Below are positions 1 to 64,000 of a DNA stretch of 64,000 bases, piece after piece. Numbering within the stretch: position 1 is the stretch's first letter; every line of letters starts with the position of its first letter. The position numbers and the translations under genes were made by a program. The notes beneath the pieces are model-generated. The model did not search any database. It was not told the origin of the DNA and worked only from the letters and a program-made list of their open reading frames with translations. Origin of the DNA: Litoribacter populi (GTDB lineage Bacteria > Bacteroidota > Bacteroidia > Cytophagales > Cyclobacteriaceae); the NCBI RefSeq assembly GCF_007483685.1, contig NZ_VMKN01000001.1, forward strand, positions 2,096,393 through 2,160,392. Direction: 5' to 3'.

Positions 1-1
1 C

Positions 2-256
2 TTCAACACCTTCACTCCGGACAATGATGGGGTGAATGACACTTGGGGAGTTCCTGCACTGAAAGCTGTTAAAGATGTGAGGATAACCATCTTTGATAGA
101 TCAGGCAAACAGGTGTTCCAGACTCAGGATCCAAACGAGTACTGGGATGGTAAACATCAGGGTAGAGACCTTCCGGTTGGCGCTTACTTCTTCGTGATCG
201 AAAGAGGTCGCAACGGTGACGTCAGAAGGGGTACACTGAACCTTTTGAGAAAGTAG
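2..256 (+). CDS. C-terminal end of a T9SS-sorted (type B, CHU_C) surface protein, 5' partial
   Basis: The reading frame is open from base 2, so the gene begins before the window. The visible 84 residues are a gliding-motility-type C-terminal domain: a 'FTPDNDGVND' opening, a central 'ITIFDRSGKQVF' strand, a 'WDGK...G..LPVGAYFF' segment and a basic end '..LNLLRK'. This domain is the type B sorting signal that sends large adhesins through the type IX secretion system to the cell surface. The PorP/SprF-family gene 67 bases downstream is the usual partner. What the missing N-terminal part does cannot be seen. An internal GTG at 32 is not the real start, because the domain already begins upstream of it. 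Confidence 0.9.
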   Translation, partial: FNTFTPDNDGVNDTWGVPALKAVKDVRITIFDRSGKQVFQTQDPNEYWDGKHQGRDLPVGAYFFVIERGRNGDVRRGTLNLLRK

Positions 257-323
257 AATACAATAAAGGGCAGATAGGTCTACCTATCAGCCCTAATTTT
301 TAAAAGATTTAAATAACAGAGTT

Positions 324-1280
324 ATGAATAGAGTTTTTTTCTTTAGTCTGTTTTTGATCATGTGCTTTGTAAAGGAAAACTCAATAGCACAGTCGCGGAA
401 ACACATCAGCCAGTTTAGCTTTTTTCAAAGTTATTATAACCCAGGGTTGACAGGTTATGAGGGAAGTACCTTGAGAGGGTTTGTGCGTAATCAATGGGGA
501 GGTTTTCAGGGGGCACCTAAGACTATGTTTTTTAGTGGGGAGTTTGATTTTGCCGAACTTGCTGGAAATCATAATGCGGCCCTGACTGGTAAAAACGCAG
601 CTAGTGTTAACCTCTTATATGACAGTTATGGTGCTTTCAATGAAACCGAATTGATGCTCGGTTACGCCACAAGAATACGGTTGTCCCATGAACATAATTT
701 AAGATTAGGGGCGGGAGTCAATTATATGAATGTGAGGCTGGACGGAACTGCTCTCAGTACGGAACAACAGAGTGATGAAACCTTGGTTGGGTATCTGGGG
801 AGTTTTGCTGATATGCAAATACTTGATTTTAACATTGGAATTGCGCTAACCCATGAAAATTATTATTTGTCCTATGGAATGCACAATGTCAATAGAGGTC
901 GGTTTTCGCAAGGTGACAACTTCATGGATGGCAGGCCTGTCAGTTATATAGTGCAGGCTGGATTCAGGGGAAAATTGAGTGAGAATATAGGCTTAATTGG
1001 GAATGCGTTCTTTAGGGAGCAAGAAGGGGTTCCTTACAATTTAGAGGCAAATGCTAAGGCTTTGTTTATGAACAAACTGTGGCTGGGGGTGGGGCACCGT
1101 CTGAATTATGCCCACAATTTTCAAACGGGATTTGTGATGCAAAATTTAAGACTTGGATATGTTTATGAATTGCCGGTTAACAGGAGTTTTATGATGGGTG
1201 GGACTATTCATGAGTTTATGGTGATTTTTCATTTATTTGAAGGAAAGGATTTGTCTGGAAGACAAATCTCAATATGGTGA
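324..1280 (+). CDS. PorP/SprF family type IX secretion system membrane protein
   Basis: 318 residues with a signal peptide ending near 'NSIAQ' and the family N-terminal pattern 'SQFSFFQSYYNPGLTG', followed by repeated amphipathic beta-strands typical of an outer-membrane barrel. PorP/SprF proteins act with T9SS type B adhesins, tethering or exporting them at the cell surface. It follows the C-terminal end of such an adhesin by 67 bases, so the pair is probably one operon. A second adhesin-PorP pair lies at 20709-22807. The first ATG is followed by a clear signal peptide, which supports the start. Confidence 0.88.
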   Translation: MNRVFFFSLFLIMCFVKENSIAQSRKHISQFSFFQSYYNPGLTGYEGSTLRGFVRNQWGGFQGAPKTMFFSGEFDFAELAGNHNAALTGKNAASVNLLYDSYGAFNETELMLGYATRIRLSHEHNLRLGAGVNYMNVRLDGTALSTEQQSDETLVGYLGSFADMQILDFNIGIALTHENYYLSYGMHNVNRGRFSQGDNFMDGRPVSYIVQAGFRGKLSENIGLIGNAFFREQEGVPYNLEANAKALFMNKLWLGVGHRLNYAHNFQTGFVMQNLRLGYVYELPVNRSFMMGGTIHEFMVIFHLFEGKDLSGRQISIW

Positions 1281-1312
1281 TTACTTTCAATTTGTGTCTT
1301 ACTGAATTAGAT

Positions 1313-1344
1313 AAAGCTACTCATTTGATTGGGTAGCTTTTTTT
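1313..1344 (+). terminator. Rho-independent terminator after PorP/SprF gene
   Basis: An eight-base stem (AAAGCTAC / GTAGCTTT) with a 12-base loop is followed by a run of T. It closes the adhesin-PorP operon. Confidence 0.7.
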
Positions 1345-1404
1345 ATTGATCGTTGTAGGTTTCATTTTAAATTGATTAGTTATTTTTACATAAAATTGTT
1401 CGAA

Positions 1405-2835
1405 ATGAAATATATATTAAAAACACTTCCTCTTCTTATTTTTCTTTTGGCCTCTTGTGCCAAGAATCCGGTTACAGGTAAAAGAAACTTTGTGCTTATT
1501 TCCGAGAATCAGGAAATAGCCATGGGGAGGGAGTACGATCCTCAGATAGTCCAGTCATATGGTCTTTATGAGGATGAAAAAATTCAGGCATTTATAGAAG
1601 AAAAGGGCCAGGAAATGGCTGCTATTTCCCATCGGAGCAATTTGGAATACGAATTTAAAATTTTGGATTCGCCAATATTAAATGCCTTTGCTGTGCCTGG
1701 GGGGTATGTTTATTTTACAAGAGGAATTATGGCTCATTTTAATAATGAGGCTGAATTTGCAGGGGTGTTAGGGCATGAGATTGGGCATATAACGGCGCGA
1801 CACTCGGTTAGGCAGCAGTCAAAAGGGATTTTAGCGCAAGTAGGGATGTTGGCAGGTTTGATTGCAAAACCTGAGCTTGCCCAGTTTCTAGATCCAGCCA
1901 GTCAGGCGTTAGGGATACTGTTTTTAAAATATGGTAGAGACGCCGAACGGGAGTCTGATGAGCTGGGTGTAATTTATTCCACTCAGGTGGGCTATGATGC
2001 AAGGGAGATGGCTGGATTTTTCCAGACTTTAGAAAGGCAACAGGAAGGGGCAGGAGCCGCACCTTTACCTGATTTTCTTTCCACCCACCCTTCTCCTGCT
2101 GATAGAAACAAAAGGGTAGGACAGTTGGCTCAGGAATGGCAGCAAAAGGAAAATCTGAAAGATCCTAAAATTAATAGGGACGCTTATTTGAGCATGATAG
2201 AGGGTATGGTCTATGGAGAGGACCCTCGGCAGGGGTTTTTGGAAGATCGAATATTTTACCATCCAGATCTAAAATTCAGATTTGAAACTCCGGCCAATTG
2301 GAATTACCAAAACACTCCTCAACAAGTGCAATTGGCACCAAAGGAAGGAAATGCGATCATCCTGCTCACCTTGGTTTCTGGCAAGAATCCCCAAGAAGCG
2401 GCTGCAACTGCAATTGAACAGTATAAGTTGACTTCTACCCAAACGGAAAACAGAAGGATCAATGGCCTTGATGCCACTGTAGTGGAAGGAGTGCAGCAGC
2501 AGGAAGGAAATCAGATCCGTGTTCAGTTAGCCGTTATTTCTCACGAAGGGCAAATCTACAGTTTGTTGGGTGCTGCAGGTGAGCAGGATTTTAAAGGGTA
2601 CCGAATGGCTATAGAGCAGACTCTTTATAGTTTTTCAGAATTGAAAGATCAGGGTAAGCTGGCCAGAAAACCACTTAGGATTGCCTTGCAAAGGACTAAT
2701 AGAACAATAAAGTTAAGAGATTTTTTAACCCAGAATGGAGTAGAGGCGGACGCTATGGAAAGTATTGGAGTACTGAATGGGATGGATCTGGATCAAGAAG
2801 TTTCAAGTGGGACGACAATAAAGCTTGTCAAATAA
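1405..2835 (+). CDS. M48 family metalloprotease, lipoprotein
   Basis: The ATG at 1405 gives a lipoprotein signal 'LLIFLLASC' with Cys at residue 18; the TTG further upstream would add a non-signal extension. The zinc motif HEIGH is at residues 124-128, and a third ligand is likely the Glu in 'DAERESDELG' about 60 residues later. The N-terminal half matches BepA/LoiP-like M48 proteases that clear misfolded outer-membrane proteins. The C-terminal half (about residues 290-476) holds a second domain, ending in a LysM-like stretch that may bind peptidoglycan. The gene appears monocistronic. No close functional partner is next to it. Confidence 0.9.
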   Translation: MKYILKTLPLLIFLLASCAKNPVTGKRNFVLISENQEIAMGREYDPQIVQSYGLYEDEKIQAFIEEKGQEMAAISHRSNLEYEFKILDSPILNAFAVPGGYVYFTRGIMAHFNNEAEFAGVLGHEIGHITARHSVRQQSKGILAQVGMLAGLIAKPELAQFLDPASQALGILFLKYGRDAERESDELGVIYSTQVGYDAREMAGFFQTLERQQEGAGAAPLPDFLSTHPSPADRNKRVGQLAQEWQQKENLKDPKINRDAYLSMIEGMVYGEDPRQGFLEDRIFYHPDLKFRFETPANWNYQNTPQQVQLAPKEGNAIILLTLVSGKNPQEAAATAIEQYKLTSTQTENRRINGLDATVVEGVQQQEGNQIRVQLAVISHEGQIYSLLGAAGEQDFKGYRMAIEQTLYSFSELKDQGKLARKPLRIALQRTNRTIKLRDFLTQNGVEADAMESIGVLNGMDLDQEVSSGTTIKLVK

Positions 2836-3039
2836 TAAACGGAAATTTAGGCCTTCTTAAATTTTGACTGGTTCAGTTGGGTTCAATGGATGTTATGGGG
2901 AATAAAGTATAGAAATGTATTTTATAATAAAAATTATGATTTAGATTTACCAAAACTTTCCAAATAATAATTTTTTTTGCTATTTTAAAAGTCCTTTTCA
3001 AGAAATACATTTTATCAGATTCTTTAAACGAAAATATAA

Positions 3040-3561
3040 GTGGAAGGATTTACACCATATTATCTGATTTTTGCAACTCTAATTTGGGGTGTGGTGGGTT
3101 TTTACATATTATATGTAAGCAAAAAAATCTATTTTCCTAAAGCATTTAAGCGGGTTAAATCCAGAAATTCTGACAATGAATACTTTTCTGATTTAAAGCA
3201 GATATCTTTAAAAAACAAATATGGTAGGAAAATACATTCCATCATGGGTGCTCAGTTATCTAATCCAAACTTCACCTCGGATCACCTTGCAAGAGAGTTG
3301 AGGTGCTCACCTACCGAACTGCATTCTATTATTACCAAGTTGATGCATCAATCCCCAGATGATTATATAGTGTCCAGTCGCATGAAAAAGGCTGCTTTTT
3401 TATTAAAGTACAATTTTGGGAATATTGAGGAAATTTCCAGGCAAGTCGGGTTTAGGGAAATGGATGATTTTGGAAAGCAATTTAAAAAGTATTTTGGATT
3501 GCCTCCACAGGAATATTTGAAATTTTATAAAGATTCAGGCCGAGACCTTATAGAGGTCTAG
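3040..3561 (+). CDS. Membrane-anchored AraC-family helix-turn-helix protein
   Basis: 173 residues. The last 100 form a two-HTH AraC domain ('FTSDHLARELRCSPTELHSI' and a later 'IEEISRQVGF' recognition region). The first 30 residues are one hydrophobic membrane segment ('LIFATLIWGVVGFYILYV') followed by basic residues, so the DNA-binding part would face the cytoplasm. The start is GTG directly after an in-frame TAA at 3037-3039. The next ATG (residue 68) would delete the membrane segment. There is no sensor domain between membrane and HTH, so it may be a shortened relative of membrane-bound AraC regulators with large periplasmic sensors. Target unknown. Confidence 0.75.
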   Translation: MEGFTPYYLIFATLIWGVVGFYILYVSKKIYFPKAFKRVKSRNSDNEYFSDLKQISLKNKYGRKIHSIMGAQLSNPNFTSDHLARELRCSPTELHSIITKLMHQSPDDYIVSSRMKKAAFLLKYNFGNIEEISRQVGFREMDDFGKQFKKYFGLPPQEYLKFYKDSGRDLIEV

Positions 3562-3582
3562 GTTTTTTTACTCAAAACTTCA

Positions 3583-3609
3583 AGGGCACCGATACGTGCC
3601 CTTTTTTTA
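3583..3609 (+). terminator. Rho-independent terminator after AraC-type gene
   Basis: Perfect seven-base stem AGGGCAC / GTGCCCT with a six-base loop, followed by seven T. Confidence 0.8.
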
Positions 3610-3780
3610 TATGTGCCCTTGTGTTAGTCCTATAATTTGGGCATAATGATAACAATTCTATTTTTAAAAATAAAACTGATGTACAAAAATTAGGGTTATA
3701 TAACTATTACATGATAGTTTATTGTAAAATTTATCTTATCTTTATGAGACTAAACCGCAAACATACCATACACAATTCCT

Positions 3781-5175
3781 ATGAGTAAAATTTTGATAAT
3801 AGATGATGAGTTATCTACCTGTAACCTTTTGGATAAATTTTTAACGAAAAAAGGGTATAAAGTAAGTATTTCAACGCAGGGAAAACACGCCATAAGCCAA
3901 CTAAAAGAAGAGAAATTTGATCTGGTAATCTGTGATTATCGGCTTGGAGACATGGATGGGTCCCAGGTATTTGAAGAAATAAAGGTACTTGCTCCGGAAA
4001 CCGTTGTAGTGTTTATAACTGGTTATGTGAATTTGAGAGTAGCTGTAGAGTTGATCAAAGGTGGTGCATATCACTATCTTGCCAAGCCTTTAAATCCCGA
4101 TGAGCTAATCTCAGTGATTGAGCATGGACTTTCCCAAGAGAATTCCAGAACTACTAATGGAGAGTTGACTCGGATGTCCCAAAAATCTGTGACTATGCCT
4201 GATTACGTATACGGAGACAGTGAGGCATCTAAGAAAATGATTCAGCATGTAAAATTGGTTGGTCCAACCAATTATACCGTGATCATAGAAGGAGAGACTG
4301 GTACGGGAAAAGAAAGCTTAGCTCGCTTAATTCACATGGAAAGCTCAAGACGTGATAAACCATTCATGGCTATCGATTGTGGAAGTCTATCTAAAGAAAT
4401 TGCAGCAAGTGAACTTTTTGGTCATGAAAAAGGGGCCTTTACTGGGGCTACCTGTGCTAAGACGGGAGTGTTTGAAATGGCTGATGGAGGTACAGTATTT
4501 TTGGATGAGATAGCAAACCTATCTTTAGATATTCAGATGGCTTTGTTGAGAGCTTTGCAGGAGAAGTTGATCCGCCGGGTAGGTAGCTTGAAAGAAATTC
4601 CAATAGATGTTCGAATTATTGTTGCTACTAATGAGGATTTATTCAACAAGTCCGGGGGAGCGATGTTTAGGGAAGACTTGTATTATAGACTAAATGAATT
4701 TACGCTACGAGTACCTCCCTTAAGGGAAAGGGTGCGTGATTTACCGATTTTTATAGATTACTTTTTGGAAAAAACCAGTCAGGAGCTAAATAAGGAAAAA
4801 CCAGTGCTCTCTGATGAAGTTTATCAATATTTCAAAAGATACAACTGGCCAGGAAATGTCAGAGAGCTTCGAAATCTTATCCGAAGAGCGTGTCTTTTGA
4901 GTAATTCTAATAATGTGATCGAAAAAGAGACCCTCCCTTTACATTTCATTCAGGCAATGCAGGAAAAGGAAAATGCTACAGATAATTATTTGAGTCAAAT
5001 TCACGAAGATAGTGTTGAGCCAGATCTGAAATCGACAGCTAAGATTGCAGAAAGTAAAAGAATAATGGAAGTGTTGAAAGAGGTGCATTATAATAAAACT
5101 AAGGCTGCCGAGATCTTGAACATCAATAGAAAAACCCTCTATAGTAAGCTTAGGATGTTGAATATTGAATATTAA
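3781..5175 (+). CDS. Sigma-54-dependent response regulator (REC-AAA+-HTH)
   Basis: 464 residues in NtrC order. The receiver domain (about 1-120) has acidic residues D8/D9 and phosphoacceptor D52 in 'CDYRLGDMDG'. The AAA+ domain has Walker A 'GETGTGKE' at 171-178 and the sigma-54 contact loop 'GAFTGA' at 218-223. The C-terminal Fis-type HTH ('NKTKAAEILNINRKTLYSKL') binds DNA. Phosphorylation would let it remodel sigma-54 polymerase. No histidine kinase gene is adjacent, so it is an orphan. A strong terminator follows. Confidence 0.93.
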   Translation: MSKILIIDDELSTCNLLDKFLTKKGYKVSISTQGKHAISQLKEEKFDLVICDYRLGDMDGSQVFEEIKVLAPETVVVFITGYVNLRVAVELIKGGAYHYLAKPLNPDELISVIEHGLSQENSRTTNGELTRMSQKSVTMPDYVYGDSEASKKMIQHVKLVGPTNYTVIIEGETGTGKESLARLIHMESSRRDKPFMAIDCGSLSKEIAASELFGHEKGAFTGATCAKTGVFEMADGGTVFLDEIANLSLDIQMALLRALQEKLIRRVGSLKEIPIDVRIIVATNEDLFNKSGGAMFREDLYYRLNEFTLRVPPLRERVRDLPIFIDYFLEKTSQELNKEKPVLSDEVYQYFKRYNWPGNVRELRNLIRRACLLSNSNNVIEKETLPLHFIQAMQEKENATDNYLSQIHEDSVEPDLKSTAKIAESKRIMEVLKEVHYNKTKAAEILNINRKTLYSKLRMLNIEY

Positions 5176-5190
5176 TATTTTAGGAGAAAC

Positions 5191-5241
5191 GTCTTCTTAA
5201 ACAAAAAGCCTTCAGATGAAGGCTTTTTTGTTTAAGAAGAC
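5191..5241 (+). terminator. Very long hairpin terminator, active in both directions
   Basis: GTCTTCTTAAACAAAAAG... pairs with its inverted copy ending ...TTTGTTTAAGAAGAC: a stem of about 23 bp with one bulged T, loop AGAT. The inner CCTTC/GAAGG core with flanking A and T runs is a normal terminator; the outer arms extend it well beyond the usual length. Confidence 0.75.
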
Positions 5242-5593
5242 TGCCCAGCAAAAAAATGTAGGTAAAAAAATCTCAATCCCAATTCGCTGATTAAAGGGCA
5301 ATATTTTGTAAGCGAATGAAAAATGATATTAAAAAGCATCTGATCAGGTTCCCAGCTTCCTTCACAGATAATATACTATTAACCAAAACCATTCCAAAAT
5401 CTTTTTATAGGTAAACATTTATCTAAAAAACTTTAAAATACCGCCATGGAAACCTTGTTTATATTAATTTAAAGGTTGAAAATATAATTATTCATAGTTT
5501 TTTATAATGATTTGAGGCTCGGCTCCAATCAATATTATAGCCATTTTTTAATTATAATTCCAAAGTCTTCTATTGGATATTAATACTTTGGAA
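5242..5593. other. AT-rich intergenic stretch without a recognisable gene
   Basis: About 350 bases between the long terminator and the promoter-like element upstream of the small ORF at 5636. I see no ORF with coding character, no tRNA and no convincing hairpin. Confidence 0.5.
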
Positions 5594-5601
5594 TAATTTT
5601 G
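5573..5601 (+). promoter_or_regulatory. Possible Bacteroidota-type promoter
   Basis: TAATTTTG at 5594-5601 matches the -7 consensus TAnnTTTG exactly. A partial -33 element (TTGG at 5573) lies at about the right distance. It would serve the small ORF and the SDR gene downstream. Confidence 0.4.
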
Positions 5602-5635
5602 GTATGAATATTCAAATAAAAAATTGTTTAAAATT

Positions 5636-5776
5636 ATGGAAAAATCAAGCCAACCTTTTAATACCACAGAAACCATGTCACAGGACCTTTCAAACACTTC
5701 GAAAAAGAAAAGACAAAGAATAATTAGAAAATCCGAAGTAACAGTGCATCAATGGACCTTTAGTACTGAAAAATAG
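5636..5776 (+). CDS. Small basic protein of 46 residues, unknown function
   Basis: ATG at 5636 and TAG at 5774-5776. The peptide has a Ser/Thr-rich start (MEKSSQPFNTTETM), a basic centre (KKKRQRIIRK) and ends HQWTFSTEK. No signal peptide or membrane segment. It sits just downstream of a TAnnTTTG promoter-like element and ends 7 bases before the SDR start, so it would be the first cistron of that operon. I do not recognise it. It could be a small stress-operon protein or a leader peptide. Confidence 0.5.
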   Translation: MEKSSQPFNTTETMSQDLSNTSKKKRQRIIRKSEVTVHQWTFSTEK

Positions 5777-5783
5777 ATATTCC

Positions 5784-6638
5784 ATGGCGAAAAACCAAAC
5801 CAAACCAGCCCAATCCCAATCAACCCAACCTGGAAAGGAAGATGATATGAACCCTGAACCTCAGGTAGGCAAGGGAAATGTAGTAGTTCAAAAGCTAAAA
5901 GGAAAAGTAGCTCTTATCACTGGCGGTGACAGCGGAATTGGGAGGGCAGTCGCCGTGGCGTTTGCCCAACATGGTGCAAATGTGGTCATTTCCTATCTTA
6001 ATGAGGAGAAGGACGCCCGAGAGACTTTGCAACTGGTAGAAAATCACGGGCAAAAAGCTATTTTAATTGGAGGGGATGTGCGAAGTGCGGATCATTGCCG
6101 AAAATTAGTAAATCAAACTGTAGCTGAATTTGGACAGTTGGATATTTTGGTCAACAATGCCGCAAAACAATTTCCTCAAGAAAACTTTGAAGATATTAGT
6201 GAGAAGCAACTCGTTGAGACATTTGAAACCAACATTTTTTCTATTTTTTATGTAACTAAAGCAGCTCTACCTCATCTGAGAAAAGGAAGTAGTATTATCA
6301 ATACCTCATCCGTCACTGCATACCGAGGAAGTCATCACCTCATTGATTATGCTTCTACTAAGGGAGCAATTGTATCTTTTACCCGTTCCCTCTCCAAAAA
6401 TTTAGCTTCCAAAGGAATTAGGGTCAATGGTGTGGCCCCTGGCCCAATTTGGACACCACTTATACCTGCTACTTTTCCTGAAGAGCATGTAGATAATTTT
6501 GGTAAGGATGTGCCTTTGGGCCGGCCTGGAGAACCTGCAGAAGTGGCGCCAAGCTATGTGTTTTTGGCCTCAGATGATTCTAGCTATATGACAGGTCAGT
6601 TTCTTCATCCTAATGGTGGGGAAATTATTAATACTTAA
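5784..6638 (+). CDS. SDR family oxidoreductase, stress-type
   Basis: 284 residues. A roughly 38-residue polar N-terminal extension rich in Gln, Pro and Lys precedes a classical Rossmann short-chain dehydrogenase: cofactor motif TGGDSGIG at 46-53, NNAA at 124-127, catalytic Ser about 175, Tyr189 and Lys193. The extension is characteristic of the YghA/YdaD-like branch; B. subtilis YdaD belongs to the general stress regulon. The substrate is unknown. The gene lies between two small charged-protein genes, probably in one transcript with the hydrolase at 6952. Confidence 0.88.
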   Translation: MAKNQTKPAQSQSTQPGKEDDMNPEPQVGKGNVVVQKLKGKVALITGGDSGIGRAVAVAFAQHGANVVISYLNEEKDARETLQLVENHGQKAILIGGDVRSADHCRKLVNQTVAEFGQLDILVNNAAKQFPQENFEDISEKQLVETFETNIFSIFYVTKAALPHLRKGSSIINTSSVTAYRGSHHLIDYASTKGAIVSFTRSLSKNLASKGIRVNGVAPGPIWTPLIPATFPEEHVDNFGKDVPLGRPGEPAEVAPSYVFLASDDSSYMTGQFLHPNGGEIINT

Positions 6639-6672
6639 TTAAATACAATCAGCAACCATAACCCATGAAATC

Positions 6673-6948
6673 ATGATTAATTCGAATATTAATTTCAACC
6701 CATTTCTGCAAGCAATTCCATTTATATCACTTGGTTCGAATAACAAAGACGATAGAAAAGATTCCAAAGAAAACAGACCGCAAAGGGACGAGCATAAAAA
6801 GGATGAAGCCATTGAAGAATTTGTAGAACCAGACCCAAATGCCAAACCTAAGAAAAAGAAAAAGCCAGAAAAAGATGACAAAATGGGTAGAAGTAAGGAA
6901 GCTGAGGAGGGGCCTTCAGATGAAAGAGATAGATATATGAATGATTAA
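6673..6948 (+). CDS. Small, highly charged, probably disordered protein
   Basis: 91 residues: a hydrophobic start (about 5-22, 'NINFNPFLQAIPFISLG') and then an almost entirely charged tail with Lys runs and Glu/Asp clusters ('PKKKKKPEK'). It starts 34 bases after the SDR stop and ends 3 bases before the ATG of the next gene, so translation is probably coupled. No known domain recognised. The disordered charged tail resembles small stress-linked proteins, but that is only a resemblance. Confidence 0.6.
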   Translation: MINSNINFNPFLQAIPFISLGSNNKDDRKDSKENRPQRDEHKKDEAIEEFVEPDPNAKPKKKKKPEKDDKMGRSKEAEEGPSDERDRYMND

Positions 6949-6951
6949 GAT

Positions 6952-7881
6952 ATGAGCAATCAAGAAAAAGTCCATGACCTTACGCTAACCCGCATACTTG
7001 GCAAGTACCCTGAAATACCCGTTGGGGGACCTACTTTACTGGTCAGCGCGGGGGTTCATGGAAATGAACCGAGTGGAGTCATAGCCCTTAAAAAGGTATT
7101 TAATAAATTAGAAAAAGAAAAGCCTCAAATAAAAGGTCAAATAATTGGGGTTTGTGGAAATCTAAGAGCCCTAAAAGAGCAAGTTCGCCTGGTAGATCGG
7201 GATTTAAATAGAATTTGCACTCCTGATAATGTTTCAAGCATCGAAATGGGAGAGGAGTTGGATTTTCATGAGGCCAAAGAATTTCAAGAACTTCTCAAGG
7301 TTATCGAAGAAATTGAAGAAAATCCACTTTCTACTAGGCTGTTTTTCATGGACCTGCATACTACCTCATCACCTACTGTTCCTTACATAAGCGTAAATAA
7401 AGGTGAAGAGTGTTATAATTTTGCGATGAAATTCCCTCTTCCTGTAGCGAAAGGGATAGAGAAATATATTCCAGGACACTTTGATCATTATCTAACTTTA
7501 CTTGGACATGTGGGTTTCACAGTTGAGGCAGGTCAACATGAGGCTCCGGAATCTGTTGAGTATCACGAAGCGATGGTTTTACTAGGATTAGTTAATACTG
7601 GTTTAATTAAGGAAAAGGAGCTGAATGATTTTCAGGTTTATTTTGATAAACTGAAAGAAACCTTTGGGGGAGATGAGGGGTATGAAGTAGTACATCGACA
7701 CCATATCGAAGTTGGTGATGACTTTAAGATGGAGCCTGGATATTCGAACTTTAAGGAAGTGAAAAAGGGAGAGCTTTTGGCTTACTCCAATGATGAGCCG
7801 GTCTACTCAACCATGGATGGTAGGATATTTCTCCCCCTCTATCAAAGTCAGGGGAGCGATGGGTTTTTCATCGTGAGATAA
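6952..7881 (+). CDS. Succinylglutamate desuccinylase/aspartoacylase family hydrolase
   Basis: 309 residues with the M14-like zinc signature: HGNE at 36-39 (His and Glu ligands), 'DLHTT' at about 129 (His ligand) and a catalytic-Glu region 'TVEAGQHEAP' near 194-203. Family members cut N-acyl amino acids such as N-acetylaspartate or N-succinylglutamate. No arginine-succinyltransferase pathway genes are near, so that substrate is unlikely. It converges on an ATP-grasp ligase gene and a DUF1704 peptidase gene, a grouping that suggests making and cutting an amide-linked metabolite or peptide tag. Confidence 0.85.
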   Translation: MSNQEKVHDLTLTRILGKYPEIPVGGPTLLVSAGVHGNEPSGVIALKKVFNKLEKEKPQIKGQIIGVCGNLRALKEQVRLVDRDLNRICTPDNVSSIEMGEELDFHEAKEFQELLKVIEEIEENPLSTRLFFMDLHTTSSPTVPYISVNKGEECYNFAMKFPLPVAKGIEKYIPGHFDHYLTLLGHVGFTVEAGQHEAPESVEYHEAMVLLGLVNTGLIKEKELNDFQVYFDKLKETFGGDEGYEVVHRHHIEVGDDFKMEPGYSNFKEVKKGELLAYSNDEPVYSTMDGRIFLPLYQSQGSDGFFIVR

Positions 7882-7914
7882 AAAGAAAGACCGGAAATTT
7901 TCCGGCCTTTCTTT
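7882..7914. terminator. Bidirectional terminator between convergent operons
   Basis: The stem AAAGAAAGACCGGA / TCCGGCCTTTCTTT (one G-T pair) with a short AT loop has A and T runs on both sides, so it can end both the hydrolase gene and the ATP-grasp gene. Confidence 0.8.
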
Positions 7915-7917
7915 GTA

Positions 7918-8964
7918 TTAGACATCTAATGTCGCTAAATAAGAATTAGGTAACTTACCATCATAGTATTTTTGATATTCAATCTTTTTTTCGATAGCAT
8001 TTATTATCGCTGCTGAAAACTTTTCTTTCTCTAGCTTTTCAATACTCACAATTCCTCCTGGGCTATCTAGATTTAGTTCCATAATCTTATCACCCACTAT
8101 ATCAATTCCGGCCATAAACATGCCGTCTCTTTTTAGTTTAGGTCCTACAATATTGCAAAGCCTTTTTATATTATCCGTTATTTGTGCCTTTTGGGGGACT
8201 CCACCTGCGTGGATGTTGCTTCTGATATCATCGGCTTTGTTGACCCGATGCATAGCGGCGGTTTTACCTTTAACTTCAAGGATCTTTCCGTTGAGCATAA
8301 TTACTCTTACATCCCCATCTTTAGCCGCCGGTAGGTATTCTTGAGCAATCACATAGCCATATCGATTAATTGATTCCACAATCTGATTTAAATTGGTGGA
8401 ATTGTCCATGAGGAATACATCCTTGCCCCCAGAACCCTGTAATGGTTTTAAAATAATTTTTTCTCCCTGTTCTTTATAAAACTCTTTAATATCATCTGCA
8501 TTTCTTGATATCAAGGTTTTTGGACGAACTTCTTCAGGGAAATGTTGAAAGTACATTTTATTAAATGCAGTCATAAGATTATAGGGGTCATTAAGCACGA
8601 GAACACCTTTTTCCAAAGCGATTTGTCCAAAAATCATCCCTGCAGTTTGTGCCCAGGCTCTATCACCTCCATCTTCACAGGGATTGTTTCTCAAAAATAT
8701 CACATCAAGTTCTTCAGAAGATACGTGCACTCTTTCCTTGGCATTGGCTTGAATAGCTTTAAGGAAATTTTCCATGCTTCTATTTTTGCCATTTTGGACT
8801 TTTACTGCAAATGCACCCATATGACCATTGGCCATATAGTTTAAGTCCCCGACACCCATTAGGTATACTTCATGTCCTTTGTGAACGGCTGTTGACAACA
8901 AAAGCGTTGTGTCGTACCATGCCTCCTCAGTGGCTACGTCATTTACTACTACTCCAATTTTCAT
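7918..8964 (-). CDS. ATP-grasp ligase, glutathione-synthetase-like
   Basis: 348 residues. An N-terminal pre-ATP-grasp domain is followed by ATP-grasp features: 'EKIILKPLQGSGGKDVF' (ATP-binding Lys and Gly-rich loop), 'VIAQEYLPAAKDGDVRVIML' and the metal-binding end 'GIDIVGDKIMELNLDSPGG'. These match the glutathione synthetase/RimK group, which joins a carboxylate to an amine using ATP. No gamma-glutamylcysteine synthetase gene is near, so glutathione is not assured as the product. The gene lies 25 bases downstream of the DUF1704 gene on the same strand, so they form an operon. Confidence 0.82.
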   Translation of the reverse strand: MKIGVVVNDVATEEAWYDTTLLLSTAVHKGHEVYLMGVGDLNYMANGHMGAFAVKVQNGKNRSMENFLKAIQANAKERVHVSSEELDVIFLRNNPCEDGGDRAWAQTAGMIFGQIALEKGVLVLNDPYNLMTAFNKMYFQHFPEEVRPKTLISRNADDIKEFYKEQGEKIILKPLQGSGGKDVFLMDNSTNLNQIVESINRYGYVIAQEYLPAAKDGDVRVIMLNGKILEVKGKTAAMHRVNKADDIRSNIHAGGVPQKAQITDNIKRLCNIVGPKLKRDGMFMAGIDIVGDKIMELNLDSPGGIVSIEKLEKEKFSAAIINAIEKKIEYQKYYDGKLPNSYLATLDV

Positions 8965-8989
8965 GTTTGTGGTATAAAGTGGTTGTTTT

Positions 8990-10822
8990 TCATTTAATCA
9001 TATCAATCAGGGACAGCCCATCCTTGATTTTTTCCAAGCGTTCCAAGGAATTTTCATTTAGGAAAAACCTAGGAGTCATGGGTGCAGGTTTTAAGATCTT
9101 TCTCATCCTGAGTTCTTCTATCAACGGAATGTGCTTAAGGGCAATTTTGCCAATAAAGAGTGGTTCCAATTCACCGCCATCTTTGAGATAATCTATTAAC
9201 TTAATTAGCCCTCTGAGGTAAATGATATCCTTTGTACATCCACCCCCCTGGTGGATTCTGGCAGTGACTTGAAAAGCAGATTCTTTATCTAAATTGTACT
9301 GTTGAGTAAGCTCCATAAAAGTTTCCTCAAAGGTGGACCCTTCTGTGAGGCAATGGCCAGCAACTACTCTGGCGGCTAATAAACGTAATCTGTCACCAGT
9401 AAGTCCACCTACCAGATATTCGGCAAGTACGGCTATCCCTTCTTGTAATTCTTCATAGCCAGCAAATCCGATGCTCAATTGTTTAAAAGGCTGAGCCATG
9501 CCATTATAAAATGTTAATACGTGTGTGCCAATCTCGTGGTGGACCAATGCTTCAACCCTTTCTTCAGGCACCTTAAAACTTTTTCCTATATAGAGCTGTC
9601 CTTTAGAAACCAACATTCCGACGATGTCATTCTTCACCTCAACTTTTGCATCAAGCCTTGGGTAATGCTTTTGGTAAAACTTTACCTCTTCTCGGCATCT
9701 ATCAGCAAGTTCATCAGCTTCTACCCAGCGAGAATTGCTAAAATCCTCTGGTGGAATTTCCTTCAACAGGTATCGTGCGGTTTCATATAAATCCTTATCT
9801 ACAGAACTATATAATCTGATACTGCTGAACATAAAGTTGGAAGTTCCCCTCTCTTTCAACATGGTTATCTGCTTTTCTAATTCTTCCCTTTTATCAGAAA
9901 ATAAAATGGCCAAAGTAGGATCTTCTATACTTCGGATGTTGATTTTGAATAACTCCTCCTTCAATTGATCAGGGTCTATGGGCAATAGTCGATATAGAAA
10001 TTTGGGATTTGTTCGATAACTTTTCTCAATGAATTCAGCCTTGGCGTCCATGGTGTTTATAGGGGATATGAGAAGCAGAAACTGAAAGTTTTCTTGGATT
10101 TTATACAGCTGCTTATCAACATCCCATACTGAAGGACCAATTACCGTGCTACCTAAAACCTGATAATTTCGGATGTCAAAAGTGGTCTGCACACGAATGA
10201 ATTCGTAGATGGACTTTCTTAAAATTTTTGAAAATTGGGTTTTGAAATCCCTGAATACCATATAATAGAATTCGTCCTTTTCCTCGTCTTCGAAAAAAGG
10301 CGGGATTTCTAAACCAACCAAATACGCGCCTGCTTCCTGACATTGGTCTAATGTCAAGAGGGGAGGTAGATCTTCAGGATGTCTATTTGGAGTGTATTCA
10401 ATCTCAGCCTTTAGGTCATGCTGATGTGAGCAGAAGTCGACCAAGCCCTCATAGAGTGAATCCACTGTGGCAGGTGCTTTTTCTTTTGAAGTTTTAATTT
10501 TAAATGTATTGCATTCTGCATCACCGATCCATATTTCAATAATCATCACTGCCCGATATTCTTCTGAAAGGGTTTTGGAAATTAATTTGATTATTTCAGC
10601 CATTTTGTCGTTGGAGTCCTTTTCAGTATTGGTGACGAGATAAGAGGATTCTCCAAGTACCAAACGCAGTATTTTTTTATTGTCGGGATCAGGGTTTCTA
10701 TAGATCAAAAGGAAGGGAAGTCGCCGTTCAATTTTTACTTTCCCGTGAGGTTCTAGGTTTAAATTGAGAGACTTTCCTGTTTTTAAAGCCTTTTGAATTG
10801 ATTCTCTGGTTTTTTCAGTCAT
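8990..10822 (-). CDS. DUF1704 / QEGLA-motif zinc peptidase, MATCAP-like
   Basis: 610 residues. The metallopeptidase core has HEIGTH at about 427-433 and a downstream 'LQEGIAVLAEY' helix near 460 that supplies the Glu ligand; here the family QEGLA motif reads QEGIA. The C-terminal 'RIHQGGGCTKDIIYLRG' is also typical. Bacterial members were named flavohaemoglobin expression-modulating proteins. The same fold includes eukaryotic MATCAP, which removes the C-terminal tyrosine of tubulin. The large N-terminal part (1-360) is alpha/beta and of unknown role. With the ATP-grasp gene it may remove a residue that the ligase adds. No signal peptide; cytoplasmic. Confidence 0.82.
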   Translation of the reverse strand: MTEKTRESIQKALKTGKSLNLNLEPHGKVKIERRLPFLLIYRNPDPDNKKILRLVLGESSYLVTNTEKDSNDKMAEIIKLISKTLSEEYRAVMIIEIWIGDAECNTFKIKTSKEKAPATVDSLYEGLVDFCSHQHDLKAEIEYTPNRHPEDLPPLLTLDQCQEAGAYLVGLEIPPFFEDEEKDEFYYMVFRDFKTQFSKILRKSIYEFIRVQTTFDIRNYQVLGSTVIGPSVWDVDKQLYKIQENFQFLLLISPINTMDAKAEFIEKSYRTNPKFLYRLLPIDPDQLKEELFKINIRSIEDPTLAILFSDKREELEKQITMLKERGTSNFMFSSIRLYSSVDKDLYETARYLLKEIPPEDFSNSRWVEADELADRCREEVKFYQKHYPRLDAKVEVKNDIVGMLVSKGQLYIGKSFKVPEERVEALVHHEIGTHVLTFYNGMAQPFKQLSIGFAGYEELQEGIAVLAEYLVGGLTGDRLRLLAARVVAGHCLTEGSTFEETFMELTQQYNLDKESAFQVTARIHQGGGCTKDIIYLRGLIKLIDYLKDGGELEPLFIGKIALKHIPLIEELRMRKILKPAPMTPRFFLNENSLERLEKIKDGLSLIDMIK

Positions 10823-10918
10823 AATTATTGGCCATTTGATTAGTAGGAACCAGTTGGCATGAGGCTTTACCTGTTATTGTGGTTATTTGGCAACACTGTG
10901 GCGTATAGTGCCACGGAT

Positions 10919-11155
10919 TTAACCCTCTCTGTCTTTTTTCTTTTTAGAAGCTCTATATACAAAGAAGAAGATGATGACAATAATCGGTAGTACTATATAA
11001 AGGATAATATCAAATGTTGAGTTGACCTCCATTGGTCCGGTATCGGTAGGTAAATCCCGAGGTACTTGAGCAGAAGCAGCAAATGAATAAAGAATTGCCG
11101 CCATGAGTAAAAGTTGTTTTTTAATGTTGGGGATCAGGGATAAGTTGATTTTCAT
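10919..11155 (-). CDS. Small membrane protein with signal peptide and one C-terminal TM helix
   Basis: 78 residues from the ATG at 11155. A signal peptide ends at about 'SFAASAQ'; a short Pro/Asp/Thr-rich segment follows, then a strong hydrophobic helix ('IILYIVLPIIVIIFFFVY') and a basic tail (RASKKKKDREG). Upstream in-frame ATGs would give an unlikely 38-residue extra hydrophobic leader. Similar tiny proteins are common in Bacteroidota, some carrying a misleading enzyme name in databases. Function unknown. Confidence 0.65.
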   Translation of the reverse strand: MKINLSLIPNIKKQLLLMAAILYSFAASAQVPRDLPTDTGPMEVNSTFDIILYIVLPIIVIIFFFVYRASKKKKDREG

Positions 11156-11403
11156 TAGAATAGTTTTTTTAAATGTTAAAGTGAATAAAACAATTAAAAC
11201 AGGTGATAAATGATAGGTGAATATAAAAGTACATAATATTACAAAATAATAATGTATTACATACATCAAATGTTTAAATCAATTTGAAAAATTATCTTTT
11301 AACTCAGAAAATTTATAAATTAGAACTTATGGCATAGGATTTGGATGTTGTGTACCCTGAAGATCAGTTATTGATCTATTTGAAAAACTAACCACTTAAT
11401 GCC

Positions 11404-11826
11404 ATGAAAAAGTTATTGTATTTAGCAGGAATTCCAATAGCCCTTATGATGGGGGCTTGCGACAATTCTCCCAACACTGGGGAAAGAACCAACGATGCTG
11501 ATGGCAGAGCTGTTCTAGAGGATACCTCCAGAAGAACGGATGTAGACCATAATAGAACAGATCTGGATCGCGATGCCAATAGAGGCGGGGAAACTACTCC
11601 AGGTACCCAGAGAGAAATGGATCGCCAAGATGTTGATAGGACTAATGTGCCACAAAATATTCAAAGTCGAATTGATAATGATGCGAACCTTCAGAATAGG
11701 GAGATGACTAGATCTCAAAGGTATACAAGAGATGGTATCACGTATTATGAAATGACATTTAGGGATCAAGGCGGACAAGAAAGTGTTGTGACCTATGATC
11801 AGGACGGTAATAGAACTGATCAATAA
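11404..11826 (+). CDS. Small lipoprotein with PepSY-like C-terminal repeat unit
   Basis: 140 residues. A lipoprotein signal with Cys at about 19 ('LMMGACDN') is followed by an Asp/Arg/Asn/Thr-rich spacer (20-85) and a compact C-terminal domain with 'IQSRIDNDANL', 'DGITYYEMTF' and 'YDQDGNRTDQ'. The same pattern appears in the next gene, so the two are paralogues. The domain looks like the PepSY-like/BLIP-like small periplasmic fold. The role is unknown; position beside YflT-like and YtxH genes suggests an envelope stress setting. Confidence 0.7.
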   Translation: MKKLLYLAGIPIALMMGACDNSPNTGERTNDADGRAVLEDTSRRTDVDHNRTDLDRDANRGGETTPGTQREMDRQDVDRTNVPQNIQSRIDNDANLQNREMTRSQRYTRDGITYYEMTFRDQGGQESVVTYDQDGNRTDQ

Positions 11827-11883
11827 GAAAAGCAAATTGCTTATTTTCAATTTATTAATTAATAACCATAACCACAATTTATC

Positions 11884-12192
11884 ATGAAAAAGCTAATGTT
11901 AATCTGCGCTTTGGGAGCGTTTGGCTTTACCGCTGTAAATGCTGCACCAGTTTCAGTTTTGAACACTACCGAAATCTATCAGGAAACTACTAGAGTAGCT
12001 CCGGAAAACCTTCCGCAACAAGTTAAAGATGCTATTGATAGAGACACTGAAGATAAGGATGCAAGAATTGTTTCTGCAAATCAAAGAACCAAAGATGGTC
12101 AAATGATGTATGAAGTTACCTTCCAAAAAGAAGATAAAACTTGGACCAAAAAATATGATGCACAAGGAAACAAGGTAGATGACGATAAGTAA
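11884..12192 (+). CDS. Small secreted PepSY-like protein, paralogue of the preceding gene
   Basis: 102 residues with a signal peptide ending near 'GFTAVNAAP'. The mature part is one small domain: 'VKDAIDRDTEDKDARIV', 'KDGQMMYEVTF', 'KKYDAQGNKVDDD'. It aligns with the C-terminal 55 residues of the upstream lipoprotein. The intergenic gap is 57 bases and a terminator follows, so the pair is likely one operon, one product on a membrane anchor and one soluble in the periplasm. Confidence 0.7.
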   Translation: MKKLMLICALGAFGFTAVNAAPVSVLNTTEIYQETTRVAPENLPQQVKDAIDRDTEDKDARIVSANQRTKDGQMMYEVTFQKEDKTWTKKYDAQGNKVDDDK

Positions 12193-12219
12193 TCTATTTA
12201 TTTCTTACAATAACGAAAG

Positions 12220-12249
12220 TGCCAGACTTATGTCTGGCATTTTTTTTCT
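12220..12249 (+). terminator. Rho-independent terminator after the PepSY-like pair
   Basis: Perfect stem TGCCAGAC / GTCTGGCA with loop TTAT, followed by nine T. Confidence 0.85.
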
Positions 12250-12271
12250 TTAGATTTAAATTCAAAAGAAA

Positions 12272-12835
12272 ATGAAAGAGGACCATGAAAAAAAGGTTTC
12301 TGAAAAGGAATCTGATAGAAAAGATTTGCTTGTCGGAATGTTCAAGAATAGAGATGATGCCGAATTAGCTTTTGACGATTTGAATCAACTAGGGTACACC
12401 AATGAGGAGATCAACCTCTTGATGTCTGAAGAGACGAGAACAAGATATTATAATAATAAAGAAAAAGAGAAATATGACACCGAATTGGGGAATAAAGCCG
12501 CAGAAGGAGCAGGCACTGGCTCCCTTGTGGGTGGGGCTTTGGGCGCTATTGCAGGTGCGGTGGCTGCCATAGGAACCACCTTGTTGATACCAGGTCTTGG
12601 AGTAGTTATTGCCGGACCGATTGTCGCTGGATTGGCTGGTGCCGGTGCAGGAAGTTTAGCAGGTGGGTTAATTGGGGCACTGGTCGGTCTTGGCATTCCT
12701 GAAGACAAAGCACATCTTTATGAGAAAGGAATCAAAGAGGGAAATATTGTTATTGGGGTGTATCCCCGGAATGACGAGGAGAGAAAAATAATTAGTAACA
12801 AGTGGAGAAACCGCAATGTATTGAACATTCATTAA
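12272..12835 (+). CDS. General stress protein 17M-like with glycine-zipper membrane domain
   Basis: 187 residues. An acidic N-terminal segment leads into a YflT/17M-like fold: 'LLVGMFKNRDDAELAFDDL' at about 24-42, with the closing strand 'GNIVIGVYPRNDEE' near the end. Inserted between them is a long Gly/Ala zipper (about 75-150, e.g. 'GSLVGGALGAIAGAVAAIGT') able to insert in or associate with membrane. Such proteins are induced by salt, heat or desiccation in many bacteria. It is a single gene upstream of YtxH, which fits a stress cluster. Confidence 0.8.
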   Translation: MKEDHEKKVSEKESDRKDLLVGMFKNRDDAELAFDDLNQLGYTNEEINLLMSEETRTRYYNNKEKEKYDTELGNKAAEGAGTGSLVGGALGAIAGAVAAIGTTLLIPGLGVVIAGPIVAGLAGAGAGSLAGGLIGALVGLGIPEDKAHLYEKGIKEGNIVIGVYPRNDEERKIISNKWRNRNVLNIH

Positions 12836-12965
12836 ACAATTTTCCATTTAAATGATTTAATAATCAGTGGTATAATAATTGCGACTTTTTCAAGTGGGTT
12901 ATTTATCATGAGAATTATTAAAAGTATAATCTCTTTTATCTATTACTTTAACCAATAAATAAACT

Positions 12966-13286
12966 ATGAGCGCAGGAAAAGTATTGTTAGGAATAGCCGC
13001 TGGAGTGGCGGTAGGTATACAAATCGGTATTCTGATCGCCCCGGAAGAAGGCAAGAAGACACGCAAAAAACTGTCCAAAAAAGGAGAGGATTACTTGGAT
13101 GATTTGGGATCACGATTCAATCATCTGATAGATGACATCAACAGTCAAGTATCTAAAGTTAATAAAGATATAAAAGAACTTGCTGATAAAGGTAAATCCC
13201 TATCAGAAGATCTTGCCAAAGAGGCTAAAAAAAAGGGGGATGACTTAAATAGTGACGCCAAGTCAGCTTTGAAAAAATCAGTATAA
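12966..13286 (+). CDS. YtxH domain-containing protein
   Basis: 106 residues: an N-terminal hydrophobic helix (about 5-27, 'VLLGIAAGVAVGIQIGILIA') directly followed by the YtxH signature 'APEEGKKTRKKLSKKGED' and then a Lys/Asp-rich amphipathic helical tail with coiled-coil character. YtxH proteins are small membrane-anchored general-stress proteins of unknown biochemical role. A strong terminator follows. Confidence 0.85.
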   Translation: MSAGKVLLGIAAGVAVGIQIGILIAPEEGKKTRKKLSKKGEDYLDDLGSRFNHLIDDINSQVSKVNKDIKELADKGKSLSEDLAKEAKKKGDDLNSDAKSALKKSV

Positions 13287-13290
13287 ATTG

Positions 13291-13313
13291 AAAGGGGCTT
13301 TTGCCCCTTTTTT
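13291..13313. terminator. Bidirectional terminator (YtxH gene / amidohydrolase)
   Basis: Perfect stem AAAGGGGC / GCCCCTTT, loop TTTT, with T run on the plus strand. It also lies right at the 3' end of the minus-strand amidohydrolase. Confidence 0.85.
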
Positions 13314-14652
13314 ATTTATTTTTGTCCTCTATTCGCTTTAATTCAGTTTTTATTTTTGCTGAATCAAAATACTGTCCGTTTAGAAATATTCCATCTAGTT
13401 CTTTCAAAACGCTAAGATTATCTAATGGATTGTCACTCACCATTAGAAAGTCAGCAGCCATACCCTCTTTGATCTCACCAAATGTTTCAACATTAAAGTA
13501 AGTAGCCACATTCTTCGAACCGCTTTTTAAGATATCAATAGGCTTCATTCCTGCCTTTTGCATGGATGCTAATTCGTGGTGGGTTGAAAATCCTGGCACA
13601 TTGAAAACTTGAGGGGAATCAGAACTCAAAAGAATCAAAACATCTGCATCATATAAAGCCATAAGAATTTTTTCTCGAAGTTCGAGATATGGCTTTACTA
13701 TGCTTTCATCTAAAACTCCATCAGCTTCAAGTTTCAGTTTCTGCTCTTCCCATTTCTCAATCTGATCCTTAGGAAGGTATTTCATTTCAGGTCTATCTTT
13801 TAATTCGGTTGCTGGAATATATCCGAAAAAATGCTCAAATAATGTCATGGTTGGAGCCACAGCCACCTCGTGATTCTTAGTAAGGCTAACTAGTTCCTGG
13901 AGTTTGTTCAAGTCAGCTTCTGGAGTCAATTTCATGGAGAAAGGCCCTGCTTTATCAGAATCTTTAAAATCTTCATTTGGTAGCATGGCTTCCAAATAAC
14001 CATCCATATGCTCTATTGAGCGGTAACCGTGAAGAATTGAATTCTCCAGACCAACATCCAAAGAAACATGCCCACCCATTTTTATATCTCGTTCTTTGGC
14101 CGTTTCGGCAATTGCAAGAAACTTGTCCATATTTAGTCCGGGATGGAGCTTCAGATGATCATAGCCTGCCTCGGCTTGCTCTTCTACAAGTTGCTTGGCA
14201 TGTTCGGAGGATTTGACACTATTTCCATTCAGAGAGGGCCCGGCTGCAAAAATCTTGGGTCCAATTATGCTTCCTTTTTTTATTTTTTCTCTAAGTTCTA
14301 AATGGCTGGGATGGCCGATCATACCCCTGACAGTGGTCACTCCATTGGCCAAGTAAAGCCACATGATGTCTTCTAAATAAGTGAAATCCCCATTAGTAGC
14401 AATTGGTATGTGTGAATGCATTTCAGCCAGTCCTGGTAGGATATATTTCCCGCCACCTTCAAATACCGAATCGGCCGCAACCTCGAGGTTAGAACCTATA
14501 GATTGTATGATTCCATCTTTTACAAAAATGGTTTGATTTTCTAGAACATGATTTTCAATATCAAAAGTTATAATATTTACATCTTTTATTAAATAAGTTT
14601 GTGCGCTGAGGGTATTGGTCAGCATAAATAAAACAACCACTAAAAGTCTCAT
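13312..14652 (-). CDS. Secreted amidohydrolase family protein
   Basis: 446 residues with a signal peptide ending near 'NTLSAQ'. The metal-dependent amidohydrolase barrel is complete: HSH at 79-81, a Lys-containing 'YDHLKLHPG' near 165, 'GGHVS' and 'HGYRSIEH' as further His ligands, and Asp in 'LLSSDSPQ' near 352. The C-terminal 'GEIKEGMAADFLMVSDNPLD' is the usual small beta domain. These features fit the imidazolonepropionase-like secreted hydrolases. The substrate (cyclic amide or dipeptide) cannot be told. It is a single gene with no operon partner. Confidence 0.85.
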   Translation of the reverse strand: MRLLVVVLFMLTNTLSAQTYLIKDVNIITFDIENHVLENQTIFVKDGIIQSIGSNLEVAADSVFEGGGKYILPGLAEMHSHIPIATNGDFTYLEDIMWLYLANGVTTVRGMIGHPSHLELREKIKKGSIIGPKIFAAGPSLNGNSVKSSEHAKQLVEEQAEAGYDHLKLHPGLNMDKFLAIAETAKERDIKMGGHVSLDVGLENSILHGYRSIEHMDGYLEAMLPNEDFKDSDKAGPFSMKLTPEADLNKLQELVSLTKNHEVAVAPTMTLFEHFFGYIPATELKDRPEMKYLPKDQIEKWEEQKLKLEADGVLDESIVKPYLELREKILMALYDADVLILLSSDSPQVFNVPGFSTHHELASMQKAGMKPIDILKSGSKNVATYFNVETFGEIKEGMAADFLMVSDNPLDNLSVLKELDGIFLNGQYFDSAKIKTELKRIEDKNK

Positions 14653-14780
14653 GATGAATAGGATAGGTGTAAAGCTAATTTACGGAAAAATTACATGGGA
14701 AAAAAGAGCGAAATTTTGGGGATTTAAAAGGGATATAAATTTTTTGAAATGAATCATTTTTCTTAAAATTGCTATTCAAT

Positions 14781-14854
<74 letters not shown>

Positions 14855-14860
14855 CATTAA

Positions 14861-14888
14861 AAAGAGCTGGTATATTCCAGCTCTTTTC
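14861..14888 (+). terminator. Terminator after tRNA-Pro
   Basis: Stem AAAGAGCTGG / CCAGCTCTTT with loop TATATT, followed by T. It starts six bases after the tRNA and could also stop the minus-strand cutC transcript. Confidence 0.8.
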
Positions 14889-14891
14889 TAT

Positions 14892-15629
14892 TTAAACTCG
14901 ATTAAATGCGGTTTTAAATTGTTTGATTATTTCCGGGTCAATATCCACTTGAGTTTTAGGATTAGCGGAAATCTGGAGGCTCTCATTTCTATAAACCTCT
15001 GTAGTGGTTATGATTTTCTTGCAACTTGCATGTATTTCCTGTAAAGGAACTTTTTGAAATAAACTGTGCACATGCTCTGGTTTACTTCCACCGCCAGGCA
15101 TTATAATAATACGATCCTGCGCCTTTTCAATCAATTGAAGTAAATTTGCCATTCCCTCAGAAACAGTGTTGTGTCCTCCTGAGGTCAGTATTCTATGGAA
15201 ACCCAAAGAAATAATGTCTTCCAAGGATTTTTCTAAGTTGGGTGTGTTGTCAAATGCTCGGTGAAAAGTACAAGACTTATCGCCTGCCATATTTAAAAGT
15301 CTGGAACATTTTTCCAAGTCGACTTCTCCATTTGTCTTTTGAACCCCAAAAACAAAACCGTCGGCTCCTTCAGAAAGGAAAATTTTTATATCCCTAACCA
15401 TAACCTCGATTTCTCTGGCAGTATATACAAAATTCCCACCCCGAGGCCGGATCATTACAAATATTGGAATGTCAATCTGGGACTTTAAAGTTTGAAACAT
15501 TCCCAAACTGGGCGTAGTACCTCCTTCTGTGAAATCTGAACATAGTTCTAGCCTGTCCACTCCGAATTCTGCTGCGTGGAAAGCAGCTTCCACAGAGAAA
15601 ACCGGTGCTTCCAATAAAATATTTGCCAT
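14892..15629 (-). CDS. cutC: Copper homeostasis protein CutC
   Basis: 245 residues, full family length. The TIM-barrel hallmarks are 'GVDRLELCSDFTEGGTTPS' near the N-terminus, 'IFVMIRPRGGNFVY', 'GADGFVFGVQ', 'TFHRAFD' and 'RILTSGG'. CutC is linked to copper tolerance, though its biochemical role is still debated. The ATG overlaps the TAA of the upstream asparaginase gene by one base (TAATG), so the two are translationally coupled. Confidence 0.93.
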   Translation of the reverse strand: MANILLEAPVFSVEAAFHAAEFGVDRLELCSDFTEGGTTPSLGMFQTLKSQIDIPIFVMIRPRGGNFVYTAREIEVMVRDIKIFLSEGADGFVFGVQKTNGEVDLEKCSRLLNMAGDKSCTFHRAFDNTPNLEKSLEDIISLGFHRILTSGGHNTVSEGMANLLQLIEKAQDRIIIMPGGGSKPEHVHSLFQKVPLQEIHASCKKIITTTEVYRNESLQISANPKTQVDIDPEIIKQFKTAFNRV

Positions 15630-16606
15630 TAAAATTTACTTTTTGAGTCTATTAAAAAATTCCCTTTCTTGTCATGCTTTGCATAATTAAATCCAGGATG
15701 CACTGAATAGGCTCCAACCTCTCCCTCTTTATTAATAGCCAAAAAGCCTGCTTGAATATTATTAATGTCTTTATTTTTTGCGATTAATCTCTTTACAGCC
15801 TCCTCACAAGCTTTTTGTGGTTCCCAGCCTTGACGCATCAGTTCTACAATCAAAAAGCTTCCGCATATTCTGATTATCGATTCACCCAATCCAGTAGCTG
15901 TTGCAGCACCAACTTCATCATCAATGAAAAGACCGGCACCAATGATCGGGCTGTCACCCACTCGGCCGTGCATTTTGAAAGCAAGTCCACTAGTAGTACA
16001 AGAACCTGCCAAATTTCCATTTTTGTCCAGACCTACCATTCCAATTGTGTCATGGTTTTCTATGTTGATAATTGGTTTATATTCAGATTCTAGCTTCCAT
16101 TCTTTATAAGCCTTTTCCGCCTCGGGACTTAACCTCTCAGGCAAAATTTCCAAGCCTTGTTCGATTGCAAATTGTCGCGCTCCTTCCCCAGAAAGCATTA
16201 CATGAGGGGTTTCCTCCATAATTTTCCTAGCCAATGTTATGGGATGTTTTACTTGGCGAACAAAAGACACTGTGCCACACGCACCATTTCCCTTCATGAT
16301 GGCTGCATCAAGCGTGACAATACCTTCTCTGTCAGGCAAGCCTTGTAACCCTACAGTAAGATTACTTAAATCTGATTCGGTAACCATTACGCCTTGTTCG
16401 ACGGCATCTACAATGCTTCCAGTTTTTCCCAACACCTCCCAGGCTTTTTCATTGGCAGGAATTCCATGGTTCCAGGTAGATAAGAGAAGCGGCCCCTGAC
16501 TCGAATAAGGGTTTACAAAGTTTATATTATCAGCATAAAGGCTTAAAGGAAGTAGTGCCCCTGAGGATAAGAGTGAGGTTTTTAAGAATTTTCGTCTACT
16601 GGACAT
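15629..16606 (-). CDS. N(4)-(beta-N-acetylglucosaminyl)-L-asparaginase / isoaspartyl peptidase family, Tat-type signal
   Basis: 325 residues. The N-terminus 'MSSRRKFLKTSLLSSGA' has twin Arg and a hydrophobic stretch, so it is probably exported by Tat. The Ntn-hydrolase nucleophile is Thr187 in 'NHDTIGMV', which autocleavage would place at the N-terminus of the beta chain. 'GRVGDSPIIGAGLF' and 'ATATGLGE' form the substrate pocket. The family removes Asn from GlcNAc-Asn in glycoproteins or hydrolyses isoaspartyl peptides; the HDT form resembles glycosylasparaginase. Co-operonic with cutC by overlap. Confidence 0.88.
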   Translation of the reverse strand: MSSRRKFLKTSLLSSGALLPLSLYADNINFVNPYSSQGPLLLSTWNHGIPANEKAWEVLGKTGSIVDAVEQGVMVTESDLSNLTVGLQGLPDREGIVTLDAAIMKGNGACGTVSFVRQVKHPITLARKIMEETPHVMLSGEGARQFAIEQGLEILPERLSPEAEKAYKEWKLESEYKPIINIENHDTIGMVGLDKNGNLAGSCTTSGLAFKMHGRVGDSPIIGAGLFIDDEVGAATATGLGESIIRICGSFLIVELMRQGWEPQKACEEAVKRLIAKNKDINNIQAGFLAINKEGEVGAYSVHPGFNYAKHDKKGNFLIDSKSKF

Positions 16607-16922
16607 TTTGAAAGAATGAATTAATGCAAAGCTATTATAGCGATTCCGATCTCACTACTCCAGTTAAACTTTATGGATGGTTCAAATTCTATTTAAATAC
16701 CTAATCCCGGAATCTGGTGAAAACAAAGTAATTAATACTGGTAAATAGTTCTAAATATGTTTTGTTAATTCATTAATTAATGCTTTAATTTCAGGTGTAT
16801 AGATGATTTTAAGTACATCATATAAGTGTTTGTGAAAAACATAAAATTATATTCTAATTAAGGAATTACATTTTTTATATGTAAAATCGCAATTTAATGT
16901 ATTTATAATTAAAGTAGTTTAA
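16607..16922. other. AT-rich intergenic region between divergent genes
   Basis: 316 bases, very A/T rich toward the adhesin gene. It must hold promoters for the asparaginase-cutC operon (minus) and the adhesin cluster (plus), but I find no exact TAnnTTTG element or hairpin. Confidence 0.4.
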
Positions 16923-19910
16923 ATGGGAAAACTTTACAATAGGGGATTATTGATCTGTTTTGCGCTAATGACCTTGGCATTTGATGCTTTAGGCCAGAGT
17001 GGCTTTCCCTATTGTGAACCATTTACAGGAATTGAAACCCGTGCCGCAACAAGGCTTGGAGGAAACGCTAAATTGACTGCGCCAAATCCAGATAGTGATG
17101 GAGATGGGGTTTTGCAACTTACACCTGCCCAAGGTAATCAAAACGGTTATGCATATGTAGATATACCTTTTTCTTCTAAATATGGAATAAAGACTTCGTT
17201 TGAGTTTTTTATCTATGGTGGAAATGGAGCAGATGGTATGACTTTTTTCCTTTTTGATGCAGCCATCCAAAACTTTCATCCAGGAGGCTATGGTGGATCT
17301 TTAGGGTATGCTCCCAATACTAATTCCGAAAGTAATTTAGGGCTTTCTGAAGGTTATATCGGGATTGGACTGGATGTTTATGGGAATTACGGGAACACCA
17401 TTGAAGGAAAAACGGGTGGATTTAGTACCGGAAGTACTCGTTATCAAAACAGTGTTATAATTCGTGGACCTCAATCTGATGATTACAAATTTATAAAAGG
17501 TGTAAGAACAAATAATAATGGCGATTTCAGTTTGCCACAAAACCAACGTTTTCCTCTCTCATCTGGAGGCACCGGAACCGAAAGAGTAACTTCACCCACC
17601 CAAAATGGCTATAGAAAAGCCTATTTTGAACTTCAGCCTAATCCTAATGGGGTGGGGTATTTGGTAAACATGGCTATCGAGGTCACTACTTCGACAGGTA
17701 ACCGGATTGTTGAAATTTTTAAGAACGAGCCATATCCGTATGAAGCACCGCAAAATTTGAAACTTGGATTTGCCGCATCTACTGGGGGGAGTAATAATAA
17801 CCACGAAATTAGAAATGTCATTGTAGAGGTTTCCGATGATTCAGATCTTCAAGATCCTATCGCACAGAATAAATCTGTACAGGCTTGTGATGGGGTTGTG
17901 AACATTTTTGAAATAAAAGCCACGGAAGATGTTGAGTTGTTGAATGACTCTGAAAATAATTTTGTTCGTTGTCTTCAATTAGCAGAAAACCTGGAAGACT
18001 TCCAATCTGATGATTTTGATATTTGCACCACCGAACAATGCGACCCTTCTAACCAAAATCTAAACACTTCTTACGGTGTTTTTGAGTCAGATGCAGAAGG
18101 TGGAATTATTCGTTTTACTCCAAATCCAAATTTAGTAGGGCAGGAAGTTACAATTTATTATACAGTAACTGATAATTTTGGAAAGACATCCGAGCCAAAA
18201 GCAATTCAGGTCAAAATCAACTCTTCTCCCGAAGCCATTATCACTACGGAGGATGAGACTACTTTTTATCTTGGAGATAAAGCAACTTTATCTGCAAATG
18301 TTGGGGAAGGCATTTTTTATCAATGGTATAAGGATGGAGAAATTATTCCAAACGCAACAGATTCGCAATATGAAGCTCTGGAATCTGGCAACTACCATGT
18401 CATAACTAGGAATGAGAAGGGCTGTGAAATGACTTCAAATGTCATTTCTATCACCACCAACATTCCTCCGAATATTGAAATAGACTTGGTAAAAAGGGAA
18501 TCAGAAATATGCCAAAAAGAAGGAAAAGCAGAGTTTAATATTACTAATTTATTTGAGGTTTCATATTATAGGCTAATTCGCTCAGGGCAAGAAATTCAAG
18601 CTTGGACAGAATTTGAAGGCCCTGACCTAAATCTTTCCAACCTCAGTCATGGAGAGTATACACTCTTGATTTACGATAGATATAGGAGTATTGAATTTCC
18701 GGTAGAACATAAATTCAATATAGTTGATAATAGAGATATTTCTATCGAGTTAATGTTTCAAAACATTAAGTGTTATGATGGAACTACAGGTAATATCCGA
18801 TTTAACCTAGAGAAGATGTCTGCTCCTCGGGCGATCCGAGCAAGTTACAAAGAAGTTAAAGAGGAGGGAGGAGGAGATTTTTTGGATGCAGGTATCATTT
18901 CTGAGGGAAACAATAATGTTTCAGAGTTTGTGAAATACGAAGACGGCACTACAGAATTCCCCCAAGGTGAATATATTTTTCGTATACGTAGAAATAGTGG
19001 TGGAAATAATTCCAATGCTTGCTATGTTGATTTTAACATAAAAATTCAACCCCCTTCAGAACCTCTCACCGCCTCCGTCATCCAAGAATTAGACGTTTGC
19101 CCAGTAAACCATGTCACGGTCCTTCCCGAAGGTGGCTGGGGTGAGTACACTTATGAATGGAGCAACGGTGCCACTTCTCAAACCGTGTCGGCACTATCCC
19201 CGGGTACTTATTCGGTCACTGTGACCGATAAAGAGGGTTGCTACGAGACGGTCGATAATATAATTGTCCCTGAAAATGACGCAGTGTCTATTGAACCAGA
19301 TTTTCTACAGCCTACCTGCGGCGCATCGGATGGGGCGATAAATATCACTTCTTCCAATCTTGACTATGCCCGACATGAGCTCGTGTGGCGCAAGGATGAC
19401 CCCCAAACCGGGGAGATCATCGCCGGTGATGAAACCGGGATCACGAATGTGGAAGCAGGAACATATTACCTGATCCTCAATGAGTTGGTTAATGGCAACT
19501 GTGACGAGTTTGTGAAAGAATATGAACTGAAAAGCCAGCCGACTCCCATCGAAATGGATTTTGAAGACCAGGAAATTTGCGAAGGGGAAACGGTTAGCTT
19601 TTCACCATCCATCTCCTCCGGCTCTACAGATTATCAATTCAATTGGTACCGTGACAGTGCTAAGCAGCAACCTATATCCAATGGGGATCTTGGACAGGAG
19701 GTAGTCTATACCATTCTGCCTGACGGTACCCTTAAAATTGAAGGCCTGCCTTTCTCTGAATCCGCTTACGAATACTTCGTGGATGTGTCGGGTGTGGACC
19801 TTTGCGAATCCAAGCCGGATGATATGACCAAAATCTCAGTACATGTAAAACCCAAGCCACAGGCACCCCTGGTGCAAATCAACGGTGGCTATCCCAGAAA
19901 TATAAATTAA
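16923..19910 (+). CDS. Large lectin-domain adhesin, lacks a T9SS sorting domain
   Basis: 995 residues. A signal peptide ends near 'DALGQ'. Residues about 30-300 form an L-type lectin-like fold ('GADGMTFFLFD', 'YIGIGLDVYGN', 'LGFAASTGG'). Ig/PKD-like modules follow, then an SprB-type repeat near 740-780 ('GGWGEYTYEWSNGATS', 'PGTYSVTVTDKEGC') and further Ig-like modules. The protein stops right after 'QAPLVQINGG', where another module would be expected, and has no C-terminal sorting domain. Base composition jumps from AT-rich to GC-richer at about 19050 and back at about 19895. It looks like the upstream part of a mosaic or interrupted adhesin. Confidence 0.8.
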   Translation: MGKLYNRGLLICFALMTLAFDALGQSGFPYCEPFTGIETRAATRLGGNAKLTAPNPDSDGDGVLQLTPAQGNQNGYAYVDIPFSSKYGIKTSFEFFIYGGNGADGMTFFLFDAAIQNFHPGGYGGSLGYAPNTNSESNLGLSEGYIGIGLDVYGNYGNTIEGKTGGFSTGSTRYQNSVIIRGPQSDDYKFIKGVRTNNNGDFSLPQNQRFPLSSGGTGTERVTSPTQNGYRKAYFELQPNPNGVGYLVNMAIEVTTSTGNRIVEIFKNEPYPYEAPQNLKLGFAASTGGSNNNHEIRNVIVEVSDDSDLQDPIAQNKSVQACDGVVNIFEIKATEDVELLNDSENNFVRCLQLAENLEDFQSDDFDICTTEQCDPSNQNLNTSYGVFESDAEGGIIRFTPNPNLVGQEVTIYYTVTDNFGKTSEPKAIQVKINSSPEAIITTEDETTFYLGDKATLSANVGEGIFYQWYKDGEIIPNATDSQYEALESGNYHVITRNEKGCEMTSNVISITTNIPPNIEIDLVKRESEICQKEGKAEFNITNLFEVSYYRLIRSGQEIQAWTEFEGPDLNLSNLSHGEYTLLIYDRYRSIEFPVEHKFNIVDNRDISIELMFQNIKCYDGTTGNIRFNLEKMSAPRAIRASYKEVKEEGGGDFLDAGIISEGNNNVSEFVKYEDGTTEFPQGEYIFRIRRNSGGNNSNACYVDFNIKIQPPSEPLTASVIQELDVCPVNHVTVLPEGGWGEYTYEWSNGATSQTVSALSPGTYSVTVTDKEGCYETVDNIIVPENDAVSIEPDFLQPTCGASDGAINITSSNLDYARHELVWRKDDPQTGEIIAGDETGITNVEAGTYYLILNELVNGNCDEFVKEYELKSQPTPIEMDFEDQEICEGETVSFSPSISSGSTDYQFNWYRDSAKQQPISNGDLGQEVVYTILPDGTLKIEGLPFSESAYEYFVDVSGVDLCESKPDDMTKISVHVKPKPQAPLVQINGGYPRNIN

Positions 19911-19932
19911 GAAACATTTAAAAGTACCTATT

Positions 19933-20658
19933 ATGAAAAAGCAATTTTACTTATTTATCGGAATTGTAGCGATGTTGGTTAATGCCAATGCTTTTGGCCA
20001 AACCCCAATTAGTACCTATGAAGACTTTGATGCAAAATATTCGGAAATTATTGTAGATGGAACATTTTGCTTTGGGGATAATGTGTCCTTAGAAGTAGAA
20101 CAAGATGAATCACATGATAGATATGAATGGTATTATGTAGAAGGTAATTCGCAAACCTTACTACCCGATGAAAACACTTCAACTTATACAGGAAGTTATG
20201 GTCCAGGTTATCACATTTTCCGTGTCTTGGCATTTACAGATGCAGGATGTTTTGAAGAAGAGGAAATAGGTGTCTATGTCCTTCCAGAAATCTCTGTAGA
20301 TCGAATGGATGATGAAGAATATTGTGTGAATGATTTGCCTCCTACCGATGGGTCTGAGGGTTCTATAGAATTACTTGCTGAAATTGATCAATCAGGTTTC
20401 GACGATGAATTTGAACTTTTCTACCAATGGAAAAAGAATGGAGAGGCAATTTCAGGTGCCACTAACAGTACATATATAGTTGGTTCTATAGATGACGAAA
20501 CAGAAATCGGAGTTTTTGAATATTCTGTTGATATTTCATTTGCCGTGAATGATGGGGGTTGTTTAAAAAATCACTCTATTGCTCAAATCACGGTTACTCC
20601 AGCTCCTGAGAAGCCAGAGATTCAAATTGGGACAACAGGTCACACAAGAGGTCAGTAA
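19933..20658 (+). CDS. Short secreted Ig-like adhesin fragment
   Basis: 241 residues with its own signal peptide ('AMLVNANAFGQ'). Two Ig/PKD-like modules ('YEWYYVEGNSQTLL', 'FYQWKKNGEAISGATNS') follow, and the protein ends 'PEKPEIQIGTTGHTRGQ', the same inter-module position at which the upstream gene stops. There is no T9SS sorting domain. The whole gene is AT-rich (19 G+C in the 60 bases from 20101), unlike the GC-richer DNA on both sides. It starts 23 bases after the previous stop. It is either a free-standing small adhesin or an inserted cassette. Confidence 0.7.
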   Translation: MKKQFYLFIGIVAMLVNANAFGQTPISTYEDFDAKYSEIIVDGTFCFGDNVSLEVEQDESHDRYEWYYVEGNSQTLLPDENTSTYTGSYGPGYHIFRVLAFTDAGCFEEEEIGVYVLPEISVDRMDDEEYCVNDLPPTDGSEGSIELLAEIDQSGFDDEFELFYQWKKNGEAISGATNSTYIVGSIDDETEIGVFEYSVDISFAVNDGGCLKNHSIAQITVTPAPEKPEIQIGTTGHTRGQ

Positions 20659-20708
20659 ATTAGTAAAAGTTGAGCAAAATAGCTCCATACCCCCCTTCGA
20701 TCAAAGGA

Positions 20709-21776
20709 ATGGCTTTGGCTTTCCTTATCGGAGGGGGTATGTCTTTTTCTCAAGCATTTGCCACAACTAATCAAAACCAAACTGTCCGGCTCTGCGAAGG
20801 GGAATCCATTGAGTTGACCGCAGCTGGAAAGAATGCTACAGGCTTCCAATGGCTGAGGGATGGTCAACCGATTTCGGATGCGGGACCAACCATAGAAATC
20901 ACCGAAAACGGGGTTTATGAGGTCATGACTATCAATGATCTCAACTGTAGTTCAGAAGTATCAGATGCGGTTATTGTCAACTTCCTTCCACCACCAAACC
21001 TAAGAGTTTTGCAACCTGCAGTACTATGCGAGGGTGGAAGTATTGATTTTACAGCCTCCATCGACGGGTATGACCCGGAAATTTTCGAGTACACAGTAGA
21101 GATGCCTTCTGGAAAAAAACACCGTTTGCAGGATGTTCCAGTGGTGGATGAGGGCGGGGTGTACCAAATACAGGCCAATTACAAAGATTTGGATTGCGCC
21201 TCAGTAAAGCAAAAAATCATTGTTGAAGTTTCCGATGACCCGGTACATGCCTTGTTCGATTACAAGATCAACGGTTTGGGTCAAAAAGGAGAAGTTTTAG
21301 CCAATGACGAGGTGGTCTTTGAAAGCCATTCATTAGGTGAAAATCTGAGCTATCATTGGGATTTTGGCAATGGGACAACCAGTGTTCAAAAGTCTCCGAA
21401 ATTTAAGTTTGATGAGAAAGGCCGCTATTTGGTATCCCTCACGGTAACCAATGCTTATGGTTGTACTTCATCTATGGAAATGGGAATTGAAGTTAATGAG
21501 GCTTATCTAATCATGATTCCTACTGGGTTTACACCACTGGATAAGGAAAATCAGACCTTCAAGCCGAAAATGAGAGGTGTAGCTTCTTATGAAATGTTGA
21601 TTTTCAACACATGGGGAGACCTGCTCTACGAAATGAACAGTATGGAAGATCCAGGTTGGGATGGGAAAACGAATGGCAAATTATCCCCTAATGGAAATTA
21701 TGTGTTCAAAGGAACATTTACCACGGTAGATGGCAAGCAAGTTACGAGGTCAGGTGTATTCACATTGATACGATAA
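20709..21776 (+). CDS. PKD-domain surface protein with T9SS type B C-terminal sorting domain
   Basis: 355 residues from ATG 20709, which gives a signal-like 'MALAFLIGGGMSFSQAFA'; a TTG at 20670 would add 13 residues with two Lys, so the start is uncertain. Ig-like modules ('GFQWLRDGQPISDAGP') come first, then a PKD module ('LSYHWDFGNGTTSVQKSP') and a gliding-motility C-terminal domain ('IPTGFTPLDKENQTF', 'EMLIFNTWGDLLYE', 'PNGNYVFKG'). It would be exported by T9SS with the PorP/SprF partner 8 bases downstream. It may be the true 3' end of the adhesin begun at 16923. Confidence 0.75.
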   Translation: MALAFLIGGGMSFSQAFATTNQNQTVRLCEGESIELTAAGKNATGFQWLRDGQPISDAGPTIEITENGVYEVMTINDLNCSSEVSDAVIVNFLPPPNLRVLQPAVLCEGGSIDFTASIDGYDPEIFEYTVEMPSGKKHRLQDVPVVDEGGVYQIQANYKDLDCASVKQKIIVEVSDDPVHALFDYKINGLGQKGEVLANDEVVFESHSLGENLSYHWDFGNGTTSVQKSPKFKFDEKGRYLVSLTVTNAYGCTSSMEMGIEVNEAYLIMIPTGFTPLDKENQTFKPKMRGVASYEMLIFNTWGDLLYEMNSMEDPGWDGKTNGKLSPNGNYVFKGTFTTVDGKQVTRSGVFTLIR

Positions 21777-21784
21777 GGTAGGGT

Positions 21785-22807
21785 ATGAAAAAGTTATGGA
21801 TTGTAGTCTTTCTTCTTTGTAGCATCCAGTCATATGGACAGGATGTGCAGTATTCTCAATTTTATGCTGCTCCGATGTATATGAATCCGGCTTTTGCGGG
21901 GTCAGCTGAGCTTACGCGGGTTGGACTTAATTACCGGAATCAATGGCCAGGACTGGATCATACTTTCAACTCTTACTCAGCCTATATCGATCATTATATG
22001 TTTGATATCAATAGTGGAATTGGGCTCCAGGTCAATGGGTCACAGGAAAGCATGTCTTCATTGAGTACAATGGAGGTTGGATTAGTTTATTCATATAGGT
22101 TGCAGCTAGGGTTCAATAATTTCCTGAGATTTGGCGGGCAGGTGAGTTATGTTTCTCGTGATGCCTACTTTGGGGATGTAATTCTTGGTACTCAGATGGA
22201 CATAGCCCGTGGGATTATCACCGATCGCTATGATGGGCAATTGATGGTGGACAGCCGACGGCAATTTGCTGATTTCAGCTTTGGAATGCTTTATAACAAT
22301 GAGCATGTCTGGCTGGGAATGTCAGGCCATCACCTCAATGAACCCAATATGTCCTTTTTGGATGACCAGCTGAGCGTACTGCCTATGAAGCTTTCGGCTC
22401 ATGGTGGGGTTAAGATCAATCTGCCAGATGGGACATACAACAGCTATTTGAGTCATAGCAGACAGGAACGTGCGCTGTTATTTGCCTTCAACTTTAGGCA
22501 TCAAGAGCCTTTTAATCAGCTTGAGGTGGGTTCTCAACTGTTGTTGGAACCCATCACTTTGGGATTGTGGTATAGAGGTCTTCCTGTCAAATACAGTCTG
22601 CCAAATAACGAGGCTATCATTGCTTCCTTTGGTTTCACATTTGATTCGGGTCTGGATATTGGTTACAGTTTTGATTTTAACACTTCACGGCTTGGATTGA
22701 GAAATTCTGGTGGTGCCCATGAGGTGTCTGTCCGGTATTCCTTCCTTTATGGAAATGCTAAGGATAGAAACAGGAAAAGCACCATTTTACCATGTTTTAA
22801 ATTTTAA
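21785..22807 (+). CDS. PorP/SprF family type IX secretion system membrane protein
   Basis: 340 residues with a signal peptide ending 'QSYGQ' and the family opening 'YSQFYAAPMYMNPAFAGS', followed by 'RVGLNYRNQWPGLDHTFNS' and many beta-strands. It is a fuller family member than the one at 324. It lies 8 bases after a type B adhesin gene, so the two are one operon and the protein probably anchors or exports that adhesin. Confidence 0.92.
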   Translation: MKKLWIVVFLLCSIQSYGQDVQYSQFYAAPMYMNPAFAGSAELTRVGLNYRNQWPGLDHTFNSYSAYIDHYMFDINSGIGLQVNGSQESMSSLSTMEVGLVYSYRLQLGFNNFLRFGGQVSYVSRDAYFGDVILGTQMDIARGIITDRYDGQLMVDSRRQFADFSFGMLYNNEHVWLGMSGHHLNEPNMSFLDDQLSVLPMKLSAHGGVKINLPDGTYNSYLSHSRQERALLFAFNFRHQEPFNQLEVGSQLLLEPITLGLWYRGLPVKYSLPNNEAIIASFGFTFDSGLDIGYSFDFNTSRLGLRNSGGAHEVSVRYSFLYGNAKDRNRKSTILPCFKF

Positions 22808-22843
22808 ATTTATCAATTAATTAGGTATTAAAATTGCACTTTC

Positions 22844-22878
22844 AAAACCTCCTGAGCTTTCAGGAGGTTTTATTTTTT
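22844..22878 (+). terminator. Rho-independent terminator after PorP/SprF gene
   Basis: Perfect 12-bp stem AAAACCTCCTGA / TCAGGAGGTTTT with loop GCTT, followed by a T-rich run. It lies only about 30 bases before the ku start codon. Confidence 0.85.
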
Positions 22879-22901
22879 TCACCCTTTCAACCTCAATACC
22901 T

Positions 22902-23681
22902 ATGAGATCAATATGGAATGGTTCGGTAAGCTTTGGTCTGGTATCCATCCCGATAAAGCTGTATAGTGCTACTGAGGACCGGAAATTGGACCTAGACATG
23001 CTTGACAGTGCAGACCACGCCCGTATCCGCTATAAGCGTATCAATGAAAATACAGGGGAGGAGGTTGCTTGGAAGGATATTGTCAAAGGATATAAAAATG
23101 ATGACGGTAACTATATCGTCTTGAGTGATGAAGATTTTGATCAAGCTAATGTCAAAAAGAGCAGGACTATCGAAATCGAGTCATTTATTGATTCTTCTGA
23201 TGTGGCCGATATGCTATTCAAAAAACCCTATTATTTGGAACCACAAAAGGAGGGAGGGAAATCCTACAACCTACTCAGAGATGCTTTAAAAAAAACCAAA
23301 AAACTTGGCGTTGCCACATTTGTGATGCGTCAAAAGGAGAACTTAAGCTTAATAGGAGTTTATGAAAACGCATTGGTTCTTCATGTTATTCGCTTTTCTG
23401 ATGAGATCAGGAAACCTTCAGAACTCAAATTGCCGGACACGAAGGTCACCAAAAAAGAGGTGGATATGGCCTTGAGCCTGATAGATAATTATACAGAAAA
23501 GTTTGACTTTGAGAAATTTAAAGATGTGTACAATGATCAGTTGATGAAAATCATTGAAAGTAAAAAGACTGGGAAGACGGCAAAGGTTGCCAAATTTGAA
23601 AGCAAACCTACTCCGGCCAAGGATCTTATGGCCCAACTCAAAGCCAGTTTGGATAAGAAAAAGTCAAAAAAAGCATCATAA
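22902..23681 (+). CDS. ku: Ku protein, non-homologous end joining
   Basis: 259 residues, the usual bacterial Ku length. The N-terminus 'SIWNGSVSFGLVSIPIKLYSAT' is the strong family signature, with 'RIRYKRINENTGEEVAWKDI' and the later 'YYLEPQKEGGKSYNLLRDAL' and 'VMRQKENLSLIGVYENALVL'. A Lys-rich tail (KKKSKKAS) follows the core, as in many Ku proteins. The homodimer rings broken DNA ends and recruits LigD, which is encoded 3 bases downstream. Confidence 0.96.
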   Translation: MRSIWNGSVSFGLVSIPIKLYSATEDRKLDLDMLDSADHARIRYKRINENTGEEVAWKDIVKGYKNDDGNYIVLSDEDFDQANVKKSRTIEIESFIDSSDVADMLFKKPYYLEPQKEGGKSYNLLRDALKKTKKLGVATFVMRQKENLSLIGVYENALVLHVIRFSDEIRKPSELKLPDTKVTKKEVDMALSLIDNYTEKFDFEKFKDVYNDQLMKIIESKKTGKTAKVAKFESKPTPAKDLMAQLKASLDKKKSKKAS

Positions 23682-23684
23682 TAA

Positions 23685-26093
23685 ATGGGTCTTTCAGCGT
23701 ATTTTGATAAACGAGATTTTGACAAAACACCAGAACCTAAAGGGGGAGAAGCTAAGAGTGATGAGCTGAGGTTTGTTATACAGCGCCATGAAGCTACCCG
23801 CTTGCACTATGATTTGCGGCTTGAAATGGAGGGGGTATTGAAAAGTTGGGCAGTGCCCAAAGGACCTTCCATGAACTCTGGCGACAAAAGGTTGGCTATC
23901 CATACCGAAGACCACCCATTGGATTATTTATTTTTTGAAGGTGATATACCTAAAGGTAATTATGGGGCAGGTCGGATGCGTATTTGGGACACCGGTACAT
24001 TTCAATCTGCAGGAAGCCAAACGCCAGAAGAAATGCTTAAAGCCTACCAAAAAGGTGACCTCAAGATAAAATTCAACGGTAACAAGATCAATGGTACATT
24101 TGCTTTGGTTCGAACAGACCGGGGAAAGGAAGGCAACCAGTGGCTATTGATCAAAAAGAAAGATGAACATTCTACCGATTCCCCATATGATGCTGAAGAT
24201 TTTCAGGATTTTTCTGAAAAAGGTAAAATGCCAAGTGGTTTCCTAAAACCTATGCTGGCTACCAAAACCGATAAAATCTTCAACAAAGCTGGCTGGATCT
24301 ACGAACTCAAATGGGACGGTTACCGGGCAATTGCAAGCATCCATGATGGTAAGGTGAACTTGTATTCTCGGAATGGCATTTCTTTTAACTCCAAGTTTTC
24401 CAATATTCATACAAATCTCAAACAAGTTCCCTATGACGTAGTGCTTGATGGTGAGATAGTTGCCTTGGATGAAAATGGATTGCCCATTTTTCAAGCCTTA
24501 CAAAATTATCCAGATTCAGAAGAAGGTCAACTGCGATATTATGTTTTTGATATGCTCAGGCTGAATGGCCATGATATGACTGGTTTGCCTTTACTTGAAA
24601 GGAAAAGTTTGATTCAGGAGGTGATTGAGGGAGTTGACCAGGTTGTCTATTGTGACCATTTGGAAGATATGGGCAGCGTTTTCTATGAAAAAGCTATCGA
24701 TATGGGCATGGAAGGCGTGATTGCAAAAAAAGCAAATTCCAAATATTATCCCGGAGCCCGCTCTGAGTTTTGGTTGAAAATCAAAGCTATGGAAAGCCAA
24801 GAAGCCATAATTTGTGGATATGTAATAAACAAAGGTGGGGGAGGTTTAGGCTCACTGATTCTTGGGATGTTTAAAGATAAAAAACTGGTTTACATTGGAA
24901 ACTGCGGAACCGGTTTTGGAGAAGAGGAAATAAGGAAATTATTAAAACTTTTGGACCCGATCGAAAGGGAAGAGTCACCATTTTCTTCCAAAATCAACCT
25001 AAAAGGAAGAAAAGCAATATGGGTAGCCCCGGAGTTAATCTGCGAGGTTAGTTTTACGGAATGGACCCGGTCGGGAAGTTTGAGGCACCCTGTTTACAAG
25101 GGCTTAAGGAAGGATAAAAAACCGATAGATATTACTAAGGAGAAATCAGTTTCTATAAAAACCACAAAGCAAAATTCACAGCAGGAGGATTCTAAAGGAA
25201 GCTTAGAAATAGATGGAGTCAACGTCCCCATCAGCAATTTGGAAAAAGTTTATTGGCCGGATGAGGGATATACTAAATTTGATTTGATCAACTATTACTT
25301 ACAGGTCTCTGATTTAATGCTACCCTATTTAATAGGAAGGCCTCAAAACATGCACCGCCACCCAAATGGGATCAATGGGGAGAGCTTTTATCAGAAGGAT
25401 ACCGCTGGAATTTTCCCCCATTGGATAGAAACGCTTAAGGTTCACTCCAAATCAAAAGAAGATCAGATTGAATATATGCTTTGTCAGAATGAGGCAACAT
25501 TGATCTATATGGCTAATCTTGGGTGCATAGAAATAAACCCCTGGCTTTCTCGGAAAGAAGACCTAGAGCATCCCGACATGGTTGTGATCGATCTTGACCC
25601 TAGCGACAAGAATACTTTTGAGCAGGTAATAGAAGTTGCTCAAGCCACTAAGGAAGTGCTGGAAAAAGGCAAGATTAATGGATTTTGCAAAACTTCAGGT
25701 TCTAGCGGGCTACATATCTATATTCCTTTGGATGCTGGGTATAGCTACGATGAAGCCAGAGATTTTACAAAATTGCTGTGCTATCATGTGCATGAACTTT
25801 TACCGAAGCTTACAAGTATGGAGAGAGCCGTGAAAAAGCGTAAGGATAAGATATATCTTGATTTTATGCAAAATCGAAAGGGGCAGACATTAGCAGCTCC
25901 CTATTGTGTAAGACCTGTGCCTGGAGCAAGGGTTTCCTCTCCGCTCAAATGGGAAGAGGTAAAAGTTGGTTTGAAAAAGGAAGATTTTACGATTAAGACC
26001 ATGCCAGAGAGAATCGAAAAATATGGTGATCTTTTTGAAGGGGTTTTGAATCAAAAAAACAGCATGGAGGAAGTACTTGAGAATTTGAGCTAA
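23685..26093 (+). CDS. ligD: ATP-dependent DNA ligase D (phosphoesterase-ligase-polymerase)
   Basis: 802 residues in three domains. The 3'-phosphoesterase domain (about 1-170) has 'FVIQRHEATRLHYDLRLEM' and 'DYLFFEGDIPKGNYGAG'. The ligase domain (about 180-480) has nucleotidyl Lys209 in 'LKWDGYR' and 'DVVLDGEIVALDE'. The primase-polymerase domain (about 520-800) has 'MVVIDLDPSDKNTFEQV' and 'CKTSGSSGLHIYIPL'. It processes and seals ends held by Ku. Phosphoesterase-ligase-polymerase is one of the known orders. It is operonic with ku and ends in a clear terminator. Confidence 0.96.
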   Translation: MGLSAYFDKRDFDKTPEPKGGEAKSDELRFVIQRHEATRLHYDLRLEMEGVLKSWAVPKGPSMNSGDKRLAIHTEDHPLDYLFFEGDIPKGNYGAGRMRIWDTGTFQSAGSQTPEEMLKAYQKGDLKIKFNGNKINGTFALVRTDRGKEGNQWLLIKKKDEHSTDSPYDAEDFQDFSEKGKMPSGFLKPMLATKTDKIFNKAGWIYELKWDGYRAIASIHDGKVNLYSRNGISFNSKFSNIHTNLKQVPYDVVLDGEIVALDENGLPIFQALQNYPDSEEGQLRYYVFDMLRLNGHDMTGLPLLERKSLIQEVIEGVDQVVYCDHLEDMGSVFYEKAIDMGMEGVIAKKANSKYYPGARSEFWLKIKAMESQEAIICGYVINKGGGGLGSLILGMFKDKKLVYIGNCGTGFGEEEIRKLLKLLDPIEREESPFSSKINLKGRKAIWVAPELICEVSFTEWTRSGSLRHPVYKGLRKDKKPIDITKEKSVSIKTTKQNSQQEDSKGSLEIDGVNVPISNLEKVYWPDEGYTKFDLINYYLQVSDLMLPYLIGRPQNMHRHPNGINGESFYQKDTAGIFPHWIETLKVHSKSKEDQIEYMLCQNEATLIYMANLGCIEINPWLSRKEDLEHPDMVVIDLDPSDKNTFEQVIEVAQATKEVLEKGKINGFCKTSGSSGLHIYIPLDAGYSYDEARDFTKLLCYHVHELLPKLTSMERAVKKRKDKIYLDFMQNRKGQTLAAPYCVRPVPGARVSSPLKWEEVKVGLKKEDFTIKTMPERIEKYGDLFEGVLNQKNSMEEVLENLS

Positions 26094-26119
26094 AAAAAGC
26101 CGGGTTTCCCCGGCTTTTT
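26094..26119. terminator. Bidirectional terminator (ligD / sugar dehydrogenase)
   Basis: Perfect stem AAAAAGCCGGG / CCCGGCTTTTT with loop TTTC between two convergent genes. Confidence 0.88.
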
Positions 26120-26121
26120 AA

Positions 26122-27336
26122 TTAATCTACTATTTCAAGTTTATATACGCCACTTTCTTCCTCGTCTGTGAGGATATAAAGATTGCCATCCGGCCCCTGT
26201 TTCACCGCTCTGATCCTACCGATTTTGTCCTCCAACATTTTTTCATCGTGGGTGACTTCTCCATTTTCAATAACTAGTCTATAAATTGCTTTTTGTTTCA
26301 AAGAACCAGAAAATAGGTTTCCATTCCATGCTTGGAAATTGCCGGTATAAAAGGTCAATCCTGAAGGGGCCATATTGTCTTCCCATATATGCGCAGGCTT
26401 TTCAACACCAGGGGCTTCTCGGCCGATACCTATTTTTTCATCCGTATCATATTCGGTTCCAAAGGATACTTGTGGCCAGCCATAGTTTTTGCCTTTTTCT
26501 ACTTTATAAAGCAGGTCGCCCCCATTTGGGCCATGATCGGAAGCCCAGATTTCACCGGTATTTGGATGGATCACCATACCCTGGTTATTTCTATGACCAA
26601 AACTGAAGATTTCAGGTCGTAAATTGCCTGGTTCCTTGTTTACAAAGGGGTTGTCCTCAGCTGCCCCTCCATCTTCTTTTAATCGGATAATAGAGCCCGC
26701 GGGATCAGTCAAGTCTTGGGAAGGATATCGAATGCCACGGTCTCCAATGGAAAATAGAACAGTTCCATCGCCAGGGAAAATAATCCTCGATCCATAGTGT
26801 CTACCAGGCTCTGTTCTTGGCGTCTGAGCATACACGACTTCATACTCACTGAAATCAGTTCCCTCATCATTTAGTTTTGCTCTGGCTAGGGCTGTACCTG
26901 TAGCGTAATCTTCATCACCGCTAAAATTTGAGTCATCGTCCCCAGGACTGGAGTAAGTGAAATAGATCCACCCATTATTTTGATAGTCAGGATGAACGGC
27001 AACATCCAATAGTCCACCCTGATTTCCCCCTTCATCGGGAGTTTTGTCATCCTCGAAAAGGTCAATTTCTGGAAGATTTCTTAATCGATGAATGTTATCT
27101 CCATCCATGATAAGAAAACGCCCCGGTCTTTCAGTGATGAGCATTCTCCCATCCGGAAGCCAATCAATTCCCCAGGCATTTTCCAACCCGTCAACAACCT
27201 TGGTAATCTTGATATTGGTTTCTTCGGTCTCAATACTTTCCTCGATTACCTCCTCAGTCACACTTTGAGCTATTAAAGGCTGGCCCAAAAGAAGACCAGC
27301 TCCTGAGAGCAGGCATAATTTTGAAAATGAATTCAT
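26122..27336 (-). CDS. PQQ-dependent sugar dehydrogenase (glucose/sorbosone dehydrogenase family)
   Basis: 404 residues with a signal peptide ending near 'QPLIAQS'. The six-bladed propeller carries the family motifs 'LENAWGIDWLPDGRMLITER', 'GNQGGLLDVAVHPDY', 'SIGDRGIRYPSQDLTDPAGS', 'FSFGHRNNQGMVIHP' and 'EIWASDHGPNGGD', with the catalytic His and the PQQ-contacting Arg region. It is a soluble periplasmic aldose dehydrogenase of the YliI/Asd type. No PQQ synthesis genes are in this window. Single gene. Confidence 0.9.
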   Translation of the reverse strand: MNSFSKLCLLSGAGLLLGQPLIAQSVTEEVIEESIETEETNIKITKVVDGLENAWGIDWLPDGRMLITERPGRFLIMDGDNIHRLRNLPEIDLFEDDKTPDEGGNQGGLLDVAVHPDYQNNGWIYFTYSSPGDDDSNFSGDEDYATGTALARAKLNDEGTDFSEYEVVYAQTPRTEPGRHYGSRIIFPGDGTVLFSIGDRGIRYPSQDLTDPAGSIIRLKEDGGAAEDNPFVNKEPGNLRPEIFSFGHRNNQGMVIHPNTGEIWASDHGPNGGDLLYKVEKGKNYGWPQVSFGTEYDTDEKIGIGREAPGVEKPAHIWEDNMAPSGLTFYTGNFQAWNGNLFSGSLKQKAIYRLVIENGEVTHDEKMLEDKIGRIRAVKQGPDGNLYILTDEEESGVYKLEIVD

Positions 27337-27418
27337 ATTGTCAGTGGTTTAAATGGTTGATAAAAATGCAGTCTTTCCTAAAATTAACATTGAGTTTAAA
27401 ATATTGTTTGGGTTGGGT

Positions 27419-29185
27419 TCAATCCTTCCTGAGTATGATTGCCGAATAGGCAGGTATCATCAATTTCGCTGAATACTTTTGCTCCTCTTCTTGATGGGCA
27501 ATCAATTCCGTAGGACCTGCATTTCCAAATGCTTGATCATAGATTTGGCTGTCGCTATTGAAGATGGTTACCCATTTACCTTCCTGAGGCAATGGTAAAA
27601 TGTACTCTTCATGGGTTTTTCCATTGAAATTTATGATTATAAGCACAGGGTTTTCTATAGCTTCATCCGCCCATCGCTTATAGGCAATGACGCGAGTTTC
27701 AGCATCTGCATGTAATATTTCGATGTGTTGTCCGCTAAGTCCAAGAGTTTCGTTTTCTTTATTGAGTCGTAAAGAAATGAGGTCCTGGAAAAGTTTATAA
27801 ATTCCTTTTCTTTCCTCCAATTTGACCCAGTTCAAGAAATCCTTTTCATTAAAGGCTCCTGCTTTGAGAAATTCCTGTCCTTGGAAAACCATAGGAATGC
27901 CAGGTGCTGTGAAGGTCAAGACGGCCCCTAGAGCGGATTTTTTCTTAGCAATCCAAGAGTCAGCCTCTCCTGGGGAGGCTTCTTCAGGCAATCTTTGGTC
28001 TTCAATGGCCACAGCGTCATGGGATTCGGAAAAAACTATCCTATCAAATGCATTATGATTGTAGCGAAATTCCAATGCTTCTATAATTTTTTCGAGGTGC
28101 CATTGGTCATCATCGACCAAGGATGGTTTGATATGTTCCACAAAGGTGGAGTTCCACTGTGCATCAAATCCGGCACCCCCATCCTCGGTTTTAAGGGTAA
28201 GAGTACCGTTTCCTCTCACATCCTCGGCAATTAGAATTACCTTCGGTTTCACTTTTCGGCTTTCCTCATTGGCCCATTTCATAAGTGACCAACCATCAGC
28301 CAAGTCTTGGTCCTTGAGGTGTTCCTCACCTTTACAATTTCTGATTAGCGCCGTTCCATCCCATCTTAACCCATCCACACCAATTTCATTGATCCAAAAC
28401 ATCACATTATCAAAAATGAATTTCCTCACTTCTTCCCTTCCATAATCTGGGCGGGTATGTCCCCAAGGTGTTTCCCCGCGATCATCGTTGTAGAAAAAAA
28501 TTCCACCACCTTCACCTTCATACCAACCGTCAAATCTCCAAAGGTCAAGGTCCGTTGGGCCCCAGTGGTTGTACACCACATCCAAGATCACAGCAATTCC
28601 TCGGTTGTGCGATTCCTCTATCATTTTGCGAAACTGTAGCCTACCTCCATAACTCGTCTCCACTGCGAAAAGATGGGAGGGATTATATCCCCAGCTAAAA
28701 CTTCCAGCAAACTCGTGTACAGGCATCACCTTGATGATATTGATTCCCAACTCTTTCAAATAGTCAAGTTTAGCAATGACATCCATAAAAGTCCCAGGTC
28801 CTGACTTTGTGCTTTTACTGAAGGTCCCCACATGTAGTTCATAAATGACCGCTTGATGCAATGGTGGTGGGTCAAATGGGTCAATTGGTGGCAAGGAATG
28901 ACAAATGATGCTGTTTCCCATAGAGTTGGTCACCTCTGTGGAATAGGGGTCCAGTCTAGAAAATTCCTCTTTGCCTTTTTTGAGAAGGTAACGATATTCC
29001 TGGCCCTCTTTTCCTTTGATTATGTTGCCTTGCCAAATGCCATACTCATCCATTTGTAAAGGATTATTGGCTTCCCAGTTGTTAAAATCACCAATTATAT
29101 GAACCGATTGGGCATGGGGAGCCCATAACTTGAAATAGCAGCCGTTCTGATGCAGGCAAGCTCCCATAGGGTAACTGTTTTCCAT
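27419..29185 (-). CDS. GH13 alpha-glucan enzyme (branching enzyme / trehalohydrolase-like)
   Basis: 588 residues from ATG 29185; a TTG at 29233 would overlap the upstream gene. An N-terminal CBM48-type domain (about 10-95, 'FKLWAPHAQSVHIIGDFNNW') precedes a GH13 barrel with 'VILDVVYNHWGP', the nucleophile Asp in 'GVDGLRWDGT' and the acid/base Glu in 'VILIAEDV', then a C-terminal beta domain. No signal peptide, so it acts on cytoplasmic alpha-glucan. Branching enzyme or maltooligosyltrehalose trehalohydrolase are the best fits; no other glycogen or trehalose gene is adjacent. Downstream of and probably co-transcribed with the DUF5996 gene. Confidence 0.82.
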   Translation of the reverse strand: MENSYPMGACLHQNGCYFKLWAPHAQSVHIIGDFNNWEANNPLQMDEYGIWQGNIIKGKEGQEYRYLLKKGKEEFSRLDPYSTEVTNSMGNSIICHSLPPIDPFDPPPLHQAVIYELHVGTFSKSTKSGPGTFMDVIAKLDYLKELGINIIKVMPVHEFAGSFSWGYNPSHLFAVETSYGGRLQFRKMIEESHNRGIAVILDVVYNHWGPTDLDLWRFDGWYEGEGGGIFFYNDDRGETPWGHTRPDYGREEVRKFIFDNVMFWINEIGVDGLRWDGTALIRNCKGEEHLKDQDLADGWSLMKWANEESRKVKPKVILIAEDVRGNGTLTLKTEDGGAGFDAQWNSTFVEHIKPSLVDDDQWHLEKIIEALEFRYNHNAFDRIVFSESHDAVAIEDQRLPEEASPGEADSWIAKKKSALGAVLTFTAPGIPMVFQGQEFLKAGAFNEKDFLNWVKLEERKGIYKLFQDLISLRLNKENETLGLSGQHIEILHADAETRVIAYKRWADEAIENPVLIIINFNGKTHEEYILPLPQEGKWVTIFNSDSQIYDQAFGNAGPTELIAHQEEEQKYSAKLMIPAYSAIILRKD

Positions 29186-29211
29186 TGGGAAAATTGAAAA
29201 TGTATGTTGAT

Positions 29212-30123
29212 TTAAAAAGATGTGGTATCCCAACCTGCTGATTTTATTCCAGCAGAGTAGGCACTATTCAAGAATTGTTTCAATTCCTGACTAGGATTAT
29301 CCTTGTTTATCAGGTCATGATAATGAAGCAAAGCCATGGGGCTGCCGTTGTTGTCTATCCATTTAGCCTCATTAGGGCTCAAAGGGTTTGTTTCCAAGCC
29401 TTCCGGATTTGGCCAAGTATAAGAATAAAATGCGGGTTCTCTTTGTTTTTCATCTCCGGCCCAAAAGCCAAAGGAGATATTTTCGTGGGAATAGGCTTCT
29501 TTATCCGAAGTGGTTGACATCCCACTGTTGTCAGCTTTTTTGCCAGAAAATCTAGTTACCACCAGATCCATGTGATGCCAAAACAATTGGACAGGAGAAG
29601 ACTTACCTTTGTACTCACACTCGAATGCTTTAAAAATATTATCTACCCACAACAACACTTTGTAATACTTTTGAACATAATTCGGATCATAATGGTAATG
29701 CCTAGTTAAGCTCGAAAAGGTGCCCTCTATTCCCATATCATATGGAGATGGGTTTTTGATTTTTACCGAAATGTTGAGTTGCAGTAGTTGATCTAAAAGA
29801 AGTGAGTAAAATTTGGACACGGTTAAGCCATACATTATTTCAAACTTTCTAACCCCTCCAGTTGAGGTATTTATTTGAATTACATGCTTTAGGAGATCAA
29901 ATTCAATGGTAAAGTTTCCTTGGCCATTTTGAAAGGGAATGGGACCGGTGGTCAAACCTTTGGAGGAAACTCTAAAGGTTATGTTCCACCAATGGTTTTT
30001 GGGCGGCATCAAGGCAAGTTTCACTTTGCCGACAATTTGTAAAAATAAGTGTAGGGTAATTTTACTTTTTTCCCATTCTTCTAAAGGGAGCGAGGGTAGT
30101 TTTTGGGTGGACTTTTCTGACAT
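29212..30123 (-). CDS. DUF5996 family protein
   Basis: 303 residues from ATG 30123. It matches the DUF5996 pattern: 'LPLEEWEKSKITLHLFLQI' near the start, 'KVKLALMPPKNHWWNITF', 'GLTTGPIPF', 'VQLFWHHMDLVVTRFSG', 'SHENISFGFWAGD' and 'PAFYSYTWPNPEG'. The His-rich 'FWHHMDL' could bind metal. Cytoplasmic, function unknown. The gene precedes the GH13 gene by 26 bases, so a link with alpha-glucan metabolism or osmotic stress is possible but unproven. Confidence 0.85.
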   Translation of the reverse strand: MSEKSTQKLPSLPLEEWEKSKITLHLFLQIVGKVKLALMPPKNHWWNITFRVSSKGLTTGPIPFQNGQGNFTIEFDLLKHVIQINTSTGGVRKFEIMYGLTVSKFYSLLLDQLLQLNISVKIKNPSPYDMGIEGTFSSLTRHYHYDPNYVQKYYKVLLWVDNIFKAFECEYKGKSSPVQLFWHHMDLVVTRFSGKKADNSGMSTTSDKEAYSHENISFGFWAGDEKQREPAFYSYTWPNPEGLETNPLSPNEAKWIDNNGSPMALLHYHDLINKDNPSQELKQFLNSAYSAGIKSAGWDTTSF

Positions 30124-30191
30124 TTTGTTTTTTAGGTGATAGTGTTTCTGGTTAACTATCAAAATGCCTTTTGAGTTATGAGTAAAAATAA

Positions 30192-30224
30192 AAAAAGCCC
30201 GACCATATTTTGGTCGGGCTTTTT
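30192..30224. terminator. Bidirectional terminator
   Basis: Stem AGCCCGACCA / TGGTCGGGCT with A run before and T run after. It lies downstream of the minus-strand M28 peptidase and upstream of the DUF5996 gene. Confidence 0.82.
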
Positions 30225-30242
30225 CAAAGTGCGATTGCAGGA

Positions 30243-31793
30243 TTAATCTAACATTCCTCTTCTAGTTGCGTTTCGCTGATTAGGCCAAGTCATTTGTCTT
30301 CCTGATCTTGGATTTACAGGTAGGATGCTTTTCTCTCTGTTGAAGCTTTGATCATCTTCGCTGGCCATATAAGTAAGGATAGCGGTAAGAATCACGTTGT
30401 TTTCAACATCATCAAATACAATCTTATCATACGTGTCACGGTTGGTGTGCCAGGTATAATTGAAGTAAGACCAGTTAAGTGAGCTTAGGGAAAAGCCTGG
30501 AGCGCCTACAGCTAGGAACGAAGCGTAATCAGATCCACCTCCAGCTGGGCTGCCAGGAAAAGTAGTCTCGATATGTTTGCGCACATCCTGTGGCACTGGT
30601 TCCAACCATCTATTGATGAATTCATAAGAATGAAGGAAACCTTGACCGGAAATGTTAACCACTCTACCGGTTCCGTTATCCTGGTTGAATACTGCCTGAA
30701 TGTTTTCGACTATCTCTGGGTGGTCTTCTACAAATGCCCTGGAACCGTTTAAACCTTGCTCTTCACTTCCCCAGTGTCCTGCAATGATGGTTCTTTTTGG
30801 GTTAGGATACATTTTCTTCAAAATTCTCATGGCTTCCATCATTACAATAGTACCAGTAGCATTGTCAGTAGCACCTGTTCCACCATCCCATGAGTCAAAA
30901 TGAGCTGAAAGAATTATATACTCCTCAGGCTTCTCAGTTCCTTTGATTGTAGCTACGGTGTTGAATGTTGGCATTTCTCCAAGATCTTTGGATTCCGCAT
31001 TGATTCTAAGCTTTGGCTTAGCATCATTCTCCACCATTCTGTATAGCATACCATAGTCTTCTAAGGCGATATCCACCATTGGGATATTTTTAGTAGTGGC
31101 TCCAAAGATTTTTTGCACACCAAATCCCTGAGACCAGTATGAAGCTACCACACCAGCTGCACCTGCTTCTTCCAAAGCTGCCGGAAGTGTACGGTTGTTG
31201 TAACCAGTCTTCTCAATTCTATCAGCCCAGGATTGCCCAGCTTCCTGTCTGTCCTTCCTCATTTTCTCAAGCGACTCCTCAGTTGCAAATTCTTTCCAGT
31301 TGTACTCAGGACGACCTGAAGGCTGCATCATGGAAATCATAACAAATTTGCCTTTAACATCATTGGCTAACCAGTTTTGGAAGGCCACTGAGTCCTCAAG
31401 ATCTGGTACGATAACCACCTCGGCTGTAACTGGCCCGTCAGTAGAAGGACTCCAAGCCAACTGCATTCCTTCCAAAGAAGTCACTCTCGGTTCAACTAGA
31501 TCAATGTGAGAAACACCTCTTTCCCAACCTTTCCATACTCCCCATTTCTCATTTTCGGCTTCGATACCCCATTCACCATAAGTGTCAACTGCCCAATCAT
31601 GAGCATGTTGCATCTGGGGAGTACCTACTAGGCGAGGACCAATTAAGTCAGTAACTTCATAGGCTAATTTTTTGAGCTGGGAATTCTCCTTAGCTTCTTT
31701 GATCATGTTTTCAATTACCTGGTCTTTTTCTTGAGCTTGAGCGGTAAACCCAAATGCAACTAGAAAAAGCACCAAAAACGAACTTTTGCGCAT
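30243..31793 (-). CDS. Secreted M28 family metallopeptidase
   Basis: 516 residues from ATG 31793, which gives a signal peptide ending 'GFTAQAQ'. A PA-like inserted domain (about 130-280) sits inside the peptidase. The zinc-binding core has 'YIILSAHFDSWDGGTGATDN' (His, Asp), 'AGHWGSEEQGLNGSRAF' (Glu pair) and 'GGGSDYASFL'. The layout matches carboxypeptidase Q-like M28 enzymes that remove residues from peptides outside the cell. Single gene with its own terminator. Confidence 0.9.
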   Translation of the reverse strand: MRKSSFLVLFLVAFGFTAQAQEKDQVIENMIKEAKENSQLKKLAYEVTDLIGPRLVGTPQMQHAHDWAVDTYGEWGIEAENEKWGVWKGWERGVSHIDLVEPRVTSLEGMQLAWSPSTDGPVTAEVVIVPDLEDSVAFQNWLANDVKGKFVMISMMQPSGRPEYNWKEFATEESLEKMRKDRQEAGQSWADRIEKTGYNNRTLPAALEEAGAAGVVASYWSQGFGVQKIFGATTKNIPMVDIALEDYGMLYRMVENDAKPKLRINAESKDLGEMPTFNTVATIKGTEKPEEYIILSAHFDSWDGGTGATDNATGTIVMMEAMRILKKMYPNPKRTIIAGHWGSEEQGLNGSRAFVEDHPEIVENIQAVFNQDNGTGRVVNISGQGFLHSYEFINRWLEPVPQDVRKHIETTFPGSPAGGGSDYASFLAVGAPGFSLSSLNWSYFNYTWHTNRDTYDKIVFDDVENNVILTAILTYMASEDDQSFNREKSILPVNPRSGRQMTWPNQRNATRRGMLD

Positions 31794-31943
31794 AACAAAA
31801 TATTTAAATCTAAAATATGAATGTGTTGACTGTGTGTGGCCATTACTTGGCACAGGCCTAAAATAGGAATAATTTTCCGGCCCAAATAAAAATTATCTTA
31901 TAAACGTAAAAATCACCTTATAATCGGTATAAACCTTAAATAG

Positions 31944-31967
31944 AAAAAGGCGACCCATTTGGTCGCC
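31944..31967 (-). terminator. Terminator of the phosphohexomutase-like gene
   Basis: Stem GGCGACC / GGTCGCC with a five-base loop; on the minus strand it is followed by TTTTT. Confidence 0.75.
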
Positions 31968-31980
31968 ATTTTCTACTTAT

Positions 31981-33024
31981 TTACATTTTCCCCAATATTA
32001 CTACTGTCTTAAGAAGGCTGTCGTGAAGCCCTTTTCTAATCTCGGCATATTTTGGTTTGAAGGAAAAGTTAGTATACTTACTCAGGTGGATTGACATTTG
32101 ATTTTCACCTTCTTCAAGCTCTACGGTAAGTTTGAGGCCGCTAGAATACTCAATCTGAACCATGTTTTTGGCTTCAAGTTCAAGTGTGCCTTTTCTTCCC
32201 GTTAGCTTGTTATGAAAAGTCTGTTTCTTATAATCGGAAAGTAGGACTAATTCATCGGCCAAATCATCTACAGGAGGCTTTGTCCTGAATTTGTCAAAGA
32301 TCTTTTTGATGCTTGTTTCACGGCTGATTTGGAATGTTTTTTCCAGATAAAGCCTGTATTTAACCTGCAAATCAATGTGTCTGTCAAGAACAGTTTTATC
32401 CTTTTCAGCCATATCACTGAGCAAGTTCATCCACATTTCCAAAATAGCCTCAGGATTTTTGTCAACCTCGGGGGTTAAAAGAACGGTGTTCCGGTCATCA
32501 ATGGCAATAATTTGCTCCACCGAATCAATATTAGCCTTAACTCCATTTAAAAGGTTTTCAAGCCCGGAGTGAGTGGTTTTTACAGGGACTCCATTTTTAG
32601 TTGCAATGCCGTCGAGCTGGTCGGAAAGGATCACAGACTTGATAATCATCATGCCAGATTCGCCAAATGGACGGTCCCAGATTACCTGTTGGATCAAATG
32701 ATCACTGATGAGTGCGGCTTGTTGATGTGCGTTGAAAGCCTGAAATCGGCCTTCTGCATTTTTATAGCCAATAATTATTCTGTGCATTGAGCTGTCAAAC
32801 CCCAAAATCACATCATAACCCTCAGTCTTGGCCTCTTCCACAGCAGGCATTAGAAATTTAAAATTCAGTGTTTCATCATCCACAGTCGAATCATAGGAGA
32901 GTTGGAAAGTCTCTACCTTGTCGGTGGAAGCAGGAAGTTTGATCTTTGCTGCTTTGGGCAGATAAAAAAGACATTTCAAAGGTTTGATTAATTGATTTTC
33001 AGCGGTGTTTTCCACAGTATCCAT
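31981..33024 (-). CDS. Degenerate phosphohexomutase-like protein (probable pseudoenzyme)
   Basis: 347 residues. The order of segments matches the C-terminal half of alpha-D-phosphohexomutases: 'AKTEGYDVILGFDSSMHRII' (usual DPDADR metal loop), 'FNAHQQAALISDHLIQQ' (usual NGNQTGALL helix), 'MIIKSVILSDQLDGIA', 'GVPVKTTHSGLENLL', 'VLDRHIDLQVKYRLYLEKTF' and 'KIFDKFRTKPP'. The N-terminal domain with the phosphoserine is absent, the metal Asp residues are replaced (FDSSMHR, 76-82), and I do not find the sugar-binding GEES or phosphate-binding loops. So it cannot be a mutase by itself; a sugar-phosphate sensor or regulator is possible. The frame is intact and ends in a terminator. Confidence 0.6.
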   Translation of the reverse strand: MDTVENTAENQLIKPLKCLFYLPKAAKIKLPASTDKVETFQLSYDSTVDDETLNFKFLMPAVEEAKTEGYDVILGFDSSMHRIIIGYKNAEGRFQAFNAHQQAALISDHLIQQVIWDRPFGESGMMIIKSVILSDQLDGIATKNGVPVKTTHSGLENLLNGVKANIDSVEQIIAIDDRNTVLLTPEVDKNPEAILEMWMNLLSDMAEKDKTVLDRHIDLQVKYRLYLEKTFQISRETSIKKIFDKFRTKPPVDDLADELVLLSDYKKQTFHNKLTGRKGTLELEAKNMVQIEYSSGLKLTVELEEGENQMSIHLSKYTNFSFKPKYAEIRKGLHDSLLKTVVILGKM

Positions 33025-33158
33025 AAGGGTGTTTTAAGATAAAATTCCAGAATGCGAATAGAAATGCATTATTATAATAAGGTTGGGTATTCCTTTAAAT
33101 ATGGAATGCATTCTTGGACGTACGAATGTCCAAAATTAGCCTAAAATCTATAGAAAAG

Positions 33159-33629
33159 CTAAAGAATTGACGTCCTCTTATCTCCACCCTCTACTATTCT
33201 ACCAATATTATTGAGCAATTCTGTCATATTTTCCAAAGTTTCAACTTGATCCTCAAGGTTATACTTCTCTTTCCAAAGCGTGGGGTCGGTGTATTTAACA
33301 GTTACATTTCCATTCCGTTCTATGATAAGTAGCCGCAAGGGAAGCTCTATGGCAATATCGGGATCTGCTTGCATTAATTTTGTACCAACTTGGGGGTTGC
33401 CAAAAACGATTACTTTTGTTTTTTCAAGCTCCATTCCTGCTCCTTCTGCATTATCGTCGTGGTCTATGACTTGCATAACCTCTATGTCCCTTTCATCGAG
33501 AGATGATTTGATAAGCTGGATAGTTTCATCAAAACCATATTGGCTCTGATAGCTTTTCAAATTACTTTGACCATTGGAAGCTATACTGGTTAGCATCAAA
33601 CCGAGTAAAAATGTGTGAAAAATTTTCAT
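33159..33629 (-). CDS. Secreted DUF302 domain protein
   Basis: 156 residues with a signal peptide ending near 'SIASNGQ'. The body is a DUF302 fold: 'FDETIQLIKSSLDERDIEVM', 'KVIVFGNPQVGTKLMQADPD', 'IELPLRLLIIERNGNVTVKY' and 'NLEDQVETLENMTELLNNIG'. DUF302 proteins are small periplasmic or cytosolic proteins of unsettled role, sometimes near haem or redox genes. No such genes are adjacent here. Confidence 0.85.
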   Translation of the reverse strand: MKIFHTFLLGLMLTSIASNGQSNLKSYQSQYGFDETIQLIKSSLDERDIEVMQVIDHDDNAEGAGMELEKTKVIVFGNPQVGTKLMQADPDIAIELPLRLLIIERNGNVTVKYTDPTLWKEKYNLEDQVETLENMTELLNNIGRIVEGGDKRTSIL

Positions 33630-33640
33630 ATATAAATATA

Positions 33641-33667
33641 TAAAAATAACCTGGTATAGACCAGGTT
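33641..33667 (-). terminator. Terminator of the small charged-protein gene
   Basis: Perfect stem AACCTGGT / ACCAGGTT with loop ATAG; on the minus strand ATTTTTAT follows. Confidence 0.7.
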
Positions 33668-33679
33668 AAGGGTTGGACA

Positions 33680-33922
33680 TTATTTTGTACCGCCTCCGTA
33701 TGGAGGCTTATGGATATTTGGTTTGTCGGGGTTTCGATTAGTACCTTTTTCCAAATGAGGGGGAATCGAACCATCTTCTTCCAAATGCTTTTTCTTCAAT
33801 TCCTTCTCTTTTTGGATCTCTTCTTCAGTTTTCCCTTTTTTGATTGCCGCCTTGTCCTGTTGTCCAGGATCTGAAGGGTTTGATTTCCCCTGTGGAGAGG
33901 GCGAATTTTTCTGATCTGACAT
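33680..33922 (-). CDS. Small charged, probably disordered protein
   Basis: 80 residues from ATG 33922. It is low in hydrophobic residues and rich in Lys, Glu, Pro and Asn, with a central helix-forming 'TEEEIQKEKELKKKHLEED' and a Pro/Gly-rich end. No signal peptide or known domain. The composition resembles the 91-residue protein at 6673. It is followed by a hairpin terminator, which supports a real gene. Confidence 0.55.
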   Translation of the reverse strand: MSDQKNSPSPQGKSNPSDPGQQDKAAIKKGKTEEEIQKEKELKKKHLEEDGSIPPHLEKGTNRNPDKPNIHKPPYGGGTK

Positions 33923-34089
33923 AATTAAATATATTTTAAAATGTATAACATTTGAATTCAATAATAGAACTACTGAGATCTGTTATGGTTTGTTTTTTCG
34001 TGGATAATAGGGAGGATTAAGATGGTTTTTCGGATTAAATATACCTAAATCAATATAAAATGTGATAACGTTTATGTTTAATAATTGTG

Positions 34090-34097
34090 TAAATTTG
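34090..34097 (+). promoter_or_regulatory. Possible -7 promoter element
   Basis: TAAATTTG matches TAnnTTTG and lies 33 bases before the start codon of the NTF2-like gene. No good -33 TTTG is seen at the expected spacing. Confidence 0.35.
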
Positions 34098-34130
34098 TTT
34101 TGTTATTCACTTATATAAACAAATAATGTT

Positions 34131-34706
34131 ATGAAAAAATGTTTATCGTTAGTGGTTGTATTTGTTTTGGTGATTGGGGTTTCCTTTGCGCAAGGTCCCG
34201 AAAGAATGAAAAAGATCACCAAAAAAATGGAAATGCCTTACGAGGCTGAGTATTCATCCAAATTTAAATTGGGGGATGATAGGCATTCTTTCAAAGTGTT
34301 GGAAGTTTGGAAGGATTATGAGGAAAATATGCTCGAAAGAAATGTCGAATATTTTGCAGACGATGTTACAATGGAGTTTCCTGACGGCACGAGGGTATCT
34401 GGACTTGAAAAGTTAATGCAGGTGACCAAGCAACATAGGGAAACGCTTGACAATTACCAAAGCAAAATTATTTCTTATGTCAGTCTGAAGAGTGTGGACA
34501 AAGATGAGGATTGGGTTGCTATCTGGGGTGAGGATTCCTTCATTAATTCAGATGGGGAGAAAGTAATAAGTCCCATTCATGAAGTTTGGAGAATTAACAA
34601 GGATGGCAAAATTGCATTTATGAAACAATACCACGCTATGGCCATTCCTGATGAGGAAGATCCTGATTATGAAAATATGGATCGGAATGATGACGATGAT
34701 TGGTAA
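34131..34706 (+). CDS. Secreted SnoaL/NTF2-like protein
   Basis: 191 residues: a signal peptide ending 'IGVSFAQG', then an NTF2-like cone fold ('KVLEVWKDYEENMLERNVEY', 'FADDVTMEFPDGTRVSG', 'VAIWGEDSFINSDGE', 'HEVWRINKDGKIAFM') and an acidic tail of Asp/Glu. NTF2-like proteins include isomerases and non-enzymatic binders, so no reaction can be assigned. A TAAATTTG element at 34090-34097 matches the -7 consensus and probably marks its promoter. Confidence 0.78.
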   Translation: MKKCLSLVVVFVLVIGVSFAQGPERMKKITKKMEMPYEAEYSSKFKLGDDRHSFKVLEVWKDYEENMLERNVEYFADDVTMEFPDGTRVSGLEKLMQVTKQHRETLDNYQSKIISYVSLKSVDKDEDWVAIWGEDSFINSDGEKVISPIHEVWRINKDGKIAFMKQYHAMAIPDEEDPDYENMDRNDDDDW

Positions 34707-34738
34707 AAAAAATGGAGCTTATAACGGCTCCATTTTTT
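34705..34738. terminator. Bidirectional terminator (NTF2-like / BrkB genes)
   Basis: Stem AAAAAATGGAGC / GCTCCATTTTTT with an eight-base loop between convergent genes. Confidence 0.82.
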
Positions 34739-34748
34739 AATTATTTTT

Positions 34749-35675
34749 CTATTCGATGTAATATGGGTCTTGCAAATTGTCTTCCACGAGTATAGCATGT
34801 TTTTTTGGTTTGATGCCATGACCAAATTTCACTGCCCAGTTGCGGGTAAATTCTGCTCCGAAGAAAACAATCATACACACGTAGGAAATCCACATCATTA
34901 CCAAAATGATGGAACCAGCCGCTCCGTAAACTGACTCAGGTTCGGCAAAGCCAAAGTATAAGCCAAGGGCAAACTTGCCGATCTCAAAAAGGAAGGCTGT
35001 AAGAAAAGCCCCGACCCATACAGATTGCCACCTGATGATAGCATCGGGCAAAAGCTTGTACATCATGGCAAAAAGAGTTGCTATCACCGATAAAGAAACA
35101 ATGAAATTAAAAATATAAAATAAAACATAGAGGTATGAAGGCCACCAAGACATCAACCAATCCCCAAGCACGGCCATGACCGATGTCAATACTAAGGAAA
35201 TAAGCAGCAGAAAGGCTATCACTAATACCAGCCCAAATGAAAAAAGCCTGTCAACCAGCATTTTTTTAATGGCTTGATTTGGTTTGGGTAATACTCCCCA
35301 TATTCGGTTAAGGCTTTTTTGCAATTGGAAAAAGACGGTGGTAGCACCAAAAATCAAAAGGGCAACACCCATGATCACGCCCCAGGTGCCGCTGTCAGCA
35401 AGGGTGGCATTGGCTACCAAGTCCTCGACCATTTCAGCCGAATCCGATCCAATCATTTCAGAAATTTCATTTTGCAGATTGCCCGATACGGCTTCTTCTC
35501 CGAAGAAATATCCAGCAATAGCGATGATTATTACCAATAGGGAAGGAAGGGAAAATATGGCGTAAAATGCGATGATAGCACTTTGTCTAAACGGATCCGC
35601 ATCATTCCAACGCTTGGCAGTCTGTAGAAAAACCTCTTTGATATATTTGAATTTGAGTTCAGAAAGTTTAGGCAT
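34749..35675 (-). CDS. YihY/BrkB (UPF0761) family membrane protein
   Basis: 308 residues with about six membrane helices. Family hallmarks are 'AFYAIFSLPSLLVIIIAIAG', 'GSGTWGVIMGVALLIFGATT', 'LQKSLNRIWGV', 'YKLLPDAIIRWQSVWVGAFL' and a C-terminal 'YGAAGSIILVMMWISYVCM'. These inner-membrane proteins were once called RNase BN by mistake, and their transport role is unknown. Single gene with opposed neighbours. Confidence 0.9.
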   Translation of the reverse strand: MPKLSELKFKYIKEVFLQTAKRWNDADPFRQSAIIAFYAIFSLPSLLVIIIAIAGYFFGEEAVSGNLQNEISEMIGSDSAEMVEDLVANATLADSGTWGVIMGVALLIFGATTVFFQLQKSLNRIWGVLPKPNQAIKKMLVDRLFSFGLVLVIAFLLLISLVLTSVMAVLGDWLMSWWPSYLYVLFYIFNFIVSLSVIATLFAMMYKLLPDAIIRWQSVWVGAFLTAFLFEIGKFALGLYFGFAEPESVYGAAGSIILVMMWISYVCMIVFFGAEFTRNWAVKFGHGIKPKKHAILVEDNLQDPYYIE

Positions 35676-35838
35676 AAGTGGTTTTTTTAAAAGTTTGCTT
35701 AAGGGGATAACTGAAATAAAAAAGCTTGGTTTAATTATATTTTAAAAAAATTGTATAAAAATCAGAATAAAAAGTAAAAGAAACGAAATTTAGAATGCTA
35801 TTTGTATTACTCCCTGTTACATTAATCACCTTGACATC

Positions 35839-36576
35839 ATGGAAGTAAGTTTGAGAATTTTAGGATGTGGAGATGCATTTTGCAGTGGGGGAAGGTCCAA
35901 TACATCATTTTATGTTTCTTCCCCGGAAATTAACTTTTTGATTGACTGTGGAGCTACTACACTTTTGGCATTGAAGAAGTATCAGATCCCGACTGGGGAT
36001 ATTGATATGATTGTTATTTCCCATATGCATGGGGACCACTTTGGTGGGCTGGTTTTTTTCTTGTTGGAGGAAAAGAAAAACAAGCGGAAAAAGCCCATCT
36101 GCATAGTATGCCCGGTCGGGATGGATGAAAAAGTAAAACAAGCGGTTGAATTATATTACCCTGGATCTAGTACTCTTTCAGAACTGGATATTAGGTACGT
36201 ATTTTTCGGGTCCCACCAAACATTAGATTTGGAGAAAATCAAGATCGAGAGTTTCCCGGTAGTTCATTCCCAAGAGACCTTACCGCATGGTCTTAGAGTG
36301 ACGGTGGGGGATAGGGTGATTGCTTATTCAGGAGATACCGAATGGACAGATGAGTTGTATGCCCTCTCTGACAGGGCTGACCTTTTCATTTGCGAATGCA
36401 ACTTTTATTTAGATGGGGGGCCAAATCACATTTCCTATTCCACTTTGAAAACCAAAAAGCTTACTTGCAAAAGACTGATGCTTACCCATATGGGTGAAGA
36501 GATGCTGGATAATGCAGAATCTGTTGAATTTGAAATGGCGGAGGATGGAATGGTAATTAATTTCCCCAAAAATTAA
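35839..36576 (+). CDS. MBL-fold metallo-hydrolase, RNase Z-like
   Basis: 245 residues. The metal site is complete: 'VISHMHGDHFGG' at about 59-70, a further His in 'PVVHSQETLPHG', Asp in 'AYSGDTEWTD' and His in 'MLTHMG'. N-terminal 'LGCGDAFCSGGRSNTSFYV' matches the RNase Z/phosphodiesterase branch of the fold. It lacks the flexible arm of true tRNase Z, so a cyclic nucleotide or other phosphodiester is a possible substrate. Monocistronic. Confidence 0.85.
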   Translation: MEVSLRILGCGDAFCSGGRSNTSFYVSSPEINFLIDCGATTLLALKKYQIPTGDIDMIVISHMHGDHFGGLVFFLLEEKKNKRKKPICIVCPVGMDEKVKQAVELYYPGSSTLSELDIRYVFFGSHQTLDLEKIKIESFPVVHSQETLPHGLRVTVGDRVIAYSGDTEWTDELYALSDRADLFICECNFYLDGGPNHISYSTLKTKKLTCKRLMLTHMGEEMLDNAESVEFEMAEDGMVINFPKN

Positions 36577-36594
36577 TCTGGTATGAAAAGTAGA

Positions 36595-36618
36595 AAACCC
36601 CGTTAGAATACGGGGTTT
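36595..36618. terminator. Bidirectional terminator
   Basis: Perfect stem AAACCCCGT / ACGGGGTTT with loop TAGAAT between the MBL gene and the minus-strand DUF2892 gene. Confidence 0.72.
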
Positions 36619-36622
36619 AATA

Positions 36623-37036
36623 TCATTTGTTCGCTTCTCTTTTTTCAAGTGCCTGAAGGAGTGCATATTTTTCCATATCGATTTCCTTTCGCGTCCGGAT
36701 CTTCAGTTTCCTAAGAACCACTAGTGGCGGACACCAGCCCTGAATTGCGTGCTGAGCCAAAAATCCTGTAACTATGGCTGATAGCAGTAACCATTTCTTG
36801 CTGCTCAAAGCTCCAAGCGCTACCCCAGTAAAGGCCAAGGTGGATGCATTCAGCTGCAGAACCCTTTCAACATCCCATTCTTCATCCAAATCTTTGATTC
36901 TTCTGCGAATCGTAATGGGGTTTTGGATGGAATAAAACCGGACATTTTCCTCAATATCGTTGTCTATCTCTTCGTTGATTTCTGGGTCTGAAACGTTTCT
37001 AACCCTGTCATTAGTCAAATATGAACTGCTTAACAT
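36623..37036 (-). CDS. YgaP-type DUF2892 membrane protein
   Basis: 137 residues. After a polar N-terminus comes the DUF2892 pattern: 'ERVLQLNASTLAFTGVALGA' and two membrane helices around 'WLLLSAIVTGFLAQHAIQGW', then 'CPPLVVLRKLKIRTRKEIDM'. The conserved Cys in 'GWCPP' is typical. Related domains are fused to rhodanese in YgaP. Here there is no rhodanese domain, and the role is unknown. Confidence 0.85.
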   Translation of the reverse strand: MLSSSYLTNDRVRNVSDPEINEEIDNDIEENVRFYSIQNPITIRRRIKDLDEEWDVERVLQLNASTLAFTGVALGALSSKKWLLLSAIVTGFLAQHAIQGWCPPLVVLRKLKIRTRKEIDMEKYALLQALEKREANK

Positions 37037-37115
37037 GTTGTTTGTGGTTTGATTTGAAAAAAGTTCTTCAATAATCCCTCAAAATCAATGCCCTTGTCAA
37101 AGTTGCTTTAGACTT

Positions 37116-37859
37116 TTATTTTCTTCCGAAATAATAATAGCGTTCAAAAAAGGCATGTAATAAACTGGAAACATCCTCGTGATCAAGGTCAAGAAATTCA
37201 TGCTCAATGTGATGTAGGTTGAATTCAATGATCAAGCTATCGAGCTCCTTGTCATTGAGCTGATACTTGCTTTTTAGTACTTGCATCACAGAATCGGATT
37301 TGATGATTTCTAAGTAGGGAGCTTGCCGCGATTGTTTTTCCATGGCTCTTCTGTATTGCCGCTTATTCCTCTCCCTTTTGGTAAAATAGGAAATCGGACC
37401 ATCCACAGTAAAACCAGGGGTCATTTCCGTAGCACTGCCGCTGTGTCCACCGTAGACTCTTCCTGGTCCTGCCGGCTTACGGTTCGGATCCAAGTCCTTT
37501 GATATCCCTGGAATATAAAGGGAAGGACGTTGGCCAAACACGTACGCTGGAGGCAATCCCACAGCATCAAAAGTCAACGGAATCAATTGATGTTCCATTT
37601 CTGTTACTTCCCAATAATGTGGTACGTAGCCCTCCTTGGTAAATAACAAGGAGTCTCCTATGGAAGCACCTATTCTAAAATACCCACGGTCATTTGAAAT
37701 AAAGGATTCCGAAGTTCTTAAATTTTCCACTTTGACATCCTTCAAATTGTAATTGTCAAGCACATCAATAACATTACCTGTCAATGCTTGCCCAAAAGCC
37801 GCAGAGCCACAGATAAGGAATACAAAAAGGTAAATTAGTATCCTAAAGGAATAGGACAT
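37116..37859 (-). CDS. Exported carboxypeptidase-regulatory-like domain protein
   Basis: 247 residues with a signal peptide ending 'GSAAFGQ'. Residues about 25-105 form a CarboxypepD_reg-like beta sandwich ('LTGNVIDVLDNYNLKDVKVE', 'FISNDRGYFRIGASIGDSL'), the module also found at the N-terminus of SusC proteins. The rest is charged and helical with no known domain. It lies 11 bases downstream of the SRPBCC gene on the same strand. Role unknown, cell-envelope location likely. Confidence 0.75.
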   Translation of the reverse strand: MSYSFRILIYLFVFLICGSAAFGQALTGNVIDVLDNYNLKDVKVENLRTSESFISNDRGYFRIGASIGDSLLFTKEGYVPHYWEVTEMEHQLIPLTFDAVGLPPAYVFGQRPSLYIPGISKDLDPNRKPAGPGRVYGGHSGSATEMTPGFTVDGPISYFTKRERNKRQYRRAMEKQSRQAPYLEIIKSDSVMQVLKSKYQLNDKELDSLIIEFNLHHIEHEFLDLDHEDVSSLLHAFFERYYYFGRK

Positions 37860-37870
37860 GTCAGAATGGG

Positions 37871-38296
37871 TTATCGTTTTTCGGATATTGTTTTAATAAT
37901 TTCTAAGGCTTTTTTCCAAGTGGCTGTAAATTCTTTTAGGGATTCGGAGGGCACAGGGCCCGCTGAAATGGATAAAAGGGTTTTGTTTTCAGTAGAATCC
38001 AATAAATATTGTTCCCGGTAGCTTCCAAGTGTCGAATTGGGATGGGCTTGAGGTTCATCGAAAAAGCCAATCTCCACAAGACGGTTACGATCAATGGCCA
38101 TTACGATCCCACTTGCGATTATTTTCCCCGACTTATCTTTCCAAGCCACTAAGCCGCCTTTCTTCCAGTCCGCCTCAATCCATATGCCTTCCCCAAAAGG
38201 TGCTGCCCATTGGGGAATCAAACTTGGATCCAGTAATACCTCCCAAACAGTAGATACGGGTGCCTGGATTTTCAAATGCTCTTTGACAATACTCAT
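37871..38296 (-). CDS. SRPBCC domain (AHA1-like) protein
   Basis: 141 residues with a full START-like helix-grip fold: 'IQAPVSTVWEVLLDPSLIPQ', 'WIEADWKKGGLVAWKDKSGK', 'ASGIVMAIDRNRLVEIGFF' and a C-terminal amphipathic helix 'FTATWKKALEIIKTI'. The fold binds hydrophobic ligands, and no specific ligand can be read. Upstream of the regulatory-like domain gene in a short operon. Confidence 0.85.
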   Translation of the reverse strand: MSIVKEHLKIQAPVSTVWEVLLDPSLIPQWAAPFGEGIWIEADWKKGGLVAWKDKSGKIIASGIVMAIDRNRLVEIGFFDEPQAHPNSTLGSYREQYLLDSTENKTLLSISAGPVPSESLKEFTATWKKALEIIKTISEKR

Positions 38297-38384
38297 AAGA
38301 TGTGGGTTTGAAAAGTATGCTCAAATTAGCCAAAATCGCCCGTATTTCCGAAATCCCACCGTTAAAGAAAGCTAATTTGCATTT

Positions 38385-41300
38385 TTAAAGCGGAACGTCA
38401 ACCCATACCAAAGTACCTTTACCCTTCCCGCTCTCAATATTAAACTCACCTTTTAACAGCTTGATTTTGGCTTGAATAGTCAGAAAACCAAAGCCATGGA
38501 GTATGTTGGAAGTGTCCATACCTTTACCATTATCCTCCACGGTAAGATTGATTGATTTTTTGTGGTGGATTAACTGTATACCCAACTCACTCGCACCGGC
38601 ATGTTTCAATACGTTTTGGACTAGTTCCTGGCATACCCGGTAAAGAATGAGTTCCAATTGTTCGGGAAGTCTTTTATCGAATCCCAACATTTGAAAATTA
38701 ATGTTAAGTTGTTGGGAAGTCCTCAGGTTGGAGATGAAGCTTTCAAGCGCCGCGTTCAGACCAAATCTCTTTAAACCGACCGGTGACATCTCATGGGCTA
38801 TTTTCCGTACTTCCTCAATGGCTATGTCTAGCATACTAATGGCACTGTTGAATCCGGGGTTATCCATCAATTCTAGGTTTTCTTGTACGTCGCCAAATCT
38901 GAATTTCACACTGGAAAGCAAAGAACCAATGCTGTCATGCAAATCGCCAGCAATTCTGCCTCTTTCTGAGTCAAGGGATTCTACCATGGCCTTAAGGTGT
39001 TCGTCTTTTTGCCTTTGGATGAGCTCTGCTAGCTGCTGTTTTTCCTCCATTTCTCGGCGCAATTCCTGGTTTAGCTTAATTGTGTTTTCGTGGATAAGAG
39101 CGTTTTCTATGATGATCAAACCCTGATTGGCAATCATTTTGGCCCATTTTATAAGCTTTTGATTGTACCAATCATAGGCGAGGGTGTTTTCCAAAAATAT
39201 TACCATTGACAATGCCCCCGAGATGGAAATTGGAAGAATGGCAAAAGACTTAACCTTCCTTTTAGTCAATTCTGGTACATGTTGGGCAGTACCTGACTCA
39301 GTGTCCCCGATGATTAATGGAGACATAGTTTTATGCGCCATTAGAATTAATGACTTTGGAAATTTCTCCTTGGAAATAGGTGCTTGAGGGTAGGAGAATG
39401 ACTTACCTACCCGAGTTAAATTCCCACCATTTTCTGACAAATATATGCCAACTCCTGAACTCCCTGTAAATCTGAGCATCAACACCATCAATTTTTGAAC
39501 TAAAGACTTGATGTTTAAATCCCCACTTAATTCTTTTTGTATGGTTTCAATATCCAAATGGTCTAGACTATAAATAGTCGAAGAGGATAAGATACAATCA
39601 TATTGGAGCTCTAATTGGTCAACCTTGGAAAGTGCTCCCCATTCGGCGTATAGTTTTTTGGATTCAATCAATAACTCTCGAGCATCTTCCAAATTTTCAT
39701 TATTCGTCAGCCTTGATTTTGCATACAACTCCTTGATTAGTCCCTGTAGAAAATAATTGTCCTGAGGAGCTTCCTGAAATGCATTTCTATAGAAGGATTC
39801 TGACTCTACAAAATTCTGAGAAGTCACACAGCTTTCTGCTTTTAAAAGTAATAGCTGGGCAAGAAAATTGGATGGGTTAAGTGTTGCCCAAGTCTCAAAT
39901 TGAGCCAAGATTTCTTCAAATTTGTTATAATCTGCAAGGCTATTATTGCTAGAATGGTTTTGGGAAATGGATAGTGCAAGTAAGAACAGATTGGCTGAAA
40001 GCAGGGGGGATCCCTCCTGCAAAGTGCTGTTCTCCTGAGCTTTCAGTGCTGTTTGCTTGGCTATTTCGTAATGGCCACCCAAGAAATAGTAGATAGAAAG
40101 AACATAATTTCTATAAAAGGTTTCCTCTTGTATTGTCAAAACCGCCGCCAAATAGGAAGGTTGCTGCAGTGGTAGCAAAAAAGTAGAAGTTCGCCTTAAC
40201 AAGTAATTAACTAAATGTTGCTGATATTGGGTGATGTAATAAGTCAACTCCATGCGGGGAGGGGTTTCTTCAAATTTTATCTGAAGAAGGTTTTCCAAAG
40301 GCCTCCCGGAAATAAAATGAAGGTTAAACAAATGGGTCTTCAGAATGTACAGTCCAATCAGGTCCCCTGTCAGCCTTCCTGCCTCAATTCCCTCATTGAG
40401 TATTTCATTACTTTTCGAAAAACTCTCTTTCCATGGCAAAATATAAAAACCATAAACTCCAAAAACCCTACAACGATATTGATGATCATGGTTTTTAAGG
40501 TTGAAAATCATTCCTTTTTTCCCAAGCTCCAATCCTTTTTTATAATCCCCGGTATTAATTTTCAGTCTGGCATAAGAGACAAAGCCAATAGCCTTAATGG
40601 ATTGATTTTCTGACCATTCTGAGCGTAAAATTATTTGTAGGGCTGCCCAATTCATTAGCAGGTCTGAAGTATGGTGGAGAGCCATGCCACCAACATTTAG
40701 CAAATCGGTTATATATTGATTGTTTATCGCAGGTAGGTCATTTCCAAAGTCTACCCCTTTCTCCTGTTTCTCAGCTAAGAGTTTGACCTCATTTTTCCAT
40801 GCTTTTTTTGGAGGCAAAATCAGTCCCAGCTCAGTGAGACTTTGTTTTAATATCTGCAGGACTTTACGGTATTTCCCAAAATGATTGTTGATGACAATCT
40901 TCAGACGGTAAACAGGCGTCCTTTTTTCCATATCCTTGAATTTCTCTAATAGAAAATCCAAATGGACCTCAGCCAAATCAAAATCTCCAAGATAATATTC
41001 CACCTTGGCCCTTTCCATGTAAACCTGATAGATTTGGTCTGACACTTTTTCCCAATCACATTCTTTGAGCAAGTTACCGCTGATTTTAAAAAATGATTTT
41101 GATTGGCTAAAAGCCTTTTCTCGCTTGGACATCATCCCAGCCTTATAATTCAGAATGGCACCAAATTCAAGTTTTCCACTTCTTCTTAGATAGGAAATGA
41201 CCAAGTTGGTATGAGTGGCCGCAATGATAAATAACTGCGGATTAGATATGTTTTCCTCCGTTTTATAAAGAAGTTCTGCAAAGCTGAAATGGTAAATATC

Positions 41301-42479
41301 CTTTTCCTTTTCTGGGATGCTTTTGTAAATCAACTCCCCCAAATGAGTGTCACGAATATGGATATCTTGCCCCTTTTGAGAAAATATCCCTTGTTCAAAC
41401 CCCTCCTGCAAAAGCTTCTCCAGAAGCTTTTCATTTCCCCCATACCATTCTCCCAATAATTTTTTGGGGATTGAGCCTACACAAACCATCTTATAAACCA
41501 ACTCAAGTGCTTCTGAGCTTAGATTTTTCAACTTAATCTGGTGGAAGTTTTCCACATGTTGGTTTTTGAATAGAAGCTGTATCGCTTCTGTATTTCCAGA
41601 CCATCTGCTATCTGATTTCCATATCAGGTTTCGACTCTTGAGGTCCTCCAGTATTAACTGCAAATGCAATAGTTTCCCTTGACTAAGTTTATGGCATAAT
41701 TCTACCACTTTTGGACAGCAAGTTCCATCAAGCTGCTTCTCAATAAAGAGGGTACTTTGAGCTTTGTTAAGATTTTCAATACTAATTTGCTCAATTAATC
41801 TATTTTCAAAACCGAGACTATCTATGAGATGGGGGATAGGAGATTCCTTACCTTGAGAAGGCCTAAATGCCCCAACCCAAATGAGAGAGTCCTTTTGTAA
41901 ATGGGTAAGGAGGTATTTGAGTAAGTTCAATTCAGCTTCACTCATCCACTGCAGGTCATCAGTGAAAAGAAGAATGGGTTTTTCAAAAAAACGCCTCAAA
42001 AACTGAAATAGCCTTAAAATAAGAGGGTAAAGTTGGTTTTCTATCGAAGGGGCAGTTTTGTCTACTTCGGTACTGTGCTGACCAGCCAATAAATTAAGCT
42101 CAGGGATATAATCCAAAATAATGGGAAAATCCTTACCAAAATATTCCTTCAGTGCCTGCGAAAAAGTATAAAAGGTTTCGGAAGACTGATCCTGATACAA
42201 TTGCCCAATAAATCCTCCTATGGCATCCTTAAAATCTGAGTAAGGGATGTACCTCTGCTGTTTTTTATGTTGAGTTTGAAGTAAGGGATATAGAGAATAA
42301 TATTCCGTGAGGAATGATTGAATCAAATGGCTTTTGCCGGTTCCTGCTAATCCAGAAACCAAGATGCCTATATGCAGGGGGTGGTCCGTTTTGGAATCCA
42401 GTTTACTGAAGGCAGCTTTAAGCTTATTCCAATTTGGATCTGTATTATGAATGGTGGGGGAGGTTTGGGAAATAGCCAT
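38385..42479 (-). CDS. AAA-ATPase / TPR / GAF / histidine kinase fusion
   Basis: 1364 residues from ATG 42479 (a TTG at 42503 is the only further start). P-loop 'VSGLAGTGKSHLIQSFL' lies near 45, and Walker B-like 'PILLFTDDLQWMSEAEL' near 175. A long helical TPR-like middle follows, then a GAF region near 950-1110, a HisKA_3 dimerisation helix with phospho-His in 'GDLHDSIGSLLSS' (about 1179) and an HATPase domain ('VEDNGKGMD', 'HGFGFLTIQAKI'). Relatives usually carry an N-terminal Ser/Thr kinase, absent here. Likely cytoplasmic, and it probably phosphorylates the LuxR-type regulator at 45069. Confidence 0.85.
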   Translation of the reverse strand: MAISQTSPTIHNTDPNWNKLKAAFSKLDSKTDHPLHIGILVSGLAGTGKSHLIQSFLTEYYSLYPLLQTQHKKQQRYIPYSDFKDAIGGFIGQLYQDQSSETFYTFSQALKEYFGKDFPIILDYIPELNLLAGQHSTEVDKTAPSIENQLYPLILRLFQFLRRFFEKPILLFTDDLQWMSEAELNLLKYLLTHLQKDSLIWVGAFRPSQGKESPIPHLIDSLGFENRLIEQISIENLNKAQSTLFIEKQLDGTCCPKVVELCHKLSQGKLLHLQLILEDLKSRNLIWKSDSRWSGNTEAIQLLFKNQHVENFHQIKLKNLSSEALELVYKMVCVGSIPKKLLGEWYGGNEKLLEKLLQEGFEQGIFSQKGQDIHIRDTHLGELIYKSIPEKEKDIYHFSFAELLYKTEENISNPQLFIIAATHTNLVISYLRRSGKLEFGAILNYKAGMMSKREKAFSQSKSFFKISGNLLKECDWEKVSDQIYQVYMERAKVEYYLGDFDLAEVHLDFLLEKFKDMEKRTPVYRLKIVINNHFGKYRKVLQILKQSLTELGLILPPKKAWKNEVKLLAEKQEKGVDFGNDLPAINNQYITDLLNVGGMALHHTSDLLMNWAALQIILRSEWSENQSIKAIGFVSYARLKINTGDYKKGLELGKKGMIFNLKNHDHQYRCRVFGVYGFYILPWKESFSKSNEILNEGIEAGRLTGDLIGLYILKTHLFNLHFISGRPLENLLQIKFEETPPRMELTYYITQYQQHLVNYLLRRTSTFLLPLQQPSYLAAVLTIQEETFYRNYVLSIYYFLGGHYEIAKQTALKAQENSTLQEGSPLLSANLFLLALSISQNHSSNNSLADYNKFEEILAQFETWATLNPSNFLAQLLLLKAESCVTSQNFVESESFYRNAFQEAPQDNYFLQGLIKELYAKSRLTNNENLEDARELLIESKKLYAEWGALSKVDQLELQYDCILSSSTIYSLDHLDIETIQKELSGDLNIKSLVQKLMVLMLRFTGSSGVGIYLSENGGNLTRVGKSFSYPQAPISKEKFPKSLILMAHKTMSPLIIGDTESGTAQHVPELTKRKVKSFAILPISISGALSMVIFLENTLAYDWYNQKLIKWAKMIANQGLIIIENALIHENTIKLNQELRREMEEKQQLAELIQRQKDEHLKAMVESLDSERGRIAGDLHDSIGSLLSSVKFRFGDVQENLELMDNPGFNSAISMLDIAIEEVRKIAHEMSPVGLKRFGLNAALESFISNLRTSQQLNINFQMLGFDKRLPEQLELILYRVCQELVQNVLKHAGASELGIQLIHHKKSINLTVEDNGKGMDTSNILHGFGFLTIQAKIKLLKGEFNIESGKGKGTLVWVDVPL

Positions 42480-42593
42480 AAAGAATATGGTTGGTTGGAG
42501 CAAATAAAATAAGAATAAGGGGAAACTACAAAGTCTCCCCTAATTACAACCACAATCCAACTAAACCAAAAACTCTTTATTGTTATTCTAAAA

Positions 42594-44129
42594 TCAACGT
42601 ATTCTAATATTCCCCCTTCTTCCTCGAGTTCTTATTTGCACCGCGTTGCTTGGCTCACTTTCATTGTGAAGCCTGTCAAATGTACTAACTTGATATGTGT
42701 AGTTAGTCCTTCTATCGGCAGTGTGATCCGTCCATTGCTGATTACTGTAAGCAGAGCGTTGCACGATTGCAATGATGTTGGCAGAGTTTTCTAGATCCAA
42801 CTGTTCTTCTGAGCCTTCCGCTCTATATACGACATAATAGGAGTTATTATATGGCAAACCATCCCTCCAGGTTAAAGTAATTCCCCCACCTTGTGAGCCC
42901 TCTATTTCATCCAAAATTGGAGCAGCTGGATCATCTGATTCTATCCAAGGCATGGTCGGGACCAAAGCTTTGTGTGGGTAAACTTCCCTCATCTTTTCAT
43001 TCAAAGCGCCTTGGTCATTCATGAAGGTTTTTGCACTGAAATACATGCTGCCATTTACGTTGGCATTGTCGCGGTTATAGGCAATTTGATTTTGAACTTC
43101 CTTAGGATCTTTCCAGCCGTCTTGTCCCAGTCTATATACGCCTTGGCCGATATATAGGTGTTTTCCATAAGTGTGGTCGGCCCACCAATCCACCAAGGTT
43201 TTATATTCAGCTCTCTCAAAGCCAATCTGCCAATAAAGCTGAGGAGTGATGTAATCAATCCAGCCCTCTCTAAGCCATTTAAGCACATCAGCATACAAGT
43301 CATCATAATTTGTCACACCAGCTTTGGTGTCCGAGCCCATTTCGTCCATATCCTTGTTTCTCCAAACTCCAAATGGGCTGATTCCGAATTTCACAAACGG
43401 TTTTTCTTGCTTAATTCTTTCGGCAAGTTCCTCTACGAAAGTGTCGACATTTTGTCTTCTCCAGTCATCAATATGGTCAAAATCTTGGCCATGAACCTTG
43501 TAGCTTAAAGAGTCAGGAAAATCCTCATTGGGAACCTTGTATGGATAAAAATAATCGTCAAAATGCACTGCATCTAGGTCATAGTGCTTAACCGTTTCGA
43601 TGATAGAATTAAATACAAATTCCCTAGCCTCAGGAATCCCTGGGTCATAATACCACTTGCCCCCATAATGGACAAACCAATCTGGATTAGATATCAGGGG
43701 GTGATTTTCATTTGGAATAAAATCTTTCGAATTACTCGCCCGGTATGGGTTAAACCATGCGTGAAACTCTAGGCCTCTTTTTTTCGCCTCCTGGATTAAA
43801 AATGTCAATGGATTATAATAGGTGTTCGGCAAACGGCCCTGTGAACCTGTTAGGTATGCAGACCAAGGTTCGTAGGAGGAAGGATAAAATGTATCAGCCG
43901 TAGGCCTCACCTGCATGATGATGGCATTCATACCCAACTCCTGAAAATGGTCCAGCATCTTAACATACTCCTCTTGTTGCTCTTGAGCGCTGATGTTGCG
44001 CGTTGAAGGCCAGTCAATGTTTTCTACTGTTGCTATCCATACAGCTCTCAATTCTCTCTTTGGCTGGTTTTGAGCAATCAAATTCGTGGAAATAAGTAGA
44101 AATATGGCGACAAGAAGGTTTTTTATCAT
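42594..44129 (-). CDS. GHL10 family glycoside hydrolase, DigH-like
   Basis: 511 residues with a signal peptide ending 'TNLIAQN'. The PF02638 (GHL10) barrel is clear: 'RELRAVWIATVENIDWPS', 'LGMNAIIMQVRPTADTFY', 'LEFHAWFNPYRAS', 'LDAVHFDDYFYPY', 'KFGISPFGVWRNK' and 'GWIDYITPQLYWQIGF'. A C-terminal fibronectin-III-like domain follows ('DHTADRRTNYTYQVSTFD'). E. coli DigH of this family cuts peptidoglycan strands lacking stem peptides. It overlaps the sugar-kinase gene by 4 bases, which fits release of amino sugars from cell-wall glycan. Confidence 0.88.
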   Translation of the reverse strand: MIKNLLVAIFLLISTNLIAQNQPKRELRAVWIATVENIDWPSTRNISAQEQQEEYVKMLDHFQELGMNAIIMQVRPTADTFYPSSYEPWSAYLTGSQGRLPNTYYNPLTFLIQEAKKRGLEFHAWFNPYRASNSKDFIPNENHPLISNPDWFVHYGGKWYYDPGIPEAREFVFNSIIETVKHYDLDAVHFDDYFYPYKVPNEDFPDSLSYKVHGQDFDHIDDWRRQNVDTFVEELAERIKQEKPFVKFGISPFGVWRNKDMDEMGSDTKAGVTNYDDLYADVLKWLREGWIDYITPQLYWQIGFERAEYKTLVDWWADHTYGKHLYIGQGVYRLGQDGWKDPKEVQNQIAYNRDNANVNGSMYFSAKTFMNDQGALNEKMREVYPHKALVPTMPWIESDDPAAPILDEIEGSQGGGITLTWRDGLPYNNSYYVVYRAEGSEEQLDLENSANIIAIVQRSAYSNQQWTDHTADRRTNYTYQVSTFDRLHNESEPSNAVQIRTRGRRGNIRIR

Positions 44130-44980
44130 TTCGATTTATATTGGTGGGAACAATGGTATTGGATTAGACCGTCCATAGGGTCGGCCATGATGGTTCTGAT
44201 TTTTATCCCTTTATCAGCGGCCACCTCCAGTAAAAATTCCTGAAAATAAAATCCAACTGATCCTACCACACCAATTGTGATTTCTGAATTGGAGCGATAG
44301 GGGCGGATGTAATAATCCATAAATTGAGAAAACCCAAGCTTAATCATCTTTCTCAATTCCGGTGTTTCAGCATGCTTTCGTAGAAAAGGAACAAAGCTTG
44401 CTAAATATCGATTGGCCAACGGCTTGTTGTAAACTTTGTCAAGTATCTGAGATGTGCTTAAAGTAAAGTCTTCATGAAAGCTGTTTTCGACCATCTTCGG
44501 AAGTCTCTTTTGGAACAGCAATGCTAAAAACTCCTTGCCCATTACCGCTCCACTACCAAAATCTCCCAGCATGTAGCCAAGAGATGGTACTGTCTGGGTG
44601 ATTTCTTCGCCGTTGTAAAGGCAGCTGTTGGTGCCCGTCCCGATTACGCAGGCGATTCCTGCAGAGTCATGAAACAAGGCTCTGGCCGCACCCAAGATAT
44701 CACCATTGACCTTCACATCATACACGGACAAGCCATTCTTAATTGCTTGTTTGACAACCTCTTGCTTTTGAGGCGTACCGCAACCAGCCCCATAGAAATG
44801 TACAGACCTTATGCTATCTATCTTAGGAGCAATCTGTTCATGGATTAGTTCTGTGATTTTGTCTTCTGAGAGAAAATATGGATTAAGGCCGATCGTTTTG
44901 ATGGACTCCAAAACCTCCCCATTTCCGTTGATATATTTCCAATTGGTCTTAGAAGAGCCACTGTCAGCGATTAATAACAT
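44126..44980 (-). CDS. BadF/BadG-type N-acetylglucosamine (or MurNAc) kinase
   Basis: 284 residues of the ASKHA fold. The phosphate-1 loop is 'LIADSGSSKTNWKYI' at about 3-17; 'AGIACVIGTGTNSCLYNG' (phosphate-2) and 'GYMLGDFGSGAVMGKEFL' give the sugar and adenosine sites. The family includes eukaryotic NAGK and bacterial MurK, which phosphorylate GlcNAc and MurNAc. Four-base overlap with the GHL10 gene shows tight coupling, so the sugar probably comes from cell-wall glycan. An ATCCCTG-type palindrome and a near-consensus -7 element lie 30-80 bases upstream. Confidence 0.88.
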   Translation of the reverse strand: MLLIADSGSSKTNWKYINGNGEVLESIKTIGLNPYFLSEDKITELIHEQIAPKIDSIRSVHFYGAGCGTPQKQEVVKQAIKNGLSVYDVKVNGDILGAARALFHDSAGIACVIGTGTNSCLYNGEEITQTVPSLGYMLGDFGSGAVMGKEFLALLFQKRLPKMVENSFHEDFTLSTSQILDKVYNKPLANRYLASFVPFLRKHAETPELRKMIKLGFSQFMDYYIRPYRSNSEITIGVVGSVGFYFQEFLLEVAADKGIKIRTIMADPMDGLIQYHCSHQYKSK

Positions 44981-45012
44981 GCTTATTGGTTAAAAAGAAA
45001 AACTGTTGCCCA

Positions 45013-45020
45013 CAAATATG
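45013..45020 (-). promoter_or_regulatory. Possible -7 promoter element of the kinase operon
   Basis: On the minus strand it reads CATATTTG, one base from TAnnTTTG. The palindrome at 45042-45059 ends 21 bases upstream and covers the place of the -33 box, as an activator site would. Confidence 0.4.
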
Positions 45021-45041
45021 TAGGTAATTGGTTTTTCCTGC

Positions 45042-45059
45042 ATCCCTGAAAATAGGGAT
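45042..45059. promoter_or_regulatory. Operator-like palindrome, copy 1 (kinase-GHL10 operon)
   Basis: ATCCCTG-AAAA-TAGGGAT: seven-base arms, four-base spacer, one mismatch. It lies 62 bases upstream of the kinase start codon. The same palindrome occurs at 47160 and 61154. Confidence 0.6.
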
Positions 45060-45068
45060 TTACCATAA

Positions 45069-45701
45069 TCACTGAATTAGCCGCTCTTTGTAGGCATTGT
45101 TTACTAACTCTGCTGTGTTTTTGGCCTTTAGCTTAAAAAGTAAGTTTTTTCGATGGGTTTCCACGGTGTTTTTGCTAATAAATAGTAGGTCGGCTATCTC
45201 CTGTGTGGTAAGTCCGGTAGCGATGCTTTCGAGTACTTCCTGTTCTCTGCTGGATAGTTTTTCGACTTGAAGACTTTTGCTTTTTTTCATAAAACTGTTG
45301 AGCAAGGTCTGCTGAACCTCCTCGCCTAAAAATGTCTCTCCGGCATAAATGGACTCTATGGCAGTGATTAAATTTTGCTTGCCCGTGTTCTTGAGAATAT
45401 ACCCATGAGCTCCAGTTTTGAGCATGTCGGAAATGAAGTTACGGTCATTATGCATGGAAAGCCCCAGAATTTTTATTTCTGGTTGAATTTTTAATAGTTG
45501 CTTGCTGGTTTCCAAACCATCAAGCTCCGGCATACTAATATCCATGATAACCAAATCCACCTCTTGGTTTTCGCAAAGGGTCAAAACCTGCTTCCCATTC
45601 ATGGCCTCTGCTACAACTTCAATTTTTTCCGATGCTTCCAACATGGATTTTATACCATCTATAAACATTTGATGATCATCGGCAACCAATACTTTAATCA
45701 T
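45069..45701 (-). CDS. LuxR/NarL-type response regulator
   Basis: 210 residues. Receiver domain with acidic D8/D9 and phosphoacceptor D54 ('LVIMDISMPELDG'), Lys in 'YILKNTGKQ', and a C-terminal LuxR HTH ('LSSREQEVLESIATGLTTQE', 'LFISKNTVETHRKNLLFKL'). It lies upstream of the kinase, GHL10 and AAA-histidine kinase genes on the same strand, and HisKA_3 kinases pair with regulators of this class. The inverted repeat at the nearby operons is a good candidate for its binding site. Confidence 0.9.
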   Translation of the reverse strand: MIKVLVADDHQMFIDGIKSMLEASEKIEVVAEAMNGKQVLTLCENQEVDLVIMDISMPELDGLETSKQLLKIQPEIKILGLSMHNDRNFISDMLKTGAHGYILKNTGKQNLITAIESIYAGETFLGEEVQQTLLNSFMKKSKSLQVEKLSSREQEVLESIATGLTTQEIADLLFISKNTVETHRKNLLFKLKAKNTAELVNNAYKERLIQ

Positions 45702-45891
45702 TATTGTGGGCTTTAATAATTATAACTGCAATATACCAGCCTTTATTGACTAGGGAAACTGATTGTTTTTCAAAACTGAACTTAACTTAAAATTTTGTCA
45801 ATGGAATTGCCATTAATCAAATAAATAAAAAATCTTTTTCATCGCTCGTTATTTTGCCTAATATTGGGGCTTTAAAAATAAGTACCCAGCA

Positions 45892-47052
45892 ATGAAGGCA
45901 CCCACCATTATATCCAAACCACTATTATCTGCCAAGGGGCAGCGTTATCTTTCCCTTGATGTATTGAGAGGTTTGACAGTATGTCTTATGATTGTGGTGA
46001 ATACTCCTGGCAGCTGGGGGCATATCTATGCACCATTTAAACATGCTCCCTGGCATGGGTTCACACCGACAGATTGGGTTTTTCCATCGTTTCTGTTTGT
46101 GGTTGGAAATGCCATGAGCTTTGGATTGCGTAAATTCAAAGAAAGTGAACGTACTGAAGTTTTAAGTAAGCTGTTTAAAAGAGCAGGCTTGATTTTTCTT
46201 TTTGGTCTATTGCTTACCCTATTTCCTTTCATCTATCGAGATGGTGAGGGACAAATTTTGGTCAAAGATTTTTCAGCTGTTAGAATAATGGGGGTGTTGC
46301 AAAGAATTGCTTTATGTTATTTATTTGCAGGCTTTATTATACACTTCTGTAAAATTAAAACTACTTATTGGGTAGGCGCTGGGATTCTTCTTTCTTATTG
46401 GGCAGTAATGTTCTTTTATGGAGACGCTGCTGATCCGTATAGCCTTAAGGGAAATTTTACATTAAAATTTGATGCTTTAATAATACCAGCTGCAAACTTA
46501 TACAAAGGCTTTGGTTTACCTTTTGACCCTGAAGGTTTATTTAGCACTTTACCAGCAGTAGTAAATGTACTTGCTGGATTTTGGGCAGGACTATTTATCC
46601 AAAAGGAAACTGGCCTGCTTCGCAAAACCAGAATGCTACGACTTGCCGGGGCACTGTGCGTGTTGCTCGGTTTGCTTTGGGATGTTTGGTTTCCTATCAA
46701 TAAACCCATTTGGACAAGTAGCTTCGTCGTATACAGTGCCGGCTGGAGTTTGATAGTTTTATCGGGATTAATTTTCCTCATAGAGAAAATGCAAATATCG
46801 AAGTGGACCTATTTTTTCGAAGTCTTCGGCAAAAATCCTTTAATTCTTTTTATCCTGTCAGGAGTCCTGATTAAGACACTTTCCATCATTAGGGTGGGAG
46901 GGGTGCCCCTTTCCAGATGGATTTATCAAAATGCTTTTTTAAGCTGGAATGTGGATAAAACAGCCTCTTTGCTGTTTGCCATTTCCTTTATGCTTACCCT
47001 GTGGGTAGTGGGCTATTTCATGGAAAAGAATAAAATTTTTATTAAGGTTTAA
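45892..47052 (+). CDS. HGSNAT-like transmembrane acyltransferase (DUF5009/COG4299)
   Basis: 386 residues with about ten membrane helices. The family opening is 'YLSLDVLRGLTVCLMIVVN'; 'FKHAPWHGFTPTDWVFPSFL' (His51) matches the region of the catalytic His of human heparan-alpha-glucosaminide N-acetyltransferase. That enzyme moves acetyl groups from cytosolic acetyl-CoA to glucosamine on the far side of a membrane. Bacterial members often lie in amino-sugar or peptidoglycan-use clusters, as here, between a GlcNAc-type kinase and SusC/SusD. The actual substrate is unproven. Confidence 0.85.
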   Translation: MKAPTIISKPLLSAKGQRYLSLDVLRGLTVCLMIVVNTPGSWGHIYAPFKHAPWHGFTPTDWVFPSFLFVVGNAMSFGLRKFKESERTEVLSKLFKRAGLIFLFGLLLTLFPFIYRDGEGQILVKDFSAVRIMGVLQRIALCYLFAGFIIHFCKIKTTYWVGAGILLSYWAVMFFYGDAADPYSLKGNFTLKFDALIIPAANLYKGFGLPFDPEGLFSTLPAVVNVLAGFWAGLFIQKETGLLRKTRMLRLAGALCVLLGLLWDVWFPINKPIWTSSFVVYSAGWSLIVLSGLIFLIEKMQISKWTYFFEVFGKNPLILFILSGVLIKTLSIIRVGGVPLSRWIYQNAFLSWNVDKTASLLFAISFMLTLWVVGYFMEKNKIFIKV

Positions 47053-47159
47053 GTACTATTAAAGCTAGTTAAGGCTTTATTCAATCAAAACGTCCCTTAT
47101 TCTCCAGCCATATTTTTTCTCTCTTTTACATCTGAGTTTTAAATCAGTGATTTGCCAAT

Positions 47160-47177
47160 ATCCCTGTTTTCAGGGAT
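47160..47177. promoter_or_regulatory. Operator-like palindrome, copy 2 (susC-susD operon)
   Basis: ATCCCTG-TTTT-CAGGGAT, a perfect palindrome with a four-base spacer, 156 bases before the susC start codon in a 281-base intergenic region with no other clear element. Confidence 0.6.
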
Positions 47178-47333
47178 GGATGGGAAGTGAAAAATCCAAA
47201 AATTTACCCAACAAAAAACCTATAAAGTAACCTTAGCTTTTTAACCTGCTGTTTGTGAAGGAGGTGGAAGGTTTTGGTACCTATTGAACTAACTAAAAAA
47301 CACTATTATCAAAACCCTTAATTAATTAAACAC

Positions 47334-50300
47334 ATGAAAAAACTTTTACAGGCCTCCATCTGGTCTTTATGTTTTCTCCTGTTGCACTTTTCTGCCTTAG
47401 CGCAGACGAGGACCGTGACCGGGGTAGTTACATCGGCAGATGACGGTGAATCGTTGCCAGGTGTAAGCGTAATGGTCAAAGGCACCTCCACAGGCACCTC
47501 CACCGATATCGACGGCCGGTATTCCATTGAGGTGGATGAAAATGCCGTGCTTCGCTTTAGCTTTATCGGGATGCTAACCCAAGAAAAGCAAGTAGGTAAC
47601 CAATCGGTTATTAATGTAGAACTTGGAACTGACACCAACACCCTGGATGAGGTGGTAATTGTTGGTTACGGTACTCAGAAAAGAAGCTTGGTGACCGGTG
47701 CTGTACAGACCGTAGATACCGAAGTGCTTCAAAGTAGACCAATTACCGATGTGGGTAGAGGGCTTCAGGGTACTACCCCCGGCCTTACCATCACCACGCC
47801 AAGTGGGCAGATTGGCCAGAATCCAAATATCCGATTAAGAGGGATGACGGGAACCTTGAGTAACACCGACGGTGCCCAGCCTTTGATCCTAGTGGATAAC
47901 GTGGAGATTGAAAGCCTTCAGCTCATTAACCCAGAGGATATCGAAAGCATCTCCGTATTGAAGGATGCTGCCGCATCTTCCATTTACGGTTCGCGTGCTG
48001 CTTGGGGCGTGATTTTGATCACTACCAAATCAGGTGTGAAAGGTGGCAAGCCAAAAATCACCTATTCCAATAACATTGCTTATAGCACGCCTACCACTAC
48101 TCCGGTAATCGCTCCTGGTGCTGATGGCGCTGAAATGGCTTTCCGTGCTTTGCAGAGAACCAACCCTTCAACCAACGTTTTTGGCGCAGTGGGGATGTTC
48201 TTTGACCAAGAGGGGATCCAAAAAATGCGTGAGTGGGAAGCCAATTATGGCGGACAGGATTTAGGAATGGAAATGGTGATGGGACGTGATTTTGAAATCC
48301 GTGACGGCCGTCTGTTCTTCTACCGCTCTTGGGACCCAGCAGATCTATTCCTAAGACAATACACCCCTCAGCAGAAGCACGATATCTCTGTATCTGGAGG
48401 AACTGAAAAAACAAGCTATTTCTTAAGTGCCGGTTATTTGGGCCAAAGTGGCCAGTTGAAAGTCAATCCTGATGAGTATAACCGTTACAACCTTAACTTT
48501 TCTGTAAATACAGCGGTAACCGATTGGATGGATGTAAGAGCCAAAGTACTTTATACAGAAAGTAATTTTACAAGACCTTTCTACTTCTCCTCCGAGACCT
48601 ATGACCCTTGGTATTACATCTTTAGATGGCAGTCTGTGTACCCTTACGGTACCTATGAGGGGAGACCTTTCAGAAATTCCATTTCTGAAGTAGAGCAGGC
48701 TCACATGAACCAAGAAAACGAGACCATGTCCCGTATCAACTTGGGTACTACCTTGAGACCACTAAGAGGACTTTCCATTAATTTGGATTATACCTATTCG
48801 AATAACAACACCAACCTGCACCAAACTGGGGGTGTGCTTTCTGCCTATAATTTCTGGGCAACAGGTGCTAACCTGATTTATGAACCATATAGTAGCCCTG
48901 CCTACAATAGAGTGCAGTATGATTCCGAATGGTCCAAGAGACATGTTGGTAGAGCAATTGCCACCTATGAATTTGACATCAACAATGACCATAACTTCAA
49001 GGTGATGGCAGGTTCGGATATGGAATCTTTTGAATTCTGGTCGCACTGGTCTCAGAGAAGAAATTTGATGGATCCGAATAGAGGAGAAATTTCTCTTGCA
49101 ACGGGCGATATGTTTGTGGATGGTGATAGAAATGCTTGGGCTACTTTGGGTTTCTTTAGCCGTTTCAACTATAACTACAAAGAAAAATACCTTTTTGAAC
49201 TTAACGGTAGATATGATGGCTCGTCCAGACTTTCTCCAACTGACAGATGGGCATTTTTCCCATCCATGTCGGCGGGTTGGGTAGTTACAGAAGAGGATTT
49301 CATGCAGCCACTCGCACCAGTTTTGACCTTCTTGAAACTTAGGGGCTCTTATGGTTCAATTGGTAACCAAAATGCTTTCCTAGGAGACATTTATAGAATC
49401 ATGGGTTCATCCACTTCAAATTGGATGATTGGAAATGAAAACATGATCACTACGGCCACTCCAGGTGCACTACCTACCAACTTGACCTGGGAAACCATCA
49501 GTACTTTGGACATCGGGTTTGATGCCAGATTCTGGAGAGACAAGTTCGGCGTGAGCTTCAACTGGTACGAAAGAACCACCAGCGACATGCACAGTGCCGG
49601 TTTGGTAGTGCCAACAACCTTCGGTACCACGCCTACCAAGCAAAACTGGGGTGAATTGCAGACTAGAGGTTGGGAGTTGGCCGTAGATTATAGCCACGCT
49701 TTCAACAACGGCTTCAGATTGAACACCACGCTAATGCTTTCTGACTTCCAAGAAAGAATCACTGAATTCGCTGATAACAGAGGTATCGATCAAGACAGAC
49801 CTGGAAAAGTATTGGGGGAGATTTGGGGTTACGAAACCGACAGATTGTTCACTGCTAATGATTTTGTGCAGGATGCAAACGGTGAGTTTGTATTGGAGGA
49901 TGGCCGGTACATCATGAGAGACGGGATTCCTGATCAGTCTTTCTATGAAAGTGGCTGGTTCTTCTACGGACCTGGGGATGTGAAATACAGAGACCTTAAC
50001 GGTGATGGTTCCATTACTCCTGGTGATGGTACTGTAGATGATCCAGGTGATAGGAGAATAATTGGTAACTCTACACCTAGGTATCAGTATGGTTTGCGAG
50101 TAGGTGGTGATTTCAAAGGTTTTGATTTCAACTTCTTCCTTCAAGGTGTAGGGAAAAGAGATTTCTGGGCCAGTGGACCTTTGGCCGTTCCAGGATTCCG
50201 TCCAGGAGAGGCTTGGTATGCGCACCAGTTGGATTATTGGACGCCTGAAAACCCGAATGCCTTCTATCCAAGGCCTACTGACCAAGGACAGTCTGCAAAT

Positions 50301-50588
50301 GCAAGAAACTTCCTGCCTCAGACGCAATACCTTCTTGATATGTCATATTTGAGAATGAAGAACATAACCCTTGGTTATACACTTCCAACTGAATTGACTC
50401 AAAGGATAAAAATTGACAGGGTGAGGGTTTACATCTCTGGTGAAAACCTATTTGAGTTTACAAACTTGGATCTTCCAATTGATCCGGAGACCGATTACAC
50501 TCAGGCGGGATTAGATGATCCAGCTTCTTTCGGTAGAGTTTACCCTTATAGAAGAAGCTATTCAGCAGGTTTCCAGTTCACACTTTAA
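47334..50588 (+). CDS. SusC/RagA family TonB-linked outer-membrane transporter
   Basis: 1084 residues. Signal peptide ending 'HFSALAQ', a CarboxypepD_reg-like domain (about 26-105), a TonB-box-like 'LDEVVIVGYGTQKR', a plug domain with 'PNIRLRGMTG', 'PLILVDNVE', 'SISVLKDAAASSIYGSRA', and a 22-strand barrel ending in aromatic 'SAGFQFTL'. With the SusD lipoprotein 19 bases downstream it imports oligomers across the outer membrane. The gene neighbours point to muropeptides or amino-sugar glycans as cargo. Confidence 0.96.
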   Translation: MKKLLQASIWSLCFLLLHFSALAQTRTVTGVVTSADDGESLPGVSVMVKGTSTGTSTDIDGRYSIEVDENAVLRFSFIGMLTQEKQVGNQSVINVELGTDTNTLDEVVIVGYGTQKRSLVTGAVQTVDTEVLQSRPITDVGRGLQGTTPGLTITTPSGQIGQNPNIRLRGMTGTLSNTDGAQPLILVDNVEIESLQLINPEDIESISVLKDAAASSIYGSRAAWGVILITTKSGVKGGKPKITYSNNIAYSTPTTTPVIAPGADGAEMAFRALQRTNPSTNVFGAVGMFFDQEGIQKMREWEANYGGQDLGMEMVMGRDFEIRDGRLFFYRSWDPADLFLRQYTPQQKHDISVSGGTEKTSYFLSAGYLGQSGQLKVNPDEYNRYNLNFSVNTAVTDWMDVRAKVLYTESNFTRPFYFSSETYDPWYYIFRWQSVYPYGTYEGRPFRNSISEVEQAHMNQENETMSRINLGTTLRPLRGLSINLDYTYSNNNTNLHQTGGVLSAYNFWATGANLIYEPYSSPAYNRVQYDSEWSKRHVGRAIATYEFDINNDHNFKVMAGSDMESFEFWSHWSQRRNLMDPNRGEISLATGDMFVDGDRNAWATLGFFSRFNYNYKEKYLFELNGRYDGSSRLSPTDRWAFFPSMSAGWVVTEEDFMQPLAPVLTFLKLRGSYGSIGNQNAFLGDIYRIMGSSTSNWMIGNENMITTATPGALPTNLTWETISTLDIGFDARFWRDKFGVSFNWYERTTSDMHSAGLVVPTTFGTTPTKQNWGELQTRGWELAVDYSHAFNNGFRLNTTLMLSDFQERITEFADNRGIDQDRPGKVLGEIWGYETDRLFTANDFVQDANGEFVLEDGRYIMRDGIPDQSFYESGWFFYGPGDVKYRDLNGDGSITPGDGTVDDPGDRRIIGNSTPRYQYGLRVGGDFKGFDFNFFLQGVGKRDFWASGPLAVPGFRPGEAWYAHQLDYWTPENPNAFYPRPTDQGQSANARNFLPQTQYLLDMSYLRMKNITLGYTLPTELTQRIKIDRVRVYISGENLFEFTNLDLPIDPETDYTQAGLDDPASFGRVYPYRRSYSAGFQFTL

Positions 50589-50607
50589 GATTTAAAATTT
50601 TAGCATA

Positions 50608-52320
50608 ATGAAAAATAAAATAATCGGATGTTTACTCACTGCCATGGTGGCGGTTGGGGGCTGTGCAGAGGATTTTCTCGAAAAGCCACCAATCGATCAG
50701 TTGACAGATGAAACATATTGGACTACAGAAGAAAATGTCAGGACTTTTGCCTGGGGTTTTTATTCCAAATACTTCACAGGATATGGTACAGGTTGGACTT
50801 GGGGAAGTTACTTTTCAGGCCAAAGCTTGAATGATGATTTTTCACCTACTACCCCCCCTCAGTACCGCTTAAACCCCGTGACGGCCTCAACTACTACCTA
50901 TTACAACTTTAACTGGGTAAGAAAGGCTAATATCTTCATCGACAGAATTCAGACTTTACCGATGGAAGAGGCTGCTATCAACCATTGGGTAGGTGTTGCA
51001 AGGTTCTTTCGGGCCATGGAGTATTCCAATATGGTCAACCAATTTGGAGATGTACCTTGGATAGGTGAAGAAGTGGATGAACAGGATCAGGCGCAGATCT
51101 ACAGACCGAGAGATCCTAGAGCTTATGTGATGGACAGAGTGTTGGAAGATTTCCAATTTGCAGCTGAGCATGTAAGAGTGAGTGATGGCGTATCTGGGTT
51201 GACTGTAAATAAAGATGTGGTTTTGGCCTTTATGTCTAGAGCCATGCTTTTTGAAGGTTCTTGGCAGAAATACCACGACGGCAACAATGCTAAAGCTTCT
51301 GAATATTTCGAAGCTGCCAAATGGGCTGCTGACCAAGTGATAGCTTCAGGACGTTATTCCTTGGGTAACTACCGTGAGACTTTTACTTCATTAAATCTTG
51401 CTGGAAACCCTGAGGTTATCCTTTATAGACACTACGAGCCTGGAATGTTGTCACATTCATTGATGAGCTACAATAACTTTGAGCCCCAGACTGGGGTGTC
51501 TAAAAATGCCATCGATTCCTATTTAATGGTAGATGGTCTTCCGATTTCTCTTTCTCCTAACTATCAGGGAGACAGAACTCGTGAGGAGTACCTTTCCAAC
51601 CGTGACGGTAGAATGTACGAAACTTTCGTAACTGATGAGTATAGAGTAAATGGTATCATCCCAGAATACAGTACTTCCGGTATTTCTACTCACAAGTTTT
51701 TGAATGAAAGCATAAGAAATACTCCCGAAGGTAGCTCCAACCTTAATATAATCGATGCCCCTGTAATCCGTTATGGAGAGGTTTTGATGAATTATGTGGA
51801 AGCTGCAGCTGAACTTGGCGTATTGGGTGGCGCTGGTATTACACAAGAGGATATCGATAAAACCATCAACGTGCTAAGAGCAAGACCAGGAGTAGATATG
51901 CCGGCTGTTCAGCTAGCTGGTGAGCAGTTCTCCGTTAATGGAGTGACTTATCAGGATCCAAACCAAGACCAATCTGTTTCTCCATTGATTTGGGAAATCA
52001 GAAGAGAAAGAAGAATCGAATTGATGATGGAAGGATTCCGTCTGAACGATTTGAGAAGATGGAAGAAAATGGAATACACGGATACTAGAGAAAACCCAAC
52101 GATCAACAGAGGTGCTTGGATCCGTGAATCTGATTTTCCAGGACTTCAAAGCAGTGTAGTTCTTTCTGAAGGGGATGAAGGTTATATTATTCCTGCTCCA
52201 GTTGAGGCTGCTCAGCGAGTATTCAACAACCCAAGAGTTTATCTTGATCCTATTCCAATCGATCAGATTGCCCTTTACAGGGAAAATGGGGTGACGCTGG
52301 AGCAAAATCCAGGTTGGTAA
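50608..52320 (+). CDS. SusD/RagB family nutrient-binding lipoprotein
   Basis: 570 residues with a lipoprotein signal 'MVAVGGC' (Cys about 19) and the family opening 'EDFLEKPPIDQLTDETYW'. The TPR-like scaffold is seen in 'KANIFIDRIQTLPMEEAAIN', 'FFRAMEYSNMVNQFGDVPWI' and the C-terminal 'IRRERRIELMMEGFRLNDL'. It closes over the SusC barrel and holds the ligand. A terminator follows, separating it from the GH3 gene. Confidence 0.96.
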   Translation: MKNKIIGCLLTAMVAVGGCAEDFLEKPPIDQLTDETYWTTEENVRTFAWGFYSKYFTGYGTGWTWGSYFSGQSLNDDFSPTTPPQYRLNPVTASTTTYYNFNWVRKANIFIDRIQTLPMEEAAINHWVGVARFFRAMEYSNMVNQFGDVPWIGEEVDEQDQAQIYRPRDPRAYVMDRVLEDFQFAAEHVRVSDGVSGLTVNKDVVLAFMSRAMLFEGSWQKYHDGNNAKASEYFEAAKWAADQVIASGRYSLGNYRETFTSLNLAGNPEVILYRHYEPGMLSHSLMSYNNFEPQTGVSKNAIDSYLMVDGLPISLSPNYQGDRTREEYLSNRDGRMYETFVTDEYRVNGIIPEYSTSGISTHKFLNESIRNTPEGSSNLNIIDAPVIRYGEVLMNYVEAAAELGVLGGAGITQEDIDKTINVLRARPGVDMPAVQLAGEQFSVNGVTYQDPNQDQSVSPLIWEIRRERRIELMMEGFRLNDLRRWKKMEYTDTRENPTINRGAWIRESDFPGLQSSVVLSEGDEGYIIPAPVEAAQRVFNNPRVYLDPIPIDQIALYRENGVTLEQNPGW

Positions 52321-52343
52321 TTTCAATCACTTCAATTAATACC

Positions 52344-52372
52344 AAAAGGCCCTTCGTTGTGAAGGGCCTTTT
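52344..52372 (+). terminator. Terminator after susD
   Basis: Perfect stem AAAAGGCCCTTC / GAAGGGCCTTTT with loop GTTGT. It may be partial, allowing the GH3 gene to be read at a lower level. Confidence 0.85.
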
Positions 52373-52451
52373 GTTTGCCTCTTCCACCCAATTGTCTAAT
52401 TTTATCAATTGAAGACCTTTTCAAAAAAGCTAAATCCCATTAATTAACCTC

Positions 52452-55439
52452 ATGAGAATTTTCTATAAAGCCTTTCCTCTAATGCTGATGCTAGTCTTGA
52501 TTCAATTAATGACTGCTTCAGTGCTAATGGCCCAACAGGAGGAGTATCAAAAACCGGTATTTTTGAACCAAGAGAGCGATTGGGCCGATTCTGTTTTCAA
52601 CACGATGACCGAAGAAGAAAGAATTGCACAGCTGATCATGATCCCGGTGTATTCCAACAAAGACCAAGTGCATATTGACTCCATCAGCAACTTGGTGAAA
52701 GAACATAAGGTTGGGGGGCTGATTTTCTTTCAAGGCGGCCCAGTGCGACAGGCGCAGATGACCAACCGTTTTCAGCAAGAAAGTAAGATTCCCTTGATGA
52801 TTACCATCGATGCGGAGTGGGGGCTAGCTATGAGACTGGACAGCACAATGAGATTTCCCTATCAAATGTCGCTCGGTGGTATCGAAGACGAAGAGCTCAT
52901 TTATGAAATGGGAAGGGAAATCGCCCGTCATTGCAAAAGGATGGGTATCCATGTCAATTTTGCACCAGTGGTGGATATCAACAACAACGCCAACAACCCT
53001 GTGATTGGATTTCGTTCATTTGGCGAGGACAAGGAAAACGTAGCACGAAAAGGAATCGCCTACATGAAAGGCATGCAGGATGAAGGAATTTTGGCCAACG
53101 CCAAACACTTTCCCGGACATGGTGATACCAATGTAGATTCCCATTACGGCTTGCCTGTAATTCATTTTTCCAAACAGAGGTTGACTGAACTTGAGCTTTA
53201 TCCATTTAGGGAGCTTTTCAAAGAAGGTTTGGGCAGCATCATGGTTGCACATATGAGTATCCCCACCCTTGACCCCACCGAAAACCTTGCTTCAACTTTG
53301 TCTACACCCATCGTTACTGAATTATTAAAAGATGAAATGGGCTATGAAGGTCTGGTTTTTACTGATGCGCTTAACATGCAAGGGGTAGCTAAATTCTACG
53401 AACCTGGAGTGGTGGACGTGAAGGCCCTGCTTGCAGGTAACGATATGTTGCTGAATACCATGGACGTCAAGAATACCATTAAAGAGGTGAAGAAGGCTTT
53501 GGAAAACGGTGAGATTACCATGGAGGAAATTGACCGCAGGGTGATGAAGGTTCTTAAAGCCAAACATTGGCTGGGGATGGATGAAATGAGGCCAATAGAA
53601 ACCGAAAACCTTATCGAAGACTTGAACAGTCCGGAAGCTGAATTTTTAAACCGAAAGCTTACTGAAGCATCCCTGACACTTTTAAAAAACAAGGATGATA
53701 TAATACCCATCAAAAACCTCGGGGAGCAGAAAATCGCAGCCATGGCTATAGGAACAGACAATACCACCCAGTTTCAAAAAGGCCTTGAAAGATATACTAA
53801 GGTTGAGAGGTTTTTCCTGTCCCCAAATGCCAGCCTAGAAGAGATTGCGGACATGAAGGAAAAGTTGAAAGATTATACCACAGTTCTAGTGGGAGTTCAT
53901 AAACTTCAGCTTAAAGCAGGAGGGAGCAATTTCGGAGTTACCTCAAATGTCAATTTGTTTCTCAAAGAACTGATAGAGCAACAACCTACAGTGATAACTA
54001 TTTTCGGAAATGTTTATAGCTTGGAGAAATTTGAAGGCCTAGCAAAAGCCCATGGAGTTATCGCGGCTTATCAGGAAACCGATATGGCACAAGAGGTGGC
54101 TTCCCAGTTGATTTTCGGTGGAATTGGAGCTAAAGGGAAGCTTCCGGTAAACGTCTCTTCTCAGTTTAAAATTGGAGATGGACTGACTACCCAAGGAGGA
54201 TTCCGTATAGGTTATTCTTCACCGGAGGAATTTGGATTGGTTTCGAATGATTTTAATAAAATTGAGGAATTGATTCATGAAGCTATAGAGCAAAAGGCCA
54301 CACCAGGTGCCCAAGTTTTGGTAGCTAAAGAAGGAAAAGTCATATATCATAAGGCTTTCGGCCATCATACTTATGACGATGAACAGGAGGTTCACTTGGA
54401 CGACCTGTATGATTTGGCCTCCCTGACCAAAATTTCAACTACCTTAGCGGCTTTGATGAAGTTGAAAGGAGAAGGTAAGTTTGATGAAAATCAGACCTTA
54501 GGTACTTACCTTCCCATGGCACAGGGCACTAACAAAGAGAACTTAATTTATTCTGATATCCTCACCCACCAAGCCGGGCTGCAAGCTTGGATCCCTTTTT
54601 GGAAAAACACTGTAAGGAAAAGCGGCAAATTCAAGTGGTTTACCTTCAAGTCTGACTCGTCACGACGTTTCCCGATCAAATCTGCCGACCAGCTTTATAT
54701 CCATAGAAATTATGCAAGGAAGATTTACAAGGAAATCATGCATTCACCAATTTTGGAAAGAGGAAAGTATGTGTACAGCGACCTTTCTTTCATTTTGGCT
54801 CCAAGGGTGGTGGAAAGTATCACCGGAGAGGAATTTACTGCTTACCTTGACGAAAATATTTTCTCTCCAATAGGAGCCACTAACCTTACATTCAATCCAT
54901 ACAAAACTTACCCTCTTGACCGGATTGTAGCGACCGAATATGATAGCCTTTTCAGAAAGCAATTGCTCAAAGGTACTATCCATGATGAAGGTGCTGCTAT
55001 GTTTGGTGGGGTGAGCGGGCATGCGGGCCTTTTTGGAACTGCCAATGACTTAGCTAAACTACTTCAACTTTATCTTCAAGACGGTGAATATGGTGGTGAG
55101 GAAATCATAAAAAGTAACGTGGTGAGTGAATATAGTAGGTGCGTGCATTGCGAGGATGGAAATTATAGGGCCATGGGTTTTGACCGTCCCAATCGTCCGG
55201 GTGATCCCAAAGGAAACACAGCACCTAGTGCTCCAGCAACAAGTTTTGGGCATACAGGCTTTACGGGCACTTACGGATGGGTAGATCCGGAGAATCAAAT
55301 CGTTTATGTTTTCCTTTCCAACCGTGTACATCCCACAAGGGAAAACACCCAGCTTTACAAGTTGAATACAAGGACAAATGTAATGCAGGTGATCTATGAA
55401 GCCATGGAAAGTGCCGCTGAACAAAAGGCCAGCTTTTAG
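52452..55439 (+). CDS. NagZ-type GH3 beta-N-acetylglucosaminidase fused to a serine beta-lactamase-like domain
   Basis: 995 residues with a signal peptide ending 'SVLMAQQ'. The GH3 barrel (about 40-380) has the NagZ signature 'KHFPGHGDTNVDSH' at 218-231 with the Asp229/His231 acid-base dyad, and nucleophile Asp305 in 'VFTDALNMQG'. A GH3 C-terminal domain follows (about 400-570). The beta-lactamase/penicillin-binding-like domain (590-980) has 'SLTK' at 657-660 and 'YSD' at 775. NagZ enzymes release GlcNAc from muropeptides. The second domain may be a peptidase or esterase acting on the same material. Confidence 0.92.
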   Translation: MRIFYKAFPLMLMLVLIQLMTASVLMAQQEEYQKPVFLNQESDWADSVFNTMTEEERIAQLIMIPVYSNKDQVHIDSISNLVKEHKVGGLIFFQGGPVRQAQMTNRFQQESKIPLMITIDAEWGLAMRLDSTMRFPYQMSLGGIEDEELIYEMGREIARHCKRMGIHVNFAPVVDINNNANNPVIGFRSFGEDKENVARKGIAYMKGMQDEGILANAKHFPGHGDTNVDSHYGLPVIHFSKQRLTELELYPFRELFKEGLGSIMVAHMSIPTLDPTENLASTLSTPIVTELLKDEMGYEGLVFTDALNMQGVAKFYEPGVVDVKALLAGNDMLLNTMDVKNTIKEVKKALENGEITMEEIDRRVMKVLKAKHWLGMDEMRPIETENLIEDLNSPEAEFLNRKLTEASLTLLKNKDDIIPIKNLGEQKIAAMAIGTDNTTQFQKGLERYTKVERFFLSPNASLEEIADMKEKLKDYTTVLVGVHKLQLKAGGSNFGVTSNVNLFLKELIEQQPTVITIFGNVYSLEKFEGLAKAHGVIAAYQETDMAQEVASQLIFGGIGAKGKLPVNVSSQFKIGDGLTTQGGFRIGYSSPEEFGLVSNDFNKIEELIHEAIEQKATPGAQVLVAKEGKVIYHKAFGHHTYDDEQEVHLDDLYDLASLTKISTTLAALMKLKGEGKFDENQTLGTYLPMAQGTNKENLIYSDILTHQAGLQAWIPFWKNTVRKSGKFKWFTFKSDSSRRFPIKSADQLYIHRNYARKIYKEIMHSPILERGKYVYSDLSFILAPRVVESITGEEFTAYLDENIFSPIGATNLTFNPYKTYPLDRIVATEYDSLFRKQLLKGTIHDEGAAMFGGVSGHAGLFGTANDLAKLLQLYLQDGEYGGEEIIKSNVVSEYSRCVHCEDGNYRAMGFDRPNRPGDPKGNTAPSAPATSFGHTGFTGTYGWVDPENQIVYVFLSNRVHPTRENTQLYKLNTRTNVMQVIYEAMESAAEQKASF

Positions 55440-55474
55440 ACTTAAAATATGGAGCAAGAAGTAACCTACTCCAC

Positions 55475-56302
55475 ATGGTCGAAAACAAAAACCTGCGTAC
55501 AATAATCCATTATTTACCAATTTACGGGTCATTTGCTACTGGACTTTTATATGCGGCTATCGGCGTGATGGCGATGCTTTCTCTCTTAAAAATAAAAGAA
55601 GGGGGAGCGGATGAAAGTAGTATGATGGCCGTAATGGAAGATAGCATTGCTGGTCAGATATTTATTTGGATTATCCTCACAGGTGGACTTTGTTTTGTCT
55701 TTTGGAGGATCATTGAAGCTTACAAAGACCCCTACAATTATGGAAGCGGATGTATAGGCATCGGCAGAAGAATAGGAATAGGCCTCAGTTCTTTGGCCGA
55801 TGCCTTTATTGTGTATTCCGGCATCATGGTGGTATTTGGTGCCACAGGTATCCGTGAGGATGGCGAGCCCGAAGAGGAAAGGGAAATGGTAGGGGAGATG
55901 CTGGAATATGGGGCAGGAGAATATTTAATCATTGCGATTGGAGTGTTGGGGGTTTTGGTCGCTTTGGTGCAGTTCTATTATGGGGTGACCAAAGGCTATG
56001 ATGAGCGGGAGGAGATCTCCCATTTCACCTCATGGAAGGAAACATTGATTCATATTTTGGCTTGGGCGGGGTATTTTGCCAGAGGCATAATCATCGGCAT
56101 CATTGGCTATTTCTACATTGAAGCCGGATTTGATCAGAATCCCGAAGTCATCGTAAACACAGATAAGGCCTTTAATTTTATCGGAGAAGAAGTAGGCAAG
56201 TTTGCCTTTGCCGTGGTAGCTATAGGGACGATTTTTTATGGGTTTTTCATGTTTGCTATGGGGGTGACCTATGATCATGATAATCAGGAAGAAAAGGTGT
56301 GA
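55475..56302 (+). CDS. DUF1206 integral membrane protein
   Basis: 275 residues with about six membrane helices in three related pairs, the DUF1206 pattern: 'YGSFATGLLYAAIGVMAML', 'FIWIILTGGLCFVFWRIIEA', 'SSLADAFIVYSGIMVVFGAT', 'WAGYFARGIIIGIIGYFYI' and 'GTIFYGFFMFAMGVTYD'. Function unknown. The gene starts 36 bases after the GH3 fusion gene and may share its transcript. Confidence 0.82.
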   Translation: MVENKNLRTIIHYLPIYGSFATGLLYAAIGVMAMLSLLKIKEGGADESSMMAVMEDSIAGQIFIWIILTGGLCFVFWRIIEAYKDPYNYGSGCIGIGRRIGIGLSSLADAFIVYSGIMVVFGATGIREDGEPEEEREMVGEMLEYGAGEYLIIAIGVLGVLVALVQFYYGVTKGYDEREEISHFTSWKETLIHILAWAGYFARGIIIGIIGYFYIEAGFDQNPEVIVNTDKAFNFIGEEVGKFAFAVVAIGTIFYGFFMFAMGVTYDHDNQEEKV

Positions 56303-56387
56303 TTTCTTGTTAATATTGAGATCAAAAGGGATTGTTTTTCGTTAAATGAAAACGAGCCTGCTTTTTGCGGTAATTTCTTTAAATTTT

Positions 56388-56747
56388 ATGGAAGATCAAC
56401 CACAGACGATAAAAGATTATATTTCTGGATTCCCTAAAAATGTTCAATTAATGTTGGGGTTGGTTAGAGCGGTGGTCCGCCGGACCGCCCCCGATGCGGA
56501 GGAGGTAATTAGCTATGGAATGCCCACTTATAAGCTGAACGGCAACCTGGTTCACTTCGGGGCATTTAAGAACCATATTGGTTTTTACCCCATTCCTTCT
56601 GGAATTGAGGCGTTTGAGGAAGAACTCGGGCCTTACCGCAAAAGTAGGGGAGCGGTTCAATTCCCATTGGACAAACCGCTTCCTTTGGACCTGATCAGCC
56701 GAATTGTGAAATTTCGAGCTGAAGAAAATAGGAAAAAGGTTTCTTAG
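56388..56747 (+). CDS. DUF1801 / YdhG-like iron chaperone family protein
   Basis: 119 residues from ATG 56388; the upstream ATG at 56346 would add a hydrophobic leader not usual for the family. Fold marks: 'QPQTIKDYISGFPKNVQ', 'EEVISYGMPTYKLNGNLVHF', 'GAFKNHIGFYPIPSGIEAF', 'KSRGAVQFPLDKPLPLDLIS'. B. subtilis YdhG and frataxin-like Fra share this fold. Cytoplasmic. The gene ends 4 bases before the convergent NAGPA-fusion gene. Confidence 0.82.
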   Translation: MEDQPQTIKDYISGFPKNVQLMLGLVRAVVRRTAPDAEEVISYGMPTYKLNGNLVHFGAFKNHIGFYPIPSGIEAFEEELGPYRKSRGAVQFPLDKPLPLDLISRIVKFRAEENRKKVS

Positions 56748-56751
56748 CTAA

Positions 56752-59700
56752 TTACTCTTTAAGTTTATAAATATAATATCCCCCGCCTTTATCATAACTG
56801 CAGAAAATCAAGGTTTTCTCATCCGGACTTACGCCAATTCCTCTTGCCTCAGCACCATCCACTTCAGGTAATTCCATAGTCCACATTCTTTGCTGCTTTT
56901 CATCTCTAAAGTGAAAAGTGGAAGGCTTGACCCCACTTGCCCTCACGGCCAGATAAAGCTTGCCATCTTGCGTTACATGGATGGCATTCGACCCCGCTGA
57001 TATGCTTGTTATATCAGCCTTGCCTTCATAGTCTTTTTTATTTTCACTTTTGAAAACCTGTATATAGGGACTTCCTGGATTTGGAAAGTAAAGTGTTTTC
57101 CCATCACTTTCCATCTCAAATGTTCTGGCAAGAATTCTATCGGGCAAGTCAAGTGTTCGAACCAACTCAAATGTCTCCCCGTTTTGTTTCAAAATAAAAT
57201 TCCCGTCTTCTCCAAAAAGAGACATCGCATAGATTTCTCCATTCCTGGCAGCGCGGGGCGAAGTTATGGCTCGGTTCCCCTCTGGGACTTCCCAGTGGGC
57301 TATTCCTTCCCCTGTTTTGCAGTTCACCTTGATCAAATGCCTGTTTTTGCCTATCAGTATGTTTCCATCGTTGTCCAAACCAATTCCATTTACTGGATTT
57401 AATGAAATTTCTTTTTCAGCAAAACTTACTGATTGGAGAGGTGAAAAGGCCGTTTCTTCCCCATTGGAATCCAAAACGGTTATTTTTCCCCCATAATCAG
57501 CCAACCATAATTTGCTATCATTATCCCAGATGGCTCCATATCCGGCGCCACTTGCCTCTTCAATTTTACCCATGTACTCAAAGTTTGGAGCAGGCACCTC
57601 GATGAAATCATCCAATGGCTCGTTACTTTTCATAAGATGGATGGCACTTGGAGCTGTGGGGCTAATGTTTTTACCGTCAGAGGCTAAAACTCGGTGATAA
57701 AGGGTTACCTGCTCACCTTCTTCTGCATCCCCCAACAAGCCATACCAATCACTTTCCAGCATTTTGATAGAGTTCACCCTTTTGGTGTCCTTCTCAAATA
57801 GCAATTCATTAAAGTTCTTATCAGCTGAAATTTGGTAAGTATAACTCACCCAATGCCCCAATCCATCTCCAGTTCTTTCCCATTCAATGGGGTACAAAGC
57901 CTCAATATTTCTTACACCGTACACATTTTTTTCCTGGTGGCTGGTGAAAGAAGTTGGCGTAGGACCTGGTTTTGATTGATGGAAGAAATGGCTTTTATCA
58001 TTTCCATCAATTAGGACAAATAATGCTCCCGAGGAAAGCCACTCATGCCAATCCCGATCATATTGAAAAGTTTGTTCAAAATCCCCGTTTCGGTCCGTTT
58101 TGAGGCTAATCTTTTCCACAAGCTTCCCTTCTTCGGTATTTCTTCCCTTATAAAATTCCAGGACAAGTTCAGTTCTCGCTTTAGAATTGCCCCTGAAGAC
58201 AAAGGCATCATTGCTGACCGATAACTTGATCGGGGTTTCATGCCCCGCTTCAAACTCTTTATTCAAAGCCAAATCTCTACGGATAAGGTGGCCATTCACT
58301 CCAAAAACAGCTGGAGGCAATTTCTTTTCATCGAAAACCGGCATCTTATCCGCATCTTTTTCTTTGATGTCATAAGTGGTGTAGACAATGCTGTCCTGCT
58401 CATAAAAAATATCCATTATCGTAATCGTATGCTGCGGTGCATAATCCATGTCCAGCCAGCCTCGAGGCCCCGACCCGGCCGCGCCTGCGTTCAAAAGCTC
58501 CAATTCCCCCCGCTTTCCCGGATAATAAGCATGCTGATGCCCGCTGATATAAGTGTGGACATCATATTTTTGAAGGATACCTCTCAATTTCTCCGGCTCT
58601 TCTAGCACATTTCCTTTTGAATCCCGCTCTTGTGCCACTGCATACAAAGGCATATGTCCCATCACAAACCTGTACTGCGCATTTTGGGCTATCTCGCTGG
58701 AAAGCTGCTCCTCAAGCCATACCAAATTTTCAGAAGTGATCACAGGCGAACTTGCTTCCCACGAGATAAAAAATGCCTTATCTTTTTTGAATGAATAATA
58801 ATTAGGGAAATGGGTTTGGTCCACAAATTCGAGTCCGGTCTCCATTTCTGGATTTTGCCAAAATTCCCTGGCGGCTTTATGCTCAATGGGGTAGGACCTA
58901 GGGCCATCATGATTCCCAAGCGTAAAGGCAAATGGTATTTTAGCTGCTCTTAAAGGTTCCGCAATGTGCTTATCAAAGCCTTTCCACATCTTGCTGATCA
59001 CCGCAGTATCATTGACTCCCATGCCTGCAACCATGTCCCCACCACATACCACCATATCTGGCCGCCAAAGTCTTGGAATTCGCTGAATAATACTATCCAC
59101 CTGCCATTCATAGTCAGCGGCTCCCAAACCGGAGTTTAGGTCACTGATCACCGCAAGCCTCAGATCTCCTTTTCTCGGGATTTTTGAAAGATCATTGACT
59201 TCAACTAGTCTTATGGCATCAATGATAATTTTGCCCTCACCCTGCGGGAAAAATTGGACTTTGGCATCTTGGTCAAACTCATACTCACCCAAGACATTCC
59301 ATTTCCCGCTGGTTTTAAGATCACTTTGATTAACATACATACTGTCAAGACCTTCAGTGTGATTAACTACAATCAAGGTCTTTTCCGAATTGGTTTTGGT
59401 ATTGACAGTCCACCAACTTGCCAGTTGGTATTTCTTATTTTCAATTTCTGAAAGAGAGTATTCTGCCGAATTAAACTCACTTTCAGCATTGGCGATACGG
59501 CTGGGAGACTTACCGTAGTAATTGGAATGGTTGCTGTCTTTCCAAATGCCTTTTTCAGAATAATTCGCATTCTCGGTGTCATAAACATGGCTTTTTGGCT
59601 GCTTTCTATCTCCCTTTTCATTGATGACAAAAGCTGATGCATTTTTGCGGAGGCTGTTTCTGTTGCCACCGGGGATATCTGAGGGGATGTTAGCCACCTC

Positions 59701-60498
59701 GTCTGCCACAATCATAGCCGAGGAACCACCTCCGTCCCAGTTTAAGGCTTCATGGCAACCCACGCTGGCCATCAATGCTGCCAGTTCATCCAGCGTTACG
59801 CCGGCACTCGATTCCTGTCTGCCATCCACCAGCATCAAAATGAGTTCATTGTTCTTTGTATAACCCACCGCTGTGCGGGGATGTCTTGCCAAATGGCTAC
59901 CGCCAAAACCCTCTTCTTTTCCAAAGTTTTTGACTTTACCTTCTTTCATCAAGACAGGTCCTCCTCCAATTGCTTGGTTGGCAGACCAACGTTGTGCGTT
60001 GGAAAAATCTGCCTCACTAATTTTGGGATTCTCGAAAGCATAAACTTCCTGTTTGTTTGGGTGTATATGGGGCCACACTATTTCCGGTTGACCATTTACC
60101 ATCCCGAATGCTCCACGAGCTGTGCCTTTTGCAGGTCCGCTGGCAATCAGTTGTCCATCGGAAATCAGCAAGCTAACCGATTCATTTGAGGAAAAGTAGC
60201 CGCCATTTATGGCGATCAGCGCTTGATTCTGCTGAGCAGTCTCCAAAGTTGTCTCACGCTTGGTGTTGCTGCCCACAGCTTTAAATTGCAGGCTTTGGTC
60301 CTCCAAGTCAATAATGGTATAGGTAGCTTTTAGTGGCGAACCATCCGCAAGCTTGCCATGGGCTTCAAAGACTTGCACCGAATGGGGTAATAAAATATTG
60401 AGGTCCGATCTTTCTGTCCATTCCAGGGTGAATTCCTGAGCAGATACACTGGTAAGTACAAACAGAAGAAATGAAAATAAGCATATTCTAATCTTCAT
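56752..60498 (-). CDS. NAGPA / golvesin-like / calcineurin-like phosphoesterase / beta-propeller fusion
   Basis: 1248 residues with a signal peptide ending 'LTSVSAQ'. In order: a NAGPA phosphodiester-glycosidase domain (about 55-290: 'LIAINGGYFSSNE', 'RHPRTAVGYTKNNELILMLV', 'ALNWDGGGSSAMIV'); a golvesin-C-like beta domain (about 305-435); a calcineurin-type phosphoesterase (about 445-720: 'AVISDLNSG', 'VVCGGDMVAG', 'LGNHDG', 'MGHMPLY', 'ISGHQHAYY'); an Ig-like region; and a C-terminal NHL-like propeller (about 960-1248). Together it could uncap and dephosphorylate a sugar-phosphodiester. It overlaps the amidase gene by 4 bases. Confidence 0.85.
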   Translation of the reverse strand: MKIRICLFSFLLFVLTSVSAQEFTLEWTERSDLNILLPHSVQVFEAHGKLADGSPLKATYTIIDLEDQSLQFKAVGSNTKRETTLETAQQNQALIAINGGYFSSNESVSLLISDGQLIASGPAKGTARGAFGMVNGQPEIVWPHIHPNKQEVYAFENPKISEADFSNAQRWSANQAIGGGPVLMKEGKVKNFGKEEGFGGSHLARHPRTAVGYTKNNELILMLVDGRQESSAGVTLDELAALMASVGCHEALNWDGGGSSAMIVADEVANIPSDIPGGNRNSLRKNASAFVINEKGDRKQPKSHVYDTENANYSEKGIWKDSNHSNYYGKSPSRIANAESEFNSAEYSLSEIENKKYQLASWWTVNTKTNSEKTLIVVNHTEGLDSMYVNQSDLKTSGKWNVLGEYEFDQDAKVQFFPQGEGKIIIDAIRLVEVNDLSKIPRKGDLRLAVISDLNSGLGAADYEWQVDSIIQRIPRLWRPDMVVCGGDMVAGMGVNDTAVISKMWKGFDKHIAEPLRAAKIPFAFTLGNHDGPRSYPIEHKAAREFWQNPEMETGLEFVDQTHFPNYYSFKKDKAFFISWEASSPVITSENLVWLEEQLSSEIAQNAQYRFVMGHMPLYAVAQERDSKGNVLEEPEKLRGILQKYDVHTYISGHQHAYYPGKRGELELLNAGAAGSGPRGWLDMDYAPQHTITIMDIFYEQDSIVYTTYDIKEKDADKMPVFDEKKLPPAVFGVNGHLIRRDLALNKEFEAGHETPIKLSVSNDAFVFRGNSKARTELVLEFYKGRNTEEGKLVEKISLKTDRNGDFEQTFQYDRDWHEWLSSGALFVLIDGNDKSHFFHQSKPGPTPTSFTSHQEKNVYGVRNIEALYPIEWERTGDGLGHWVSYTYQISADKNFNELLFEKDTKRVNSIKMLESDWYGLLGDAEEGEQVTLYHRVLASDGKNISPTAPSAIHLMKSNEPLDDFIEVPAPNFEYMGKIEEASGAGYGAIWDNDSKLWLADYGGKITVLDSNGEETAFSPLQSVSFAEKEISLNPVNGIGLDNDGNILIGKNRHLIKVNCKTGEGIAHWEVPEGNRAITSPRAARNGEIYAMSLFGEDGNFILKQNGETFELVRTLDLPDRILARTFEMESDGKTLYFPNPGSPYIQVFKSENKKDYEGKADITSISAGSNAIHVTQDGKLYLAVRASGVKPSTFHFRDEKQQRMWTMELPEVDGAEARGIGVSPDEKTLIFCSYDKGGGYYIYKLKE

Positions 60499-61085
60499 AG
60501 CTCGGATTTTAATTGGGGAATCAAATTATATAGATTTTTTCCAGGACAGGAGGTCATGGCTTGGTCCAAATGTCCTGATAGGGTGGTGGGGGACAATGCG
60601 TATTGCTCTGAAAGGTGAAAAATCAGGTCTTGGAGACTTGCTAGCTGCTCCGGAGAAACCTCCTCCATTTCAAAGTTACCCTCCAAAACGATGGATACAT
60701 GCCCATCAAGGTCATATTTGGTATTGGAATCCCCCTGAAAAGTCACCTTTCTGCCTTCTGCGATTTTTCCCTCCATGTCGATGTAGAAATGGTAAGGAAC
60801 ATCCGCCCAACCTTTTCGCGGTGTGCCATCCGCCAAAGGGTCATTGGAAATAGAAAAGGCCTGAAGGTTACGGAGTTTTTGTTCAAGGGTAACATCTGGG
60901 TTCTTCTTTACCCCGGTATGGTGTATGGTGATAAACTTTGGAGTGTGCGAAGGGATGTCAAACTTCGGGGGAAGGGCCTTCCACTCCTCCCTTTGCATAA
61001 TTTGAATGGAAGTGTTAACATCAGCCTGACCAAATGCGGAAAAGGTCAGAAGGGTAAATGATATGGCAAAGATGGTATTTAACAT
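60495..61085 (-). CDS. Secreted N-acetylmuramoyl-L-alanine amidase (PGRP/Amidase_2)
   Basis: 196 residues with a signal peptide ending 'FSAFGQ'. Zinc ligands are visible: His in 'FITIHHTGV', His in 'LSGHLDQAMTSCPGKN' and the Cys at 'TSCPG'; 'GWADVPYHFYIDMEGKIAEG' is the family centre. It would cleave the bond between MurNAc and the stem peptide, leaving denuded glycan for the GHL10 enzyme. First gene of the operon with the NAGPA fusion, 68 bases downstream of a palindrome shared with the susC and kinase operons. Confidence 0.9.
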   Translation of the reverse strand: MLNTIFAISFTLLTFSAFGQADVNTSIQIMQREEWKALPPKFDIPSHTPKFITIHHTGVKKNPDVTLEQKLRNLQAFSISNDPLADGTPRKGWADVPYHFYIDMEGKIAEGRKVTFQGDSNTKYDLDGHVSIVLEGNFEMEEVSPEQLASLQDLIFHLSEQYALSPTTLSGHLDQAMTSCPGKNLYNLIPQLKSEL

Positions 61086-61153
61086 AGGCTAGAGATGGGT
61101 CTTGGTAACTAAAATAGGACTTAATACCGATCCCGCCATGGTGATTTTTATAA

Positions 61154-61171
61154 ATCCCTGTTTTCAGGGAT
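61154..61171. promoter_or_regulatory. Operator-like palindrome, copy 3 (amidase-NAGPA operon)
   Basis: ATCCCTG-TTTT-CAGGGAT, identical to the copy at 47160. It lies 68 bases upstream of the amidase start, between that gene and the end of aceK. Confidence 0.6.
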
Positions 61172-61183
61172 GGGGGGAGACCT

Positions 61184-62908
61184 TTAATCTAATTCTTCCG
61201 GCCTAAATCTTATACTTTTTGGATAAGGAAATGCATGGAGTAATTCCTCGTTGAGGATACTTTCCTTAATCGAATTCCAATGGTCAGGATTGAATAGTTT
61301 TGCATGAAATTCATGAAAGTGCTCTTTAACATCCGCCCTTCCAATCATAAACCGCTTGAAATCCTCCGGAAACACATCGTTTCTGGCAATATCATACCAA
61401 GGCTCTGAGGCATAGATTTGCTCATAGGTTTCCGCTTTTGGCTTCCACCTGAAGTTCATATCTGTTAAAAGCTCAATTTCATCATAATCATAGAAAACCA
61501 CACGTTTTTGGCGAGTCACCCCAAAATTCTTAATCATCATATCGCCCGGGAAAATATTAGCTTGGGCGAGTTGGAGAATGGACCTGCCGTAATCCTCAAC
61601 AGCTGCTTTAGCGTCCTCTTGGTTACAGGTGTCCAAGTAGATGTTTAGCGGAGTCATCCTTCTTTCTGTATAAAGGTGTTTGATAATCAAAGTGTCATGC
61701 CTAATTTCCAAAAGTGAATTGACCGTATTTTTTAGCTCAGTAAGGAGTTCAGGGTGGATTCTGTCCAATGGCAATTTGAAATCTTCAAACTCATGGGTAT
61801 CCGCCATCCTGCCCACCCGGTCATGTAGGGAAACCAGCTTATATTTTGCCCTGACTTCCTGCCTAGTCATGTTCTTGGGCGGTTCAAAATGGTCTTTGAT
61901 AAGCTTAAATACGATGTCATAGGAGGGTAGAGTAAAAACCGTCATTACCATCCCTTTGATGCCTTTTGCAATAATAAATTGGTCATGGCTCTGCCCCAAA
62001 TGAGCCAAAAAATCCCTATAAAACTCTGTCTTACCGTGTTTGTTAAAACCGATGGCGTTGTAAAGCTCATGCACCTTCTTCTGGGGAAGAATGGATTTCA
62101 GGAAGGCCACCAGTTGTGAAGGAATTTCAGTTTCCACCATAAAGTAACTTCTGGTAAAACTGAATAGGTTGGACATGATATTTGGGTCAAAAATAAAGGT
62201 GTCCACATACAGTCCGTTGGGTCCGTGGAGTAGGGGGATGATGAAGGGCATCCATTTTTTTCCCACATAAGTTCGGCCGACCAGGTATGCAGCTTTGTTT
62301 CTATAAAAAACGCTTTTTAGTATTTGGGTGGTGGTTTTGTCATCGGCCTTGTAGCGGCTAAGAATCACGTCCCTCACCGTTTTGACCAAAAACTGAATGT
62401 CCTTCTCCTTTGAAAGATGGGGAACGCCCATGTCAAAATCATCTACGATTTTGCGGATTATCCGCTGTAATCCCCACTCCGCGGGGTAGTTGTGAAAAAG
62501 ATGCTCACTCGGGTAAATGTCGCATGCATCAAAACCTTCCCGAACAAACATAATGTCCTCTTCTGCTGACACACCGGGGACAGTTTTGCGAATCACGCTA
62601 TTGAAATAGGTCTCCGCCAGCTCCCTGTCCTTCAGCTCTGTTATTTGATGCCTATATTCTTCCTTGACTTTTTCCCAAAACAACTTGTCCTTTGAGCCAT
62701 CTAGTTGGTCTAATATCCGGAGTTTGGAATCTCGAACTTCATCTTTGTAAAGTCTTAACCTTCGAATGTGGTTTTCCTGCATACGCTTCCAGTCTTTGCG
62801 TCTGAAAAGTTCAGAAGCAAGAGTAGTTAGCGCGTTAAAAGTATCGATGTAGTTGTTGTAGGCTTTAAGTATCTCAGAGGCGATAGAGTCTGGTAAGTCT
62901 TCCTTCAT
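61184..62908 (-). CDS. aceK: Isocitrate dehydrogenase kinase/phosphatase
   Basis: 574 residues, full family length. N-terminal helical domain, then 'FVREGFDACDIYPSEHLFHN', 'KAAYLVGRTYVGKKWMPFII', 'PLLHGPNGLYVDTFIF', 'GMVMTVFTLPSYDIVFKLIK', 'DHFEPPKNMTRQEV' and the kinase-fold 'FPGDMMIKNFGVTRQKRVVF', 'YDYDEIELLTDMNFR'. AceK switches isocitrate dehydrogenase off and on to steer carbon into the glyoxylate bypass. Isocitrate lyase and malate synthase genes are not in the window. Upstream of the amidase operon on the same strand. Confidence 0.95.
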   Translation of the reverse strand: MKEDLPDSIASEILKAYNNYIDTFNALTTLASELFRRKDWKRMQENHIRRLRLYKDEVRDSKLRILDQLDGSKDKLFWEKVKEEYRHQITELKDRELAETYFNSVIRKTVPGVSAEEDIMFVREGFDACDIYPSEHLFHNYPAEWGLQRIIRKIVDDFDMGVPHLSKEKDIQFLVKTVRDVILSRYKADDKTTTQILKSVFYRNKAAYLVGRTYVGKKWMPFIIPLLHGPNGLYVDTFIFDPNIMSNLFSFTRSYFMVETEIPSQLVAFLKSILPQKKVHELYNAIGFNKHGKTEFYRDFLAHLGQSHDQFIIAKGIKGMVMTVFTLPSYDIVFKLIKDHFEPPKNMTRQEVRAKYKLVSLHDRVGRMADTHEFEDFKLPLDRIHPELLTELKNTVNSLLEIRHDTLIIKHLYTERRMTPLNIYLDTCNQEDAKAAVEDYGRSILQLAQANIFPGDMMIKNFGVTRQKRVVFYDYDEIELLTDMNFRWKPKAETYEQIYASEPWYDIARNDVFPEDFKRFMIGRADVKEHFHEFHAKLFNPDHWNSIKESILNEELLHAFPYPKSIRFRPEELD

Positions 62909-62950
62909 TTTACTAAACTCCGAAAAATAGCCTAAATATCCTCGTGAAGG

Positions 62951-63712
62951 TCAACTTTTCCTCACTGTCTCAAATAAGCCCGTGACCAGGTCCTTCTTTT
63001 GTGGGCTAACTTTGATTTTTTCTCCATTTTTCATAATCACATAACCTCCATCACTTCGTTGAAATTTAGCCATATGGTGTGGGTTGACTAGGTAGCTTTG
63101 GTGGATGCGAATAAAGTGATGCTTATTCAGAATGCACTCCACTTCTTTTAAAGTTTTACTAATCAGGATTTGATCACCATTTTCTAGGAAAAATGTGGTG
63201 TAGTTGTTTTCACTTCGGCAAAATAGAATTTCTTTTACTTCTATAAATTCATATCCGTCAGAGACAGGGATAGCGATTTTGCTTTGAAACAAACCATCCC
63301 TTTTCATCTTTTCGAGCAATCCCTCTAGACTCTGAAGTTGGTTCTGCTGATCCTTTTCCCTTTTTTGCCGCCAATGAGTGATGACGGTGGCCAATTCATT
63401 TTCATCAATAGGCTTAAGGAGGTAATTGAAAGCATGGTACTTAAATGCCTGAATGGCATAGCGGCTGTAAGCTGTAGTGAAAACTACATCTGGCACATGG
63501 GGAGCGAGCTGTTCGAGTAACTCAAAACCGTTTAGCTTTGGCATTTGTACGTCCAAGAATAGTAGATCAACTTCTAGTTCAGGAAGCCTTTCCAAAGCTT
63601 TTTCAGGTTTGGTACTTTTAAAAACAATTTCCGCATCAGGAACCACTTGCTTTAAGTCTAAAGCTAAACTTTCCAAACAATGCTTTTCATCATCCAATAG
63701 CGCTATATTCAT
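62951..63712 (-). CDS. LytTR-type response regulator
   Basis: 253 residues. Receiver domain with acidic D7/D8, phosphoacceptor D54 ('LLFLDVQMPKLNG') and 'NYLLKPIDENEL', then a LytTR DNA-binding domain ('EILFCRSENNYTTFFLENG', 'LNKHHFIRIHQSYLVNPHHM'). Its start overlaps the end of the histidine kinase gene by 23 bases, so they form a two-component pair. Confidence 0.93.
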   Translation of the reverse strand: MNIALLDDEKHCLESLALDLKQVVPDAEIVFKSTKPEKALERLPELEVDLLFLDVQMPKLNGFELLEQLAPHVPDVVFTTAYSRYAIQAFKYHAFNYLLKPIDENELATVITHWRQKREKDQQNQLQSLEGLLEKMKRDGLFQSKIAIPVSDGYEFIEVKEILFCRSENNYTTFFLENGDQILISKTLKEVECILNKHHFIRIHQSYLVNPHHMAKFQRSDGGYVIMKNGEKIKVSPQKKDLVTGLFETVRKS

Positions 63713-64000
63713 GTGAATCTTGTGGTTTTTTGAGACTTTTAGAATTTAAGGTGACGCAGACTTTGGTGCCTTCTTCCAAGTCATAAATATCAAATCCAAT
63801 TTCCCATTTACTGGTTTGGTTGAAGAGTTTTACCCGGTCCTGGGTTATTTTGGTGCCTAGGCTGTTATGTTGGCCATTTTCTGAGGATTTTCTTCTCCCT
63901 ACACCATTATCTATGATGCAAACTTCATAGCCTTTCGGAGTGGAGTTGATATCAATCGTGACTCTCTTTTCGGGTTTGTCACTTTTCAACAAGCCATGCC
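63690..64000 (-). CDS. LytS-type sensor histidine kinase, 5' partial (C-terminal part)
   Basis: The frame is open to the window edge, so only about 103 residues are seen. They are the end of the HATPase domain: 'HGLLKSD' (the N-box end of a NAIKHGL-type motif), 'VCIIDNGVGRRKS' (G1 box) and 'SLGTKITQDRVKLFNQ' (G2 box). The 23-base overlap with the LytTR regulator identifies its partner. Confidence 0.88.
   Translation of the reverse strand, partial: HGLLKSDKPEKRVTIDINSTPKGYEVCIIDNGVGRRKSSENGQHNSLGTKITQDRVKLFNQTSKWEIGFDIYDLEEGTKVCVTLNSKSLKKPQDSHEYSAIG

Follow-up and report, generated by a model that had tools for sequence, protein, structure and literature searches.

A putative AstE-type variant of a recurrent hydrolase-MATCAP-ligase gene module in Litoribacter populi

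Results

Gene layout

The window, a 64,000-nucleotide stretch of the Litoribacter populi genome, contains three neighbouring genes that encode an amidohydrolase, an ATP-grasp ligase and a metallopeptidase (Table 1). The positions and families assigned to them in an earlier sequence-only reading were confirmed by open reading frames and Pfam. The ligase ORF begins 25 bp past the stop codon of the peptidase gene, both on the minus strand, and from this short gap we infer that the two are co-transcribed. The AstE and ligase genes are convergent, with 36 bp separating their stop codons; being convergent, the AstE gene would not be co-transcribed with the pair. The region as a whole contains four terminator-like sites, compared with a mean of 3.9 in shuffled sequence, i.e. 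no excess. A highly charged 91-residue ORF (6673-6948) precedes AstE both in the window and in locus L032 (80% identity), and no BLAST match to it was found in 15 other loci of the set L020-L035.

Table 1. Features of the three-gene region (positions within the window)
Feature	Position	Strand	Remarks
AstE/AspA-type zinc amidohydrolase, 309 aa	6952-7881	+	PF24827 (AstE_AspA_cat); convergent; apparent stand-in for FGase (N-formylglutamate-amidohydrolase-like)
Hairpin then T-rich stretch, possible terminator	7891-7905	+	Gap between convergent stops
GshB-like ATP-grasp ligase, 348 aa	7918-8964	-	NCBIfam subfamily PRK12458 (NF009110)
MATCAP (DUF1704, QEGLA) metallopeptidase, 610 aa	8990-10822	-	PF08014; first gene of predicted two-gene operon
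N-terminal domain of MATCAP protein, residues 1-235	10118-10822	-	Decayed FGase-type amidohydrolase domain, from profile comparison

Pairing of MATCAP and ligase genes

In a sample of 395 Bacteroidota genomes, MATCAP is present in 19. Strong matches to the ligase subfamily (>390 bits) occur in 18 of these 19 genomes and in none of the others, and none of the 20 strongly matching genes is more than 2.5 kb away from MATCAP; the one MATCAP genome lacking the subfamily is G242. This neighbourhood analysis bears out the earlier statement that ATP-grasp and DUF1704 genes are repeatedly found together in bacteria. Among relatives, MATCAP is present in 15 of 59 genomes, three of which (G011, G025, G050) lack the ligase subfamily, and adjacency of the two genes is far above chance. 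No ligase adjoins MATCAP in 8 of 49 loci. The MATCAP and ligase trees divide into the same two well-supported clades, each MATCAP subtype having its own ligase subtype. The order FGase-MATCAP-ligase is found in all ten rhizobial plasmid loci examined, and the three genes are present on pSymB of Sinorhizobium meliloti 1021 (L042). We searched viral contigs and found no MATCAP; three ligase-like matches were obtained, the only close one being L068, on a contig that starts inside MATCAP. As judged from these genomic distributions, the pairing of the ATP-grasp gene with the MATCAP gene is real.

The ligase

The ligase scores above the Pfam cut-offs for GSH-S_ATP (179.6 bits), RimK (70 bits) and GSH-S_N (45.6 bits), and belongs to subfamily PRK12458 (418.6 bits, cut-off 408). 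Among proteins of known structure it is closest to 1gsa, the glutathione synthetase of E. coli (E 3.2e-40). Similarity to GshB extends along the whole protein and similarity to RimK along only part of it, which favours a small acceptor; the cut-off of the RimK family TIGR00768 is missed (90 vs 143.4 bits). Both GshB equivalog cut-offs are missed as well: NF003573 (227.5 vs 272 bits) and TIGR01380 (212.5 vs 299.05 bits). Where E. coli GshB has the motif SPTCIRE, the ligase has a PGG motif that is invariant in 16/16 sequences.

We looked for a gamma-glutamylcysteine ligase in the genome of the window in a search that covered GCS2, Glu_cys_ligase and GCS2-CBS. No match to PF04107 or PF04262 and no full-length GCS2-CBS match was found; GCS2-CBS was rejected as the missing enzyme, since only its CBS domains were matched. 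The genome does encode BshC.

The MATCAP protein

The MATCAP domain (PF08014, 281.4 bits, cut-off 27) spans residues 263-595, and its profile matches human KIAA0895L/MATCAP (7z5g) with an E value of 3.7e-13. In the MATCAP family the metal site is described as an HExxxH motif with the third ligand in an EG motif (PMC10499314). The corresponding residues of the window protein, His429, Glu430 and His434 together with Glu461-Gly462, align with those of human KIAA0895L and are invariant in 15/15 aligned MATCAP proteins. The score against the QEGLA hypothetical equivalog TIGR02421 falls short of the cut-off (318.6 vs 338.65 bits), which we read as the mark of a divergent subtype.

The sequence-only reading had missed a decayed amidohydrolase domain preceding the MATCAP domain. 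Residues 1-235 have no Pfam match. When 27 such N-terminal domains were aligned by hhalign to nine FGase domains taken from fusion proteins, the probability was 97.5, the E value 5e-12 and the score 83.5; the highest score among 100 column shuffles was 23.4. In the 12 of these 27 N-terminal domains that were inspected, the FGase motifs are lost, save for one histidine in L027. On this profile evidence the 235-residue domain is a decayed FGase. A structure model of the 610-residue protein, built with the single relative L019, had a mean pLDDT of 34.4 and was set aside.

The hydrolase

The AstE protein matches PF24827 with 71.9 bits (cut-off 25) and retains the HxxE, DxNR and DxH residues of AstE/AspA amidohydrolases; His36, Glu39, Asp84, Asn86, Arg87, Asp134 and His136 are common to 25/25 aligned AstE proteins. 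It falls far below the equivalogs for succinylglutamate desuccinylase and aspartoacylase (TIGR03242, 45.4 vs 305.65; NF002601, 52 vs 180).

We define the module as a MATCAP gene adjacent to a PRK12458-type ligase gene, with an FGase- or AstE-type hydrolase gene nearby. This arrangement is found in 38 of 41 MATCAP+ligase loci, the window included; the exceptions are L033, L034 and the cut-off locus L068. FGase, which the sequence-only reading had also missed, is the commoner third component. It is present in 33 of the 41 loci, none of which has AstE nearby, and AstE adjoins five of the seven informative module loci that lack FGase. Over the 40 informative loci this exclusion has a Fisher p of 3e-5, on a basis of about two lineages. 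AstE as a universal core component was rejected, most module loci having FGase instead.

From this complementary distribution, the AstE of the window looks like a stand-in for FGase. The earlier proposal that the hydrolase belongs with the ligase and the peptidase therefore holds up, in the form of an apparent replacement. The AstE and FGase profiles are weakly alike (hhalign probability 28, though above all 100 shuffles). In the genomes of relatives, AstE neighbours a GCS2-CBS gene in 17 of 25 cases and the module in three, so that AstE recurs as a partner of amide-ligase-like genes.

Small proteins near the module

The sequence-only reading had envisaged small proteins as substrates of a tagging system. 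Across 48 loci we collected 2637 ORFs of 22-130 residues lying no further than 2.5 kb from the module, and failed to find a recurrent small-protein partner among them. Ten families recur in at least three independent loci, all of them flavobacterial, and all ten overlap longer conserved genes, as read from the coordinates.

Discussion

Our preferred reading, held tentatively and from comparative sequence evidence, is that the three genes are an AstE variant of a recurrent hydrolase-MATCAP-ligase module that assembles an amino-acid conjugate connected with stress and takes it apart again. The conjugate is probably a small glutamyl-type peptide or, less likely, a protein C-terminal tag. The ligase would use ATP to couple an amino acid to the carboxylate of some small molecule; the likeliest acceptor would be a peptide of the glutamyl or N-acyl-glutamyl type, gamma-glutamylcysteine excepted. 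AstE or FGase would hydrolyse the amide beside a glutamate- or aspartate-like residue, and MATCAP, a predicted peptidase, would take off a terminal residue. The decayed FGase domain probably serves to recognise the substrate or to dock the separate active hydrolase. Conjugates would be built and dismantled under stress, the best lead being a drop in salinity. In Photobacterium damselae grown at 1% rather than 3% NaCl, a GshB-named gene is reported to be up 38-fold and a QEGLA-named gene 27-fold, with consecutive locus tags (PMC10308900); this link comes from one gammaproteobacterial study, the genes being matched by name and tag order.

We regard as rather unlikely a protein-tagging cycle, in which the ligase would add residues to protein C-termini or side chains and MATCAP, with FGase or AstE, would remove them. 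By analogy, relatives of MATCAP act on protein C-termini, TMCP2 being described as a deglutamylase (PMC10499314), and bacterial ATP-grasp/protease pairs such as RimK/RimB write and erase glutamate tags (PMC11957791). The related rlo operon is reported to be required under hypo-osmotic stress (PMC12239564), and RimK is likewise induced at low salt in P. damselae (PMC10308900). Against such a cycle, the ligase is GshB-like throughout and below the RimK cut-off, and the module has no recurrent small-protein gene beside it. A bolder version would see in the module a bacterial equivalent of the tubulin code: an ATP-grasp writer and two metallo-hydrolase erasers, MATCAP and an FGase/AstE enzyme, would attach terminal residues to cellular proteins and take them off again under osmotic or general stress, and eukaryotic MATCAP would have come from an operon of this sort; we give this little credence.

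It is similarly doubtful that the genes serve one-way biosynthesis, with an N-acylated, protected intermediate being ligated, deacylated and trimmed to a peptide metabolite. FGase and AstE belong to deacylase families, and in L035 a set of RLAN-RimK, GCS2 and FGase genes lies directly upstream of the module, but among the neighbour clusters that were identified there is no recurrent acyltransferase, transporter or further biosynthetic gene. Besides MATCAP, FGase and the ligase, the widest neighbour clusters are a mixed cluster (10 loci), flavobacterial synteny (8) and AstE (5).

Nor do we think it probable that ligase and MATCAP form the unit and AstE is an unrelated neighbour. Its convergent orientation and the intervening hairpin would fit, as would its matches in 25 of 59 relatives' genomes, many of them without MATCAP. 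The mutually exclusive occurrence of AstE and FGase argues otherwise, and AstE lies directly behind the ligase on the same strand in L052 (87 bp) and L066 (15 bp). Moreover, the module AstE genes and the AstE of G026 form one group with moderate support (87/85).

That the ligase is an ordinary glutathione synthase, which the sequence-only reading had held to be incompatible with its proposal, is very improbable: its subfamily annotation and full-length likeness to E. coli GshB are outweighed by the missed equivalog cut-offs, the altered motif, the absence of two gamma-glutamylcysteine-ligase families and the presence of BshC, all of which make glutathione synthesis unlikely.

Current annotations name the MATCAP/DUF1704 protein a 'flavohemoglobin expression-modulating QEGLA motif protein' and its partner a 'glutathione synthetase', and both names probably mislead. 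In the P. damselae study, an induced, QEGLA-adjacent ligase is discussed as GshB (PMC10308900). We found no literature pairing DUF1704, or N-formylglutamate amidohydrolase, with ATP-grasp, and no description of the module at the level of titles and abstract openings. Among the matches listed, the DUF1704/MATCAP/KIAA0895 literature is eukaryotic as far as titles show. A single module with interchangeable FGase and AstE and a decayed FGase domain would narrow the substrate to glutamyl or N-acyl-glutamyl amides. It also supplies tractable operons, one of them on pSymB of S. meliloti 1021, and gives MATCAP, known for its action on tubulin, a bacterial functional context.

Comparison with known systems

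The module hydrolases share family membership and conserved motifs with the FGase (PF05013) and AstE/AspA (PF24827) deacylases, but differ from the characterised equivalogs and partner a ligase and MATCAP. Iyer et al. in 2009 reportedly surveyed amidoligase gene clusters in which peptide-ligase genes are grouped with hydrolases. The ligase has the fold of GshB and is similar over its full length, yet it departs from GshB in its equivalog scores, in the SPTCIRE region and in the lack of a detected upstream gamma-glutamylcysteine ligase in its genome.

The enzymes of tubulin tyrosination and glutamylation (TTL/TTLL, MATCAP/TMCP, CCP) have in common with the module a MATCAP family peptidase with an HExxxH motif. 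In the tubulin system ATP-grasp ligases write, and M14-type peptidases also erase. The bacterial ligase, by contrast, is of the glutathione-synthetase type, FGase and AstE are not CCPs, and no tubulin substrate is implied.

RimK/RimB and RloC/RloA each combine an ATP-grasp ligase with a retropepsin-like protease (PMC11957791, PMC12239564), and operon pairing is shared with the module. RimB is described as removing the additions made by RimK to the ribosomal protein RpsF (PMC11957791), and rlo is tied to hypo-osmotic stress (PMC12239564). The window has neither a RimK-family ligase nor a retropepsin-like partner: its ligase is GshB-like rather than RimK-like, and the peptidases of the module, MATCAP and FGase/AstE, are metal enzymes.

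Gene content and layout of the module

The three genes of the module in the window are intact (Table). The MATCAP protein is 91% identical to that of Litoribacter ruber, the nearest named relative found. Its gene lies 25 bp from that of the GshB-like ligase on the same strand, and the AstE gene converges on this pair, with the stops 36 bp apart and a hairpin in the gap. The highly charged 91-aa ORF ahead of AstE also occurs, with 80% identity, in comparison locus L032, and was found in none of the other 15 loci among L020-L035. Stress-type genes also lie near the module.

Features of the window in and around the module
Feature	Position	Strand	Remarks
SDR of subfamily PRK06701; YtxH protein; YflT-like protein	5784-6638 and 11884-13286		YtxH, 59.8 bits; YflT-like, below cut-off
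Highly charged 91-aa ORF	6673-6948		stops 3 bp ahead of AstE
AstE/AspA-type hydrolase	6952-7881	+	intact gene
GshB-like ATP-grasp ligase	7918-8964	-	intact gene
MATCAP protein, 610 aa	8990-10822	-	intact gene

Judging by their distribution, the ligase and MATCAP form one unit. MATCAP (PF08014) is present in 15 of 59 relatives' genomes. The ligase subfamily, NF009110, has 15 genes in 12 of these genomes, scoring 402-490 bits (next match, 93 bits); all 12 carriers have MATCAP, and none of the 44 genomes lacking MATCAP carries the ligase (Fisher p = 4e-10). Fourteen of the 15 ligase genes adjoin MATCAP, the exception being G052:C25, and three relatives (G011, G025, G050) have MATCAP without this ligase. 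In a phylum-wide sample of 395 Bacteroidota genomes, 19 have MATCAP and 18 have a ligase above 390 bits, every one with MATCAP (p = 3e-30), a count that leaves out genome G249 with its weaker match (214.8 bits) and no MATCAP; the two samples overlap partly and their genomes are akin, so both p-values overstate independence. All 20 ligase genes of the phylum sample lie within 2.5 kb of a MATCAP domain; one genome, G242, has MATCAP without ligase. The MATCAP and ligase trees divide into the same two clades (100/100). Profiles were run over 49 MATCAP loci, made up of the window plus 48 fetched stretches without removal of near-duplicates, and eight of these have no adjoining ligase. Locus L033 has a tandem pair of ligase copies behind a single MATCAP gene (6928-9064).

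FGase is the usual third gene, being found in 33 of 41 MATCAP-ligase loci. Two layouts occur. In type A, the ligase is followed by FGase, either fused to MATCAP or preceding it; in type B, FGase is followed by a MATCAP protein with an N-terminal domain and then by the ligase. L054 and L055 are composites, with a type A ligase and FGase upstream of a type B MATCAP and ligase. In a hand-picked proteobacterial plasmid sample, all ten rhizobial loci examined, a selection from the 127 plasmid records in which MATCAP was matched, are type B; the six annotated ones name the genes N-formylglutamate amidohydrolase, QEGLA motif protein and glutathione synthetase/synthase. Among four gammaproteobacterial plasmid loci, that of Photobacterium sp. 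GJ3 follows the type A layout and includes the ligase, that of Vibrio sp. HDW18 has an FGase-MATCAP fusion without ligase nearby, and those of Pseudoalteromonas and Legionella have a short MATCAP only.

AstE and the decayed FGase domain

AstE appears to stand in for FGase at the module. A genome-wide search for FGase (PF05013) found none in the window's genome, G001 or G032, and in all three AstE adjoins the module. Flavobacterial loci L052 and L066 likewise have no FGase nearby; there AstE lies behind the ligase in the same orientation, at a distance of 87 and 15 bp, respectively. AstE lies within the fetched flank of none of the 33 loci with FGase and, setting aside L068, which is cut by a contig end, of five of the seven remaining FGase-less loci (p = 3e-5; about two lineages). 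L033 and L034 have neither gene nearby: the AstE elsewhere in the L033 genome groups with module AstE genes at moderate support (87/85), and the FGase of the L034 genome sits in its other module, L027. The AstE and FGase families both have the M14-type fold. A comparison of their profiles gives weak similarity (hhalign probability 28), with a score of 35.0 that exceeds all 100 shuffles (maximum 24.4) and with the DLNR and DxH motifs paired.

The window's MATCAP protein itself appears to carry a decayed FGase domain in residues 1-235, which have no Pfam match. When a profile of 27 such N-domains is aligned with the FGase part of nine FGase-MATCAP fusions, the match extends over 208 columns at 16% identity, with probability 97.5 and E 5e-12; its score is 83.5, against a maximum of 23.4 over 100 column shuffles. 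The FGase motifs AIHxGH, EEDP, SRFExDLNR and DIHSYN are lost in the 12 displayed of the 27 N-domains, one histidine being left in L027. Type B would thus combine a separate FGase with a decayed FGase fused to MATCAP. Among loci without neighbouring ligase, the fusions L022:7860-9857 and L044:7143-9134 have lost residues of the FGase motifs, and L021 and L023 have kept them.

Other ligase-hydrolase neighbourhoods

Counted from gene coordinates, 17 of 25 full-length AstE genes in relatives adjoin a GCS2-CBS gene, three adjoin the module and five lie elsewhere. The GCS2-CBS protein (~640 aa, directly beside AstE in L071, L075, L077 and L084) has two CBS domains and a weak match to GCS2 carboxylate-amine ligases, found by Pfam in three of the four examples and over cut-off in two; with AstE it would make another ligase-hydrolase pairing. 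In L035 (5865-9285), a separate cluster of RLAN-RimK ATP-grasp, GCS2 ligase and FGase lies directly upstream of ligase-FGase-MATCAP, and other relatives also have FGase/RimK-like neighbours. Members of one protein cluster lie right behind the ligase in L026 (10999-11592, a macro-domain protein) and L028 (7634-8176), and ~1.8 kb ahead of MATCAP in L052 (3554-4081).

Proposed chemistry

The ligase product is probably not glutathione, to judge from the ligase sequence and gene content. The window's ligase falls short of both GshB equivalog cut-offs, and SPTCIRE of E. coli GshB is replaced by a PGG motif, invariant in 16/16 aligned members; K173, R248, D288, E296 and N298 align with E. coli residues and are invariant. 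Among GshA types, GCS2, Glu_cys_ligase and GCS2-CBS genes were sought in the window's genome and none was found; the bacillithiol enzyme BshC is present.

By family, the ligase would be an ATP-dependent amide ligase, MATCAP a peptidase (HExxxH intact) and AstE or FGase a hydrolase (conserved residues present). Enzymes of the AstE, AspA and FGase families cleave N-acyl-glutamate or N-acyl-aspartate. The match of the module FGase to solved FGase structures is weak (2odf, E 0.0023; 2q7s, E 0.075), and that of the window's MATCAP protein by itself to human MATCAP reaches only E 0.083. Human TMCP2 is described as taking off glutamates (PMC10499314). We infer that the module may act on a glutamyl-type amide. 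A stress link is suggested by a single transcriptome, with genes matched by name: GshB- and QEGLA-named genes with consecutive locus tags are reported as 38- and 27-fold higher at 1% than at 3% NaCl (PMC10308900). Two Vibrio vulnificus genes with consecutive tags, one of COG3930 and one named 'glutathione synthetase', appear in a list of genes specific to clade 2 (PMC3091676).

The full-length likeness of the ligase to GshB favours a small acceptor. No recurrent small-protein gene was found near the module in the MATCAP loci. The module could, less probably, act on a protein instead; such a target would fit the kinship of its peptidase with MATCAP, and has a precedent in RimK/RimB as presented in PMC11957791.
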